IMG/VR virus record: IMGVR_UViG_3300035232_001590
Location: 1 to 52,112 of that record
Source: a virus
Length of the DNA stretch: 52,112 nucleotides
Reading direction: 5' to 3' (one strand)
Below are positions 1 through 52,112 of the stretch, in pieces. Position 1 is the first letter of the stretch. The number at the start of each line of letters is the position of its first letter. The notes under the pieces are model-generated. The model was not told the origin of the DNA, ran no database searches, and was given only the letters and a program-made list of their open reading frames with translations. The translations under genes were made by a program, and so were the position numbers.

Positions 1-346
1 CTGGAGCAATGCTAGAGCTAGGCTTTAAGCCCTTAGATTTAATGTAATCCTCTACCTCTTTACGAGAATTAAAAAGAAGCTCCTCCAGAGGATCCGCATA
101 ATTTGGAACCAACACAAGTTGAACCAGTTTATTACTACCTTTTTGAATTACAGTGCTTATTTTCGATTCCGAAAAGCCAGTTACCTTATTTTTTTTAAGG
201 AATTTACAAAGACTCTCAACATCTGAATGAATGTCCCATTCTCTAGCTACATAGGAATCGTCAATTTTATTATACTCAACAATTCGGTCTTTAAGAATTG
301 ATAGTTGATACTTTTCAGTTACATTTTGTTTGATTTCTTCAGTCAT
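1..346 (-). CDS. Hypothetical protein, C-terminal part outside window
   Basis: A minus-strand reading frame opens with ATG at 346 and runs without a stop to the window edge, giving about 115 residues (start MTEEIKQNVTEKYQLSILKD). It is soluble and rich in Lys, Glu and Ser, with no signal peptide or membrane segment. I do not recognise the family. Its ATG lies inside the last codons of the Clp-type gene (8-base overlap), so it is the next gene of the same operon and is probably translated by coupling. A charged segment near residues 92-108 looks helical. The product's length and end are unknown. Confidence 0.75.
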   Translation of the reverse strand, partial: MTEEIKQNVTEKYQLSILKDRIVEYNKIDDSYVAREWDIHSDVESLCKFLKKNKVTGFSESKISTVIQKGSNKLVQLVLVPNYADPLEELLFNSRKEVEDYIKSKGLKPSSSIAP

Positions 347-2750
347 TTATATCTTCTTTGTTTATTTTTAATGTGCCAGTTTTATTGATTATAATCCATC
401 TAGATGCTATGTTTTCAACTTTTTTTTGCAATATTCTTTTTACTGGTCTGGCTCCTAATTCTTCTTTAAGAGCAAGGTCTGTCATGTAATCCATAGCCTC
501 TTCCGATACAATCAATTCTATCTTACTCTGTTTTAGTTTTAATTGCAAGGCTTTTACTTTTAATTTTAAAACATTCTTTAATTGATCTTTGTCGAAATCA
601 TTAAAAACTACAATTTCATCTAGTCGGTTTATAAGCTCTGGTGTTAATGTTTTTTCAGCCTCTTCTCTAATTTTTAACCTTATTCCATCTGAGCTTGAGG
701 TCTGGTTGAAGCCGAAGGACCCCCCTTTTGATAAGTTGAGGGCTCCAATATTTCCAGTCATTATAACTATACAATTACTAAAATCAGATAGCCTTCCGAA
801 GTTGTCAGTCAACCTACCTTCTTCAAGCAACTGAAGCAATATATTTAAAACTTCAGGGTGAGCTTTTTCAACCTCATCAAATAATAAAACTGAGTAAGGT
901 TTTAATTTTATCTTGTCTGTAAGTTGCCCTCCATCATCGTAACCAACGTATCCAGGAGCTGACCCTATGAGCCTTGATATGTTTATCTTTTCAGAGTATT
1001 CTGACATATCTATATGTATTAAATTATCTTCGCTCCCAAAATATTCTTTAGCGATTGTTTTTGCTAAATATGTTTTACCTACACCTGTTCGACCCAAAAA
1101 CAAAAAGGAACCCATTGGTTTATTCTCATCAGAAAGACCACTTTTTGATCTAATTAAGCAATCTGAAATTGTTAGCACAGCTTCTTCCTGAGAGAAGACT
1201 GTTTTGTTTAAAGATTTGCTTAAATTTATGAGTTTTTCAGAGTCTTTTTGGGTTAAGTTTCCTACGGGGATTCCAGTTCTAGAAGAGATCACATCAAAGA
1301 TATCCTCTTTAGTAACAAAGAATCTTGTTTTTTCGTATTTACTAGCCCATTTATCTAAAACAGATTTATATTTCTCTATCAACTTATCCTGCTTCATTGC
1401 AAATTTATTATCAGTACTTTCTGCATTATCCTCCTCCAGCATCAACAACTCTATTTGTTCCTCTAGATCTTTTGCCGACTGAGGTTTTGTGAAGTTTTTC
1501 ATTTTAACTTTTGCTCCCGCTTGATCTATTATATCTATAGCTTTATCTGGGAGCTGTCTATCTGGTATATATCTGACCGACATATCAACAGCTAATTTTA
1601 TAGAATTTTTTCTATAAGAAACATGATGGAATTTTTCATATTGCTCGATGATTCCATTAATAATTTTGTATGTTTGAGTCTGTGATGGCTGGTTTATCTC
1701 TATTCTTTCAAACCTTCTTTCTAAGGCAGAGTCTTTTGTAGTAAATTTTTTGTATTCTTTAGGGGTGGTAGCTCCAATGCACTTTATTCTGCTTCTAGCT
1801 AAAGCTGGTTTAAGTATATTTGCAGCATCCATACTTCCTTCAGCAGCACCAGCACCTATTATTGTATGTATTTCATCTATAAATAAAATAATATTCTGGT
1901 TTGATTCGACCTCTTGGATAATACCTTTTATTCTTTCTTCAAATTGACCACGATATTTTGTCCCAGCTATTATTCCAGCAAGATCAATTTCGTAAATGGT
2001 TTTATTTCCCAAAAAATTAGTACAACTTCCATTTACTATTGATTGAGCAAGCCCCTCTACAAGAGAAGTTTTTCCAGTACCTGGAGGTCCTACTAATATG
2101 GGATTATTTTTATTTCTTCTGCATAATATTTCAGATATTTTTTCTATCTCTTGTTCCTTACTTATTACTTTATCAAAAGCACCTTGTTGTGCTAATATAT
2201 TATAATTTTTAGCATAAAGTTCTAAATTTGTTGAACTGGATGGGTCTTTTGTTTGAGGGGTGGATTCGAAGTTTTTAGGAATCCTGTTCTGTTTCCACTC
2301 CCCAGTGGAGAAAAAATTCCTCAACTTTTTAATCGCTTTCTTTAGGTCAACATCAAAAGTTTTTAAGAAGCCAGGTAGAGGAGAAGCATCAAAGGTAAGT
2401 AGGACATAAAATAAATGTTCAACCCCTATATAGTTGTGATCTAACTCTTCAGAGAAATCCTTAGCTGAAGTAAAAACCTCCTTAAAGTCAGAACAAAAAA
2501 CAGAAGGTTTTTTATCTGCAGCAGCGGTGTCTTCGAAATCATTATCAATTTCGTTGTATACAAAAATTTTAAAATCTTCTAGTGGTATATTTAAATCTTG
2601 AAAAAAGTTAAGTATAGTTGATTGATCCGTATCCAAAATAGAATGAAGGAGATGGTTTAAACAAATATTTGTTGAGTTTAAATTCAGAGAAGTTTCTCTG
2701 GACAGGTTGATTATTTTTTGAACCCTAGGGGTTAAGTTGAATTTATTCAT
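339..2750 (-). CDS. ClpA/ClpC-type AAA+ protein unfoldase
   Basis: An 803-residue Hsp100 ATPase, predicted to form a hexameric ring that unfolds proteins with ATP. Residues 1-145 resemble a Clp N-domain. The first AAA+ module has Walker A GPPGTGKT (221-228) and Walker B LFIDE (289-293). The second has Walker A GRTGVGKT (553-560) and Walker B VLLFDEVE (621-628). The middle region is short (about 430-470), unlike the long ClpB coiled coil, so ClpA/ClpC is the better fit. After the second Walker B, FGF (679-681) sits where ClpC-type proteins carry the hydrophobic-Gly-Phe loop that docks on ClpP. No ClpP gene is visible, so it could feed host ClpP or act alone. The ATG directly follows the stop of the polymerase core, so the two are probably coupled. 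Its target is unknown; replisome remodelling or redirecting host proteolysis are options. Confidence 0.93.
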   Translation of the reverse strand: MNKFNLTPRVQKIINLSRETSLNLNSTNICLNHLLHSILDTDQSTILNFFQDLNIPLEDFKIFVYNEIDNDFEDTAAADKKPSVFCSDFKEVFTSAKDFSEELDHNYIGVEHLFYVLLTFDASPLPGFLKTFDVDLKKAIKKLRNFFSTGEWKQNRIPKNFESTPQTKDPSSSTNLELYAKNYNILAQQGAFDKVISKEQEIEKISEILCRRNKNNPILVGPPGTGKTSLVEGLAQSIVNGSCTNFLGNKTIYEIDLAGIIAGTKYRGQFEERIKGIIQEVESNQNIILFIDEIHTIIGAGAAEGSMDAANILKPALARSRIKCIGATTPKEYKKFTTKDSALERRFERIEINQPSQTQTYKIINGIIEQYEKFHHVSYRKNSIKLAVDMSVRYIPDRQLPDKAIDIIDQAGAKVKMKNFTKPQSAKDLEEQIELLMLEEDNAESTDNKFAMKQDKLIEKYKSVLDKWASKYEKTRFFVTKEDIFDVISSRTGIPVGNLTQKDSEKLINLSKSLNKTVFSQEEAVLTISDCLIRSKSGLSDENKPMGSFLFLGRTGVGKTYLAKTIAKEYFGSEDNLIHIDMSEYSEKINISRLIGSAPGYVGYDDGGQLTDKIKLKPYSVLLFDEVEKAHPEVLNILLQLLEEGRLTDNFGRLSDFSNCIVIMTGNIGALNLSKGGSFGFNQTSSSDGIRLKIREEAEKTLTPELINRLDEIVVFNDFDKDQLKNVLKLKVKALQLKLKQSKIELIVSEEAMDYMTDLALKEELGARPVKRILQKKVENIASRWIIINKTGTLKINKEDIND

Positions 2751-5318
2751 TTATCTTAAATCGGACAGTTTCATATAAATTTTTTCATCGACAATAGAAA
2801 GTTCTTCTAAGAAGATAATATCTTCTCCTTTTGAGCCTAAAAATATAACTATACTTGTTTTTTCTGGCATCTTAGATTTATTTTTAAATTTAGTAAAATT
2901 TTTAAACCTACCGTCAACCAATATAGCATCATACCTCCCGAATTCATCACTTAATGTTAGTTTTAAGTAATCATTTCCATTTTTACTTTTTCTAGAAAAG
3001 GAATCTTCAACAACAGCTATACATTTTATCTTATCACCCTTGCTTGCCGAGTAAACATCTAGCGAATTTTTTAAATTTTTATTATTACCAAAACAGTTTC
3101 TTAACTCATTACTATAACTAAATCCAAGTAAAGATTTTTCAAAATACCAATTAGCAAAGTCTTCATATTTTTTATTTTGCTCATATATTTTTTTGTAAGA
3201 CTGGTATTTTTTCTTCAAAGTCTCAAATCTTGAAGGTTTAATTATAGGTTTGCCGTCATCACCTACCTTTTGATTTTTTACGGCAACATCAATAGAGCTT
3301 AATATATCAAAACTATACTCATCGCCAATCGAAGTGAAATTTCTTTTTTCTCTGTCGGTTAAAAGGTTAAAAACCTGTGCTTCAAGAACTAACCTAGGTC
3401 TATTGGTTTTAAAAGAAGACAAAGCTCCTGCTTGTATCAACGCAGAAAGAACTCCTATATTTAAACCAGAATCTTTTGCCGACATAAAAGTTTCATATTT
3501 ATTAGGTTGATTTGATGATCTAAAGTCTTTCAAATAAGATAAAGATTTCTCACTTATGCCTTTTATACTATTCAGCCCAAACCTAATGTTTTTTCCCTCT
3601 TTAGAGAAGTCCATGTCCGATAAAGCTAGATCTGGAGGAAGCAACTCTATCCCAAAGAAGGATAACTCTTGGCTTATTTTACTTATCTCTTCTTGAGGAC
3701 TGGGTTCGTATTTAGTCATCCTAAGTAAGCTTAAAAAGAACTCTTGTGGGAAATTAAATTTTAAATAACAAGTCCAAGCCGCCAAAAAAGAATAAGATAT
3801 TGAGTGGCTTTTATTAAATGAATAGTTAGCACTATCTTCAGCTACCTTCCATAAAATATCAGACACAGATTGATCAAGATTTTTTTCTTTTACTTTTTTA
3901 TCTATCTTTTTCTTCCATTTAGGCATTTGATCTACCTTTTTCTTTCCAACTATACGCCTCAATTCTTCTGACTCTTCCAGACTGAAGCCGACTTTTACAG
4001 CCATTTTCATCAACTGCTCTTGGTATAGAGGTATTCCTCCTGTATAGCCCAGAACATCATCAAAGAAGGGATGAATACTTTGTGAGTTACCAGTCTCTAC
4101 ATATCTCTGGTAATGGTCAACAAAATCCATAGCTCCTGGTCTCGCTATAGCAATTACAGCGCTAAGCTCTTCCAAGCTCCTTGGTTTTATTTTTTTACAA
4201 ACCATATAGTTTGCACTAGCTTCTATCTGAAACAATCCATGAGGATTTTCTAACTTAGATAAGTGAGCAAATATTTTATCGGAAGATAAGTCTATATCGC
4301 CAGGTTCTATGTTTATAGATCGGCAAGTGTGATGAATTGCGGATAAAGTACGTAAGCCTAATATATCAAACTTCACCATTAACTCAGAGACCCAATTCAT
4401 GTCATAACCGCTAACGAGGGAGCCATCATTCGTTTTTTGTAACGGACATATTTCCGAAATCTTATCATAGGATATAGCTATTCCAGAAGGATGCACTCCC
4501 ACGTTTTTCTTTAAACCTTCTATCTTTAAACAAATATCGTATATTGCTTCATTTTTCTGAGAGAATTCTTTAAATTTTTCACTTTCGTTAATCGCTTTAC
4601 CTAGCTTCATTACTACTCCATACTCTTTAGGGATCATGTCGCTAATTACATTAACCTCTTGTTCAGACATTTGCCCAGCAATTTTCCCGCATTCTTTAAC
4701 GCAAAGCTTTCCGCTAAGAGTATTAAGTGTTAAAATTTTAGCAGTTCTTGATGGGTATTTTTTTTCTATATATTCAATAACTTTTTGCCTATGCTCATAA
4801 GCAATGTCATTATCTATATCAGCCAGCAAGCTTCCATCCAAATAAACAATTCCATCTTTTTCTGTCTTTTTTGCCCTGCTTTTTGAGACAAACCTTTCAA
4901 AGAAAAGTTCATACTTAATTGGGTCTACTTTTGTTACACCTATTAAGAATAAAACTAGAGAGCCTGCTGCGGAGCCCCTTCCAGGGCCTGTTGGAATACC
5001 CTCAATATGACAATAATTTATTATATCCCAGTTGAGTAAGATGTAATCTATAAAACCAAGAGATTTTAACGTATTAAGCTCTGAGTTTAGCCTATTTAAA
5101 TAAATATTATTATTTTCATCTATATTTTTTAACTTAAAACCTTCTGTACATATTTTTTTTAAAAAATTGAAGTTGGATATTGATTTAGGTTTTATTTTTA
5201 AATCATTATAGTACTTATCATCTATTATGATTTCTGGCAATCTAACTCCTGGAGGAATACAACCTTCATACGAAGAGAAGTTTTCGTAAAATTTATTGTT
5301 TAAATCTCTAGCTGCCAT
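2751..5318 (-). CDS. dnaE: DNA polymerase III alpha subunit, catalytic core without PHP domain
   Basis: An 855-residue C-family replicative polymerase core. Visible motifs are GPGRGSAAGS (111-120), the two-aspartate metal motif ADIDND (Asp167, Asp169), the third catalytic Asp318 in VKFDILGLRT, GVHPSGI (274-280), an LYQEQLMKMA segment and SFNKSHSISYSF in the fingers region. A C-terminal OB-like segment (about 765-850) follows. The N-terminal PHP domain that normally opens DnaE is absent: residue 1 aligns with the point just after PHP in E. coli DnaE (roughly residue 272-285 from memory). The missing domain is encoded separately at 7059-7802. The two proteins total 1102 residues, close to full-length DnaE. 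The gene overlaps the 3'-5' exonuclease gene by 19 bases. I see no clear clamp-binding motif. Confidence 0.95.
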   Translation of the reverse strand: MAARDLNNKFYENFSSYEGCIPPGVRLPEIIIDDKYYNDLKIKPKSISNFNFLKKICTEGFKLKNIDENNNIYLNRLNSELNTLKSLGFIDYILLNWDIINYCHIEGIPTGPGRGSAAGSLVLFLIGVTKVDPIKYELFFERFVSKSRAKKTEKDGIVYLDGSLLADIDNDIAYEHRQKVIEYIEKKYPSRTAKILTLNTLSGKLCVKECGKIAGQMSEQEVNVISDMIPKEYGVVMKLGKAINESEKFKEFSQKNEAIYDICLKIEGLKKNVGVHPSGIAISYDKISEICPLQKTNDGSLVSGYDMNWVSELMVKFDILGLRTLSAIHHTCRSINIEPGDIDLSSDKIFAHLSKLENPHGLFQIEASANYMVCKKIKPRSLEELSAVIAIARPGAMDFVDHYQRYVETGNSQSIHPFFDDVLGYTGGIPLYQEQLMKMAVKVGFSLEESEELRRIVGKKKVDQMPKWKKKIDKKVKEKNLDQSVSDILWKVAEDSANYSFNKSHSISYSFLAAWTCYLKFNFPQEFFLSLLRMTKYEPSPQEEISKISQELSFFGIELLPPDLALSDMDFSKEGKNIRFGLNSIKGISEKSLSYLKDFRSSNQPNKYETFMSAKDSGLNIGVLSALIQAGALSSFKTNRPRLVLEAQVFNLLTDREKRNFTSIGDEYSFDILSSIDVAVKNQKVGDDGKPIIKPSRFETLKKKYQSYKKIYEQNKKYEDFANWYFEKSLLGFSYSNELRNCFGNNKNLKNSLDVYSASKGDKIKCIAVVEDSFSRKSKNGNDYLKLTLSDEFGRYDAILVDGRFKNFTKFKNKSKMPEKTSIVIFLGSKGEDIIFLEELSIVDEKIYMKLSDLR

Positions 5319-5941
5319 AATATCTTATTCAATACTTCAAAAGTTTTTTCAACATCATAAAGAGCTTCGTGAAGTTTTTTATCATCAAACTCTAACGAGT
5401 AATCTTTGCAAAGTTGTTTTAAATTAGTTTTTATACCTCTAGTTCTCAAGTGATGAAGTTTGTATTGATAGCTTATTATACTGTCGTTTTTAGAGAAAGC
5501 AATATCATTTTTTATGCCTCTAGCCAAACAATTAGTATCTAAAATTCTATTTATATAAGAGTAGTCTGATTTTAACCCAAGCAACGCTCTATGTATGTTA
5601 TGCATATAAACATCAAACCCAAGAATATTGTGGCCTACAATTAAATACTCTTCATCATATAAATATTTTTCAAATTCATTTAAACATTTTTTTGAGTCTT
5701 GCTTTAGTTTGTCGTATTTGGATTTAGAAAATTGAGTTATTCTTTCTGCTTCTTTAGACATTTTTAAATCATCCCAACTTAAGTAGAAATCATACTTGTT
5801 TATTACCTTACTGCCCTTTGCAATAATGAACCCTAACTGCCAAGGCTTATTACTGTAATGATTAAGGTTCAAATTACATGTTTCATAATCAAATATTAAA
5901 TACTTTTGATTCTTTTTAAATCTTAATAATTCTTCATTCAT
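5300..5941 (-). CDS. DEDDh 3'-5' exonuclease, DnaQ/epsilon-like
   Basis: A 213-residue exonuclease of the DnaQ superfamily. The acidic metal ligands can be placed: Asp18 and Glu20 in FDYETCNL (Exo I), Asp110 in VGHNILGFD (Exo II), and His191 with Asp196 in LHEALYDVEKT (Exo III), which makes it DEDDh. It lies between the PHP-domain gene and the polymerase core in one operon and overlaps both neighbours (8 bases upstream, 19 downstream). The natural role is proofreading, like epsilon of Pol III. In E. coli epsilon binds the PHP domain of alpha, so a phage exonuclease bridging two separate alpha pieces is plausible but is inference. An RNase T-like role cannot be excluded. Confidence 0.92.
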   Translation of the reverse strand: MNEELLRFKKNQKYLIFDYETCNLNLNHYSNKPWQLGFIIAKGSKVINKYDFYLSWDDLKMSKEAERITQFSKSKYDKLKQDSKKCLNEFEKYLYDEEYLIVGHNILGFDVYMHNIHRALLGLKSDYSYINRILDTNCLARGIKNDIAFSKNDSIISYQYKLHHLRTRGIKTNLKQLCKDYSLEFDDKKLHEALYDVEKTFEVLNKILWQLEI

Positions 5942-6107
5942 CTTCTGTTTTAAAAGTTTTCTTTAAGTCTTCTATTAAATTAACCTTGCTTCCTTTAGGA
6001 AGTTTTTGATATTCTTTTTTAAGTCTTCTTAGCATCCTTTTATGTTCTTTTATAGAAGGGTCGTAGTTAATTATCTTTTTTATTTGTGATACTTTTTGCT
6101 TATTCAT
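5934..6107 (-). CDS. 57-aa basic protein of the replicase operon
   Basis: A small frame from ATG 6107 to TGA 5936-5934 encodes 57 residues (start MNKQKVSQIKKIINYDPSIK). It is very rich in Lys and Arg (for example KRMLRRLKKEYQKL) and ends in an acidic tail. Its ATG shares the ATGA overlap with the GMP reductase stop, and its own stop overlaps the start of the exonuclease by 8 bases. This back-to-back coupling on both sides is good evidence that it is translated. I do not recognise a family. Size and charge would suit a helical adaptor or nucleic-acid-binding peptide, but nothing shows this directly. Confidence 0.72.
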   Translation of the reverse strand: MNKQKVSQIKKIINYDPSIKEHKRMLRRLKKEYQKLPKGSKVNLIEDLKKTFKTEDE

Positions 6108-7072
6108 AATATTTCTCTGTATTTAACCCCTTCTTTTAATGATTTCAAAGAGCTTCCACCAGCATAACTTATGGAACTTTGTAAGTCTTGAGTTATTTCG
6201 CCAAACTTTTCGCCTATAGTCATGCTATTGCAAGTAATGTTTGTTAATCTTCCTTCTATATTATTACTGTGACCTTTGTTTTCTGCACTCGCAGAACCAA
6301 AGTATGCTTTGTGAGGGACATCATTAATAGTACTTGTAACTGCTGGGCTATCTGTACAAGCGGCAAATAAACCTCCAGCCATAGCCATCCTAGCTCCAGC
6401 AACTAGAGACTTTGCTATATCTCCGTTGCATTTTATTCCTCCATCAGCAATTATTGGAACAAATGTTCTATTATCTGATATAACATTAGAGCATTCTTGA
6501 ACGCATGTAAACATAGGCATAGTAAATCCAGTTTTATCTTTAGTAGTACATGGAGAGCCCTGACCTATTCCGACTTTAACTATGTCTGCCCCCCAATTAG
6601 CCAACTCTTTAACCGCACATGAGCTAGCCACATTACCAGCAATAATTCTTGTCTTAGGTAAATGTTTTTTTATGTGATTAATCATCCCTTTCATTCTTTG
6701 ACAATAACCATGAGCTATATCTATAGTGATAAAGTCAACTCTTAAATTAGAACACTTTGAGATTTTGGTTATTTCAAGCTTATCTTTGAGTTTTACACCA
6801 ACACTAAAAGATATTGTATCCCAGCCTTCAGAATTTGCTAAGGCTACATCGTCCGACAAGTTGCTATCAAATCTATGCATAATATAAAAATAACCATGAG
6901 AACTCATCCACTTAGAAATGTTCATATCTATTACCGATTTCATATTTGCAGGGATAATTGGTAGTAAATATTTTTTACCAAATAAATCTATGGAAGTATC
7001 GCAGTCAGCTCTACTATGAACCTCACTGTAATTAGGTATTAAGCATATATCTGAGTATTTAAGAGCTTTCAT
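6104..7072 (-). CDS. guaC: GMP reductase (IMPDH/GMPR family)
   Basis: A 322-residue TIM-barrel enzyme without CBS domains. It should catalyse NADPH-dependent reductive deamination of GMP to IMP. The catalytic-loop Cys175 lies in GIGQGSPCTTKDKTGF, preceded by AGNVASSCAV and followed by ADGGIKCNGDIAKS (209-222), which binds the phosphate. The start (DICLIPNYSEVHSRADCDTS) and the C-terminal YFGSAS and DLQSSISYAGG segments follow the Bacillus GuaC pattern as I recall it; length and the SPCTTKDKTGF loop favour GMPR over IMPDH. It sits between the PHP gene (14-base overlap) and the 57-aa gene (4-base overlap). A role could be to recycle host GMP towards adenine nucleotides in an A+T-rich phage; that is inference. 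Confidence 0.92.
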   Translation of the reverse strand: MKALKYSDICLIPNYSEVHSRADCDTSIDLFGKKYLLPIIPANMKSVIDMNISKWMSSHGYFYIMHRFDSNLSDDVALANSEGWDTISFSVGVKLKDKLEITKISKCSNLRVDFITIDIAHGYCQRMKGMINHIKKHLPKTRIIAGNVASSCAVKELANWGADIVKVGIGQGSPCTTKDKTGFTMPMFTCVQECSNVISDNRTFVPIIADGGIKCNGDIAKSLVAGARMAMAGGLFAACTDSPAVTSTINDVPHKAYFGSASAENKGHSNNIEGRLTNITCNSMTIGEKFGEITQDLQSSISYAGGSSLKSLKEGVKYREIL

Positions 7073-7802
7073 GATCTAAATAACTTTCAAAGCAAAACTC
7101 ATCACTAGAGCAGTGGTTCAAATTAGGGGTTTCCAAGCTAAGCGATCTTGTGGATGGACCTCTGTTGCACAAACATTTATAAGTCTGATAGGCGGAAAAA
7201 TCTGATCTTTTATTATAATAAATACTTTTAACATCGTTTGTTTTAAATTTATTAACTTCACAATAATTGAGAACATGAGTCTTTATTAAATCATCAAAAG
7301 GAAGATTGTTCGACTCTATAAAGAAGGTTGGCTCAACAAAAGAAAACTCAGGAATACATTCATTGAAATACATAATGTTATTAAATATAAAAGAATCATA
7401 AAACGGTATAGCTAAAAAAAGGTTATCACTCCAAAGTTTTTTTAAATTTTTATAATCTATAAAACCTCCACCATCAACCTGAGAATAAGTATAAATTTTA
7501 CTTAAAGACTTACATCCGAATTCGTTTTTAGCAAAAATTATAATTTTATGAGATGTTTTAGGATCTAAATTTTCTGCCACGGTTATTTTGATGCCATATA
7601 TTAAATCAATACCTAACTCTTTGCAGTTACTAAAAGCTTCCATAAATCCGATCATGGAGTCTTCAACCAATACTAGTTTTGATAAACTGTTTTCGGATAA
7701 AATATTGAAAATGCTGGAATCTGGTTTTTCGGAAATTGATTTTAAATCCAAGCGAAGTATACTTTTCCCTATAGAAAAATCAGATTTAAATAAAGGTAAC
7801 AT
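7059..7802 (-). CDS. Separate PHP domain of DNA polymerase III alpha
   Basis: A 247-residue protein matching the N-terminal PHP domain of DnaE. The order of segments follows DnaE: PLFKSDFSIGKSIL near the start, KLVLVEDSMIGFMEAFSNCK then LGIDLIYGIKI (where DnaE has its TDHGN...GIKPIIG run), IIIFAKNEFGCKSLSKI (the LLAKN..GY.NL segment), and KTNDVKSIYYNKRSDFSAYQ (the ATNDVH... segment). It stops just where the polymerase core gene begins in alignment. The His and Asp residues that bind metal in active PHP domains are mostly absent (no HxH near the start; VEDSM in place of TDHGN), so it is probably structural. The ATG at 7802 lies 6 bases from a -10 box, so the message should be leaderless. Confidence 0.82.
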   Translation of the reverse strand: MLPLFKSDFSIGKSILRLDLKSISEKPDSSIFNILSENSLSKLVLVEDSMIGFMEAFSNCKELGIDLIYGIKITVAENLDPKTSHKIIIFAKNEFGCKSLSKIYTYSQVDGGGFIDYKNLKKLWSDNLFLAIPFYDSFIFNNIMYFNECIPEFSFVEPTFFIESNNLPFDDLIKTHVLNYCEVNKFKTNDVKSIYYNKRSDFSAYQTYKCLCNRGPSTRSLSLETPNLNHCSSDEFCFESYLDHESS

Positions 7803-7808
7803 GTATAT

Positions 7809-7838
7809 ATCATAGCATGGAACCTATATAAAAGTCAA
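7809..7838 (-). promoter_or_regulatory. Sigma70-like promoter for the replicase operon, leaderless
   Basis: On the minus strand, TTGACT (7838-7833), an 18-base spacer and TATGAT (7814-7809). Six bases separate the -10 box from the ATG at 7802, so the expected +1 is the A of that ATG. No ribosome binding site can fit. Confidence 0.7.
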
Positions 7839-7840
7839 GC

Positions 7841-9367
7841 CTATTTGTCAAAATCAATATTTGGGACGATTATTTTTTCCAAATATTGATATCCATCTTT
7901 ATGCCTATAAACATTTTTTAGAATAGCAGCTTTGCATTCAAGTATTATTTTTCGCTTTTCTTCTTCCGTGAAAGAGTTAAACTTTTTAACACTTATCATG
8001 TTTTTATGAGTGTCTGGTTTGCCTGAATAAACCCACCTGTAGAACCATTGAAGCTGTTCGTTTGAGTAGCTATTGTCCTTGATAGCTTTTATGATAAGAT
8101 CCCTGTTTGAAATCCAAACTAGATCAGGCTCTGGTTTGGGCTTAGGCTTTGGCTCTGGTTTAGGCTCTGGCCTAGGCTTTGGTTTAGGCTTAGGCTCTGG
8201 TTTAGGCTTAGGTTTAGGCTTAGGCTCTGGTTTAGGCTCTGGTTTAGGCTCTGGTTTAGGCTCTGGTTTAGGCTTAGGCTCTGGTTTAGGCTCTGGTTTA
8301 GGTTTGGGATTAGGAGTCTTTGTAATAAAACCCGAAGACGCACAGATAATCATAACAATAGCTAAAGGATCAAATACTAGAACTATTAAAAGTATTACAA
8401 TTCTTATCGACCTATCTGTTCCTACTTCTGGACCTCCAAATTCAACTATCAATTCCGCTATATATTTTATTGGGCCAAGCTCATTCTCTATTGCCATGTT
8501 TTTTGATTCTAAATCAAACTTAAGGACACTTAAGGATTCTATAGCCGAAAGAGCATCTTTTATATTTTTCTCATGAATTGCTATTAAGTTTAAATCCGAA
8601 GTGCTTGTTTCGGGTCTTGAGTTTTGAGCCTCAGAAATTTTTAACCTTAAAGAATCCACTTTAGCATTGGCAGATTCTTTAGATTTAGAATTTCTTTCAC
8701 TTATTTTTTTAATTTCACTAGAGATAAAATCTCTCTCCTCTTTTTGAGAAAGCTCAAGTGCTTGTATTTTTTTTGAACTACTAGAAAAGAAACCTTGTTT
8801 TTGATTTCTTAAGTCATCCATAGAACCGTCTAACCCTTTTAATCTTTCTCTTAGTTTTTCTAATTCAAGTGCGTTATTATTTATCTCTAAATCTAACCTT
8901 GAGTATATTAAAGATATATCAGAAGTTAAGGTTTTTTTAATTTCTAATCTTGTTTCTGAATCCTCTTCTTTAGAGGAATTTTTTTTGATAATAGATTCTC
9001 TTTCTCGCGTTATCTTTTCTTCTTCGAGAGCAGTCTTTCTTTCTATTTCTGAAATTTCTTGTTTTATGAATTTAGAACTAGCACCATGCTCTACATGAGA
9101 CTTACTTAAGAAACCGAAGATTCCAGTACTAGTTATCCCCATTAGAGTTACAACAGAGAAACATAAATAAAATTTAGTTAATATAGATATAGATTTCCAG
9201 TTTCTATGAGCCCAGACTGCAACTATTATTTTTGCTACCTCAAGAGCGACAGCCATTGTAATTATCGAATATATAGACCCTGGAAATATATTAGAAAGAC
9301 CTATTATACTAAAATAGGCAGCTATTGCTGACAAGGAAAGAGCTGAGAGTAGTAAGGCGTATGTCAT
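7841..9367 (-). CDS. Membrane-anchored coiled-coil protein with Lys-Pro/Glu-Pro repeat
   Basis: 508 residues. About three hydrophobic segments lie in 1-90, a charged coiled coil spans about 100-300, one more membrane segment is at about 321-347, then a run of alternating KP and EP dipeptides (353-415), and a C-terminal domain of about 95 residues with WFYRWVYSG. The overall plan and the N-terminal segment ([12 protein letters not shown] ... [14 protein letters not shown]) recall a membrane protein common in marine T4-like phages; this is from memory. The KP/EP stretch resembles the rigid spacer of TonB and could span a periplasm-sized distance. Function is unknown; an envelope or lysis-timing role is conceivable. 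It follows the 85-aa gene with a 4-base overlap and ends just upstream of the replicase promoter. Confidence 0.85.
8123..8311 (-). repeat. Short tandem repeat encoding alternating KP/EP
   Basis: Degenerate 6- and 12-base units (plus strand ggtttaggctct and ggcttaggcttt variants) encode residues 353-415 of the membrane protein. Such runs change length by slippage, so the array probably varies between relatives. It is not a CRISPR array: there are no spacers. Confidence 0.9.
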
Positions 9368-9621
9368 TCTTCTGGAACTATAAGTGATGTATCAGGCCCA
9401 TATGTTTCTTTATGATACTTACTTCTCATTACTGTTTGATGAAAGGTTGGGTTGGTTAAACCTTCGCTATGATCAGAAGTTTGTTTTAATTTTTCTATAG
9501 CCCTGTCTGGAAAAAAGATAACTGGCGGAGGTTCAATCGGATCTTCTACGGATTTGGCGCGAGTTGCAGAAGAGCTGCTTTTTTCAAATGTTCCATCTTC
9601 ACTAATTATAGGTGCTGGCAT
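9364..9621 (-). CDS. 85-aa hypothetical protein
   Basis: A small soluble protein (start [20 protein letters not shown]) with a Pro-rich middle ([10 protein letters not shown]) and no membrane segment or known motif. Its ATG follows an A+T-only palindrome, and its stop overlaps the start of the membrane protein (ATGA), so the two are probably made together. Position between putative virion proteins and a membrane protein suggests a late function, but the sequence gives no direct clue. Confidence 0.72.
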
Positions 9622-9636
9622 ATATTATATAATATA
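9621..9636 (-). promoter_or_regulatory. A+T palindrome in front of the 85-aa gene, possible late promoter
   Basis: A perfect 16-base palindrome, TATATTATATAATATA, reaches into the ATG at 9621. No -35 element lies upstream. Similar TATATTATATAA stretches precede genes at 16172 and 46107. It may be a -10-only promoter for the phage's own sigma factor or an operator. The rest of the gap to 9670 holds nothing I recognise. Confidence 0.35.
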
Positions 9637-9670
9637 TCGGAGCTTTAGATTTTAAAGTAATGGCTAAGAA

Positions 9671-10219
9671 TTAAAAACCGATGGCAACGCCTACCTCAAA
9701 AGCAGGAACATCAAAGCCAAGGTCCGCGAATTCATCTTGCATTAAGGTAACCTCTCCGTAAAGAGTTACGTCAATATCCCTAGCTGCATCGTCCCAACTA
9801 TATTGAACACCAATACAGATACCATAGTTGCTTTTTCTGCTGGTCTGACTATTGTAAGTATAGCTAGAGCCACCTCTGTTTCCAGCATTATTAGCACTAC
9901 ATGATTGCCAATTATAGGTCATTTGTTTTTGTTTCATTAACGCGAGACTCATTCCAAAACCTCTACTGTTATTCGGATTCATCGAGCCGAATTTAAGCGT
10001 TGGGGTAATCTGGTAGATTGGACTGCTGGTGGTAGAGCTTCCAGATTGATCTCCAGTAGCATCGTCTTGGTCAGAAGAAGCGGGAACCGCTCCGCCTGAC
10101 GCTGTTGTGGGGGCTGGGGGTATGAGCAATGGCACGTAGTACGGCGCCTTGCCGTCGTCCTCTGGAGCGGCGTCCGCTCCTCCTCCTCCTGTTCCTGGTC
10201 CTCCTGGTGGTGGGGGCAT
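9671..10219 (-). CDS. Pro/Gly-rich hypothetical protein, possible virion component
   Basis: 182 residues in two parts. The first 65 or so are low-complexity Pro, Gly, Ala and Ser (start MPPPPGGPGTGGGGADAAPE), with local base composition richer in G+C than the neighbours. The rest has alternating hydrophobic and polar residues typical of beta strands and ends in VGVAIGF. There is no signal peptide. The C-terminal Phe and strand pattern recall small outer-membrane barrels, but without an export signal a virion protein is as likely. A strong Shine-Dalgarno (AGGAGGGG) lies about 7 bases before the ATG, one of the clearest in the window. It follows the 620-aa putative structural gene. Confidence 0.75.
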   Translation of the reverse strand: MPPPPGGPGTGGGGADAAPEDDGKAPYYVPLLIPPAPTTASGGAVPASSDQDDATGDQSGSSTTSSPIYQITPTLKFGSMNPNNSRGFGMSLALMKQKQMTYNWQSCSANNAGNRGGSSYTYNSQTSRKSNYGICIGVQYSWDDAARDIDVTLYGEVTLMQDEFADLGFDVPAFEVGVAIGF

Positions 10220-10267
10220 TATTTACCCCTCCTATTGATTAAAATTTGATTTATTATTTTCATCTGA

Positions 10268-12130
10268 TTAACGGATTAGACGTTTAAAAGGAAGCGATGT
10301 CGATTGGAAACCTGGAAAACTATCAGACACTGGAACCGCCTTCCTTATACCACATCCTACTTGTGGGTTTTTACTAACTTTTTGAACTACCAAATCTCCT
10401 ATTTTAACATTAAGAGTTCTGCTCGATGTTATCCCCTCCTCCTCTATCAGTCTACCCATCTTATCTTTTAACTTCCTTGGATTAACTCCTTTGGGATAAG
10501 AATTTGGAGTAGTGCCTTTATAGGGAGTATTAGTAAAATGAGTCGCTGGAACAATTTTAAAGACAGTAGGCATCACTGGAATTTCTTTTTCTTTATCGTA
10601 ATGAGATACTATTACATTATCGTCTATAACAATAGTATCCCTTTCTCTAGTAGCTCCTTCTGCCGTTACAACATCAAAAGGTTTTGTTTGATTGTAACTA
10701 CCTTCTGTAGAGTAAGAGCCTGATACTGTAAATGATTGTCTATATATAGAATCATCTCCATCTTCACCCTGCTTGGGATCTAAATAAGTTTTATCTTTTT
10801 CTAATTTAAAATAATTTCCATAAATAAAATCAGATGCATTTGAAGCCCAAGAAGGAGCAGGCTCAAAAGGCATGTGTGTGTAACTTGTTCCATTATAAAT
10901 GATGTCATTGTGCCCACGATCTCTAGTCGTAGTTCTTGGGTGTATTAATTTTAAATCCCCATCTGATTTTGGTCTATAATTACGATAACTAGCTTGGTCA
11001 CCAACATATCTTTTTGCTGGATTAAAATCATATTGATAATAAATCCCTTTTACTTTCGAACAAATAACTTCAAAGTCCCATCCTGCTGCTGGTATTATAT
11101 AGGCTTTTGTAGGGAATGAGTGATATTCAATAGCGTTTCTTTCAAAACCTTCTTCGTCTCTACTTTGAATGTTGAAATCAAACATCATGTTACAATTAAA
11201 AGCTTTTTTTGATGAATAATCTGAGTGACCGTCAAAATACTCAGCCACACCCTCGTCTAAAGTAATAACAAAAGCTCCTGTGTTTTCTGGCTGTATTGTT
11301 AACGGGAAGAAAACATTAGCATAATTACCCGTGTTATCTCCAAGAAAAAAACAAGAAGAAAAAGACTGGCCAGAACCAACTATTAAACCGTCTTCATCAA
11401 TGCTTTGAGTTTGACGTGATCCAGTTGGGTCAAGATATTGCCTCATATGAGGGGGGAAACTCTCTTCGTTGTAGCTCTCAACAACTTCAAAATCTTGGGT
11501 CACTAGCTGAATGCCGCTACTTGATGTGCCATCTGGATTATAACAATAACCTGTCTCATAGGTCGCTGGAGCATTTGTTGTATGTATAGCCCAATCAGTT
11601 TCTATACAAGCAAGATTCCAATAATGATTACTAGCAACAACCCTAGGGTGTGTTTCTGGGGTGAAAGTATTAATTGCTGGAGCTAGGTCAAACCCACCAC
11701 CCAAGACCTTTGAATTATTGTCAGACACATCAACAACAACATTTGTTGCGTTTCTTTGTGAAATACCGCTTGGGAGAAAGGAAAAATCGCTACCAATTTG
11801 AACTTCATCCATGGGGCAATGCAAATGATCCATTTCTTTAGATAATAAAAACGGAAATCCGTTAAAAAACCCCAGATCATGGAAGTCTTTAGCTGGATAT
11901 CTAACTTCCTGTTTTTCATAAAAAGGCTTGGGAGCTAATTCGTTCTTTATAACAGGATACCCGTGCCTTCTTAAACTTTCGGGCAATGTATTTTGACCAT
12001 ACTTATTTGTGTAAGTCTCTGAAGCAAACGAATTTTCACCCGCAGGATTGGAGAAAAATACTTTAGGTGTAGTATTTCCTATTTTGCCAACTTGCCTGCT
12101 TCCAAAATTCCGTCTAATTCCAGCTCCCAT
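10268..12130 (-). CDS. 620-aa protein, putative virion structural protein
   Basis: A 620-residue soluble protein rich in aromatic residues, Asn, Gly, Ser and Thr, with few Lys-rich helices: the composition of a beta-rich phage structural protein. It has no signal peptide, membrane segment or motif I recognise. The C-terminal segment (NVKIGDLVVQKVSKNP ... PFKRLIR) looks like a compact beta domain. Its neighbours are replication genes upstream and small putative late genes downstream. Alternatives are a tail-associated or decoration protein; a secreted enzyme is unlikely without a leader. Confidence 0.8.
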   Translation of the reverse strand: MGAGIRRNFGSRQVGKIGNTTPKVFFSNPAGENSFASETYTNKYGQNTLPESLRRHGYPVIKNELAPKPFYEKQEVRYPAKDFHDLGFFNGFPFLLSKEMDHLHCPMDEVQIGSDFSFLPSGISQRNATNVVVDVSDNNSKVLGGGFDLAPAINTFTPETHPRVVASNHYWNLACIETDWAIHTTNAPATYETGYCYNPDGTSSSGIQLVTQDFEVVESYNEESFPPHMRQYLDPTGSRQTQSIDEDGLIVGSGQSFSSCFFLGDNTGNYANVFFPLTIQPENTGAFVITLDEGVAEYFDGHSDYSSKKAFNCNMMFDFNIQSRDEEGFERNAIEYHSFPTKAYIIPAAGWDFEVICSKVKGIYYQYDFNPAKRYVGDQASYRNYRPKSDGDLKLIHPRTTTRDRGHNDIIYNGTSYTHMPFEPAPSWASNASDFIYGNYFKLEKDKTYLDPKQGEDGDDSIYRQSFTVSGSYSTEGSYNQTKPFDVVTAEGATRERDTIVIDDNVIVSHYDKEKEIPVMPTVFKIVPATHFTNTPYKGTTPNSYPKGVNPRKLKDKMGRLIEEEGITSSRTLNVKIGDLVVQKVSKNPQVGCGIRKAVPVSDSFPGFQSTSLPFKRLIR

Positions 12131-12131
12131 A

Positions 12132-12239
12132 TTAAACCTTTACTGTTTTAAATTTTATTTTATTACTTTTCTTTTTTAAAAGCAAATGTCCTTTTACAAA
12201 AATTAAATTATTGCTATCCTTATCTTTTAAAGTCGCCAT
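12132..12239 (-). CDS. 35-aa Lys-rich small ORF
   Basis: ATG at 12239, TAA at 12134-12132, encoding 35 residues (start MATLKDKDSNNLIFVKGHLL) with a Lys-rich end. It fills the only gap between the RecB-like nuclease gene and the 620-aa gene, and its stop lies one base before the next ATG. The ribosome binding site is weak (GGTG about 12 bases upstream). The snug fit supports it; shortness and lack of homology weaken it. Confidence 0.4.
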   Translation of the reverse strand: MATLKDKDSNNLIFVKGHLLLKKKSNKIKFKTVKV

Positions 12240-12247
12240 GAATTAAA

Positions 12248-13312
12248 TTACACCAAAAAACTTTGTTTGCTTTTGTTAAAATGGGGGCAGCCTTCGTAAT
12301 CCCTCTCTTCAATAGATTGACCTTCTTTAAGTTTTATATCGCTTTTGGTTTTGTATGTTTTTAATATTTCGTTTTCCGAGTCCAAAACTGCATAATATTT
12401 AAAAGGCAACCTGTGTTCGCATATATAACTAGGAATCTTGCTTCCATCTGCAGTAAGCACATATTCTCCTTTTGATTTCTTGAACCCCTCTCTGCCGCAC
12501 ATCAAAGGCCCTCCGAATGTTTTATCGGAAGGGTATTCTTGGTTAGCTGCATAATCTCCCATTGCATCATTTTCGTCAAAATTTTCTAAGTAATTTTGTA
12601 TTGTTGAAAGTTGATATTCAAAACCCTCTAATTCTTGCTCAGAAATTCTTTCCATTTTTACAACCCCAGGACCTGGGACTCCTAGCAAGTCTTCCTCTAA
12701 ATTGAATTTTAAAAATAAAAACTCCACCTCTATTTCTTTTACTTTTGGATAAAGTTTTCTTACCGCCAAGCAATACATTAAGTTTTGCAAGTTATCAGTT
12801 ATTTCTTTTCCTTTAAATAATTGCTTACTGGTTTTAAAATCCCTAATTACAGCCTTCTTGCCTCTATCATAAAGAAAAAGCTTATCTATGAAACCCCTAG
12901 TCTTATAAGACTTTCCCCCTTCCGATATTTTAAGCTCAAAAGATTCTTCTGAAATTCCTTTTGTCGGTTTTTTATTCTTTGCACCAAAAAAATCATACAA
13001 AAGACCTTTCAGTATCATCATATCCATCAACTCCATGTTTTCATCATCAGCAACCAATAATTTTTTAGCATGGTACTTGATTAATCTATAAACAGCTTTA
13101 GACGAATTAATGCTTCCAGATTTTATTATTGCATTATAATGTTTTTTGTGCTTCTTCTCTCCTAATAGCTCAAAAATCAAATGGCAAATCCACCCCCTGC
13201 TTGATCCTTCGTTCCCAGTTTGAGGCAACTTTAATACATAATTGGCCCAATACTTCCAAGAGCAGCCCTGTGCTGTTTTTATTTTACTAGCTGATAAGAA
13301 TAAATCACTCAT
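12248..13312 (-). CDS. PD-(D/E)XK nuclease, RecB/Cas4-like
   Basis: 354 residues. The opening LSASKIKTAQGCSWKYWANY is the RecB-family nuclease signature. Active-site residues can be followed: His44, Asp143 (GFIDKLF), Asp158 and Lys160 (RDFKTSK), and Gln176 with Tyr180 (QNLMY). Cys17 near the start and Cys272, Cys298 and Cys342 near the end repeat the one-plus-three layout that holds a [4Fe-4S] cluster in Cas4 and AddB, so a cluster is possible. No Cas genes are present, so this is a DNA-processing nuclease of phage replication or recombination. Its start overlaps the primase gene by 8 bases, next to helicase and primase. Confidence 0.88.
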   Translation of the reverse strand: MSDLFLSASKIKTAQGCSWKYWANYVLKLPQTGNEGSSRGWICHLIFELLGEKKHKKHYNAIIKSGSINSSKAVYRLIKYHAKKLLVADDENMELMDMMILKGLLYDFFGAKNKKPTKGISEESFELKISEGGKSYKTRGFIDKLFLYDRGKKAVIRDFKTSKQLFKGKEITDNLQNLMYCLAVRKLYPKVKEIEVEFLFLKFNLEEDLLGVPGPGVVKMERISEQELEGFEYQLSTIQNYLENFDENDAMGDYAANQEYPSDKTFGGPLMCGREGFKKSKGEYVLTADGSKIPSYICEHRLPFKYYAVLDSENEILKTYKTKSDIKLKEGQSIEERDYEGCPHFNKSKQSFLV

Positions 13313-14342
13313 TATTAATTTCCTTTTTAAATTTTTTAATTTTTTTAATAAAACTTTCTGGTTGATCTCTAGATTCGCAGAATTTTTCCGCTTGCCTTAC
13401 TATGTTATTATAATGCGAACTTCCTTTAATACTATATCTTTTCTTATCCCAAGAAGCAAAGTCGGACATAGACATATCTCCAAAATCATTTTTGTCTGGC
13501 AAGCATATAAAAATTTTATCATAATCAAACATAGTAAAGAGTTTGAAGAATATTTTTACAGCACCAAAAAGACCCACATTGAAATCTTTAGAATTGTCAT
13601 TGTTTAAGCTTATGAAAATTTTAGAAGGATTACATTGAACAAGGTACGAGCAGAGGGATGGAGATATATCTGCACCAAAACAGCATAACGTATTCTTGTA
13701 ATCGTTCTCATATAAAGATAAAACATCCCCTATACTCTCAACAAGAATAACTTCTTTCGAGTCTGTTATGAATTTTTGACTAATATGATGAGGGTATAAC
13801 CATTTACTCTTTATTCCCATGTGTTTCCATTTAGGCGAGTTTTCACTAACGCCCATGTATCTACCAGAAAAACCATGTATTTTATTCTGCTTGTTGTATA
13901 TTGGAAAAACAAACCTCTGGTACATTTTCCCCTCAGTACATAACCCTGCTTGAAAGGTAGATAAAGTTTTACTAGAGATGCCGCGCTTCTCATAAAAATC
14001 ATAATGGGGTAAAAGCCTATTTAAGCAATCTTTATTATATGTTTTTTCCATTGTAACTCTTTCTTTTAGGGGATTGTAGGAGGAAAAATCCAATTGATTA
14101 ATTTCTTTTATATATCCAGACGCTATATCATCATCATTTGTGCCCACTGTTAATTGAATAAGCTTCTTAAAAGGCATATATGGTGTTTGATTTACATAAT
14201 CTTTCCAAACCCCGCTATTTTTATAAATTTGTATTGCTGTTTGATTGTCCCCTTGCCTGAATACCGCATTAGTCTGCCAGTATGGACCTCTATCGTTAAG
14301 TTTATACCCCAAAGATAAGAGGGTGTTTTCAATATCAAGCAT
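13305..14342 (-). CDS. DNA primase, TOPRIM type
   Basis: 345 residues with a DnaG-type catalytic core. RFVFPIYNKQNKIHGFSGRYMG (143-164 region) is the RNA-polymerase-fold segment. The TOPRIM acidic residues are Glu202 and Asp206 (VESIGDVLSL) and Asp249 (ISLNNDNS), with more acids at 283-289. The N-terminal 60 residues (YWQTNAVFRQGDNQ ... GVWKDYV) resemble a primase zinc-ribbon region but have lost the Cys/His ligands, so template recognition may differ. It should make RNA primers for lagging-strand synthesis together with the DnaB-type helicase encoded just upstream (gap 8 bases). Confidence 0.88.
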   Translation of the reverse strand: MLDIENTLLSLGYKLNDRGPYWQTNAVFRQGDNQTAIQIYKNSGVWKDYVNQTPYMPFKKLIQLTVGTNDDDIASGYIKEINQLDFSSYNPLKERVTMEKTYNKDCLNRLLPHYDFYEKRGISSKTLSTFQAGLCTEGKMYQRFVFPIYNKQNKIHGFSGRYMGVSENSPKWKHMGIKSKWLYPHHISQKFITDSKEVILVESIGDVLSLYENDYKNTLCCFGADISPSLCSYLVQCNPSKIFISLNNDNSKDFNVGLFGAVKIFFKLFTMFDYDKIFICLPDKNDFGDMSMSDFASWDKKRYSIKGSSHYNNIVRQAEKFCESRDQPESFIKKIKKFKKEINNE

Positions 14343-14350
14343 GAGTATTC

Positions 14351-15871
14351 CTAGTCGTTAAATAAAGAAGGTAAGGAATCTTCTCCATCTTCTTCTGGGC
14401 TGATTCCTTCAACTCTTAAATGCTCAACCAAATCTCTCAAATCCCCTCTTTCCGTTATGTTGAAGTTATTAAAATCAAAATTTACATAATTCCTTCTTAA
14501 GCCACCATCAGCCATTCGAACTGGTTGAATCTCTCCCATTGGGTCTTGCCCTAAATGCCTAGATTTTATATTCGTCAATTTGTGTGTTCCGAAATTACTA
14601 TGTTCAGCTATTTCTGCTGGCTCTTTGCCTCTTAACAAGAACATGTGAGAACAGAATTGAGTTATTCTATCTGACAAGGAAACTACCGTCTCATCCTCTA
14701 CTATGTTATCTGAGCTTCTATTTCTACTTGTTCCTGTCCTATTCATCTGAACACTTGTTATCATTGATATTAAAGGCTTGCTGTCTTGCAGTATCTCTTT
14801 TGATATAAGTTTTTTAAACCTATCTACCATTTCGCCAACGATTTGCCATTCGTTTTTATTAGACTGTTTTTCGAAAGTTGTTTTTATGTAATCAAAACTA
14901 AAAACCATCTGATTTCCTCTTCCGACTTTTGAATAGTAAAACCTTTTTATTACATTCACCATTTCTTCTGTTGATAAACCACCGCAATTATAATAATAAA
15001 ATTGCATAGATTTTATTGTTTTCCAGACTTTTCTTATTTTATTAACAACCTCATCTCCAGCCTGCCTCCACCTTCCAGTTTCAAGCAAGCTTAATTGAAC
15101 TCCAGATAAAGCTGCACACTGCCTCATGGTTAATTCCTCAAGGCTCATTTCTCCATTATCAAAATGGAGCACAGGAACATGATCATTCATAGCTGAGACT
15201 TTAGTGCAGAAATCCATGCAAAATTGAGTTTTGCCTATACCAGATCTAGCGACAATCACAGTTATATTTCCTGGCCTAAGTAAGGATCCATAAATCTCAT
15301 GAAGTCTTTGGTGAGGCCCTTCAAGACCAAAGTCATCAATTGGGTTATCTCCCCTTTCTTCAATTATCTCCTCCATTGTTTCGTAAATGTTTTGAGGAGC
15401 ACCTTCTCCTGATTCATAAACATTAATATTGTCGTGGTAAATTTTGTCTGCAATTTCTACTATCTCTTGATATGAATCGGCATTACTTGACTGCATGGAT
15501 TTATTTAAATCCTTGCCAACATCACAAATGCCTCTTCTAACAGTAAGGAGTTTTAGCTCTTTTGCCGTTTGTATTATTGATTTTTGACCGATCTTTCTCA
15601 TAACGAGACCTTGTATATATTCAAGGCAGTCAAGACCCTCTTCGAATTTAATTCCCAATAGTTTTATTTTTTCCGCTATCAAGACCTCGTCCAAAGGTTT
15701 ACCTTCCTCTATGAAAGACTTTGTTATTAAAAATATAGATTTATTAACACTACTATATTCTGAGTAAAAATCTTTTTCAGAGACAAATGCAGATATTTCA
15801 AAAAAAATATCTGGAAATTGTATTAATCCACTGAGCAAGTGTGCTTCTAAGTCGTAATTATATAATCGCAT
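14351..15871 (-). CDS. Replicative DNA helicase, DnaB/gp41-like
   Basis: 506 residues. Residues 1-150 match the helical DnaB N-terminal domain (LEAHLLSGLIQFP at 8-20). The RecA-fold C-terminal domain has Walker A ARSGIGKT (208-215), LHFDNGEMS (235-243, catalytic Glu region) and a Walker B-like FSFDYIKT. The helicase should form a hexamer around the lagging strand and load primase. The ATG at 15871 lies exactly where transcription from the upstream promoter should start, so it is probably read from a leaderless mRNA. It is the first gene of the helicase-primase-nuclease operon. Confidence 0.93.
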   Translation of the reverse strand: MRLYNYDLEAHLLSGLIQFPDIFFEISAFVSEKDFYSEYSSVNKSIFLITKSFIEEGKPLDEVLIAEKIKLLGIKFEEGLDCLEYIQGLVMRKIGQKSIIQTAKELKLLTVRRGICDVGKDLNKSMQSSNADSYQEIVEIADKIYHDNINVYESGEGAPQNIYETMEEIIEERGDNPIDDFGLEGPHQRLHEIYGSLLRPGNITVIVARSGIGKTQFCMDFCTKVSAMNDHVPVLHFDNGEMSLEELTMRQCAALSGVQLSLLETGRWRQAGDEVVNKIRKVWKTIKSMQFYYYNCGGLSTEEMVNVIKRFYYSKVGRGNQMVFSFDYIKTTFEKQSNKNEWQIVGEMVDRFKKLISKEILQDSKPLISMITSVQMNRTGTSRNRSSDNIVEDETVVSLSDRITQFCSHMFLLRGKEPAEIAEHSNFGTHKLTNIKSRHLGQDPMGEIQPVRMADGGLRRNYVNFDFNNFNITERGDLRDLVEHLRVEGISPEEDGEDSLPSLFND

Positions 15872-15877
15872 TCATTA

Positions 15878-15906
15878 ATGCTAACATATAAGAACTTAAA
15901 AGTCAA
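15878..15906 (-). promoter_or_regulatory. Sigma70-like promoter for the helicase operon, leaderless
   Basis: Minus strand TTGACT (15906-15901), 17-base spacer, TAGCAT (15883-15878). Six bases separate the -10 from ATG 15871, so the predicted +1 is the A of the start codon. Confidence 0.65.
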
Positions 15907-15908
15907 GT

Positions 15909-16172
15909 TCAATCTTGGTTTTCTGAGATGTCTAAAGAAGTTTCACCTTCTTCCATCTGTATTAAATACTTTTCAAGACTTTTTCTTAATCCCATTTCTA
16001 TTATTTGAGAACTAGCCCTGCAATATACCATAGCCTTACCTTGATCGTCTACATAACTTAAAACAAAACCAGAGTTTCCTTCCGCACCTCCTGTAAATTC
16101 ATATAATTTATCAAGAAATTCTTTAGGGATTTGGAATTTAAACTCGCTTTCTGGATTGAATGAATCTTTCAT
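15909..16172 (-). CDS. 87-aa hypothetical protein
   Basis: A small acidic protein (start MKDSFNPESEFKFQIPKEFL) with a predicted helix-strand-helix layout and a Glu/Asp-rich tail. I recognise no domain. It lies between a small nuclease gene and the helicase promoter, whose -35 box directly follows its stop codon. It is preceded by an A+T-rich inverted repeat instead of a clear ribosome binding site. Confidence 0.72.
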   Translation of the reverse strand: MKDSFNPESEFKFQIPKEFLDKLYEFTGGAEGNSGFVLSYVDDQGKAMVYCRASSQIIEMGLRKSLEKYLIQMEEGETSLDISENQD

Positions 16173-16174
16173 TG

Positions 16175-16202
16175 TATAGTGTTATATAATATATACACTA
16201 TA
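16175..16202. promoter_or_regulatory. Inverted repeat TATAGTGT...ACACTATA
   Basis: Eight-base arms (16175-16182 and 16195-16202) flank a 12-base A+T core containing TATATTATATAA on the minus strand. It sits 2 bases upstream of ATG 16172 and overlaps the stop of the nuclease gene. It could be an operator, a late-type promoter, or both. A hairpin terminator is unlikely at this A+T content. Confidence 0.4.
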
Positions 16203-16608
16203 AATTAATTCCAAACTTTTCAAAAAGAGATTCGCTTAGAGTGTCGTTGTCATAAACTTCGACCAACTTAATATCATTTAATTCACAAAACTCTCGTTTC
16301 TGCTGATCCCTTCTTAGCTGATCCATATAATTCATTTTATGACCTCCGTGAAAAAATTTAACATATCTCCTGTGTTGAGCTCCCTGAACTTCTATAGATA
16401 TTTTCTTTGTCGCATTATAAAAATCTAAGCTAAGTCTAGTTCCTGCGACAGGAAACTCTTCAAATACCACATGGTTTTCCCAATATTTTTTAAGAAATTG
16501 CTTTGTGCTGAATTGTATTTTACTTTTGCTTTTAGCCTCCCAGTCAATTATATATTTTCTTATCTTTGCGACTCTTTTTAAATTTCCGTGAAGCGTTTTA
16601 AATTTCAT
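16198..16608 (-). CDS. Small PD-(D/E)XK-like nuclease (Vsr/DUF559-like)
   Basis: 136 residues. The core TRLSLDFYN (Asp62), then ISIEVQGAQH (Glu73, Gln75), then a Lys/Arg-rich helix (MDQLRRDQQKREFCEL) and a strand (IKLVEVYD) follow the order of Vsr- and DUF559-type restriction-fold nucleases, with E-V-Q in place of the usual E-x-K. It should cut DNA or resolve branched DNA. It lies directly after recA, its ATG touching the recA stop, which suits recombination or mismatch processing. A free-standing homing endonuclease is a less likely alternative. Confidence 0.68.
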   Translation of the reverse strand: MKFKTLHGNLKRVAKIRKYIIDWEAKSKSKIQFSTKQFLKKYWENHVVFEEFPVAGTRLSLDFYNATKKISIEVQGAQHRRYVKFFHGGHKMNYMDQLRRDQQKREFCELNDIKLVEVYDNDTLSESLFEKFGINL

Positions 16609-17691
16609 TTAAAAGTTAGAGGTGATATGTTCTAATATAAAGTCAGCAAATTCTTTATTATCCTCTATGAATTGTACTAATTTAGCCTCCCCTTGTATTT
16701 TTTCTAGACAATCTATTTTTTTAGATTTTGCCAGATCGATTATTTCTTGATCAAAAGATATCCAAGACCCTTTCTGCTCTATGAAGCCCCACAGTTTCAT
16801 CATGTCTATAATTTCTCTTTCTATCCAAATGCTATTTCCTTTGGTCTTGCCATATCTTATAGGATACCTAACTACTGCACCCGTTTTTTCATTAATACTT
16901 TTCCTGAAAATTATTTTACAAAAATGGCCTATAGGTTGACCTTTGTCTTCAAGCTTTGATGCACTTGGGTTTGGGAAAATAATATCAGAGCTATATCTTT
17001 CTTGAAATTCTAGGATAAAATTTGAATAGTGTTTCACTGCATTACCCCCTGCTTGTTTTACCTTCGGACCGCCCCTGCTAGCATAAGGATTAGTTGCAAC
17101 TTCTACTCTAACTTGAGATGTTAATATCATCATGTGACCCATTTTAGTTATAGGTAAAACCATTTTTTTCAAGAAAACAGAAGTGACTAAAGCTCCTCCA
17201 GCAACCTGTTCGCTTTCATCAAAAGGTTTATCGATGTCGCCAATTCTACATAAAGCATCGACACTATCTATAACAAATAAATATTTTTTATTATCATCAT
17301 TTTCCTCAACCAGCATCCTTATTAATTGGAAAACTTTTTCAAAAACATTACAATCAAATCTAAAAAAACTTTCCTTATCTGTATTGATACCACTTCTTTC
17401 TAATATTTCTGGAGAAAGACGACCCTCGCTTCTGACATAAATTACCATACCTTTCTTGCCGAAATGTTCTTGAAAGTTCTTTGCTACCGTCAAGGCACAG
17501 CTAGTTTTGCCACCCTCATTTACTCCTGTAAAGCGATGTGCTCCAGAAGGCAGACCTCCTCCTAAAGCTAAATCAAGATTAATGCTACCTGATGAAATTT
17601 TATAATGCTCTTCTTCGTAATTATTATAATGAAAACCTTTGTTTTCTTTAGCTTCCAGAAATGATTCTATTTTTTTTAATGTTTCACTCAT
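16609..17691 (-). CDS. RecA/UvsX-family recombinase
   Basis: 360 residues. The RecA core begins SSGSINLDLALGGGLPSG. Walker A is GVNEGGKT (56-63), unusual next to the bacterial GPESSGKT but with the essential Lys62. The catalytic-Glu strand is IYVRSEG (Glu89), Walker B is YLFVIDS (137-143), and MILTSQVRV resembles the L2-flanking segment. It should coat single-stranded DNA and drive strand exchange in phage recombination-dependent replication. The start overlaps the 114-aa gene by 8 bases and the stop abuts the small nuclease gene. Divergence from bacterial RecA suggests a phage lineage. Confidence 0.92.
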   Translation of the reverse strand: MSETLKKIESFLEAKENKGFHYNNYEEEHYKISSGSINLDLALGGGLPSGAHRFTGVNEGGKTSCALTVAKNFQEHFGKKGMVIYVRSEGRLSPEILERSGINTDKESFFRFDCNVFEKVFQLIRMLVEENDDNKKYLFVIDSVDALCRIGDIDKPFDESEQVAGGALVTSVFLKKMVLPITKMGHMMILTSQVRVEVATNPYASRGGPKVKQAGGNAVKHYSNFILEFQERYSSDIIFPNPSASKLEDKGQPIGHFCKIIFRKSINEKTGAVVRYPIRYGKTKGNSIWIEREIIDMMKLWGFIEQKGSWISFDQEIIDLAKSKKIDCLEKIQGEAKLVQFIEDNKEFADFILEHITSNF

Positions 17692-18028
17692 TTGTTAAAA
17701 ATTGTTTGATTGTTTTTGGTTTTATTATTTTTCCGTAATCTTTTCCTGACTTATCTCCAATAATGACTTCTTTGTTTTCTGGTATAACGTATGAAAATTC
17801 TAGAAATTTACGCTTTAAAGTCCTCAACCCATAATCGCCTTTCAAAAAAAGAAGTGAATCGTATTTTTTTTTAAAATTTAAAAGTTTCCAGAAGTCCATG
17901 TCGGGGAAAAGCTCGTAAAGTTCGTTTAAGAATTTAATTTCCCTTGCCCAGAAATTTCTTTTATTATTTTTAGGCTCATAGAGTAGTTTTAATATTATGG
18001 ACTTTTTTTCTCCTTGCTTAAGTTTCAT
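17684..18028 (-). CDS. 114-aa hypothetical protein
   Basis: I place the start at ATG 18028 (MKLKQGEKKSIILKLLYEPK), not at the more distant ATG 18088, because a sigma70-like promoter lies between the two and its transcript could not include the earlier ATG. The product is basic, with aromatic-rich stretches (NFWAREIKFLNELYELFPDM) and no motif I know. It is the first gene of the recA operon and overlaps recA by 8 bases, so a DNA-recombination or mediator role (UvsY-like) is worth testing, but nothing in the sequence shows it. Confidence 0.72.
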   Translation of the reverse strand: MKLKQGEKKSIILKLLYEPKNNKRNFWAREIKFLNELYELFPDMDFWKLLNFKKKYDSLLFLKGDYGLRTLKRKFLEFSYVIPENKEVIIGDKSGKDYGKIIKPKTIKQFLTNE

Positions 18029-18038
18029 TTTATAAAAT

Positions 18039-18067
18039 ACTATAACTAGATATCGATTAATAGTCAA
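18039..18067 (-). promoter_or_regulatory. Sigma70-like promoter for the recA operon
   Basis: Minus strand TTGACT (18067-18062), 17-base spacer, TATAGT (18044-18039). The ATG at 18028 is 10 bases beyond the -10, giving a leader of only about 4 bases and no room for a Shine-Dalgarno. Confidence 0.7.
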
Positions 18068-18069
18068 GC

Positions 18070-19308
18070 TCAAACGCTGAGAAAGCAATTCTTTTCCACA
18101 TCGAAATACATTAAATCCTCTTTGTTATTGTATCTCCCTTTAACCTTAGAGTATGATCCGCTAAAAGAAGAGTCATTGATTTTTATATTTTCACTAAAAC
18201 CTCCAAAGGAATTAAAGTCGGACCTGTTGTAAGCAAATAATGTATTATTTTTATTTGAATAAAAATCTACAGAACCACCCTGCATTGTTAAGATTATTTC
18301 GTTTGTTATTTTAGGGCGAATGATATTAGAACTAGAGACTTTATTAAAATCATCAAAATATGAAAATATTTTTCCTTGGCTTGAGTAAATACAACTATTA
18401 ATCATGCGAATTTTATCTTTAACATTTTTATACCTAAATATAGATACATAACTTGATCTAATATCCTCACTTAATGAAAAATCAATCCAACTAATATCAA
18501 TATCGTCTCCAAAAAAAACAAAATTAAAATTTATGGCCCGTTCGTTTATTCTATTTGTATCTAATATGGATTTTAAATCGTTACTATTTATCGAATAGCA
18601 ACTATTTATGACAAAGCAATAGCTGAGCTGTTTTCTTGATTTTTTGTTTTCTATATAAACATTATAATTAGCTCTTTCGTTTTCTCGTCCAGCAGGAGGG
18701 TGAAAGAGATGAAAACCTTTTAAGTCTTCAAAGACAAAAGGGTCTATGTGGGAAGCTTTTGTTTGAACAAAATCTAAGTCTTCCCATCCCCATCCAAGAA
18801 ATTTATCATCAAACATCCCACAACTAATCAAGCTTGATTTTTTTATTATAAAAGAATGTTTTCCAAAATATTTACATGCTTGTTTTTCTGATATATCTAT
18901 GCTTTTATTACTTATAACTTTTAAACTGTCTTCTTTGTTTAAGAGATATACACCACCAACAGGTCTTATTAATTCTTGAGAAGATATTCTAGATATTATA
19001 TCTTCGAAAGGTAAGATAACATCGGCATCTAAGAACCAAACATATTCTGTTTTAACATAATCAACTGAAATGTTATACAATTTAGATTTATGAAAAACTG
19101 ATTTGCAAAAGTAAGAAATATGTGTTAATTTTTCACCACTTATTACTTTTATTTTTTTAGAATTATTTTCGTTTATTTGCTCAACGACGACAACTGGTAT
19201 ATTTGTTTGATTAAGTAAAGAAAGGACTAATCTTAAATTTTTTTCTCTGAATGAACAAGACCTTAAATAAGATATTACAACAGTCGCCTTGTCTTTTGTT
19301 CTCAACAT
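18070..19308 (-). CDS. Glycosyltransferase, GT-A fold, tandem
   Basis: 412 residues. Residues 1-235 form a GT-A domain of the GT2/chondroitin-synthase type, with donor motif FLDADV and CGMFDDKFLGWGWEDLDF, the usual G-W-G-x-E-D acceptor motif. Residues 236-412 look like a second, decayed copy: INSCIYSSQGKIFSYFDDF and YNRSDFNSFGGFSENI echo the same landmarks but lack the ED pair. It probably adds a sugar to a glycan; the substrate is unknown. It lies alone between nrdB and the recA operon, far from the other glycosyltransferase genes, so it may serve a different acceptor such as a virion protein. Confidence 0.82.
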   Translation of the reverse strand: MLRTKDKATVVISYLRSCSFREKNLRLVLSLLNQTNIPVVVVEQINENNSKKIKVISGEKLTHISYFCKSVFHKSKLYNISVDYVKTEYVWFLDADVILPFEDIISRISSQELIRPVGGVYLLNKEDSLKVISNKSIDISEKQACKYFGKHSFIIKKSSLISCGMFDDKFLGWGWEDLDFVQTKASHIDPFVFEDLKGFHLFHPPAGRENERANYNVYIENKKSRKQLSYCFVINSCYSINSNDLKSILDTNRINERAINFNFVFFGDDIDISWIDFSLSEDIRSSYVSIFRYKNVKDKIRMINSCIYSSQGKIFSYFDDFNKVSSSNIIRPKITNEIILTMQGGSVDFYSNKNNTLFAYNRSDFNSFGGFSENIKINDSSFSGSYSKVKGRYNNKEDLMYFDVEKNCFLSV

Positions 19309-19309
19309 T

Positions 19310-19328
19310 ATGATTTTTTAAAAATCAT
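19310..19328. repeat. Perfect A+T-rich palindrome at the nrdB stop codon
   Basis: Nine-base arms ATGATTTTT and AAAAATCAT around one T; the nrdB stop codon (19318-19320) lies in it. It could fold in the mRNA and limit translation of the following glycosyltransferase gene (ATG 19308), or act as a weak terminator. Confidence 0.4.
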
Positions 19329-20331
19329 CTTCCAAAGAACCGCTTTGTTGATATTCCCTAACCCTGCGTTCGAAAAAGTTACCCATCGCTTGAACATCTA
19401 CAGCCTCACCCAACCAAGGGAATGGGTTCTTATCGCTAGGAAATCTATATTCTAAACCTATAGCCTCCAACCTTCTATTGCCTATATAATGCATGTAATC
19501 TATGAACATCTCCGCGTTTAAACCTAATATTCCTGTTGGAAGAACGTCATGAGCATACGCAATTTCAAGATCAACCGCTTTTTTAATATGATCCACAAAT
19601 TCGTCTTGAATTTTTTTAGTCCATATCGATGGGTTTTGCTCTATTAATGTATTAATTAAATATATCCCAAATGATATATGGGAACTTTCGTCTCGTAGAG
19701 TATATTTTATTTGGTCAGAAATTCCTTGAAGTTTATTTTGCCTGCCGAGAGCTAGTAACATAGCAAAACCACTAAAAAAGAAAGTGCCTTCGCAGACGAC
19801 CCAATATGTTAAAAAGTTTCTAAGTATGTCTTGTTTACCCTCTTTTGTGTGAGGTTGAAAGTCTACACTAGTAATATCATTAGTGATTTCCATTAAGAAA
19901 TCATCTTTAGCTTTTATACTTGGTATCGTCTCATAAGCAGCAAACACTTCATCTATGTCTAAGTCTAGACTATCACATATATAAACTATCGTAAGGTTGT
20001 GAAGGCTTTCTTCAAAAGCTTGACGAAGGATGTACTGGCGACACTCAGCATCCGTAATATATCGAAAGGCAGAAAGAAGCAAATTGTTACCAACCAAAGA
20101 CTCGCTTCCAGCAAAAAATCCAAGACAACGTTTGACAAGTAATTTTTCATCTTCAGTAATTTCATTATTTTTCCATTGAGCTATATCATTTTGCATAGAT
20201 ATTTCCGTAGGCATCCAATTATTTGCGCAACTTTTTAGGAATAAATCCCATGCAAATTTATGTTTGTGAGGTAAGATTCGGTTGACTCCAGCTACATCTT
20301 TACCTAAAAGGTTTGTTGATTTATCATTCAT
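19318..20331 (-). CDS. nrdB: Ribonucleotide reductase small subunit, class Ic-like
   Basis: 337 residues; the radical-storing beta subunit that works with NrdA to make dNDPs. Metal ligands are all present: Glu77 (GSESLVGNN), Glu108 and His111 (FEESLH), Glu181 (CEGTFFF), Glu215 and His218 (RDESSH). The residue four after His111, where class Ia enzymes carry the radical Tyr and the Chlamydia class Ic enzyme carries Phe, is Ile115. The first ligand is Glu, not Asp, and the whole sequence follows the Chlamydia type from memory, so a Tyr-free Mn/Fe cofactor is likely. The C-terminal SGSLEDDF tail should dock on NrdA. It has its own promoter and lies about 2.8 kb from nrdA, not next to it. Confidence 0.94.
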   Translation of the reverse strand: MNDKSTNLLGKDVAGVNRILPHKHKFAWDLFLKSCANNWMPTEISMQNDIAQWKNNEITEDEKLLVKRCLGFFAGSESLVGNNLLLSAFRYITDAECRQYILRQAFEESLHNLTIVYICDSLDLDIDEVFAAYETIPSIKAKDDFLMEITNDITSVDFQPHTKEGKQDILRNFLTYWVVCEGTFFFSGFAMLLALGRQNKLQGISDQIKYTLRDESSHISFGIYLINTLIEQNPSIWTKKIQDEFVDHIKKAVDLEIAYAHDVLPTGILGLNAEMFIDYMHYIGNRRLEAIGLEYRFPSDKNPFPWLGEAVDVQAMGNFFERRVREYQQSGSLEDDF

Positions 20332-20347
20332 AATTATTAATATAACG

Positions 20348-20376
20348 ACTATAACGCATATTAAGGTTCAAGTCAA
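20348..20376 (-). promoter_or_regulatory. Sigma70-like promoter for nrdB
   Basis: Minus strand TTGACT (20376-20371), 17-base spacer, TATAGT (20353-20348). The ATG at 20331 lies 16 bases past the -10, leaving a leader of about 10 bases without a Shine-Dalgarno. Confidence 0.7.
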
Positions 20377-20383
20377 GCTGTAT

Positions 20384-20974
20384 TTATTTTATACGAACTT
20401 CTTTCCAAGCAACTTTTCCATCTAAAATTTGATCTCTAATTTTTCTTTGCTTAGTGCTTAACTGACTTTTGCCGCTTTTGACTTCTATGAATGTAACTTC
20501 ATCTTGACCAAAAGAAATATAATCAATCGGCTGACCTAGAAAGCTACATTCTTCTGGCTCGAATTCAAATTGATCTAAGAAAGGGGCTAGTGTTTCTGCA
20601 ATATGACCAAGCCTGACTTCACTACTTTTTTTCTGAGAGGTGACTTTAGTTTTTAAACCTCTTTGTTCTTCCAAATCTTCTGTAATCTTTGCTATAGAAA
20701 CCTCAAAATATTTTTCTTTAGTTTGTATTTCTCTCTTCTTTTCCTCCATAGAATTTCTTTCATGATTAAAAGATTCTTTTAATGATTCCATACTAATTCT
20801 ATGCTGACTTTCTTTTAGCTCTAAATTTTTTTCTAAATCTTTAAATCTAGCTTCGATTAAAAAATTATCATTTTCTATACCTTTTAAATATTTAAAAGTT
20901 TTTTTAAATTTTAAATAGAATGAAATAGCAAAAATAGAAGAGAATATTGTTAAGAAACAAAGTATCAAGTCCAC
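20384..20974 (-). CDS. Membrane-tethered Holliday-junction-resolvase-like nuclease
   Basis: 196 residues starting at GTG 20974. An N-terminal membrane segment (about 3-21) is followed by a long charged coiled coil (about 35-115) and a C-terminal nuclease domain. Glu127 (HIAETLAP), FLGQPIDYISF (Asp151) and TFIEVKSGKSQL (Glu164, Lys166) match the PF10107 Holliday-junction-resolvase-like family, whose archaeal members also begin with a membrane segment and coiled coil. It could cut branched replication intermediates near the membrane. The GTG comes 3 bases after the stop of the lectin-like gene. Membrane attachment of a phage nuclease is unusual. Confidence 0.8.
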   Translation of the reverse strand: MDLILCFLTIFSSIFAISFYLKFKKTFKYLKGIENDNFLIEARFKDLEKNLELKESQHRISMESLKESFNHERNSMEEKKREIQTKEKYFEVSIAKITEDLEEQRGLKTKVTSQKKSSEVRLGHIAETLAPFLDQFEFEPEECSFLGQPIDYISFGQDEVTFIEVKSGKSQLSTKQRKIRDQILDGKVAWKEVRIK

Positions 20975-20977
20975 AAG

Positions 20978-22021
20978 CTATACAAAAGTTTTAAAATGTT
21001 TTATGGTGGGAATATCGAAACCCCACTTTTTCGCAAGATAAGATTCTAAAAACTCTCCATCTTGTGCAAAATCATCATACAATATAATTTCTCCGAATCC
21101 TCCTTCTAAAGTTTGTCCCCCATGGATATTACTTCCCCAAAAAATCCCTCCATTACCTGTTTCTTCATTGGTTACATTTTGAACAGAAGCTCTAGTGGTT
21201 GTCTTAATTTCTGCACCATTTAATCGAGAGATTTGTTTACCATTTTTAATGTGAAAATTTAACAATAAATTTACTGGGTTATCAAATTGTTTTCCAGCCT
21301 CAGTCTCAGTGAAATTAAATGCGTTGCCTAATCCCGCATTAGAGTAAGCAGGATTTGCTCCGCTTTCGCCGCCTTTTCTCAAAAAGAATCTAGGAGTTCC
21401 AGAATTATGAACTCCATTTTGAGCCGCTTCAAAAATAAAATCTTGAGAATCAGTATCTCCTAGATTAGATTTCATATGATGTAAAACCATCAGTATATTT
21501 AATTCACCAGAAGTGAAATCGTGAGAAAAACCATAACTTCTAAATGTACAATTATCATGGCTGACTCCTCTGTCATAAAAGAAAACATTTCTAAACCCAC
21601 CATCATCAAATTTTATTTTATCAATTGTTGGTGATCTATCTATCCCCTTGCTAGGGGCAAGATCATAAGAGCCAGATTTATCATTAGCACTCAAAATTCT
21701 TCCATCTGAATTTAATTCATAAGATCGAGGGTCTGCCGCATCATACCACGAAATAATATTTCCGCTTAATGAATTTGACTTAGGGTTGAATCTTGATGGT
21801 CTAAAACCTTCATCAAAACTGTCTTGTATAAAACCATTATCACCAAAAAGATTAGCTTTTCTAAAAAGCTCTCTACCTGTATGGTTCTCGAAATATTCTA
21901 TATCCCCTTCAGAAGCTCCGTTCAGTAAGTTTTTTGCAGTAGTGACCCAAGTAGCTCTCTTGGAGATAAATTCAGATTTAGAAGCTTGGTGTATTGTGTT
22001 ATTTAATTCCTGAAGGTTCAT
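20978..22021 (-). CDS. LamG/concanavalin-like lectin protein, putative virion adhesin
   Basis: 347 residues. About 20-80 is a linker. From ISWYDAADPRSYEL and GRILSANDKSGSYDLA onward it follows the laminin-G/ConA-like module often found in phage and secreted proteins, ending in GGFGEIILYDDFAQDGEFLESYLAKKWG, the typical last strands plus helix of that domain. It should bind carbohydrate, as a tail adhesin or decoration. There is no signal peptide, which fits a virion protein. Its neighbours are a holin-like gene upstream and a resolvase-like gene downstream. Some LamG-like proteins are only structural, so receptor binding is inference. Confidence 0.75.
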   Translation of the reverse strand: MNLQELNNTIHQASKSEFISKRATWVTTAKNLLNGASEGDIEYFENHTGRELFRKANLFGDNGFIQDSFDEGFRPSRFNPKSNSLSGNIISWYDAADPRSYELNSDGRILSANDKSGSYDLAPSKGIDRSPTIDKIKFDDGGFRNVFFYDRGVSHDNCTFRSYGFSHDFTSGELNILMVLHHMKSNLGDTDSQDFIFEAAQNGVHNSGTPRFFLRKGGESGANPAYSNAGLGNAFNFTETEAGKQFDNPVNLLLNFHIKNGKQISRLNGAEIKTTTRASVQNVTNEETGNGGIFWGSNIHGGQTLEGGFGEIILYDDFAQDGEFLESYLAKKWGFDIPTIKHFKTFV

Positions 22022-22039
22022 GTGAGATATTACACGAAA

Positions 22040-22474
22040 TCAGCGCCTCTTGCTAGGAATAGCGTAAAATCCAACAACCATGAAGCATAAATCTATAAAA
22101 GAGCTAAGCATTAACCCGCCTGTCAGGGTGACAACCTCCCAATCTTTTCCACCAACAATCCAACTAAAAAACCCCCACTTGGAATTTTCACCTCTTGGCA
22201 CTATGATATCATAAGTTATATATGGATTATGAGCATAGTAAATCATGAGATAGCATAATGTAAAAGTAATACTCATAAATAAAATTCTACGAGTTACTTT
22301 TACAAAAGGATCTGAAGCTTGCGAGGCTTGATTCTTAGCCATAGCTTCAAACATCTTTTCGTCTCTTAAGGCAAGCATCATTTGATCTTGCCTTTTTTGC
22401 TCCAACCACGCATTTACGAGGTTGCAAGCGAGTTTTATCCCCGCACCTAAAACAGTATTTAGGATAGGACCCAT
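22040..22474 (-). CDS. Holin-like membrane protein
   Basis: 144 residues. An N-terminal amphipathic part (GPILNTVLGAGIKLACNLVNAW) is followed by a Gln/Lys-rich helix, DPFVKVTRRILFMSITFTLCYLMIYY (membrane segment), and a last membrane segment near the C-terminus (SSFIDLCFMVVGFYAI), ending in SKRR. The length and the DPFVKxTRxI lead-in resemble the 3-TM holins of gene-transfer agents and phages. It would open the inner membrane at lysis. No endolysin gene is recognisable nearby, which weakens the call; a general phage membrane protein is the alternative. Confidence 0.6.
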   Translation of the reverse strand: MGPILNTVLGAGIKLACNLVNAWLEQKRQDQMMLALRDEKMFEAMAKNQASQASDPFVKVTRRILFMSITFTLCYLMIYYAHNPYITYDIIVPRGENSKWGFFSWIVGGKDWEVVTLTGGLMLSSFIDLCFMVVGFYAIPSKRR

Positions 22475-22480
22475 TACAGT

Positions 22481-22669
22481 TTAAATGCTGTCGAAAGCTT
22501 CTTTACTGCAAAACTTAGTCAATTTTGTTCCATCTTCATCAACAGCAGCAAAAGCATATCTAGTGGTCTTTTTTCCAGCTTTCGAAGTTCTTTCATAAGT
22601 TTTCTTTTCCACTTTAGATTCGTCAACACTTACTTTAGCTTTTTTTCTTACATTATAAAATTCAATCAT
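22481..22669 (-). CDS. 62-aa hypothetical protein
   Basis: A small, highly charged protein (start MIEFYNVRKKAKVSVDESKV) with a beta-type RYAFAAVDEDGTKL stretch. It resembles small proteins of unknown function that recur in marine myoviruses, from memory only. Its promoter and a Shine-Dalgarno-like AAGGA lie upstream, and the holin-like gene follows after 6 bases. Confidence 0.72.
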   Translation of the reverse strand: MIEFYNVRKKAKVSVDESKVEKKTYERTSKAGKKTTRYAFAAVDEDGTKLTKFCSKEAFDSI

Positions 22670-22697
22670 ATTATTTTTTGGGTTGTCCTTCTTGTGT

Positions 22698-22725
22698 ATA
22701 GTATACTAGTTGTTATTTTTTTCAA
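22698..22725 (-). promoter_or_regulatory. Possible sigma70-like promoter with TAGTATACTA palindrome
   Basis: Minus strand TTGAAA (22725-22720), 16-base spacer, TACTAT (22703-22698), overlapping the end of the Nudix gene. The palindrome TAGTATACTA overlaps the -10 and could be an operator. The leader to ATG 22669 is about 22 bases. Confidence 0.45.
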
Positions 22726-23134
22726 CATATTTTTTTAATTCCCCCCAAAGTTTTTCTTCTTTTTTGTAAGGAAAGGAATCAAGAGAGCCAATGTCCCACC
22801 ATAAATAAGCAACATGCTCAAAGTTTAATTTAACCTTTGGGGTTTTTCTTAGCTCCGCAAAATGAATATGAAGATTCCACCCAGAAGAGTTGCAAATGCT
22901 AGAAAAATATTCAATAGAACTTGGTTTTATTTTTATACGAGCCTCTTCGTAAGATTCTCTTATTGCGCAATCAATGCTAGCCTCCCCATCTTCTTGAGAA
23001 CCGCACAAAAAAGACCAATACCCGCCGTATGAAATTTTATTTTTTGAAATAGGGCAAATTTCAGACCTTTTTACTAATAAAATTTTGTTTTCACTTACAA
23101 CAAAAACACCTGCAGCATCGTTTTTTACTGACAT
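22706..23134 (-). CDS. Nudix hydrolase
   Basis: 142 residues with a recognisable Nudix box: GSQEDGEASIDCAIRESYEE, giving the G-x5-E-x7-RE-x2-EE pattern, except that the residue after the final Glu pair is Ala-Arg rather than the usual x-Gly. It should hydrolyse a nucleoside diphosphate linked to another group: a damaged dNTP, a nucleotide sugar or a capped RNA. It overlaps the end of nrdA by 10 bases, so it is co-expressed with ribonucleotide reductase, favouring dNTP-pool cleaning. The substrate cannot be read from sequence. Confidence 0.88.
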   Translation of the reverse strand: MSVKNDAAGVFVVSENKILLVKRSEICPISKNKISYGGYWSFLCGSQEDGEASIDCAIRESYEEARIKIKPSSIEYFSSICNSSGWNLHIHFAELRKTPKVKLNFEHVAYLWWDIGSLDSFPYKKEEKLWGELKKYVEKNNN

Positions 23135-25593
23135 GATTCGCAGCTCTCGCCAGATTGCATAGCATTTATACTACATGCAGAAGGTTCATCATTCTCTACT
23201 TCTTTAGAATTTTCTTTATTAGACTTCTCCACTTTACTTGCCGCTCTATTTCTCAAATAATATGTAGTTTTTAATCCAGCTTTCCAGCTAGCAAAGTAAA
23301 TATCATTTAAGTATTTTAAAGATGTAGTTTTATTATAAAGATTAAAACTGACAGCTTGATCTATCCATTTTTGGCGAGAAGAATTACATTCTATAAGTTT
23401 AAACATATCTCTATCGAATGCAGTTTTATATTTTTCCTTAAGATCTTCTGGGATATTTTCGCTTGCTAAAGACAAGTCTCCGTCTATGCTTTTTATAAAA
23501 GAAGACATCTCCGCATTCCAAATACCTTTTTCTTTCATGTCTTTTATGAAATGTTCATTTGTTATATAGAAATTACCACTTTTGTTTTCATAAACAAATA
23601 ATACCGAAAAGTTGGGCTCTATACTCTGTTCAACTCCGTTAATATAACCGATAGTTGCTGTTGGAGCTATCGCCATTACATTGGAATTCCTCATTCCGTA
23701 TTGACTAATGTGTTTCCTAACTTCTTCCCATTTTTTAAATGTTTCAGAGCCTTTTTCTTTTTTACCTCTGTAGCTCATTAAGTTATTATAAGAATCAATA
23801 GGTAATATATTCGAGCTCCACAAAGAACCTTCGTAAGTTTTGTAAAAACCCCTTTCTTTTGCCAACAAAGAACTCGCATAAATTGCATTCATTGAATAAA
23901 ACTCAAAAAGATTATCATTAAATTTTACAGACTCATCGCTGTCTATTTTTATATTTAATTTATGGAGAACGTCGTGAACAGCCATCATTCCCAATCCAAT
24001 CGGGCGATGTTTTAAATTTGAACTAGACGCCTCTTTAGTTGGGTAAAAGTTAAGATCAATAACGTTATCTAATATTCTAATAGCCGTATGAATGGTAGAT
24101 TCTAATTTTTCATAATCAATAACCCACTTAGGTTGTCCGTGAATTTCTTTCTCTATTAAGTGATTTAATAGATTAATAGAACCAAGATTACAAACAGCAG
24201 TTTCTCCTATTTTTGTTTTTTCCCCGCTTTTGTATTCAGAAGCTTTTGTGTGCAAAGTGATTTCCGTGCATAGGTTTGAACTGTGAACCACTCCTTCGTG
24301 CTGATTTGTGTAACGGATGTTGCATGGGTCTTTAAAAGTGTTCCAAGGGTGAGATGTTTCAAAAAGAACTTTTAACATTTTTTTCCACAATTCTTTTGCA
24401 GGAATTATTCGATAGTTTTTTATCAAACCTTTTTTCGCATCATCACATAGCTTATTATAGCGATCATCGAAATCTTTCCCAAAACAATCGTGTAAAGTTT
24501 TTCCATCTTCACCTGCAGTATCTCTTGGGTCGAAAAAATACCAAACATCTTCTTCCTCTACCCTACGCATGAATTCATCGGGAACCCAAGAAGCAGTGTT
24601 CATATCATGACACCTAAGTCTCTCATCGCCAGTATTCCTTCTTAGGTTTAAGAAATCTTCAAAATCTAGATGCCAAGGCTCTAAATATGCACAGCCAGCA
24701 CCTGGACGCTTGCCCCCTTGATTTACCGCAACTAGTAAATCATTATATATTTTAAGCCAAGGAACAAGTCCGCTAGATATACCATTAGTCCCTTGAATAT
24801 GAGAGCCTGTTGAACGAAAGGGGGTAACATCGAGACCAAGTCCTCCAGCAAATTTTGATTTACGAGCCTCTTGCCAAGCTCCATCAAAAATGCCATCTAT
24901 GCTATCGTCAAAAGTATTAAGATAACAAGAGCTTAATTGAGAATGTTTTGTTCCACTATTAAAAAGAGTCGGTGTTGATGGGGTATATAGCATTTTACTA
25001 AACAAATCATAAAACTCTATAGCTTTTTCTTCTTTATTAATTTCGTTTAAAGATAAACCCATAGCAACCCTCATCCAAAAAGATTGAGGAGCCTCCATTA
25101 TCTTGTTATCAGATCTGATAAAGTATCGATCTGATAGAATTTGTATTCCTAGATATTTAAAATTATAATCTCTTCTGATTTTTAGAGCTTCTGATAATTT
25201 TACAAGATCAAAATCTAAAAGCTTTTCGTTTAACCTGTCTTCTTTTACTAACTTTTTAATTCCTTGAATAAAACTTTTTCTATATTGTAGCTTGAATGTG
25301 TCGGAATCAACCCCTTCCTTAAATACTTCTTTATATAAAGTATTGAGAAGTAACTGAGCTGTTGCTTTGGAATAGTTAGGCTCCTTTTCTATCTTTTCTC
25401 TTGCTGATAATATTAAAGCTTGGTCGATTTCTTTAGTAGTGATCTTATCGAACAATTGAAGTTGAGCATCTAACACTATTTCGCTAGCTGAAACATCCTC
25501 TATGTCTTGACACGCTCTCTGAGTGCTTAAATTTATTTTTTCTACTTGAAATTTTTCCAACCTTCCGTTTCTTTTTTTTACATTTATTTCCAT
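23125..25593 (-). CDS. nrdA: Ribonucleotide reductase large subunit, class I
   Basis: 822 residues; reduces ribonucleoside diphosphates. An ATP-cone (1-95) suggests allosteric activity control. Catalytic residues fit: Cys223 (SSCYL), Asn440, Cys442 and Glu444 (SNLCTEI), Cys468 (AVCNLGS), the radical-transfer pair Tyr778-Tyr779 (TTYYLRNRA), and the C-terminal redox pair Cys818/Cys821 (ESCESCQ). It pairs with NrdB at 19318-20331. The gene has a promoter about 63 bases upstream and a leader with a 9-codon mini-ORF, unlike the leaderless promoters elsewhere. The ribosome binding site is poor (GGTG). The Nudix gene overlaps its end. Confidence 0.97.
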   Translation of the reverse strand: MEINVKKRNGRLEKFQVEKINLSTQRACQDIEDVSASEIVLDAQLQLFDKITTKEIDQALILSAREKIEKEPNYSKATAQLLLNTLYKEVFKEGVDSDTFKLQYRKSFIQGIKKLVKEDRLNEKLLDFDLVKLSEALKIRRDYNFKYLGIQILSDRYFIRSDNKIMEAPQSFWMRVAMGLSLNEINKEEKAIEFYDLFSKMLYTPSTPTLFNSGTKHSQLSSCYLNTFDDSIDGIFDGAWQEARKSKFAGGLGLDVTPFRSTGSHIQGTNGISSGLVPWLKIYNDLLVAVNQGGKRPGAGCAYLEPWHLDFEDFLNLRRNTGDERLRCHDMNTASWVPDEFMRRVEEEDVWYFFDPRDTAGEDGKTLHDCFGKDFDDRYNKLCDDAKKGLIKNYRIIPAKELWKKMLKVLFETSHPWNTFKDPCNIRYTNQHEGVVHSSNLCTEITLHTKASEYKSGEKTKIGETAVCNLGSINLLNHLIEKEIHGQPKWVIDYEKLESTIHTAIRILDNVIDLNFYPTKEASSSNLKHRPIGLGMMAVHDVLHKLNIKIDSDESVKFNDNLFEFYSMNAIYASSLLAKERGFYKTYEGSLWSSNILPIDSYNNLMSYRGKKEKGSETFKKWEEVRKHISQYGMRNSNVMAIAPTATIGYINGVEQSIEPNFSVLFVYENKSGNFYITNEHFIKDMKEKGIWNAEMSSFIKSIDGDLSLASENIPEDLKEKYKTAFDRDMFKLIECNSSRQKWIDQAVSFNLYNKTTSLKYLNDIYFASWKAGLKTTYYLRNRAASKVEKSNKENSKEVENDEPSACSINAMQSGESCESCQ

Positions 25594-25619
25594 AAAATTG
25601 TTTACACCAATAGGCGGGG

Positions 25620-25649
25620 TTATTTTGTTGACGAATTTAAAACTGACAT
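25620..25649 (-). CDS. Nine-codon leaderless mini-ORF upstream of nrdA
   Basis: ATG TCA GTT TTA AAT and on to TAA encode MSVLNSSTK. The ATG is 6 bases after the -10 box of the nrdA promoter, exactly the spacing of the leaderless genes here, so it should be translated from the 5' end. Twenty-six bases then separate its stop from the nrdA ATG. It may tune nrdA translation by coupling; it is too short to support by sequence alone. Confidence 0.4.
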   Translation of the reverse strand: MSVLNSSTK

Positions 25650-25655
25650 GTTTGA

Positions 25656-25684
25656 ATCTTATACAAAAGACCCAACAAAGTCAA
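25656..25684 (-). promoter_or_regulatory. Sigma70-like promoter for nrdA
   Basis: Minus strand TTGACT (25684-25679), 17-base spacer, TAAGAT (25661-25656). The predicted +1 is near 25649, giving a leader of about 56 bases that contains the mini-ORF. Confidence 0.7.
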
Positions 25685-25693
25685 GAAAATAAA

Positions 25694-26635
25694 TTACAAA
25701 TTATTCAGAAACCATGAATATGTTTTAGTAATTCCTTCTTCAAGAGAGGTTTGCGGATAAAAACCTAAACCGTTAATTCTTGAGTTGTCCATTTTTTTTC
25801 TAAAAGTTCCGTCAGGTTTATTTTTATCAAAAATAATATCCCCTTTATATTTTAAAATTTTTTTAATTTTTAATAAAAGATCTAGGATGGAAAGTTCTTC
25901 ATCTGATCCACAGTTTATATGAGAAATTTTTTGAGAATAAATCTGTTCTGCATCTACATTCTCTATGCAATATAATATAGCATCAGCCAAATCTTCGCAA
26001 AACAAAAACTCTCTTAAAGGTTTTCCGCTCCCCCAAAGTTCTATTGATTTTTTGTTTTCGACCTTAGCTGAATGAACTTTATTAATTAACGCAGGGAGAA
26101 CATGTGAAGATTTTAAATCAAAATTGTCATTTGGTCCATATAGATTACAGGGCATTATTGAATAAAAATTAGACCCATGTTGATTATAAAAACTTTCACA
26201 CATTTTTAAAGTTGCAATTTTAGCTATAGCATAAGCTTCATTTGTAGGCTCCAAATATCCAGAGAGTAAGTCTTCCTCTTTTATGGGTTCCTTAAATGTG
26301 TTTGGATATATACAAGACGACCCTAAGTTGATAAGTTTTTTTATTCCATAAGCATGACAAGCATTAACTATGTTTGCTCCTATTGATATATTATCTGAGA
26401 TGAAATCTGCTTTGTAATTGTTATTAGCAAGTATCCCACCAACTTTAGCAGCGCAGAGTATCACTGTATCAAAATTAATATTCTTAAAGAAATTTAGAAC
26501 ATCAGATTGTTTTCTCAAATCTAGCTCGCATCTAGACCTTGTTATTATATTTGAGTAGCCAGATTCGGTAAGTTTTTTGTGTACGGCAGATCCCACCATA
26601 CCTCCATGGCCTGCAAGAAATATAGTTTTACTCAC
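25694..26635 (-). CDS. fcl: GDP-L-fucose synthase
   Basis: 313 residues, short-chain dehydrogenase fold. NADP-binding start is LAGHGGMVGSA (7-17). Catalytic residues are Ser107 (GSSCIYP) and the Tyr135-x3-Lys139 pair (AYAIAK). It converts GDP-4-keto-6-deoxymannose to GDP-L-fucose by epimerisation and reduction, the step after the dehydratase encoded directly upstream (8-base overlap). It is the last gene of the long glycan operon; the nrdA promoter follows. Product identity as fucose rests on family resemblance; a colitose-type variant is possible. Confidence 0.92.
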   Translation of the reverse strand: MSKTIFLAGHGGMVGSAVHKKLTESGYSNIITRSRCELDLRKQSDVLNFFKNINFDTVILCAAKVGGILANNNYKADFISDNISIGANIVNACHAYGIKKLINLGSSCIYPNTFKEPIKEEDLLSGYLEPTNEAYAIAKIATLKMCESFYNQHGSNFYSIMPCNLYGPNDNFDLKSSHVLPALINKVHSAKVENKKSIELWGSGKPLREFLFCEDLADAILYCIENVDAEQIYSQKISHINCGSDEELSILDLLLKIKKILKYKGDIIFDKNKPDGTFRKKMDNSRINGLGFYPQTSLEEGITKTYSWFLNNL

Positions 26636-27701
26636 TAGATAATTTTGTATAATCGCTTTGATACATTTTGTTTACTAAACCTTTAAAATCTGTTTTTCTT
26701 TTCCAGTTCAATTCTTCTTCCGCTTTAGTAGGGTCGCCACAGAGCTCATAAACCTCCGCTGGTCTGTAAAATTTAGGATCAACCGACATGATTAAGTGTC
26801 CCCCTTTCTTACTATAATATTTTTCAGAATCGCTTTCGCCTGTTTTGTAAAAATCTATGTTTGCGCATTTTAATGATTCTTCTAAAAATTCTCTTATAGT
26901 GTGCATTTCTCCGCTAGCTAAAACATAATTGCGAGGGTCACCAGTTTGATTCAACATTAACCAAACACCCTCCATGAAATCTTCTGCATCACTCCAATCT
27001 CTTTGAGCGTCTAAGTTTCCTAGAGAAAAATATGGGATCTCTACAGAATGTAAGTTCGATTTTTCTAAAGCTATTTTAAATTTAGCAATATTATAAGTAA
27101 TTTTTCTAGTAACAAAATCAATGCCTCGCCTAATTCCTTCATGGTTGAATAACCACCCCTGAACCGCGTATAAATTGTAGGACTCTTTGTAGACTCTAAC
27201 TATATGCCTAGCAGCACACTTGGCTGCTCCGTAGGGGGATTGGGGCCGAAGAGGGTGCTCATCATTTTGAGGGCTATAAACTACATCCCCAAACTCCTCA
27301 GAAGAACCAGCATTATAGAATCTGCATTTAGGGGCAAACCTTCTTATTGATTCTAGTATATGTAAAACTGCATCTGCGTCCGTACCCCATGTTTGAATGG
27401 GGTACTTCCAGCTTCCAGCAACAAAAGACTGAGCGGCAAAATTAATAAAATAATCAGGATCTATATCTATTATGCAATCTCTAATACTATGCGCATCATT
27501 CAAGTCAAGATCAATAATCTCAAAATAAGGATTACCCTCAAGATGAGCTATATTTTCATGATTTTTTACGCTCAACCTTCTAACTGATCCGTAAATTTTA
27601 AAATCAGTTTTTCCAAATTCTTTAGTGAATAAATTTATCAAATAATCACACATAAGACTTCCGTCTTGACCTGTTATTCCAGTTACTAATATTTTTTTCA
27701 T
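26628..27701 (-). CDS. gmd: GDP-mannose 4,6-dehydratase
   Basis: 357 residues, extended SDR. TGITGQDGS (7-15) binds NADP. AGSSEEFG (131-138) carries the catalytic Ser/Glu, and SPYGAAKCAA gives Tyr157-x3-Lys161. The NHEGIRRG and AQRDWSDAEDFMEG stretches are typical of Gmd. It makes GDP-4-keto-6-deoxy-D-mannose from GDP-mannose for the fucose synthase downstream. No GDP-mannose-forming enzyme is in view, so GDP-mannose probably comes from the host. It starts 1 base after the epimerase stop. Confidence 0.95.
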   Translation of the reverse strand: MKKILVTGITGQDGSLMCDYLINLFTKEFGKTDFKIYGSVRRLSVKNHENIAHLEGNPYFEIIDLDLNDAHSIRDCIIDIDPDYFINFAAQSFVAGSWKYPIQTWGTDADAVLHILESIRRFAPKCRFYNAGSSEEFGDVVYSPQNDEHPLRPQSPYGAAKCAARHIVRVYKESYNLYAVQGWLFNHEGIRRGIDFVTRKITYNIAKFKIALEKSNLHSVEIPYFSLGNLDAQRDWSDAEDFMEGVWLMLNQTGDPRNYVLASGEMHTIREFLEESLKCANIDFYKTGESDSEKYYSKKGGHLIMSVDPKFYRPAEVYELCGDPTKAEEELNWKRKTDFKGLVNKMYQSDYTKLSSE

Positions 27702-27702
27702 G

Positions 27703-28611
27703 TTATATGTTTATGTTTTTAATCCAATTAGGTATCCAGTCTTCGACTAGAACCGTAGGTTTCCAGCCTAAAAGTTTTTTTGCTTTCGAATTATCTGCCA
27801 ATGTTTGCTTCGGTTCAAGCCTTTCAGGCAAGTACTCTCTTTCTCCACCGATTAGATCAGCTATTTGATTGACAGACCTATTGTCTCCATTACCGACATT
27901 TATGACTTCTCCAGATCCAACATTGGGAGACTCCATAGCTAATAGGTTAGCTCTGGCTACATCTTTAACATATGTAAAGTCTCTTTTTTGCTCTCCATCT
28001 CCATATATAGTCATTGGCTTTCCTTCTAGCTTTTGCTTTGCAAAAATACCCATAACCAAACAATAAGCACCAGTTAAAGCTTGACGCTCTCCAAAAACAT
28101 TAAAGTACCTAAGGCTAACCGTTTCTAAATCGTAACAATGATTAAAAACTGTACAGTACTGCTCGCCTATTAGTTTTTGTAAACCATATGGACTTAGGGG
28201 ATCTGTTGGATGATCTTCTGGAGTGGGGAAAATTGAAGCATTTCCATATGCAGAAGAACTGGCGCTATAAACAACTCTTTTTGTCCCAGCCTCTTTAGCA
28301 CAATGCAAAACATTTAATGTTCCTGTTACATTTATTTTATTAAACTCGTGAGGGTCTTCTATTGAAGGTTGAACTCTAGCTAATGCAGCTAAATGAAAGA
28401 TTCCATTTGAGCCCCTCATTATATGAATCATGGCATTAAAATTAATTGGATCAGATATGTCTAACACATATAAATCCGCTTTAGGATTGATGTTTTCTTT
28501 TTTTCCTGTTGATAAATTATCAATTACTGAAACTTCATGCCCTTCATCTATTAATAAATCAATCAAATTACTACCTATAAAACCTGCTCCTCCTGTTACT
28601 ATATATTTCAT
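27703..28611 (-). CDS. NAD-dependent sugar epimerase (UDP-glucose 4-epimerase-like)
   Basis: 302 residues, extended [12 protein letters not shown] (7-15), SASSSAYG (116-123) and SPYGLQK with Tyr142 and Lys146 are the cofactor and catalytic landmarks. [13 protein letters not shown] and [16 protein letters not shown] are standard for UDP-sugar 4-epimerases and decarboxylases. It probably interconverts UDP-Glc/Gal or the N-acetyl or uronic forms. Placed beside a UDP-sugar dehydrogenase-like gene, a UDP-uronic acid epimerase is attractive. Substrate is not decided by sequence. Confidence 0.88.
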
Positions 28612-28615
28612 ATGT

Positions 28616-29470
28616 TTATTGCGTTACTGCTGATGAAAAATTCTCCCAATCTTTTTCTGGTCTAACATTTAAGTTTGTTTCCCATGCCCCTTTTAATACA
28701 TTTGGATCAATTTCGTTGTCAATCATTAAGTTGATAAAAGAATTAATGTCTTTGGGGAAGCATGTACCACCGAATCCAGACTTCCCATCATGCCCAGGAA
28801 CTTGAAAGTGGCTTATACCTATCCTTCCGTCTGAAAGCACTCCCTCCATCACTTGATCATAATCAATATCCATCTTATCACACAAAAGCTTTACTTCATT
28901 GAAGTAACTAATTTTTGTCGCAAAAAAACAATTAGCAATATATTTTATCATTTCCGTAGAGTTGCTATCCATTAAGAACGTCTTAACTCCAGGGAAACGA
29001 CTTTCATATAAAGACACGATTTGCGCAGGAACTCCATGTATGTTAGAGTAAAAACCTTTGGGGAACCCAACAATATTCCTGGAGGGCGTGATAAAATCCA
29101 AACGAGCCGTTCTGGCGGTTAGGAATTCTGGAGAGTGAAATATTTTTAGCTTAGGAAACTCCTCTTGCAAGGACAACGTAGTCCCAATTGGAACTGTTGA
29201 TTTAATCACAAAAATTGAAGAAGATCCAAGATTATTAACCTCATTGAAACAAGATTTTATAATCGAAAGGTCGCACTTTCCATTTTCAGAAAGTGACATG
29301 GGAGTGGGCAAGCAAACAAAAACAATATCTTGCCCTACACATTCCTTGAGGGTATTTGCGGATCGCTTGGGATCCTTGTCGAAAACCTTTAAGTCATCTA
29401 CATGGTGAATAAAACCCGCAGAAATTGCTGACCCAACAAATCCATTTCCTATTATTCCAATTTTATTCAT
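28616..29470 (-). CDS. UDP-glucose/GDP-mannose dehydrogenase family, C-terminally short
   Basis: 284 residues from ATG 29470; an upstream in-frame ATG at 29482 adds only [15 protein letters not shown] (5-15) is the NAD-binding Rossmann motif. [15 protein letters not shown] and [13 protein letters not shown] with catalytic Cys237 identify the family, which oxidises the C6 hydroxyl of a nucleotide sugar to a carboxylate. The family is usually 390-450 residues; the third domain, which holds part of the UDP site, is missing. The enzyme may therefore use a different donor or dimerise differently. It overlaps the 41-aa gene by 8 bases. Confidence 0.88.
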
Positions 29471-29588
29471 TCCTAAATGCAATTAAACTTCTTTCTAGAC
29501 CTATTTTTTTAAAAGAAGTGCCTCCTACGAATTCGTCAACCGCCCTCATGACAGTATCTTGATAGTTAGGACTGATGTAATCTTTCAT
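29463..29588 (-). CDS. 41-aa small protein in the glycan operon
   Basis: ATG 29588 to TAA 29465-29463, 41 residues (start MKDYISPNYQDTVMRAVDEF). It fills the gap between the short aminotransferase and the dehydrogenase, and its end overlaps the next ATG by 8 bases, as true genes do in this operon. A weak promoter-like TTGAAA-N16-TATTAT lies 13 bases before it, inside the aminotransferase end. No family recognised. It could be a remnant of a longer sugar gene. Confidence 0.5.
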   Translation of the reverse strand: MKDYISPNYQDTVMRAVDEFVGGTSFKKIGLERSLIAFRNE

Positions 29589-29591
29589 AAC

Positions 29592-30221
29592 TTAATTGCC
29601 TATAATAGTGTTGTTTTTAAAAATTTCAAATTCAGTTAAATTTCGATAACCATTCCTCTCTTCTTGGTCAGTATTATGTTCAGGGTAATTTTGCATTAAA
29701 GCTAGACCAACAGATGCTTGTTGTGGTGTCATGTACATATTCCAACCAAGCATATCTATGTTATCATCTTTATAAAACTTTTCACTACGACCTTCGTATC
29801 TAGCTTTTTTAAACCATTCTACCGCATCCTTATTGTCAGTTAGAATCATTCCACCTTTACCTATGGGTAATTGTTTTTTTATATGAAAAGACAAGCACAT
29901 ATAAGATTTAGGGATATACATGTTTGATGTTAATCTTTTTGCAGCATCATAAATCGGATAAGGTTTTAATTGATAAATACCATCCCAGTCATTAGTTTCC
30001 ACAGTCTTGTCGAATATAACATTTCCTCCAGAATGAATTATACTCATGGGTACTGAAAGGTATGTCTTTGAAGGTATTGTTACATCCTTAGCATTTAAAT
30101 ATTTACAACATAGAAACAATGCATTTGTACAACTATCAACCGCAACAGCAAAAGGCGATTTTGTGTAAGAAGCAATTGCATCTTCAAATTCTTTAACAAT
30201 TTTATATGGGTTGTACGTCAT
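29592..30221 (-). CDS. DegT/StrS-family aminotransferase, half-size
   Basis: 209 residues, against about 370-400 for the family. The N-terminal PLP domain is complete: AVDSCTNALFL (substrate and cofactor loop), YDAAKRL (Asp92), and SFHIKKQLPIGKGGMILT with the probable Schiff-base Lys116. The whole C-terminal domain is absent. It may still bind PLP as a dimer, work with another protein, or be a decayed copy. A full-size relative is encoded at 36493-37659. Because the key residues are kept, I think it is functional. Confidence 0.8.
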   Translation of the reverse strand: MTYNPYKIVKEFEDAIASYTKSPFAVAVDSCTNALFLCCKYLNAKDVTIPSKTYLSVPMSIIHSGGNVIFDKTVETNDWDGIYQLKPYPIYDAAKRLTSNMYIPKSYMCLSFHIKKQLPIGKGGMILTDNKDAVEWFKKARYEGRSEKFYKDDNIDMLGWNMYMTPQQASVGLALMQNYPEHNTDQEERNGYRNLTEFEIFKNNTIIGN

Positions 30222-30229
30222 CTTTTAAG

Positions 30230-30718
30230 TTAAAGATTTATTTTTCCACATACATGAGCTTCGCCCGATACCGTAAACAAATGCTGCGCATTAGAAATGG
30301 GTTGCATTAATTTATCTTTTAAACAACAAAACATAAATTTACTCTGACTTTCAATCCAGATCCATCTTAATGGAAAAGAATCATTCTTCACATAAGATTC
30401 TTTTGTTAATGTTATAGAAGGATAGTTGTTTTTGGCTTTTTCATCCATGTCTGAAATGTTACCTTTCGCATAACCTCTATTGTTTTGGTTTTTACATTGC
30501 TTACCTCTGCTTGCTACAGAAGGCATTGGCATATACTCAAAACTAACATTAGTCATATGTAAATATCCGCATAAACCAACCTCTTTTCCCCCTAACTCTT
30601 TACCTAATTCATCATAATTTTCAGGCGAAACCCAAACAATACGAAATAAAGTATCAGGGTCGTGTGTTTTTACATCTTCAGCACAGGGGGAGTATGCTAC
30701 ATAATATTTATTAATCAT
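30230..30718 (-). CDS. 162-aa hypothetical protein
   Basis: A soluble protein (start MINKYYVAYSPCAEDVKTHD) with six or so Cys and several Trp, and no motif I recognise. It lies between an aminotransferase and a methyltransferase gene and overlaps the latter by 4 bases, so it belongs to the glycan operon. It might be an enzyme of sugar tailoring, but nothing in the sequence shows a reaction. Confidence 0.72.
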   Translation of the reverse strand: MINKYYVAYSPCAEDVKTHDPDTLFRIVWVSPENYDELGKELGGKEVGLCGYLHMTNVSFEYMPMPSVASRGKQCKNQNNRGYAKGNISDMDEKAKNNYPSITLTKESYVKNDSFPLRWIWIESQSKFMFCCLKDKLMQPISNAQHLFTVSGEAHVCGKINL

Positions 30719-31341
30719 TTGATTACCCTTATGGTGAATTCATAGCAACCATAATCATGTATTAATGATACATTTTTTGAAAAATTGTTTTTGCAAAAAT
30801 CAAAAAAATTACAAGGGTTAGCATAAAATAATTCATCTTTCATTTTTTCTTTATCTGAATAAGATGTTAAGGCATTAAAAGAAAAACCTAATTTACTGTA
30901 ATCATTTAATGTATGCAATGAGGATTTTACATAATCTACCCAATCTTCTTCATTGGCATCAAGCTTCATATTGAAAATACCATTAGCCACGCTATAATCA
31001 CAAACATGTTCTAAGGTATTTGAAACTTTAAAGGAACAATTAGGTTCACCTTCACAATAAATTTTGGCATGCCTGATCATTTCTGGAGAAATATCAGATC
31101 CGTAATATTTAAATGAGGATAAAATTTCTGTTTTGTTTTTTAAGAACTTTACTAATTCTCCATAACCGCAGCCCAAGTCATTGATCGAGAATTTATTTAA
31201 GGAAGGATTGATTATTTTTACTAACTGATCAAAGCTAGTATAAATTCTATCTAAATCATTCCATACCACCCCTTTTGGAGTTGCTCCATGCTCTTTAATT
31301 GCTTGAGAAAAAAAATCTCTAACTTTGTTTTCGATTTCCAT
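30715..31341 (-). CDS. Class I SAM-dependent methyltransferase
   Basis: 208 residues. INDLGCGYGELVKFL (53-67) is the SAM-binding motif I, KYYGSDISPEMIRHAK supplies the acidic residue for the ribose, and a later FNMKLDANEEDW region follows the usual strand order. It probably methylates a sugar or an amino group on one, given glycosyltransferase and WbqC neighbours. It overlaps the WbqC-like gene by 23 bases. Confidence 0.85.
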   Translation of the reverse strand: MEIENKVRDFFSQAIKEHGATPKGVVWNDLDRIYTSFDQLVKIINPSLNKFSINDLGCGYGELVKFLKNKTEILSSFKYYGSDISPEMIRHAKIYCEGEPNCSFKVSNTLEHVCDYSVANGIFNMKLDANEEDWVDYVKSSLHTLNDYSKLGFSFNALTSYSDKEKMKDELFYANPCNFFDFCKNNFSKNVSLIHDYGCYEFTIRVIK

Positions 31342-32023
31342 ATTTTAAATAATTTTTTGTTTCCTTAATTCCTAAATTAAAAAACATATCAAAAATAGAT
31401 ACCGCATGATCAAACCCTCCCCAGCATTGGTTGTACTGTTTATAATTAGAAAAATCAAACCAATGAACATTTATATTTTCATTATTTAATTTTTTTACAT
31501 CTAAATAGCATTTTGCAGCGGGGCCACTAAAGTAGTCGGTACAATTTCTTTGTTTGCATATATTCAATAACCTTTCGTTCCTGTCTCCTTCTATTATAAT
31601 ATCATCATGATGAATTATTCTAGTTTTAATAAACAAATAATCTAATATTTTTTTTAAAAAAAATAAATTAATCTTGCTTAAATTATTTTCACCTTCAATT
31701 TCATTATACCAATTTTTAACTATCGGATAAACTTCGTCAAAAAAAACAGCTTTAGAATAATTAGCTGAAATAGTTTTTAAATGCTTTATATTCCACCTGT
31801 TTGTTGAGACAACAGCATCAGATATAGACTGACCAAAATTAGATGAAACAGGAATTGTAATCCATTCGACACCTTTGGGGGTTTTTATTTTATTTCGATT
31901 TCGCCAATCATTTTTTGTATACTGGACACAATCATAAACAACAAATTCATCAACTAAAGATATCGAATCTATATATCCTTTCCAAGGAATATAGTTAGAT
32001 TGATTGATCATTATGCTTTTCAT
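31319..32023 (-). CDS. WbqC-family protein
   Basis: 234 residues. The start MINQSNYIPWKGYIDSI and the segments YDCVQYTKNDWRNRNKIKT and HHDDIIIEGDRNERL match the WbqC family (PF08889), which occurs in O-antigen and capsule loci and is thought to act in amino-sugar biosynthesis, with no settled reaction. Its end GGFDHAVSIFDMFFNLG is also typical. Surrounding genes are methyltransferases and glycosyltransferases, as in bacterial O-antigen clusters. Function remains inferred from context. Confidence 0.88.
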   Translation of the reverse strand: MKSIMINQSNYIPWKGYIDSISLVDEFVVYDCVQYTKNDWRNRNKIKTPKGVEWITIPVSSNFGQSISDAVVSTNRWNIKHLKTISANYSKAVFFDEVYPIVKNWYNEIEGENNLSKINLFFLKKILDYLFIKTRIIHHDDIIIEGDRNERLLNICKQRNCTDYFSGPAAKCYLDVKKLNNENINVHWFDFSNYKQYNQCWGGFDHAVSIFDMFFNLGIKETKNYLKYGNRKQS

Positions 32024-32832
32024 TTACTTATCTTGTTTGATTTAAGCCAATCTAAGTTTAACCATCTAAAATCATTGATCCAATATTTTTTAACTTCTTG
32101 GATTAATTTATTTTGAATAGAACCTATTTTGGACGACTCTTGATTTATTAGAGATATAATGTCCTCAATGTTTTTATATACAAGAGAGCTTGGCCCCTGA
32201 TTTTTTGGAGTAATAGTTTTTATCCCCATATGAGCTAATTCTAGCATGCTTTGATTACCTCCACCACAGTTAGGTTTAAGGCAAACAAAACTTTTTTTAT
32301 AAAAATTTTCGTAGAGATCTTCTATAGAAGATTCTCTTGTAAAAATAACCTTGTCTTTCCCAAAATGTTCAATAATTGGAACTATTACAGATTCCCAATT
32401 GAATTGTTCTTTTCTGTAAACTTGACAACCCATGTATACATATATCTTATCACCTAAAGGAACCGATTTGAACATTGAATAATCTTTAGCTTCCATCGGC
32501 TGCTTAATTACATTAGCCCCAAGGTTAATAAAAATTTCAGAAAACCAATGGGGAAAGTGATAGCAACTAGGCTTGAGGCAAGCCCTCTTTATTTTATCTA
32601 AATAAACATCTTCATTCTCATCACAAATATCACCTCCAGCCCAAACCACTACAGATTCAGAATTATGATTTAATAAATATTCAAGCTCGTATTGTTTGTA
32701 GACACCAAAGAAAAGACAGGGTTTATTAGGATCTACATAATCAGAAAGGTTCCATCTAGCCATCCAGTCATTTTTAAAAAAACCCAAGGTAGGGGATATA
32801 TAGCATTGAAAAATATCCTGTTTAAATTCCAT
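32020..32832 (-). CDS. Glycosyltransferase-like protein, GT-B type
   Basis: 270 residues. Central strands and the C-terminal CLKPNCGGGNQSMLELAHMGIKTITPKNQG have the look of the donor-binding half of a GT-B glycosyltransferase (the E-x7-E-like region after a glycine run). The N-terminal VVVWAGGDICDENEDVYL segment fits the first Rossmann half. I cannot assign a family or sugar. Overlaps with both neighbours (4 and 11 bases) place it firmly in the glycan operon. Confidence 0.65.
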   Translation of the reverse strand: MEFKQDIFQCYISPTLGFFKNDWMARWNLSDYVDPNKPCLFFGVYKQYELEYLLNHNSESVVVWAGGDICDENEDVYLDKIKRACLKPSCYHFPHWFSEIFINLGANVIKQPMEAKDYSMFKSVPLGDKIYVYMGCQVYRKEQFNWESVIVPIIEHFGKDKVIFTRESSIEDLYENFYKKSFVCLKPNCGGGNQSMLELAHMGIKTITPKNQGPSSLVYKNIEDIISLINQESSKIGSIQNKLIQEVKKYWINDFRWLNLDWLKSNKISK

Positions 32833-33664
32833 TATGAAATTTTTTATCAGCTATTAATAATTTTTCTTTAACAATATCAGGGTGTTCGTATTGACTCGTG
32901 CATGAAGAAGCTTTTCTGGCTTTATAGGATAACCAATCATTTTTTACCTCTTCATAAGATTTGCTTTCTGATATGTCTAAATCTGAATACCATGATTTAG
33001 TCCCAACTTGAATGCCTTTTGTTTTTTCATGAGCCACACCCCACGCAAACCATTTTTTAAGACCTTGATCTAAGCTACAAAAAGTATCATCGAAATTTCT
33101 AGGTAATAGATTGACTTCCTTTATCCTAGTTTCAGATTCTAGCGCTGGCTCTGCACCATCAATAAGCAAAACATTTGAGCCATTAGGAGCACTTATTTCA
33201 AACTTTGTACTATTGTCTAGCATTCTTTTTTTGTTTATAGCGAATAATGTGATTCCAGATTTTAATCCATAGCCATATCCGTGGTAATAGTTTAATCGAT
33301 CAAAGTGACAAAAATTTTTGTTATGCAAAATATCTATTAATTTATCCCTTATTTGTCCACCATGCTGATCTGCAAAAATACAATCCGCCCCCATGTGGAC
33401 AATTATATCACCTTCTGCTTTCTGTAGACCAAAATTCATATGATATGTCATATGATTATAATTCCAGTCTTTGGGCCAAAGGTTTGTCTCAAGGCATACA
33501 ACCTTATCGGAAACTTCACTTACTTGTTTGCAAAAATTTTCTGTATCTCTCCCGACGATAAGTAACACTTCGTCTGAAAAACTTAAATAGGATTTAACTG
33601 CTTCGAATACAGGGAACCCCATCGATATGGGATCGGTTACCGTAACATATGTTGTTATTTTCAT
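32822..33664 (-). CDS. Glycosyltransferase, GT-A fold
   Basis: 280 residues. YVTVTDPISMGFPVFEAVKSYL at the start and GDIIVHMGADCIFADQHGG in the middle (G-A-D-C in place of DxD) fit a GT2-like glycosyltransferase. It should transfer a sugar from a nucleotide donor to the growing glycan in the cytoplasm; there is no membrane segment. It overlaps the methyltransferase-like gene by 4 bases. Donor unknown. Confidence 0.75.
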   Translation of the reverse strand: MKITTYVTVTDPISMGFPVFEAVKSYLSFSDEVLLIVGRDTENFCKQVSEVSDKVVCLETNLWPKDWNYNHMTYHMNFGLQKAEGDIIVHMGADCIFADQHGGQIRDKLIDILHNKNFCHFDRLNYYHGYGYGLKSGITLFAINKKRMLDNSTKFEISAPNGSNVLLIDGAEPALESETRIKEVNLLPRNFDDTFCSLDQGLKKWFAWGVAHEKTKGIQVGTKSWYSDLDISESKSYEEVKNDWLSYKARKASSCTSQYEHPDIVKEKLLIADKKFHNGI

Positions 33665-34260
33665 TTTGTTAAAGACAGTAATGTATACAATTGAGGAAGA
33701 TCATCCCATAAACAAATATTATAATAACGCGTAGTATATTGTTTTTCAATATAATTAACCATTAAAACACTTGGAACTTCTTTTTTGATTGCATCTTTTA
33801 CATTATTGTATCCAAATTTTTGAACCCTTTTTTCGAATAATTTAAATTGATCGTCGTTTAAAAATTTATCGCTCCACACGGCAGACCATAAAAAATTATC
33901 ATTAGCATATGCATATTCGTGCTCTCCATCTTTTACCCAACCTATCTTATAGTTTTCAAATCTCCAATGATCGCCTAACCCCCAATCTACATAAAGTGTT
34001 CCATTTTTTTCAAGATGATTCATGCATTTCAATATGAAACCTTGCGGGTCTTTTGCGAAATATGCACATCTTGTACATATAATGGTATCGTATTTTTTAT
34101 TTAAATGCCAATCATCATTGATATTCCAGTTACCTAAAGATAAATCATAAAGATCCCCTTCGAAGATAGAATTTTCAGAAAAACCTAATAATGCAGTTTT
34201 ACCTTCTGGTTTTATGTGTTCATGATAGAAGGGTATTATGTATTCATTTGATCTGCCCAT
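33661..34260 (-). CDS. Methyltransferase-like protein
   Basis: 199 residues from ATG 34260. I prefer this start to ATG 34281 because AAGGG lies 7 bases before it. KTALLGFSENSIFEGDLYDL resembles a degenerate SAM motif I, and YDTIICTRCAYFAKDPQGFI followed by LEKNGTLYVDWGLGDHW is the usual motif IV to post-motif run of class I methyltransferases. The glycine-rich loop is poor, so activity is uncertain. It overlaps the upstream glycosyltransferase gene by 25 bases. Confidence 0.65.
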   Translation of the reverse strand: MGRSNEYIIPFYHEHIKPEGKTALLGFSENSIFEGDLYDLSLGNWNINDDWHLNKKYDTIICTRCAYFAKDPQGFILKCMNHLEKNGTLYVDWGLGDHWRFENYKIGWVKDGEHEYAYANDNFLWSAVWSDKFLNDDQFKLFEKRVQKFGYNNVKDAIKKEVPSVLMVNYIEKQYTTRYYNICLWDDLPQLYTLLSLTK

Positions 34261-35030
34261 TGATTTACCCTTTTTACCCATCTCGCAACAATAGGATCTT
34301 CGAATTGTCTCGATGAAGACCTTCCAACATGAGTTACTATGGGTATTGATTTATATTGATGCTCTTCTCCCCTCATGTCTGGTTCCATGAATTTTAGATC
34401 TTTTACGGTTTCTGGAATCCGTGGAGAAATTAAAGGGAGAGATATTCCGTTGTATCCAGCTTTTAAAGTTTTATATGGAAATTCCCATCCAACATCTAAA
34501 AAAATTGTGTCACCTTTTTTTCTTCCGAATATATTATAATCTTCTTCTGTTACAATATGATTCCCTCCTGGAGCAAACGATATACCTAAAGATTTAAACT
34601 CTTTAGTTTTAAGTAAACAAAAAACAACATTGGGAAAATTGTAATATTTTTTACCGTCATACTCTGATCCTATACAGATATTATCCCCTTTTAATTCTTT
34701 AGATAAAATATTAAACCAGTCGGGATGAAGTAAAGCGGTATCACAATCAAAAAAACAAGTATATTCACATTCGAGATTCTTGCATAAAGTGTCTAGCATA
34801 AAGCCATGTCCAGCGGACGTAGTTCCAAACTTGCAATCGACATCAATAAACTCAACATCTTTTACCTTGCTTTCTACCGATTTGATCGTTGCCTTAGGAA
34901 GGCATTTGTTTTTTACACCTATTAAAAGTTTAAATTTCGGTGTGTTTTTTACGATGCTATCTACTAAAAACTCTAAATATTTAGAGCTGTTTACTCCACA
35001 AGGAATTACGATTTGTAGGTCAGTCATCAA
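34236..35030 (-). CDS. Glycosyltransferase, GT2-like
   Basis: 264 residues. The start MTDLQIVIPCGVNSSKYLEFLVDS is a GT2 opening; CTFFDCDTALLHPDW carries the D-x-D metal motif, and GISFAPGGNH with the later FLDVGWEFPYK fit the acceptor side. Two ATGs stand together at 35030 and 35027; either may be used. The stop of the TylF-like gene is 3 bases before the first. Donor and acceptor unknown. Confidence 0.82.
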   Translation of the reverse strand: MMTDLQIVIPCGVNSSKYLEFLVDSIVKNTPKFKLLIGVKNKCLPKATIKSVESKVKDVEFIDVDCKFGTTSAGHGFMLDTLCKNLECEYTCFFDCDTALLHPDWFNILSKELKGDNICIGSEYDGKKYYNFPNVVFCLLKTKEFKSLGISFAPGGNHIVTEEDYNIFGRKKGDTIFLDVGWEFPYKTLKAGYNGISLPLISPRIPETVKDLKFMEPDMRGEEHQYKSIPIVTHVGRSSSRQFEDPIVARWVKRVNQWADQMNT

Positions 35031-35033
35031 CGA

Positions 35034-35777
35034 TCACTCTTTTATGAAATAAGACTTAAAAGGAACTCCTGGTATTTTTTTAAAACTATGGTTTAACCCT
35101 ATGGTTTCTTTAACCGCTATTGTCTCTCCTGGGTATTTAGAATAACTAAATTCATCAAAAACTACAATACCTCCTTTAGGGACACAAGGGTATAAATATT
35201 CTAATGCAATTTTTGTAGGTTCATACAAATCAAAATCTATATATAAAAGAGATATAACTAATTCTTGATTTTCTTCTACATATTTTCTTATTGTTTTACA
35301 TGCGTCTCCTTTTACCAATTTAATTTTTTCAATATGCCCCAAGGCTCTTCTGGAATCATGGACTTTAATAGATTGATTTAACCTTTCGTAATCAGTGTCT
35401 TTAAACATAGAAGATGTGATTTTGTTAAGGCTAGCTTTATCTTTATCCTTGTTTATAAAACTATCATCAAATCCTTCAAAAGTATCAAAACCTATAATTT
35501 TTTTATCTAAAACATAAGGTTGTAAGTTTTCTAAAAGATGTGCGTACAGCATTAAGCTGTTGCCGCAAAAAACACCACATTCGACTATATCTCCACTAAT
35601 ATCCTTGCATAATTCGAATATTTTAAATGTCGTATAAAACTCAGTTATCTGATTATACGAAGCAAATAACATTGGATTTTCAGCAATATCTTCAGGGGAA
35701 TATTTAGATATAAAATCTTTTCTTTTTTCGTGATAGATTTTTTCTCTATCATTGTAATATCTTCCGTTCTCAATCAT
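35034..35777 (-). CDS. TylF/macrocin-type O-methyltransferase
   Basis: 247 residues. GDIVECGVFCGNSLMLYAHL is the SAM site of the TylF family, followed by KIIGFDTFEGF and ISLLYIDFDLYEPTKIALEY with the family's DxDxY metal signature, then GGIVVFDEFSYSKYPGE. Such Mg-dependent enzymes add O-methyl groups to sugars. It likely caps or decorates the phage-specified glycan. One base overlaps the oxygenase gene upstream. Confidence 0.9.
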   Translation of the reverse strand: MIENGRYYNDREKIYHEKRKDFISKYSPEDIAENPMLFASYNQITEFYTTFKIFELCKDISGDIVECGVFCGNSLMLYAHLLENLQPYVLDKKIIGFDTFEGFDDSFINKDKDKASLNKITSSMFKDTDYERLNQSIKVHDSRRALGHIEKIKLVKGDACKTIRKYVEENQELVISLLYIDFDLYEPTKIALEYLYPCVPKGGIVVFDEFSYSKYPGETIAVKETIGLNHSFKKIPGVPFKSYFIKE

Positions 35778-36496
35778 TATATTTTACTTCTAGCTAAGCC
35801 TAATTCAGAAATCTTTTTTGAGTCTTGTGGTCTAGAAACAAAAAGTGCTTTTGATCTATCTGTAGTTTCTTCTTTCTTGAGGAATGCTGATATAATAGAT
35901 TTTCTTTCTGATTTGACCAAAGGGACTCCGTGATAGGATTTCGAAGAATCCTCAAAGATTAATAACCTGTTATTTATAGGTTCAATTTCTATAATTTTTT
36001 CCGAAACATTATCGTCCCATATTTCTAGACACCCTTCGTCCCTTTCTCTGTTATAATCTTTATTTAAATAATAAATTAAAGTCAACTTCTTTTTAAGACC
36101 GCTTTCTGGATGAATATCGGCGTCGCTATGTATCATTTGTTTCGAGTTTTTTAACATAGACCTCACTCCTGCCCACCTTCTCGTTTCATCAATTATTAGG
36201 TTTTGAATATTAGTGATTTGCTCTATAATGTTCTTAAAGTTTTCTGAATGAAAATAATCCAAGACAAGAAGAGAGCTGTTAGGAATATCTTCTCTCTTAT
36301 CAATCGCAATCATTCCTGTTTCTAGAATATTTTCTTTTTCACCTATATTCTTATGACCTCCGTGCCAAACACTTGAATTAGGATCAGGCCAATCTTTCAG
36401 AATTGATTCATTTACTTCTGATTTTAAGAAACCATCAATAACCCAAACATTGTACGGTTTACTATAATGATTTATTAAATATTCAGAATTAATCAT
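35777..36496 (-). CDS. Fe(II)/2-oxoglutarate dioxygenase, prolyl-hydroxylase-like
   Basis: 239 residues. The iron ligands are His123 and Asp125 (MIHSDADIHP) and His189 (SYHGVP), with Arg198 for 2-oxoglutarate; KKKLTLIYYLN and GCLEIWDD are standard for the 2OG-Fe(II) 4-hydroxylase fold. It should hydroxylate a side chain or a sugar. Lying between an aminotransferase and an O-methyltransferase, it might create the hydroxyl that is then methylated. A second, PhyH-type oxygenase is encoded at 41075. Confidence 0.88.
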   Translation of the reverse strand: MINSEYLINHYSKPYNVWVIDGFLKSEVNESILKDWPDPNSSVWHGGHKNIGEKENILETGMIAIDKREDIPNSSLLVLDYFHSENFKNIIEQITNIQNLIIDETRRWAGVRSMLKNSKQMIHSDADIHPESGLKKKLTLIYYLNKDYNRERDEGCLEIWDDNVSEKIIEIEPINNRLLIFEDSSKSYHGVPLVKSERKSIISAFLKKEETTDRSKALFVSRPQDSKKISELGLARSKI

Positions 36497-37659
36497 AGTA
36501 TCTTTTCCAAAAAATATTTATTGTATTCATTTTTCAATATACCTAAAAGGTGATTGGATATCAAGTCTATATCTTCAGTGGTTAGCCACCATCCACAAGG
36601 AAGGGAAATTTGATGCCTACTAAAATAATCTGTTTCTGGTAGATCCTTGCTGTTTTCAGAAAAACAACTGTAATTATGATTTGGTATATGTACAACACCA
36701 GCCCCTATTCCAATTTCATTTAAAGACTCAAGAACATTGTCTCTATTAATTTTATTATTTAATAATATTGTAAAGACCCAATAGCTAGGGTTACATTCAT
36801 CAGGTTTAGACAAAAAAGATAAGAGATCATTGTCTGATAAAAATCTCTCATATAGTAATGCATTTTTTCTATGAGAATTGATTATTATTTCTAAATGAGG
36901 TATTTGAGACAAACCAATAGCTGCTGAAATATTATTCATGTGAAACTTATATCCAGGTTCTTTGATGTCAGTCTCCCACCTCTGGCCTTTCCATTCACCT
37001 TTTTCATCTTTAGATGACTCTCTATCTATACCAAACCACTTTAATGACTTAGCTCTTTTGAAATCTTCATCATTTCTGCACATTAATAAACCACCATCTC
37101 CACTAGTGATATGTTTGATGGCTTGTAAGCTATAGCATGTAAAGTCGGAGTAATGGCATAATTGTTTTTCTTTGTAAGTCGATCCAAAGGAATGAGCTGC
37201 ATCCTGAATTAATTTTATATTATTATCTTTACAAAATTTATCCAACTCTATTAAATCACATGGGTAACCAGCCCAATTAACACAAACTAAAGCTTTTGTT
37301 TTTTTTGTTATTGATTTTTCTAAATTTTTAAAATCGATATTTCCTGTATTTCTGTCAATATCAACCCAGACAGGATTAGCCCCCAAGTTGCATATGGGCA
37401 TATTTGTAGCAACACATGTCATAGATGTAGTTAATACATCGTCACCCTCTTGAACTCCAGAAATTTTTAAAGCAAGCGTTAGAGCTGATGTGCAAGAATT
37501 AACAGCAAGTAGATTATTGAAATTAAAATACTTTTTAAATTGATTTTCTAACTCTATTACCCATTCACCTTCATTAAGAAATCCGCTATCTAGAACTTCT
37601 TCTAGATTTTTTAGGGCTAAGGTTTTATCGGTATGGACTTTAAAGAGTGGAAATTTCAT
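36493..37659 (-). CDS. DegT/DnrJ/EryC1/StrS sugar aminotransferase
   Basis: 388 residues, full length for the family. AVNSCTSALTLAL binds the PLP phosphate, Asp153 (IQDAAHSFGS) holds the pyridine nitrogen, and Lys182 (SLQAIKHITSGDGGLL) forms the Schiff base. It should transfer an amino group to a 4-keto sugar. Neighbours supply the substrate and the next step: a 4,6-dehydratase (38338) and an N-formyltransferase (37656). This gives a coherent 4-amino-4,6-dideoxy sugar route. Both overlaps are 4 bases. Confidence 0.94.
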   Translation of the reverse strand: MKFPLFKVHTDKTLALKNLEEVLDSGFLNEGEWVIELENQFKKYFNFNNLLAVNSCTSALTLALKISGVQEGDDVLTTSMTCVATNMPICNLGANPVWVDIDRNTGNIDFKNLEKSITKKTKALVCVNWAGYPCDLIELDKFCKDNNIKLIQDAAHSFGSTYKEKQLCHYSDFTCYSLQAIKHITSGDGGLLMCRNDEDFKRAKSLKWFGIDRESSKDEKGEWKGQRWETDIKEPGYKFHMNNISAAIGLSQIPHLEIIINSHRKNALLYERFLSDNDLLSFLSKPDECNPSYWVFTILLNNKINRDNVLESLNEIGIGAGVVHIPNHNYSCFSENSKDLPETDYFSRHQISLPCGWWLTTEDIDLISNHLLGILKNEYNKYFLEKIL

Positions 37660-38345
37660 ATTTTAGAAAATTTAAATTCTATTTTTTGGTTCCCCATTTT
37701 AATATAAGGCAAAGGTTTTCCTTTGAAAGTTAAAGCTCGAACTTTTCTAAAGAATTTTTTTTCATCATCTAATTCTTTAAATTTTAATTCGTGAATTAAA
37801 TCTTTTTTCCGATGCATGATGCTCTCTTTGTAGGGGGGTATTGGTTTTAAGTAAGAGCCGTTTATTATTTTTTTAAAATTTTTTTTAAGTAGAGATAATC
37901 CTAGATCATGAGCTTTGTAAAAAATATCTTCAGCTGTATCACTACATTCTATTTCAAAAAAATCACTACCTATAATAGCTCCATCATCTAATTTTTTATT
38001 AATAAAATGCATTGAAGATCCATGTTTTTCGTCTTGATTTAATATAGGGTAAGAAGAGCAGTTGGATCCTCTATGTTTCAATCTATAAGAATTATGAAAA
38101 TTTATTATTCCCAATGGGACTTTTAATATATCGCTTTCGGAAATAATTTTGTCAAAACCAAAAGATAAAATCACATCCGAAATTTCGAAAAGTTTGCTGG
38201 GTTTTTCTTCTAGCAAGCCAACATCACTAGGAGGATTCCATATACCGCACAGGGTGTAGTTAGAGTCAATGGAATCTTTCTTTATCCAATTTATGTATGG
38301 ATTCCAGTATGATTGACCTCCGCAAAGTATACCACAGTTAATCAT
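37656..38345 (-). CDS. Sugar N-formyltransferase
   Basis: 229 residues with the catalytic Asn82-x-His84 (GIINFHNS) and Asp120 (KLDDGAIIG) triad of formyl-tetrahydrofolate enzymes. It is too short for, and lacks, the tRNA-binding C-terminal domain of methionyl-tRNA formyltransferase, so it fits sugar N-formyltransferases (WbkC/FdtF-like). It would formylate the amine set by the aminotransferase next to it. This completes a three-gene path to a 4-formamido-4,6-dideoxyhexose. Confidence 0.9.
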   Translation of the reverse strand: MINCGILCGGQSYWNPYINWIKKDSIDSNYTLCGIWNPPSDVGLLEEKPSKLFEISDVILSFGFDKIISESDILKVPLGIINFHNSYRLKHRGSNCSSYPILNQDEKHGSSMHFINKKLDDGAIIGSDFFEIECSDTAEDIFYKAHDLGLSLLKKNFKKIINGSYLKPIPPYKESIMHRKKDLIHELKFKELDDEKKFFRKVRALTFKGKPLPYIKMGNQKIEFKFSKI

Positions 38346-39375
38346 TATGCTTATTTAAATTTATTTTTCTAATTGCTGAATATTTTGCACCTTCAGCCTC
38401 TTCAAATTTATCAATATTTTTTTCTAACATATTTAATCTTGATAGGTAAGATCGAAGTTCTTCTTTATCTAAAATTGAATTCTCTATTCCGCTATTAAAA
38501 TCAAAAGCTTGTTCATTATATATTTTTTTATCAAATATCGATTTAATTATAAAATCTTTTTCGGTTTCTGTTGATCTAAGAGATTCGGTTTCATTAATTA
38601 ACGCTTCATGTATTTTTTCCCCAACACGCATTCCTATCTCCTTTATTGGTTTATTGTAAAGGTCAGAAAAAATTGATGCAATATCTTTTATTCGCATAGA
38701 CTTTATCTTAGGTATAAACATTTCTCCACTAGAGGCTTCTTTTATAGCCCTATTAATCAAAGAAACACTGTCAGGGAGAGTCATTATGAATCTAGTCATT
38801 GATGGATCAGTTATTGTTATTTCGTCCCCAAACATACCTTGGTAATGAAACAAAGGTATAATACTACCTCTAGACTCTAGGACATTTCCGTACCTAACCG
38901 CTATAAATTTAGTATAAGTGTTGTATTTCGATTTTTCTAAAACATATTTTTCTGCAACACCTTTGCATAAGCCATAAGTATTAATTGGAGAGCAAGCTTT
39001 ATCGGTGGAAACCATTAGGACTGTCTTTATGAAATCATTACCAAAGCAAGCTTCGGATACATTTTTGGGGCCAATAATGTTTGTTTGTATGCTTTCGCTT
39101 GGACTGTTTTCGCAAACATCTACATGCTTTAATGCAGAAGCTATTATTACAATATCTGGTTTGAGTTTATCAATCGATTCTTTTACCCTAGTATAGTCCC
39201 TGATGTCTCCAATAAAAAAATTTAAAGACCCTGACTTGAACTTATTTTTCAAAGCCCAGTGTTTGGCTTCATCTCTTGAAAAAACAAAAACCTCATTATC
39301 TTTAATATAGTCATTGATTAAATAGCTCCCCAAAGAGCCGCTGCCCCCAAAAATTAATATCCTATTACTTTTCAT
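38338..39375 (-). CDS. UDP-N-acetylglucosamine 4,6-dehydratase-like (PseB/FlaA1/CapD family)
   Basis: 345 residues, extended SDR. FGGSGSLGS (9-17) binds the cofactor. STDKACSPINTYGLCK holds the family's Thr-Asp-Lys (124-126) and Tyr134-x3-Lys138, and RYGNVLESRGSIIPLF is diagnostic of the soluble UDP-GlcNAc 4,6-dehydratases. The product would be a 4-keto-6-deoxy UDP-sugar. It overlaps the formyltransferase gene by 8 bases. Whether C5 is inverted cannot be told. Confidence 0.92.
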   Translation of the reverse strand: MKSNRILIFGGSGSLGSYLINDYIKDNEVFVFSRDEAKHWALKNKFKSGSLNFFIGDIRDYTRVKESIDKLKPDIVIIASALKHVDVCENSPSESIQTNIIGPKNVSEACFGNDFIKTVLMVSTDKACSPINTYGLCKGVAEKYVLEKSKYNTYTKFIAVRYGNVLESRGSIIPLFHYQGMFGDEITITDPSMTRFIMTLPDSVSLINRAIKEASSGEMFIPKIKSMRIKDIASIFSDLYNKPIKEIGMRVGEKIHEALINETESLRSTETEKDFIIKSIFDKKIYNEQAFDFNSGIENSILDKEELRSYLSRLNMLEKNIDKFEEAEGAKYSAIRKINLNKHND

Positions 39376-40078
39376 GAATGAATTTGAATTTTATATCAGA
39401 AATATTTGTTTCTATAAAAGTAGATAATTGATTTTCTAATTCAACGCTAAAGTAGTTTTTATCCCATTCACAAGCATGATATACTATATTATTATTCTCT
39501 TCAGGGAATATTTCTTTTATTGGAGGAAATGATGATGCGTAATTAATTTTTAAACCATTGTCTATATTGGGATAATGTATGCAGAATTGTTTTTGTAAGT
39601 ATGGATCTTTCGAGAATAGAGCTAGTGTTTTTATTCCAGAATCTAGAGCTGCTTTTACTGAGCCGTCACTTATTTTCCATGCGGGAGGACGAAACAGGGG
39701 GGAGAAAACTTTTCTAAGCCCAGCTTTAGAAGCCTCCTTAAACATTAAATTAAATCTTTCAAGAGCTTCTTCGTATGATAAAGATTTAAATTCATCATTG
39801 TCGTTTTGTTTTGATTCGCCATGATAATAGGAATGATAACCTATTTCAAAATTACTCTTAGGTAGATCTTTTATTTCTTTACAAAACTCAGGATAATCCG
39901 AAATATATAAAGGAGAGCCTGTTGCTATGGAGGGCCTCCTCCTCCAATAAGCTAAAGGTACAAAAAGAGTGAATTTTATATTTGCGAATTTTTGAATTAA
40001 AGAAAAACACCTCTCTAACACTTTAGTTGATGACTTCGGGTGAGGCGAAACATCATCTATGCTAATGTTTAAATTCAT
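39365..40078 (-). CDS. Polysaccharide deacetylase-like (NodB/DUF2334 type)
   Basis: 237 residues. Asp8-Asp9 (SIDDVSPHP), the metal pair His82 and His86 (YHSYYHGE) and FRPPAW (129-134) are the deacetylase landmarks in the right order. It should remove an acyl group from a sugar, or a formyl or acetyl from a glycan intermediate. There is no signal peptide, so it acts in the cytoplasm, which suits a nucleotide-sugar or lipid-linked intermediate. It overlaps neighbours by 11 and 4 bases. Confidence 0.85.
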   Translation of the reverse strand: MNLNISIDDVSPHPKSSTKVLERCFSLIQKFANIKFTLFVPLAYWRRRPSIATGSPLYISDYPEFCKEIKDLPKSNFEIGYHSYYHGESKQNDNDEFKSLSYEEALERFNLMFKEASKAGLRKVFSPLFRPPAWKISDGSVKAALDSGIKTLALFSKDPYLQKQFCIHYPNIDNGLKINYASSFPPIKEIFPEENNNIVYHACEWDKNYFSVELENQLSTFIETNISDIKFKFIHEK

Positions 40079-41103
40079 TGGGATAAAGTCCTTGAAATAA
40101 AATAATCCTCAAAAGAAGACTTTGTTGAAATTAAACTTGAATCTTTATTAGAAAGTTCTCTTTGAGCTTCAGTAAAAATACTAGCTATAGAAATTTCTTG
40201 ATCGTTAAAACCTAAACCTTTGAAACGATTTACCCACTTAATTGTTTTTTCTGGAGTTTCGCAAGAGATGTAATCCAGCTCAAAAAAATTATTACCGCTA
40301 TGAAAAGAAGTTTCTTTATTTGAAATTTCTTGACTTGATCTTTTTATTGAGATTGGACAATTCTGAGATTCAGTAAAGGCTTTCATTATTTCGTAGTCGT
40401 TGCCTTTCTCTTCAAAACACCCAGTTATAATACCTCCGTTTTCTAAATAAACTTTTATCTGCTGTGGTCTGAATTTAGATTTTTTAGAAAAATAACTAAA
40501 CTTATAGAGGAAACCTTTTCCGCTAGCAAAATTCACTGTCCCTATTGACCAACAATCTTTTCCTCCTATAATATTTGGAGAATTTGAGATGTTAGAAATT
40601 TGTTCAGACTTATCGAAATAACTTTTGAGTTGAGAGATTGAATGATACTCAAAGGTTCTGGTATCATTCTCAGCAAAAACAGTACCGCCAAACACTTTCG
40701 ATGAGATTAATTGTTTTTTAAATTGTTCTATTGGTAGAAAAGGCCATTGCTCTATAGCAAAGGATCTTAATCCAAACTCTTCAGTGTTGAATGATATGGG
40801 GGTATCAATTAATACCACTCCTTTAAAATTTGATATAGAAGTTAAAACTTGGTTTATTGATTCAGCAGGAACTGATACTATTATTATGTCAAGCTCTTGG
40901 TTTAATAATGATTTTATATCGTTGTAGTAAGGTAAGTCATGCTCTTCCGAAATAGAGGATGCATCAATATCTGTTTTTTTTGTAAACCCTGCTAAATAAA
41001 ATTCATCATTAAGTTTTTTTAATATGTTTGAATAAAAAGTTTTTACTCTTTTACCAAAACCAATAATACCTACTCTAGTTAAACTTTTCTTCGTAGTAGT
41101 CAT
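40075..41103 (-). CDS. Gfo/Idh/MocA-family protein, catalytic Lys missing
   Basis: 342 residues. VGIIGFGKRVKTF (11-23) and the following segments are a Gfo/Idh/MocA Rossmann domain, and LDIIIVSVPAESINQV is the expected fourth strand. The usual E-K-P motif with catalytic Lys is replaced by Asp100-Thr101-Pro102 (LIDTPIS). It may be a non-canonical dehydrogenase, or a binding protein. It overlaps the PhyH-like gene by 29 bases and the deacetylase gene by 4. Confidence 0.82.
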   Translation of the reverse strand: MTTTKKSLTRVGIIGFGKRVKTFYSNILKKLNDEFYLAGFTKKTDIDASSISEEHDLPYYNDIKSLLNQELDIIIVSVPAESINQVLTSISNFKGVVLIDTPISFNTEEFGLRSFAIEQWPFLPIEQFKKQLISSKVFGGTVFAENDTRTFEYHSISQLKSYFDKSEQISNISNSPNIIGGKDCWSIGTVNFASGKGFLYKFSYFSKKSKFRPQQIKVYLENGGIITGCFEEKGNDYEIMKAFTESQNCPISIKRSSQEISNKETSFHSGNNFFELDYISCETPEKTIKWVNRFKGLGFNDQEISIASIFTEAQRELSNKDSSLISTKSSFEDYFISRTLSQ

Positions 41104-41776
41104 TTAGAGATTTATTTACTGGGTTTTTTTTCCAGTTTTCGGAATACTGATCTGGGTTAGAGTATGCGTATATAATTCTCACATTACCCTCTGGATCGTT
41201 TCCATTCACAGCCGAATGCCAAATAGAGACATCAAAAAGAGTTATAACATCATCAGAAGAATCAATTGTAAATTTACCAAATTGCTGGTTGATATTAGCG
41301 TCTGTTTCTTCGTGTTCAAAAAAACGAATATGACTCCCTGGTAAAACATGCAGGCAAGCCTCTGGCTCTTTAAATAAAGGATAATAAATTAATTTTAATG
41401 AAGGCGGTATCGCACCAATGTTTTGACCGTTTCTATAGTAACTGTCTCTATGCCAATCCATGTATGAGCTTGCTGGGAATGCTCTTCTCATTTGAATATG
41501 ACTTAAGTGCATTTTTTTGTAGTTCGATGCTTCGTAAACTTTTTGAGGTATATCATTATCAAAAAGAACATCGACAAAAGATTTGTCGTATTCAAAGACA
41601 CTTGGTCTAAGATCTTCGGAGTTTTGATATTTTGATTTCCATTCAAAACCACTCCCTTCAAAGTTTGAATCTTTAGCCTGCTGAACCTTGTCAAGCATTC
41701 TTTTTTTATTATCAGAATCTTTCAATTCAAACTGACAAAAACCTTTTCTAAAAAATTCTTCAGGTAAACTGCTCAT
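41075..41776 (-). CDS. PhyH-type Fe(II)/2-oxoglutarate dioxygenase
   Basis: 233 residues. His109-x-Asp111 (YMDWHRDSYY), His187 (SIWHSAVNG) and Arg200 (VRIIYAYS) are the ligands of a phytanoyl-CoA-dioxygenase-like enzyme, and CLHVLPGSH is the family's middle signature. It should hydroxylate a small molecule or glycan group. It is the first gene of the long glycan operon and its ATG lies 5 bases from a -10 box, so its message is probably leaderless. A Gfo/Idh-type gene follows. Confidence 0.88.
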   Translation of the reverse strand: MSSLPEEFFRKGFCQFELKDSDNKKRMLDKVQQAKDSNFEGSGFEWKSKYQNSEDLRPSVFEYDKSFVDVLFDNDIPQKVYEASNYKKMHLSHIQMRRAFPASSYMDWHRDSYYRNGQNIGAIPPSLKLIYYPLFKEPEACLHVLPGSHIRFFEHEETDANINQQFGKFTIDSSDDVITLFDVSIWHSAVNGNDPEGNVRIIYAYSNPDQYSENWKKNPVNKSLNDYYEEKFN

Positions 41777-41781
41777 AATAT

Positions 41782-41809
41782 ATTATAAAAACATAAAGTT
41801 TAAAATCAA
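41782..41809 (-). promoter_or_regulatory. Sigma70-like promoter for the long glycan operon, leaderless
   Basis: Minus strand TTGATT (41809-41804), 16-base spacer, TATAAT (41787-41782), then 5 bases to ATG 41776. The -35 overlaps the end of the upstream glycosyltransferase gene. Confidence 0.62.
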
Positions 41810-42705
41810 CCAAGATTAGATTTTATAAAATTCAAGTAATCGTTATAGACTTCTGATATGGATTTTACAGAAACTTTCTCAGAGTAAGAAAAAAGTTTTT
41901 TAGAGACCTTCTCTATTTTTTCTAAAAGATCTGGTTTGGAATCGAATAACTCCCCTCCATCATTTATTATTTCTGGAGTGCCCCCACTGTTTAAACCAAT
42001 TGCTGGAAGACCGCATGACATTGCTTCCAATAGGGAATTTGAGCAACATTCATATTTGCTGGCTGTAATGAAAATATCATGATTGACTAATTCTCTTGAT
42101 AACCCGTTGGAATCAAGCGGATCAAGCTTTCTTATGTTTTTAAAATTTATGCCTGGATCATTGCCAATATAAGTAAAACTATATTTTGAGAAATTTAAAT
42201 TGTAATCCAAGTATTCATAATAGTCAAAACCCTTGTTTTTATTTATAGACCAAGAAGTGCAAACGAGCCTAGTTTTTCTGCAATAAGATTTGTTTTTAGA
42301 AGGTTTAAATATATTACAATTTGGAGCATTTGTTATTACCTCATGAGGTTTTTTAATATTAAATCCTACTTTTTTGTACTCATCTAGAGCCCATTTTGTT
42401 TGAAATATAGTACAGTCAGCTAACCCGTTAACGTACAAACTTATATCTTGCCTCGAATCATCTGGATGATTATATAGCTTGTACAGCCCATCCATCCTGT
42501 GTACAAACAACTTGTCTGGGTAAAGCTGTTTTAATTTTATTACCTTTTCAGCTTCTTGGTGAGCATTGAATAAAATAACATTTGAATCTTCTGGGTTTTC
42601 TGAATATATGTTAGCATTAACAAATTGATCTCGTAAGGCTTTTAGAAATTGATTGCCTCCTCCATGAGCAGCATTAACAAATGGATATAGGATACTAACT
42701 TTCAT
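41806..42705 (-). CDS. Glycosyltransferase family 4
   Basis: 299 residues from ATG 42705 (MKVSILYPFVNAAHGGGNQF), the normal GT4 opening; an earlier ATG at 42729 would add eight residues and more overlap. TSWSINKNKGFDYYEYL and KYECCSNSLLEAMSCGLPAIGLNSGGTPEII hold the donor-binding E-x7-E motif. It is a GT-B retaining glycosyltransferase, cytoplasmic or membrane-associated, acting on the glycan. Sugar unknown. Confidence 0.9.
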   Translation of the reverse strand: MKVSILYPFVNAAHGGGNQFLKALRDQFVNANIYSENPEDSNVILFNAHQEAEKVIKLKQLYPDKLFVHRMDGLYKLYNHPDDSRQDISLYVNGLADCTIFQTKWALDEYKKVGFNIKKPHEVITNAPNCNIFKPSKNKSYCRKTRLVCTSWSINKNKGFDYYEYLDYNLNFSKYSFTYIGNDPGINFKNIRKLDPLDSNGLSRELVNHDIFITASKYECCSNSLLEAMSCGLPAIGLNSGGTPEIINDGGELFDSKPDLLEKIEKVSKKLFSYSEKVSVKSISEVYNDYLNFIKSNLG

Positions 42706-43594
42706 TAAACATTTTATGAAAAGATTCAAACCCTTTGGGGATTAAATAATCTTGAACTATTGTGGATCCATGCTCGACATCTGGAGAAGCTGACTCGAAG
42801 TCTGGAAAAGTATAAATTGAGCTTTTGTTTAAAAAAATTTTAGCACACCCAACATCTGTTGATATAATTGGCGTTTTGGTTATACAACTTTCTGGTATAG
42901 ATTGAGGACCACCTTCGTTTCTAGACGAAACAACATATAAATCCAAACTGTTATACATTTTATTTACAAAATCAAAATCAGGTTTTTCGAAATAAGTAAA
43001 AGGTATGTTCTTTGACTCAAGCCTAGATATTATATACTGCCTTCTCCATCCACCAAGTAAAACATGAGTATTTTTGTTTTTATTGTAGATCGACTCTACA
43101 ATATCACAAAATTGATCTGGACCTTTTTCTAATTTAGGCGAAATTAAATCGTGACCTTCAGTATCTCTTTGGAAAGAACCTACAATGTATTTATCAACAG
43201 GAAGGTTCAACTCTTCTCTGCATTTTTTTTTATCCAAATTTTTCCATATTTCTTGATTAACCCAAAAAGGAATCGTGCTTATGGGTTTTTCAGTATGGTC
43301 TTTTAAGAATTCTTTAGTAGAATCGCATATTGTATGAATAGATGTTGCGAAAAAATTTATTAATTCAAAATTCTGTTTATCAAATTTACTAGGAACTATA
43401 TGATAAATAGAAAAAATAGATTTCTTTCCTTTTAGCTTTTCATAATCTTGAAACATCCATGGAGATATAACCCAAACAGTATCAGCTTCTTCAATAAAAG
43501 AGACACAAATATCTTTATTGTTTTCTATAAACTCTGATCTAATTCTGTCGCAGATCCAATCTTCCCCAGGATTATTTATAAAAATCTTCATCAA
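42695..43594 (-). CDS. Glycosyltransferase, GT-B (GT4-like)
   Basis: 299 residues. GSFQRDTEGHDLISPKLEKGPD and LLGGWRRQYIISRLE form the linker and second half; VVSSRNEGGPQSIPESCITKTPIISTDVG is the acceptor/donor motif with the first Glu retained. The N-terminal half is short. Both ends overlap neighbouring glycosyltransferase genes. It probably extends the same glycan; donor unknown. Confidence 0.85.
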   Translation of the reverse strand: MMKIFINNPGEDWICDRIRSEFIENNKDICVSFIEEADTVWVISPWMFQDYEKLKGKKSIFSIYHIVPSKFDKQNFELINFFATSIHTICDSTKEFLKDHTEKPISTIPFWVNQEIWKNLDKKKCREELNLPVDKYIVGSFQRDTEGHDLISPKLEKGPDQFCDIVESIYNKNKNTHVLLGGWRRQYIISRLESKNIPFTYFEKPDFDFVNKMYNSLDLYVVSSRNEGGPQSIPESCITKTPIISTDVGCAKIFLNKSSIYTFPDFESASPDVEHGSTIVQDYLIPKGFESFHKMFNES

Positions 43595-44502
43595 TATGTA
43601 AAAAGCTCAGAATATTGCTTTGATGCTGTAGATATTCTCAGATCATTTCTCGTTTCTATTGGTCCTATCTCTAAGCATTTTAAAATCCCAGATATTATAG
43701 TTTCAATATCAACTTTAGGTGGGTTATATAAATCGACTTTTTCTCCGTACTTGTAGTCTTCTTCAAGTTGTAGGACAATTCCATCACCTTTCACCAACTC
43801 TGGAGTTCCTCCATTATGACTACATATGACAGGAAGTTTACAAGCTAAAGCCTCAACTACAGAGTTTGGACAACAATCAAGCCATGATATATGTATCATA
43901 GCATCAGCCATTTTGTAATACATAGGCAAGTCTGAGGGGGGAATCATTGGCAAGGTGAACACATTCTTCATATCAACGTTTCTGTATCCACCTAATATTA
44001 CAAGAGCGATATTTTTTAGTCTTTTATCCTTGAAGGCTTCTATGCATTCTTCGATTCTTTTGTGTCTCCTCCATTTTGAAGATGCTATGATAACTTTGTC
44101 GAAGCCTTCTGGTTTATCTATACTCTCATCGTTGTCAAAAAATAAATCTTGTACCCCATTGTAAATAATCTTATTAGGTTTTTCTTTATCGGTAAAAGCT
44201 TCGTAAACTTTCTTAGCATACTCTGATTGAAATACTATACGATCAAATTTATTGTAACATTCAAATATAGGTTGATTAAGAGTATCTGTATCTCCCAAAG
44301 TATTACCTGAATCTAAATACAAACCATCTAACCTAAGAATGTTATTAGCTCCTTCTTTATGCTCACCTGTAGTTATCGATAATCTATTTTTTGAGTTTAA
44401 ATCAAAAATATAATTTTGTTTTTCTAATTCAATTTTTAATCTATTTGAAAAGATAGAAGGACCATCGGTGTTAGAATAATTGTTTATAAAAAAATCACTC
44501 AT
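43591..44502 (-). CDS. Glycosyltransferase family 4
   Basis: 303 residues. ASSKWRRHKRIEECIEAF (GT4 linker, K-R loop for the phosphates) and ISWLDCCPNSVVEALACKLPVICSHNGGTPELV (E-x7-E-like) are clear. Start and stop overlap the neighbours by 8 and 4 bases. It is a typical retaining glycosyltransferase of a polysaccharide operon. Sugar unknown. Confidence 0.92.
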   Translation of the reverse strand: MSDFFINNYSNTDGPSIFSNRLKIELEKQNYIFDLNSKNRLSITTGEHKEGANNILRLDGLYLDSGNTLGDTDTLNQPIFECYNKFDRIVFQSEYAKKVYEAFTDKEKPNKIIYNGVQDLFFDNDESIDKPEGFDKVIIASSKWRRHKRIEECIEAFKDKRLKNIALVILGGYRNVDMKNVFTLPMIPPSDLPMYYKMADAMIHISWLDCCPNSVVEALACKLPVICSHNGGTPELVKGDGIVLQLEEDYKYGEKVDLYNPPKVDIETIISGILKCLEIGPIETRNDLRISTASKQYSELFTY

Positions 44503-45229
44503 TTAAATATCCCCTCGATCTAATATAATGTTCATTGTATAACTGGTTTTTCCTGTACTCAGAAGATTCGTCTGGATTTAGATCACCATTGTATATGTAA
44601 TGTATTTTGTCTATAAATTTAGTTTTCCCCTTTCTTTTTATTATGTTATGAAGTATTGGCAGCATTAATGCCTGATCATAGCAAGCTTTAAAGTAATTTC
44701 CATCTTCTCCTTTAAAGTTAGATTTTGGTATGTCTTTGTAGTCAGAAAGCTTAAATGTTTTAAAATGACTAGAAACCCAAGGGTGAGTATATACGTCTGC
44801 ATTATCCGCAAGAGGGGCAGAAAAACTAACACCAACTCCCTTTAACTCGTTGTTCGTCCAGACACAATCAAAACCCAAATCATATTGATTTTTAATATTA
44901 CTAAAACAGTCATTTCCCCATAGTTGGTCATCGCAATCTATTATTCCAATAATTGTATCATTTTTTTCTTTAGAAAAATCGCAAGTATCTAAAAATCTAC
45001 ATATATTAAACAACCCATAAAGCCTTTTTCCATAATTGTTTTCTACTAAAAATTTATTATTCGTATCTCCGCACAACTTTTCCAATTTTAATCTAAATTT
45101 TTTTGATATTTCATCTTCAAGAAAAAAACATTCAACATTAGGAGCAAATATTTGAGAATCTATACTAGCCACTAAGTCTTTTAAATTTTTAGACTTATCT
45201 CCAGAGCAAGGAATTATTATTTTAAGCAT
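44495..45229 (-). CDS. Glycosyltransferase family 2-like
   Basis: 244 residues. MLKIIIPCSGDKSKNLKDLVASI is a GT2 start and TIIGIIDCDDQLWGNDC carries the DxD-type metal motif. The rest is shorter than usual and has FKGEDGNYFKACYDQALMLP, possibly the catalytic-base region. It overlaps the upstream gene by 13 bases. Confidence 0.82.
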   Translation of the reverse strand: MLKIIIPCSGDKSKNLKDLVASIDSQIFAPNVECFFLEDEISKKFRLKLEKLCGDTNNKFLVENNYGKRLYGLFNICRFLDTCDFSKEKNDTIIGIIDCDDQLWGNDCFSNIKNQYDLGFDCVWTNNELKGVGVSFSAPLADNADVYTHPWVSSHFKTFKLSDYKDIPKSNFKGEDGNYFKACYDQALMLPILHNIIKRKGKTKFIDKIHYIYNGDLNPDESSEYRKNQLYNEHYIRSRGYLNE

Positions 45230-46107
45230 TTCAATTTATTCCAGAAGTAATTAGGTCTAGATTTTGTAAAATCCAAAGCCTTGGTATCGCTGCCTTTCCA
45301 CCAATCTTCAGTTATGTGTTGAGAGAACTCGTTCGTGATAACTTCTAGCCCCATGTACCTGGCTTCTAATGTTATCCTTGGGCATGTGTCGTGTATGATT
45401 GGTAAAGTTATTAAGCCTTTGTAGTTGGATAAAATATTAAGCATCTCTTCGTGAGTTTTTGTTTTTATTAAATCGTATTCTAAATTATTTTTTTCTGCAT
45501 GCTTGATGCTTTGAGATATTCCCTTTGCTTCTGTATGCCACCCTCCGTTGCCATCTATTATTGCATATTTACTATTTTTATTTTTTTTTCTTAATGATTT
45601 GAACTTTAACAAAGTATCTGAAGTAAAGCAAGAAGATAAAACACTCTTTTTGATCTTTGGAAAATCGATTAAATGCTTGTCGTGTATATCCATTTGACCT
45701 TGGGACATATAAAAAATATGCTCAGCTTGAGTTCTTATTTTTTTATAGATTTCAGTTAAATGGTTACTCGAACCAGAACTAGGGCAATTGCAATCAGCCC
45801 CTCCTAAAATTTTATGAGGAATAATTCCCCTGTATTGACAGTAACCATAGTCGAACTCTATTTTAACAAAACTCTTATCTTCATCCATCATCATTTTGAT
45901 GGCGTCGAATGAGTTTTGATTAAAACTCAAAGTGTTTCCTAATACAAAAAAATCATAGCCGAAAACATCTTTTAACGAAAAATCCAATGTTGATCGAACA
46001 TCAACCCTTTGTTTTTGAGGCTCTATGATTGCATCTAAGGTCAAACTGGTTCCACCAACACCCGAAACAGAATCATCGATTAGACAGATATTTTTTTCAT
46101 TTTGCAT
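45217..46107 (-). CDS. Glycosyltransferase-like protein, GT-B type
   Basis: 296 residues. The start NICLIDDSVSGVGGTSLTLDAI with its glycine-rich turn and the end LPIIHDTCPRITLEARYMGLEVITN resemble the two halves of a GT-B enzyme, including an E-rich donor helix. Family not assigned. It is the first gene of the minus-strand glycan block; its ATG follows a run of TATATAATA repeats. Confidence 0.72.
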   Translation of the reverse strand: MQNEKNICLIDDSVSGVGGTSLTLDAIIEPQKQRVDVRSTLDFSLKDVFGYDFFVLGNTLSFNQNSFDAIKMMMDEDKSFVKIEFDYGYCQYRGIIPHKILGGADCNCPSSGSSNHLTEIYKKIRTQAEHIFYMSQGQMDIHDKHLIDFPKIKKSVLSSCFTSDTLLKFKSLRKKNKNSKYAIIDGNGGWHTEAKGISQSIKHAEKNNLEYDLIKTKTHEEMLNILSNYKGLITLPIIHDTCPRITLEARYMGLEVITNEFSQHITEDWWKGSDTKALDFTKSRPNYFWNKLKCLK

Positions 46108-46228
46108 TATATATTATATATATTATATATTATAATTAAATTTAAATGTTATATTATCAATATAATCCATAAAATATATAAATAATAAATATGCTTGAGT
46201 TTTTCTACTTTGAAGGTTAATGTAGGTC
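46108..46228. promoter_or_regulatory. Divergent promoter region between the two gene blocks
   Basis: 121 bases, almost all A+T, separating minus- and plus-strand operons. Next to ATG 46107 are repeats of TATATAATA on the minus strand, resembling those before 16172 and 9621, but no clear -35 is present. On the other side is a plus-strand promoter, listed separately. The A+T core should melt easily. Confidence 0.6.
46195..46223 (+). promoter_or_regulatory. Sigma70-like promoter for the plus-strand operon, leaderless
   Basis: TTGAGT (46195-46200), 17-base spacer, TAATGT (46218-46223), then 5 bases (AGGTC) to ATG 46229. The predicted +1 falls at or one base into the start codon. The AGGT just before the ATG is too close to serve as a ribosome binding site. 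Confidence 0.6.
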
Positions 46229-46531
46229 ATGCTAAGGAAACTAAACAAGGAGACACAAATCTTTTTTGTAACATGTGCCAACTGGGAATCCGTTGTCGCA
46301 GCATCAGATGAATCTGATGCAGCGGCTATTTCTATAGAAAAAGCTAGTTTAGAATATGGGAAAGATTTAAATTTATCACCTACTCTTTGTGTTATGAATA
46401 TAAGTAAGTCTTTCAAGGAAGTAAAGTTTTTGGATGATACGTATACTTTTTTAACACCTGATGTGTTGGCTGATGCGGGAATGCATGATCTCTCGAAGAA
46501 GTATTCGAAAATAATAGATTTGATGGATTAA
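46229..46531 (+). CDS. 100-aa hypothetical protein
   Basis: A soluble acidic protein (start MLRKLNKETQIFFVTCANWE) with an Ala/Ser/Asp-rich stretch (VVAASDESDAAAISIEKASL) and a conserved-looking end (VLADAGMHDLSKKYSKII). I recall similar proteins in marine myoviruses but no function. It opens the plus-strand operon and is followed directly by the dUTPase ATG. Its probable message is leaderless. Confidence 0.78.
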   Translation: MLRKLNKETQIFFVTCANWESVVAASDESDAAAISIEKASLEYGKDLNLSPTLCVMNISKSFKEVKFLDDTYTFLTPDVLADAGMHDLSKKYSKIIDLMD

Positions 46532-47071
46532 ATGAGGCTTAATATAAATAATTCATCTGTTTCCTACATGAGAAAAGGGGAAATAAAGACACCACAAAAC
46601 CCTGGGGATGCTGGTTATGATCTGATTGCTGCTAGTGCTCCAAAAGTGTGCGGAGATATGTATATTGAGAATTTATACAAAAATATATCTTACATAGAAT
46701 ACGATACTAATTTATCTATAGAACCAAGTCAAGATGAATTTCTAGAATATGAATTTTATTCTTTATTATTTCCAAGATCAAGCATAAGCAACTACAATCT
46801 TTCAATATGCAATTCTGTAGGTGTTATAGATTCTGGATATAGAGACACTATAAAAGTAAGATTTAAATATATTCCGCAACCAGAAAATTATTACATTATG
46901 AAGGAAGGGCAAAATTTACTTATAGGAATAGATGAGTCTAAGATATACAAAAAAGGAGACAAGATAGCTCAATTAATTTTCACAAACCACTTGCATCCAA
47001 AAATTTTCTTAAACAAAGACTTGAAAAAATCTAAAAGAAATAAAGGAGGGTTTGGAAGCACAGGACTATGA
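46532..47071 (+). CDS. dut: dUTPase
   Basis: 179 residues with all five motifs of the trimeric dUTPase: GDAGYDL (25-31), PRSSIS (81-86), GVIDSGYRD (97-105), GDKIAQLIF (142-150) and RNKGGFGSTG (169-178). It hydrolyses dUTP to dUMP and keeps uracil out of DNA, also feeding dTMP synthesis. An extra 30-40 residues lie between motifs 1 and 2 compared with the usual enzyme. In motif 3 the usual final Gly is Asp105. It begins right after the previous stop and overlaps the kinase gene by 4 bases. Confidence 0.94.
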   Translation: MRLNINNSSVSYMRKGEIKTPQNPGDAGYDLIAASAPKVCGDMYIENLYKNISYIEYDTNLSIEPSQDEFLEYEFYSLLFPRSSISNYNLSICNSVGVIDSGYRDTIKVRFKYIPQPENYYIMKEGQNLLIGIDESKIYKKGDKIAQLIFTNHLHPKIFLNKDLKKSKRNKGGFGSTGL

Positions 47072-47610
47072 TAGTAGGAATTGCAGGGTTAGCTAGGAGT
47101 GGGAAAGATTCTTTCTTTAATTTTCTTGAATATTTAAAATTAAATGAAAAACCTAACATTAGGGTAGCTTTTGCTGACGAACTCAAAAAAGAACTAGATA
47201 ACTTTTTGAGGTCGAGTTTTGGAATTGGGTCTTTCACTGAAGATGTAGAGGAGAAGAAAATAATAAGACCTATTCTTGTAGCATATGGAATGCAAAAAAG
47301 ATTAATTTCTAATGGTTTGTATTGGATAAATAAAATAGAAAAAGAAGTAAACAGAAACAGTCATGATTATAATTTATTCATAACTGATGTAAGGTTCCCC
47401 AACGAAGTTTTAAAAATAAAAGAAATGGGCGGGTTTTGTATTCATGTAGAAAGAGAGGGTAATGAACCCCCGAATTTGGAAGAAAAAGAGAATGACCCAA
47501 TTATTAAAAAAGAGAGCGATTACAATTTCAAATGGAGTGATTTCGATCAAAATCAAGATCCAGCATTAATTGTTGAAAAGTTTTTGAGGGAGAAAAATAT
47601 TTTACAATGA
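47068..47610 (+). CDS. Deoxynucleoside monophosphate kinase
   Basis: 180 residues. The P-loop GLARSGKDS (6-14) and FADELKKELDNFL, then TDVRFPNEVLKIKEMGG, match phage dNMP kinases of the T4 gp1 type. It phosphorylates dNMPs to dNDPs with ATP. It couples to dUTPase (4-base overlap) and completes a dNTP-supply group with NrdA/NrdB, dUTPase and Nudix. The nucleotide range is not readable. Confidence 0.88.
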   Translation: MIVGIAGLARSGKDSFFNFLEYLKLNEKPNIRVAFADELKKELDNFLRSSFGIGSFTEDVEEKKIIRPILVAYGMQKRLISNGLYWINKIEKEVNRNSHDYNLFITDVRFPNEVLKIKEMGGFCIHVEREGNEPPNLEEKENDPIIKKESDYNFKWSDFDQNQDPALIVEKFLREKNILQ

Positions 47611-48179
47611 ATGGGGATAGAAAGTTGATACAAAACATAAAAGACAATGTAAATGTAGATCAAAGCCTAAGAACCCTTTACGATTTATACTCTGGGGTTT
47701 ATTATAAAATAATTCACAACCATTTTCAAAACGGGAGACACGAAGAGAAGAAGCAAGAACTAATAAGCGAATGCTCTTACCACGTGTATTTTGCTGCAAT
47801 CGAATTCAAATTTGATAAAAGCATAAAATTTTCATCTTACTTGGGTTGCAAAGCTAGATGGATTTGTTTGAATTTCTTCAATAGGGAGAAAATGATAGAG
47901 CGTAATTTAAATTTAAACGACTTCAACCCTCAAAAATCTCTTGATTCATTAATACCAGGGATTATAAAATCAGAGACTTTAAATCAAATCAGAGACGAAC
48001 TTAGACAGGAAGAAGATTTAAGGGTTGCTAAAATATTCTCTATGAGATACTTTGATGCTGATGACGACAAAACTTCTTCTTGGAAAAAAATCAGTAATGA
48101 ATTAAACATGAGCATTCAAGGATGCATAAATATACATAATCGATTCATTAAAAAAATAAAAAACAAAAACATAATATAA
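47607..48179 (+). CDS. Sigma-like transcription factor (sigma-2/sigma-4 type)
   Basis: 190 residues. Residues about 45-92 (FDKSIKFSSYLGCKARWICL) resemble sigma region 2, with the aromatic-rich -10-reading helix, and 158-185 (SWKKISNELNMSIQGCINIH) form a region-4 helix-turn-helix. It is short, like T4 gp55 and ECF factors. It should redirect host RNA polymerase to phage promoters late in infection. Candidate sites are the TATATTATATAA-type elements at 9621, 16175 and near 46107. It overlaps the kinase gene by 4 bases. Confidence 0.78.
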   Translation: MNGDRKLIQNIKDNVNVDQSLRTLYDLYSGVYYKIIHNHFQNGRHEEKKQELISECSYHVYFAAIEFKFDKSIKFSSYLGCKARWICLNFFNREKMIERNLNLNDFNPQKSLDSLIPGIIKSETLNQIRDELRQEEDLRVAKIFSMRYFDADDDKTSSWKKISNELNMSIQGCINIHNRFIKKIKNKNII

Positions 48180-48182
48180 ATC

Positions 48183-48584
48183 ATGGTCAATAGATATCTT
48201 GCGTTAGGTTACTTATCGTCAAACCCAGAATACAAAAAGTTTGATTCGGGTAAAGCAAAAACAACATTCTCAATAGGAATAAATTACGGAAAGGATACTA
48301 CTTGGGTTGAGGTAGAATGCTGGGATAAGGTCGCAGATAATGCAAACAATTTTCTACAAAAAGGTTCTTTAATTTTTATTGAAGGAAAAATGAAAACATC
48401 TTCATGGAAAGATAAAAACGGATTTAGTAGGAGTAAATTGATCTGTGTCTGTGATTTTTTCAAAAGCATTAAATCTAAAAACCCAAACGAAGGAGTTCAA
48501 TCTTCAAGCAAGCAGCATAATGTTTCTGAAATAATGAAAGATGATGCTGAGTTGCAAAAAGAACTTGAAGATATACCTTGGTAA
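48183..48584 (+). CDS. ssb: Single-stranded DNA-binding protein
   Basis: 133 residues. The OB-fold runs from MVNRYLALGYLSSNPEYKKF through WVEVECWDKVADNANNFLQK, IFIEGKMKTSSWKDKNGFSR and LICVCDFFKS. An acidic tail ends in LEDIPW, close to the bacterial DDIPF tip that recruits many repair proteins. The tail suggests it interacts with bacterial-type partners such as phage helicase and primase. It follows the sigma-like gene after 3 bases. Confidence 0.93.
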   Translation: MVNRYLALGYLSSNPEYKKFDSGKAKTTFSIGINYGKDTTWVEVECWDKVADNANNFLQKGSLIFIEGKMKTSSWKDKNGFSRSKLICVCDFFKSIKSKNPNEGVQSSSKQHNVSEIMKDDAELQKELEDIPW

Positions 48585-48598
48585 ATTAATATAATAAA

Positions 48599-49684
48599 AT
48601 GAATAAAATAATTCTAAAAGCACCTTTTAATTCGCTCTCTTTCGGGAATGTTTCCTATAATATAGCTAGAGAGTTATACAAAAAAGAAATAAAAACATCA
48701 ATTTTTCCGATAGGCGATCAGGTTGAGCTGTCTGCATTCGATAAAATAGATAAAGATTTTAAATCTTGGATTGAAAGTTCTATTAATAATAGACTTACCT
48801 CTATGAAGAAAGATACGCCTTGTCTATCTTTATGGCATATAAGTGGGAGCGAGTCCACCCCTTCTGCTAGAAGTTTCCTTTATTCTTTTTATGAATTAGA
48901 CAACCCAACTTTTACTGAAAAAAATACATGCGACATGCATGATAAAGTAATTTTTAGTAGTTCTCATGCTAGAAAATGTTTTGAAAGTGTCAATTGCGAA
49001 AATGTCCATTCTGTGCCATTAGGGTTTGATGAAGATTTTTTTGATACAAAAAAACAGTATTTAAATAATAAAACCCATTTTGGGATTATAGGTAAATGGG
49101 AAAAAAGAAAGCATACTGGGAAAGTTATAAAAGCTTGGGCTAAAAAATATGGAAATAACCCTGACTATCAATTAACATGCTGTGTTTTAAACCCATTCTT
49201 TAAGCAAGATCAAATGAATAATATTATAGGTCAAACCTTAGAAGGCAAGGTTTATGGTAATATAAATTTCCTTCCAAGGCTTAAGACAAACTCCGAAGTT
49301 AATGAGGTACTAAATGCTATTGATATTGACTTGTCTGGACTTAGTGGTGCAGAAGGATGGAACCTTCCAGCATTCAATGCGACTTGCTTAGGTAAGTGGA
49401 GCATAGTCATGAATTGTACTTCGCACAAAGACTGGGCCAATAATAGCAATTCTATATTAGTCGAACCTTCTGGAAAAGAATCAGCCGAAGACGGGGTGTT
49501 TTTTAATAAAAACTCGCCAATAAATCAAGGAGAGATAAACACTATTACAGAAGAAGAAATTTTAAAATCTTTTACAAAAGCAGAAGAAGTTAGCAAAGAA
49601 TACAATATTGAAGGAGCTAAATTAAAAGACGAATTTACTTATAGCAAAACTGTAGATTCTATTTTGAAAATAATCTCTATGTAG
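48599..49684 (+). CDS. Glycosyltransferase family 4
   Basis: 361 residues, with the GT4 linker (GIIGKWEKRKHTGKVIKAWAK), a phosphate-binding KRK loop and an end motif SGAEGWNLPAFNATCLGKWSIV with the first donor-binding Glu. It is separate from the other glycosyltransferase genes, within a nucleotide/SSB operon. It may add glucose or another sugar to a protein or DNA base, but the sequence does not show which. A TATAAT lies 3 bases before its ATG, without a clear -35. Confidence 0.88.
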   Translation: MNKIILKAPFNSLSFGNVSYNIARELYKKEIKTSIFPIGDQVELSAFDKIDKDFKSWIESSINNRLTSMKKDTPCLSLWHISGSESTPSARSFLYSFYELDNPTFTEKNTCDMHDKVIFSSSHARKCFESVNCENVHSVPLGFDEDFFDTKKQYLNNKTHFGIIGKWEKRKHTGKVIKAWAKKYGNNPDYQLTCCVLNPFFKQDQMNNIIGQTLEGKVYGNINFLPRLKTNSEVNEVLNAIDIDLSGLSGAEGWNLPAFNATCLGKWSIVMNCTSHKDWANNSNSILVEPSGKESAEDGVFFNKNSPINQGEINTITEEEILKSFTKAEEVSKEYNIEGAKLKDEFTYSKTVDSILKIISM

Positions 49685-49704
49685 TTTAGGTGTAACTAGT
49701 ACAG

Positions 49705-50085
49705 ATGCCAATATACATTTACAAAAATCCAGTTACAGAAGACTTGATTGAGGTTTTCCAGTCGATGAATGATGAACATATTTATATAGATGAAGATGGC
49801 TTGAAGTGGCAAAGAGAATTCACGACTTCCCAGTTAAATACTGTTGGTTCTTTTGACCCCTGGAGCTCTAATGATTTTGTGTCAAAGTCATCTGACAAGG
49901 ATACTGTTGGGGATAGGATGGATAGAAGCGCTGAGCTTTCAGAAAAAAGAGCAGATCAAAATGGAGGAGTTGACCCCATAAAACAAAAATACTTTAAAGA
50001 ATATTCTAAAAAAAGAGGGGGAGCTAAACACCCAAAAGACAAGCCTAAAACTGTGGAAACTAAGAATTGGAAAATAGAATTGTAA
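49705..50085 (+). CDS. FmdB-like small protein without zinc ligands
   Basis: 126 residues. The start MPIYIYKNPVTEDLIEVFQS and DEHIYIDEDGLKWQREFTTS follow the FmdB-type zinc-ribbon layout (MPxYxY ... EVFQSM.DE), but the four metal-binding Cys are missing. The C-terminal part is Lys/Asp-rich. Related Cys-free versions occur in phages, from memory. Function unknown. Confidence 0.75.
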   Translation: MPIYIYKNPVTEDLIEVFQSMNDEHIYIDEDGLKWQREFTTSQLNTVGSFDPWSSNDFVSKSSDKDTVGDRMDRSAELSEKRADQNGGVDPIKQKYFKEYSKKRGGAKHPKDKPKTVETKNWKIEL

Positions 50086-50086
50086 T

Positions 50087-50302
50087 ATGGAAGCTTTCCA
50101 AAGAGAAGAAATAATTTCTGCCTTTTTGTTGAGGCCAAATATATGCGAAGATAAATTAGGAAAAAAAATAAAAGACTGCGAAGCCATAAAGGAAAATTTC
50201 AATAAAGATATGAATGTTCCAGGAGGATGTTCTTCTTGTAGGAAAAAAGCTGTATTTCAAAAATACAGACCAATAGTCTGGAGAAACATAATGGATGATT
50301 GA
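50087..50302 (+). CDS. 71-aa Cys-containing hypothetical protein
   Basis: Small basic protein (start MEAFQREEIISAFLLRPNIC) with Cys at about 20, 31, 48 and 51, the last pair as GGCSSCRKKA. A CxxC with two further Cys could hold zinc. The start is 1 base after the FmdB-like stop; the end overlaps the membrane-protein gene by 8 bases. Function unknown. Confidence 0.7.
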   Translation: MEAFQREEIISAFLLRPNICEDKLGKKIKDCEAIKENFNKDMNVPGGCSSCRKKAVFQKYRPIVWRNIMDD

Positions 50303-50648
50303 GGAGGCTATTTATTATATTTTAGGAGCTGTCATAGTTTCTAACTTAATAGTCGTCTGGAAGTTTACCAACATATCAGTTCACTTCTTTAAGTTTTTTA
50401 TATTTTTTAAAAAAAATAAGCCTGAAATTTACACAACAGAAGATCTCGAAGATCATTTACTTTTAAACTACGGTTATATTGGAGAACTTTTAGCCTGTCC
50501 TCTATGTTTATCGACACACTTATCTTGGATAGTGTCTTTAATTATTTTTCTAACTACAACATGCTCACCTCTTATAATTCCGTGCGCAATGTTTTCTTGG
50601 CCTTTAGTATCTTTTATTTTTTACGGATTAGTTAAAAAAATATTTTAG
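50295..50648 (+). CDS. 117-aa membrane protein, DUF1360-like
   Basis: Membrane segments are near 5-22, 73-93 and 95-112. The central YIGELLACPLCLSTHLSWIV, with CPxC before a membrane helix, is the signature of the DUF1360 family. Role unknown; a phage membrane function at lysis or superinfection exclusion is possible. It is the last plus-strand gene. Confidence 0.78.
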   Translation: MIEEAIYYILGAVIVSNLIVVWKFTNISVHFFKFFIFFKKNKPEIYTTEDLEDHLLLNYGYIGELLACPLCLSTHLSWIVSLIIFLTTTCSPLIIPCAMFSWPLVSFIFYGLVKKIF

Positions 50649-50656
50649 ATTTTTTT
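50634..50656. terminator. A/T hairpin between convergent genes
   Basis: AAAAAAAT (50634-50641) and ATTTTTTT (50649-50656) are perfect 8-base arms around a 7-base loop. They lie between the ends of the plus-strand membrane-protein gene and the minus-strand fibre gene, so T-runs face both directions. The stem is weak, and real terminator activity is uncertain. Confidence 0.3.
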
Positions 50657-50658
50657 GT

Positions 50659-52112
50659 TTATATTTCGTTCTCTATAATCATTGATACAAATATAGCTTG
50701 ATCTATATCTCCTTGATTACATTCAACTCCCGTAACTCCTCCTTTATTCATTAAGACCGCTAAATAAGTTCCCTTTTCGAAATGTTTAGGTTCTACAAAA
50801 TCATAAGTATAAGAAATATATTTTTGAGGAGAATTATAGTTTGCAGGCGTTCCACCAGCAGGGTTTAATGGGTAGCAACACGGATATGTTATTTGAGCAT
50901 TTTCAACTCTACTTTTGTAAATATTGTAAGTGTCTTCCCATTGGGGATAAGAAAAATTCGTAGATTCAATAGTTTCAATTGATTCTCGTCCCAATTCATC
51001 AAGAAAATAAAATGTATCAACTCTTTCGGGCGAAATAGATTGACAATTATAATCAATTGCCTTTCCGCTTATTATATCAAATTGCGGATTAGGTATTCCA
51101 TGGGGATTTGTTTTTGTTACTGAAAATGTAATTCCTTTAACTTTACCAGCGGTATTCATTAGTTTTATATTTTCCATTCTCATTCCAGACTCTACCGCAG
51201 TTGCTCCCATGGCATCTTTTGAGGCATTACCCTGTGATTTGTAATGAAAGTGACCTGCTGATGCAATAGGCAAATAAACGCCTGTAGTACTAAAATTCCA
51301 CCAAAAATTAGAATTTATAGTTTCATAAAACTTAGGACTTATATAATCGGTAAAAGGCACACCGCTAACAAAAAGATCTCCTTCAAAGTCTTTTCTTCCG
51401 CTGATTGTTTGATCTCCACTAGTGTAAACACCGCTTTTAACATAAAGAGCCTCTCCAGACAAACTACCTGTGATTGGCTCTAAAAATTTCTTACCGCCTT
51501 GAATCGTTTGCGCTCCTGTTATGTAAACTACATCAGGGTCAGTAACTAAGGAACTGTTGTTGTTGTTATTGTTGGAGTTAGCGGGGAAATAGGATTCTAT
51601 CGACTTCCCGCTTATAAATAACTCGCCATCAATATACAACCCACTTCCGCCCGTAATGAAAACCCCACTATTGAATGCCAAAGCAAGGCTTTCATCTGGG
51701 CCCTCAAACAATGCAGAATCTCTACCGTCTGTAAGAACCATGGCTCCAGACTCACCAACTATGGAATCTAGAGATTCGATTTCGTCTGCGAAAATCCTAC
51801 CTTCTACATGCAAGTCTGCGCCACCAGTAATGTAAACACCGCTTTGGAAAGCTAGAGAAAGGCTTTCATCTGGACCCTCGAACAGTGCAGGGTCTCTACC
51901 ATCTGTAAGAACCATTGCGCCAGACTCACCAACTATCGAGTCTAAAGCCTCGATTTCGTCTGCGAAAATCCTACCTTCTACATGCAAGTCTGCGCCACCA
52001 GTAATGTAAACCCCACTCTGGAAAGCTAAAGAAAGGCTTTCATCTGGACCCTGAAATAATCCAGTAGGTCTTCCATCGGTTATAATTAACCCTGTTTCAG
52101 AAACGATTCCTT
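50659..52112 (-). CDS. Tail fibre/adhesin with tandem repeats, N-terminal part outside window
   Basis: The frame is open to the right edge, so at least 484 residues are present and the start is missing. Three 58-residue units near the edge share TDGRxxALFEGPDESL and SGVYITGGADLHVEGRIFAD. Then YITGAQTIQGGKKFLEPI and YTSGDQTISGRKDFEGDLFV resemble the TG-NQTISG-KTF repeats of phage tail fibres. A globular C-terminal half with paired Cys (YPCCYP) is the likely receptor tip. The protein ends 10 bases from the opposite gene. Confidence 0.82.
   Translation of the reverse strand, partial: GIVSETGLIITDGRPTGLFQGPDESLSLAFQSGVYITGGADLHVEGRIFADEIEALDSIVGESGAMVLTDGRDPALFEGPDESLSLAFQSGVYITGGADLHVEGRIFADEIESLDSIVGESGAMVLTDGRDSALFEGPDESLALAFNSGVFITGGSGLYIDGELFISGKSIESYFPANSNNNNNNSSLVTDPDVVYITGAQTIQGGKKFLEPITGSLSGEALYVKSGVYTSGDQTISGRKDFEGDLFVSGVPFTDYISPKFYETINSNFWWNFSTTGVYLPIASAGHFHYKSQGNASKDAMGATAVESGMRMENIKLMNTAGKVKGITFSVTKTNPHGIPNPQFDIISGKAIDYNCQSISPERVDTFYFLDELGRESIETIESTNFSYPQWEDTYNIYKSRVENAQITYPCCYPLNPAGGTPANYNSPQKYISYTYDFVEPKHFEKGTYLAVLMNKGGVTGVECNQGDIDQAIFVSMIIENEI
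51589..52112 (-). repeat. Three 174-base tandem repeats in the fibre gene
   Basis: Units at 52112-51937 (first is the most divergent and may start outside), 51936-51763 and 51762-51589. The middle unit and its flanks are almost identical over long stretches (period exactly 174), which points to recent duplication or recombination. Confidence 0.9.

Follow-up and report, generated by a model that had tools for sequence, protein, structure and literature searches.

In bacterial DnaE, as in that of Taq and E. coli, the PHP domain and the polymerase occupy one chain, and the PHP domain is called universally present in C-family polymerases in the available part of PMC12926913. In E. coli, an inactive PHP domain is combined with a separate DEDDh exonuclease, epsilon, which the PHP domain binds (PMC3919608, available part). 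PMC3666897 adds that the PHP domain stabilises Pol III and that lost PHP metal residues accompany a separate exonuclease, and argues for a structural role of the domain. In PolC, the exonuclease is inserted into the PHP domain within a single chain (PMC3919608, same part).

DnaE is also found in pieces. In cyanobacteria, the products of two genes are joined by protein splicing through a split intein. Group 2.2 jumbo phages encode a minimal Pol III alpha as two proteins, broken inside the catalytic module; the two genes are distant from each other, other Pol III domains are absent, and a B-family polymerase is present as well (PMC7824862, available part). In phages phiT1 and Cuke, DnaE is broken at palm/fingers, while in KKP_3916 and, by annotation alone, KLEB27-3 the polymerase core is likewise interrupted, with endonuclease genes separating the pieces; PHP remains attached to the palm or its start in phiT1, Cuke, and KKP_3916. 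In Krampusvirus (Microbacterium cluster EF, e.g., Krampus and Sparcetus), PHP (344–345 aa) and core (751–767 aa) are adjacent separate genes, an arrangement mentioned in one sentence of PMC7302621. In Krampus, which was isolated on Microbacterium foliorum, these are genes 56 and 57.

The window analyzed here is a 52,112-nt stretch of uncultured viral DNA (IMG/VR record IMGVR_UViG_3300035232_001590, positions 1–52,112). All ORFs were found at the coordinates given in the initial annotation, on the minus strand. In order of transcription, the features are:

7809–7838, minus strand: sigma-70-like promoter, TTGACT-18-TATGAT; TG precedes the second hexamer, and the -10 box ends 6 nt before the PHP start codon
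7059–7802, minus strand: separate PHP subunit, 247 aa; predicted DnaE-type PHP fold, metal motifs replaced
6104–7072, minus strand: GMP reductase-like gene, 322 aa; IMPDH/GMPR match, 2.9e-56
5934–6107, minus strand: 57-aa ORF with no assigned function and no significant family match
5300–5941, minus strand: DnaQ-like DEDDh 3'-5' exonuclease, 213 aa; RNase_T match, 7e-13
2751–5318, minus strand: DnaE polymerase core without PHP, 855 aa; palm, thumb, fingers, HhH, and OB-like domain
339–2750, minus strand: ClpA/ClpB-like AAA ATPase; phrog_4871 match, 1.2e-225

PHP and polymerase core are separate genes with three genes between them, as first described, and the claim that these genes all overlap was borne out (14, 4, 8, and 19 nt in succession from PHP to core). 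The Clp ATPase gene starts directly after the core.

The PHP protein matches PF02811 (5.8e-7; 30.4 bits against a cut-off of 26.4) over residues 48–118 only, and PF02811 is matched by 22/22 aligned family members at E ≤ 0.01. It also matches phrog_405 at profile positions 69–262 of 1190, and TIGR00594 at 5e-5, far below that model's cut-off. Against PDB sequences the PHP profile had no significant match (best PolC 3f2b, E 0.014), so that structure comparison was needed. In a Foldseek search with the AF2 model (pLDDT 82.6), the top 19 matches were all DnaE or PolC; by VIA, the model aligns to Taq DnaE residues 7–262 with Z 19.0, vs. 11.8 for the best free-standing PHP protein. Judged by this model, 7059–7802 encodes a DnaE-type PHP domain with a fold nearest to the PHP of DnaE/PolC, and the PHP identity proposed in the initial annotation held up. 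An active PHP metal site has the motif HHDHEH[C/H]DH (PMC12926913, available part); in alignment with canonical PHP domains, the first motifs are replaced in the phage protein, the last ligands not having been mapped individually. The best reading is that the PHP subunit is probably inert. Free-standing PHP enzymes exist, and the partial Pfam coverage would suit one more such protein, a metal-dependent phosphoesterase or nuclease with no link to the polymerase; with the canonical ligand motifs replaced, the DnaE/PolC structures leading by a wide margin, and the gene lying in a PHP-exonuclease-core order, we regard such an enzyme as very improbable.

The core matches PF07733 (2.3e-63), PF17657 (5.1e-31), and HHH_6 (9.7e-15), and the Pfam search returned no PHP domain match in it up to E 1. 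Its profile matches Taq DnaE 3e0d at 4e-110 and PolC at 3.6e-5, by which it is assigned to the DnaE type, not the PolC type. The AF2 model of the core (pLDDT 77.8) aligns by VIA to Taq DnaE 2hpi 284–1112 and E. coli 2hnh 271–910, although one Taq chain (4iqj_B) aligned from residue 71 rather than about 284. The C-family palm with its three catalytic aspartates, the fingers, and HhH are all present: D167, D169, and D318 were matched by eye to E. coli D401, D403, and D555, which we take to be the catalytic aspartates, and are invariant in 116/116 core sequences. The original description of a core without PHP but with all three aspartates therefore stands. After HhH there is an OB domain, with model residues about 745–847 matching OB folds at lower pLDDT. 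In the comparison bearing on a C-terminal tau-binding domain and an internal clamp-binding motif, the core model stops matching DnaE at about Taq 1112, and no QADMF-like motif (E. coli 920) was recognized by eye in the alignment.

With the PHP model covering Taq 7–262 and the core model Taq 284–1112, the two proteins tile one DnaE. The break lies at the PHP/palm linker (PHP to Taq 262; core from Taq 284 or E. coli 271), and the lengths sum to about that of a normal DnaE (247 + 855 = 1102 aa, vs. 1160 for E. coli), both in agreement with the initial annotation. The PHP protein ends with its domain, the last model residue (247) falling inside the alignment that ends at Taq 262, and the core aligns with DnaE rows from its residue 13–21 onward. 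Intein halves of the usual size would exceed the spare residues at the break ends. There is therefore no room for intein halves at either end, where the initial annotation had seen no intein residues, and an exonuclease gene sits between the pieces. Split inteins are known to join split DnaE in cyanobacteria (PMC3919608, available part), but such post-translational joining is hardly credible here.

The exonuclease matches phrog_192 (1.8e-15) and, by profile, the PolC exonuclease 2p1j (7e-8). Its DEDDh site (D18, E20, D110, H191, D196) is invariant in 116/116 sequences, an intact site that supports the proofreading-type identity first assigned to it. E. coli epsilon binds PHP via a long C-terminal tail. 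By its length of 213 aa, the phage exonuclease lacks such a tail, and its contact with PHP would differ; it is short compared with DnaQ/epsilon, and is encoded between PHP and core.

The same split recurs in relatives. PHP, exonuclease, and core are all complete and single in 115/138 groups of related uncultured contigs, and the gene order is PHP-exonuclease-core in 115/115; as these groups were picked for having all three genes complete, this count speaks for order, not retention. Exactly one ORF of each kind is present in 179/194 loci, and no ORF among the 194 loci carries two of the three, so that PHP is nowhere in the same polypeptide as the polymerase. PHP and exonuclease overlap in 64/115 groups and exonuclease and core in 92/115, with gaps of >300 nt in 36/115 and 8/115, respectively. 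In 10 group records searched whole (59–203 kb), the core had one match in all 10 and PHP one Pfam match in 8; in the other two (L022 and L024), a relative was found with the window's PHP as query. Across IMG/VR, 358 stretches encode a relative of the PHP family, whereas no core relative of >60% identity was present among 50,697 phage records, and tblastn of PHP against INPHARED gave a best E of 8e-4 (27 records up to E 10). Nine loci lie in MAGs binned to Flavobacteriaceae, Proteobacteria, Woesebacteria, Verrucomicrobiales, Lokiarchaeota, and others, and with such mixed bins no host can be named; in 8/9 of the loci all three genes are present, whole or in part, and unfused. The window being an uncultured virus record, a normal dnaE disrupted by an assembly or frameshift error might be considered, but three other genes lie between the pieces, the order is the same in 115 contig groups, and these 8 MAG loci are unfused as well, which makes an artefact exceedingly improbable. 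The split is not an error and not private to the window record.

Other genes of the window locus are less constant. A GMP reductase gene lies between PHP and exonuclease in 18/115 contig groups (the window protein matches PRK05458 at 5.2e-97, yet below its cut-off), and the 57-aa protein has a tblastn match at E ≤ 1e-8 in 8/115, a count that may miss diverged copies because the protein is short. Both genes do lie between PHP and core in the window, as annotated, but they are optional, and were rejected as constant parts of the replicase. Among loci that extend far enough to show it, most have the Clp ATPase as the gene following the core; at one locus (L033), there was no Clp match behind the core.

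The promoter claimed for the operon finds no support in the window, where promoter-like sites are not enriched (38 in 9.7 kb, vs. 38.4 in shuffles), but does in related loci: a sigma-70-like -10 box lies 4–12 nt before the PHP start codon in 62/115, vs. 0.6% of base-shuffled upstreams. This spacing suggests a leaderless PHP mRNA.

Compared with the systems above, the phage trio shares the palm, fingers, HhH, OB-like, and PHP folds and the catalytic aspartates with bacterial DnaE, and an inactive PHP with a separate DEDDh exonuclease with E. coli, but its PHP is a protein of its own; in contrast to PolC, the exonuclease is separate. Like the jumbo-phage enzyme, the C-family polymerase of the uncultured group is in two proteins, but a jumbo-type break is excluded, the core being whole from palm to OB-like domain. 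The Krampusvirus break falls at the same PHP/core boundary; however, Krampusvirus has no annotated exonuclease gene between PHP and core (Sparcetus has a 63-aa ORF there, whose zinc-ribbon match is weak and below the cut-off), and the Sparcetus PHP motifs are by eye largely intact, whereas those of the uncultured group are replaced. From the sequences, the Krampusvirus split is apparently independent of that of the uncultured group.

In a 44-row tree, the nearest fused relative is Chryseobacterium phage MA9V-3 (93/84), whose own PHP match is at 1.8e-11; this placement is not settled, given the long-branch warnings in that tree. A single origin of all PHP/core splits was rejected in a 19-row tree that left out MA9V-3 (one clade of split cores, p-AU 0.016).

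No description of PHP in trans, separated from the core by an exonuclease gene, was found in the open-licence PMC literature or in 22 INPHARED regions sampled from 1305 records. The available parts of PMC8008677, PMC2147016, PMC6892783, and PMC6102473 hold no such PHP-exonuclease-core case, PMC6892783 dealing with a B-family polymerase split with an intein. The novelty originally proposed for the arrangement is thus kept for the trio and qualified by the partial precedents in Krampusvirus and jumbo phages.

We consider it probable that an ancestral phage DnaE broke and that a three-subunit PHP/exonuclease/core replicase now operates in trans. In the group's ancestor, the PHP/palm linker of a single-chain phage DnaE would have been the point of breakage; the group would since have kept the two pieces as neighboring genes, frequently overlapping, on either side of a DnaQ-like exonuclease gene. 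The PHP protein would dock in trans on the palm, at the place of the linked domain in DnaE; docked, it would stabilize the polymerase and, like the PHP domain of E. coli with epsilon, keep the exonuclease close to the primer end. The three proteins would form a replicase that works alongside the DnaB-like helicase and primase encoded by the phage itself and perhaps the clamp of the host. A search of 12 records, which may be fragments, found neither a beta clamp of the bacterial type (PF02767) nor a PF13177 match above the cut-off; two weaker PF13177 hits come from reading frames of Clp ATPase length (803 and 827 aa).

Alternatively, the core works alone and PHP is a relic or re-employed, for example as an adaptor serving the exonuclease alone or some other replication protein. 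This would fit the replaced metal motifs and the lower conservation of PHP (41–54% identity to the window protein in family alignments, vs. 50–64% for the core and 41–54% for the exonuclease; mean column identity 60, 73, and 68%, respectively), but the fold is that of DnaE PHP, 18 PHP positions are invariant across 116 sequences, and 179/194 loci have one ORF each for PHP, exonuclease, and core; we judge a core working alone unlikely. Distance correlations across 40 loci are not decisive and do not single out the PHP-core pair (0.92, partial 0.31), with core-primase and core-Cas4-like both at 0.95 (partial 0.47 and 0.52).

Within the three-subunit reading, we lean slightly toward an obligate C-family replicase made from one leaderless or near-leaderless transcript, in which PHP would serve purely as a scaffold, closing the palm and carrying the proofreader, and the PHP/core break would have arisen at least twice independently in phages. 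With the proofreader carried by a PHP scaffold, the proofreading module could come and go as a unit.

The PHP/core split in phages has partial precedents, and the constant PHP-exonuclease-core trio is a further form of it. The group is well populated, with 138 contig groups examined and the IMG/VR relatives counted above. The arrangement bears on why C-family replicases retain a PHP domain that has lost its activity: because PHP is naturally separated here, the core alone, the core with PHP, and the core with PHP and exonuclease could each be purified and directly compared.

The window (52,112 bases, the record of an uncultured virus) encodes PHP, exonuclease (exo, 213 aa) and DnaE core (855 aa) as separate proteins in a run in which each gene from PHP to Clp touches or overlaps its successor:

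7803-7840, minus strand: sigma-70-like promoter before PHP (comparison with 115 related loci)
7059-7802, minus strand: PHP, 247 aa, PHP match over the Pfam cut-off
6104-7072, minus strand: GMP reductase-like gene
5934-6107, minus strand: 57-aa ORF
5300-5941, minus strand: DEDDh exonuclease
2751-5318, minus strand: DnaE core
339-2750, minus strand: Clp ATPase

Elsewhere in the window, 7841-9367 encodes a 508-aa protein with a long repeat (10 protein letters) around 8100-8330, and 25694-46107 is an extended run of ORFs resembling, by eye, sugar-nucleotide, glycosyltransferase, and aminotransferase genes.

The 247-aa protein matches Pfam PHP weakly (30.4 bits) and above the cut-off (26.4), and each of the 22 aligned PHP-family members matches Pfam PHP at E <= 0.01 as well as phrog_405 at E <= 0.001. 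With its AlphaFold2 model (pLDDT 82.6), the top 19 Foldseek matches are all DnaE/PolC chains; in the VIA structure comparison, residues 1-247 align to Taq DnaE 7-262 (Z 19.0, rmsd 3.4, 229 residues), whereas the highest-scoring free-standing PHP protein, RNase AM, reaches Z 11.8. The 247-aa protein is thus a PHP domain of DnaE type. The core matches Pol III alpha, finger, and HhH in a Pfam-type domain search that gave no PHP match, and its model (pLDDT 77.8) aligns to residues 284-1112 of Taq 2hpi and 271-910 of E. coli 2hnh, although against one Taq chain (4iqj_B) the aligned range begins at 71. Since the PHP and core models cover Taq 7-262 and 284-1112, respectively, the modeled pieces tile a single DnaE, with the break at the PHP/palm linker. 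The initial annotation had identified 7059-7802 as the PHP domain missing from the core, with the break at this linker and no intein residues visible, and all of this is upheld; intein halves are rejected because neither the PHP end nor the core end of the break has space for one.

First search rounds recovered 17 loci with core as query and 20 with PHP; one contig, IMGVR_UViG_3300031851_000004 (loci L002 and L019), is virtually the same sequence as the window and so not independent. Profile scans detected core relatives in at least 534 stretches (E <= 1e-3; more distant DnaE may be included) and PHP-family relatives in 358, of which the best 80 from each scan were kept. PHP, exo, and core are each encoded by exactly one ORF in 179 of the 194 loci examined; the remainder (several reaching contig ends) have PHP alone (5), exo and core (4), core in two ORFs (3), PHP and exo (2), or core alone (1), and none of the ORFs in the 194 loci combines any two of these proteins at E <= 1e-5. 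Collapsing loci with an identical gene in common gave 138 groups; counts rest on the 115 in which PHP, exo, and core are each complete and single, and 23 groups were dropped. In the survey of relatives that the initial annotation had proposed, PHP, exo, and core are unfused and in this order in all 115. The PHP-to-exo junction is a 4-nt overlap in 21 groups, another overlap in 43, and a gap of <=30 nt in 9, 31-300 nt in 6, and longer in 36; the corresponding exo-to-core counts are 43, 49, 5, 10, and 8. Of the 36 groups whose PHP-to-exo gap exceeds 300 nt, half (18 of all 115) carry a GMP reductase-like gene there, and 8 of 115 groups contain a match to the 57-aa protein; of the intervening genes first described, these two are thus found in the window and in a minority of relatives.

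Many longer loci share the order recA, p136, dnaB, primase, Cas4-like, PHP, exo, core, Clp. In the window, p136 is a 136-aa protein (16198-16608) between dnaB and recA, with relatives in the same position at many loci and no match in a Pfam search at 0.001. Nine loci (L224-L232) derive from contigs assigned to MAGs of unrelated organisms, Lokiarchaeota and Woesebacteria among them, and are probably mis-binned phage contigs; exo and core are present in 9/9 and PHP in 8/9 (some loci are cut by contig ends), never within one ORF. L231 carries its core gene (5992-8979) as two ORFs of 594 and 397 aa that abut near a conserved EDSANYSFNK motif, possibly reflecting an intein, intron, or homing insertion. 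The core ORF of L097 bears a ~230-aa N-terminal extension, which the family profile does not recognize as PHP, although the choice of start codon is uncertain.

Across 116 sequences (the window and its near-twin L002 included), the three catalytic Asp residues already noted in the core (D167, D169, D318) and exo D18, E20, D110, H191, and D196 are invariant, as are 18 PHP positions. Compared by eye with canonical PHP domains, the first-motif histidines, DH(G) motif, and Glu are all replaced; this fits PMC3666897, which reports that dead PHP domains go together with a proofreading exonuclease encoded separately. The core ends in a conserved peptide (IYMKLSDLR in the window, 2751-2780; most commonly IYMKLSELK among relatives), a loose pattern of which occurs within the last 20 residues in 79/116; it is a possible docking peptide for a partner.

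A sigma-70-like promoter site (<=2 mismatches to TTGACA-(16-19)-TATAAT, whose -10 box ends 4-12 nt ahead of the start codon) precedes PHP in 62/115 loci vs. 0.6% of base-shuffled upstreams, and exo and core in 1/115 and 5/115. Counted over distinct upstreams, sites occur at PHP (72/134), dnaB (17/70), core (5/124), Clp (1/112), and exo (1/129), and at none for primase (0/82), recA (0/45), Cas4-like (0/89), or p136 (0/62); the loci are related, so these counts do not represent independent events, and a script set each start codon at the first ATG. Because conservation in the PHP alignment begins almost at residue 1, a later start codon is unlikely and the operon mRNA seems to start at or very near the AUG; the position of the -10 box at PHP and dnaB suggests leaderless mRNAs.

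A tblastn search of INPHARED with the core matched 1305 records, none above 60% identity. Of 22 regions inspected (21 chosen from core searches, one from a PHP search), 17 encode PHP and core in a single ORF, each matching Pfam PHP. Unlike the window group, phiT1 and Cuke are broken between palm and fingers, and KLEB27-3 (by annotation) and KKP_3916 are interrupted by endonuclease genes; jumbo phages with a minimal Pol III alpha split inside the catalytic module are described in PMC7824862. The Microbacterium phage Sparcetus is broken at PHP|core, as in the window group, and in its relative Krampus separate PHP and core genes adjoin (genes 56 and 57, respectively), a separation that PMC7302621 mentions. 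In a 44-row tree, 25 window-group cores form one clade (100/100), and Sparcetus groups with three fused proteins, one of them from the Pbunavirus Epa7 (100/97); constraining all split cores to a single clade is rejected on a 19-row tree (p-AU 0.016). At least two origins of the PHP|core break are thus probable, with caution for long branches.

The analysis establishes gene content, order, fold, and conservation. Non-enzymatic roles described for PHP domains are polymerase stabilization (PMC3666897) and, in E. coli, epsilon binding (PMC3919608); most simply, the separate PHP protein would stabilize the polymerase and/or bind the exonuclease in trans. We infer that PHP docks, that proofreading occurs within the complex, and that the host clamp is used; 12 records of up to 203 kb, searched with the bacterial-type clamp model PF02767, contain no such clamp, and nothing above cut-off for PF13177. 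Phage Pol III genes in pieces, one of them broken at the same boundary, are already on record, and the window group is for that reason a new variant of C-family replicase and not a new kind; the rearrangement of this universal enzyme is nonetheless real, conserved, and recurrent.
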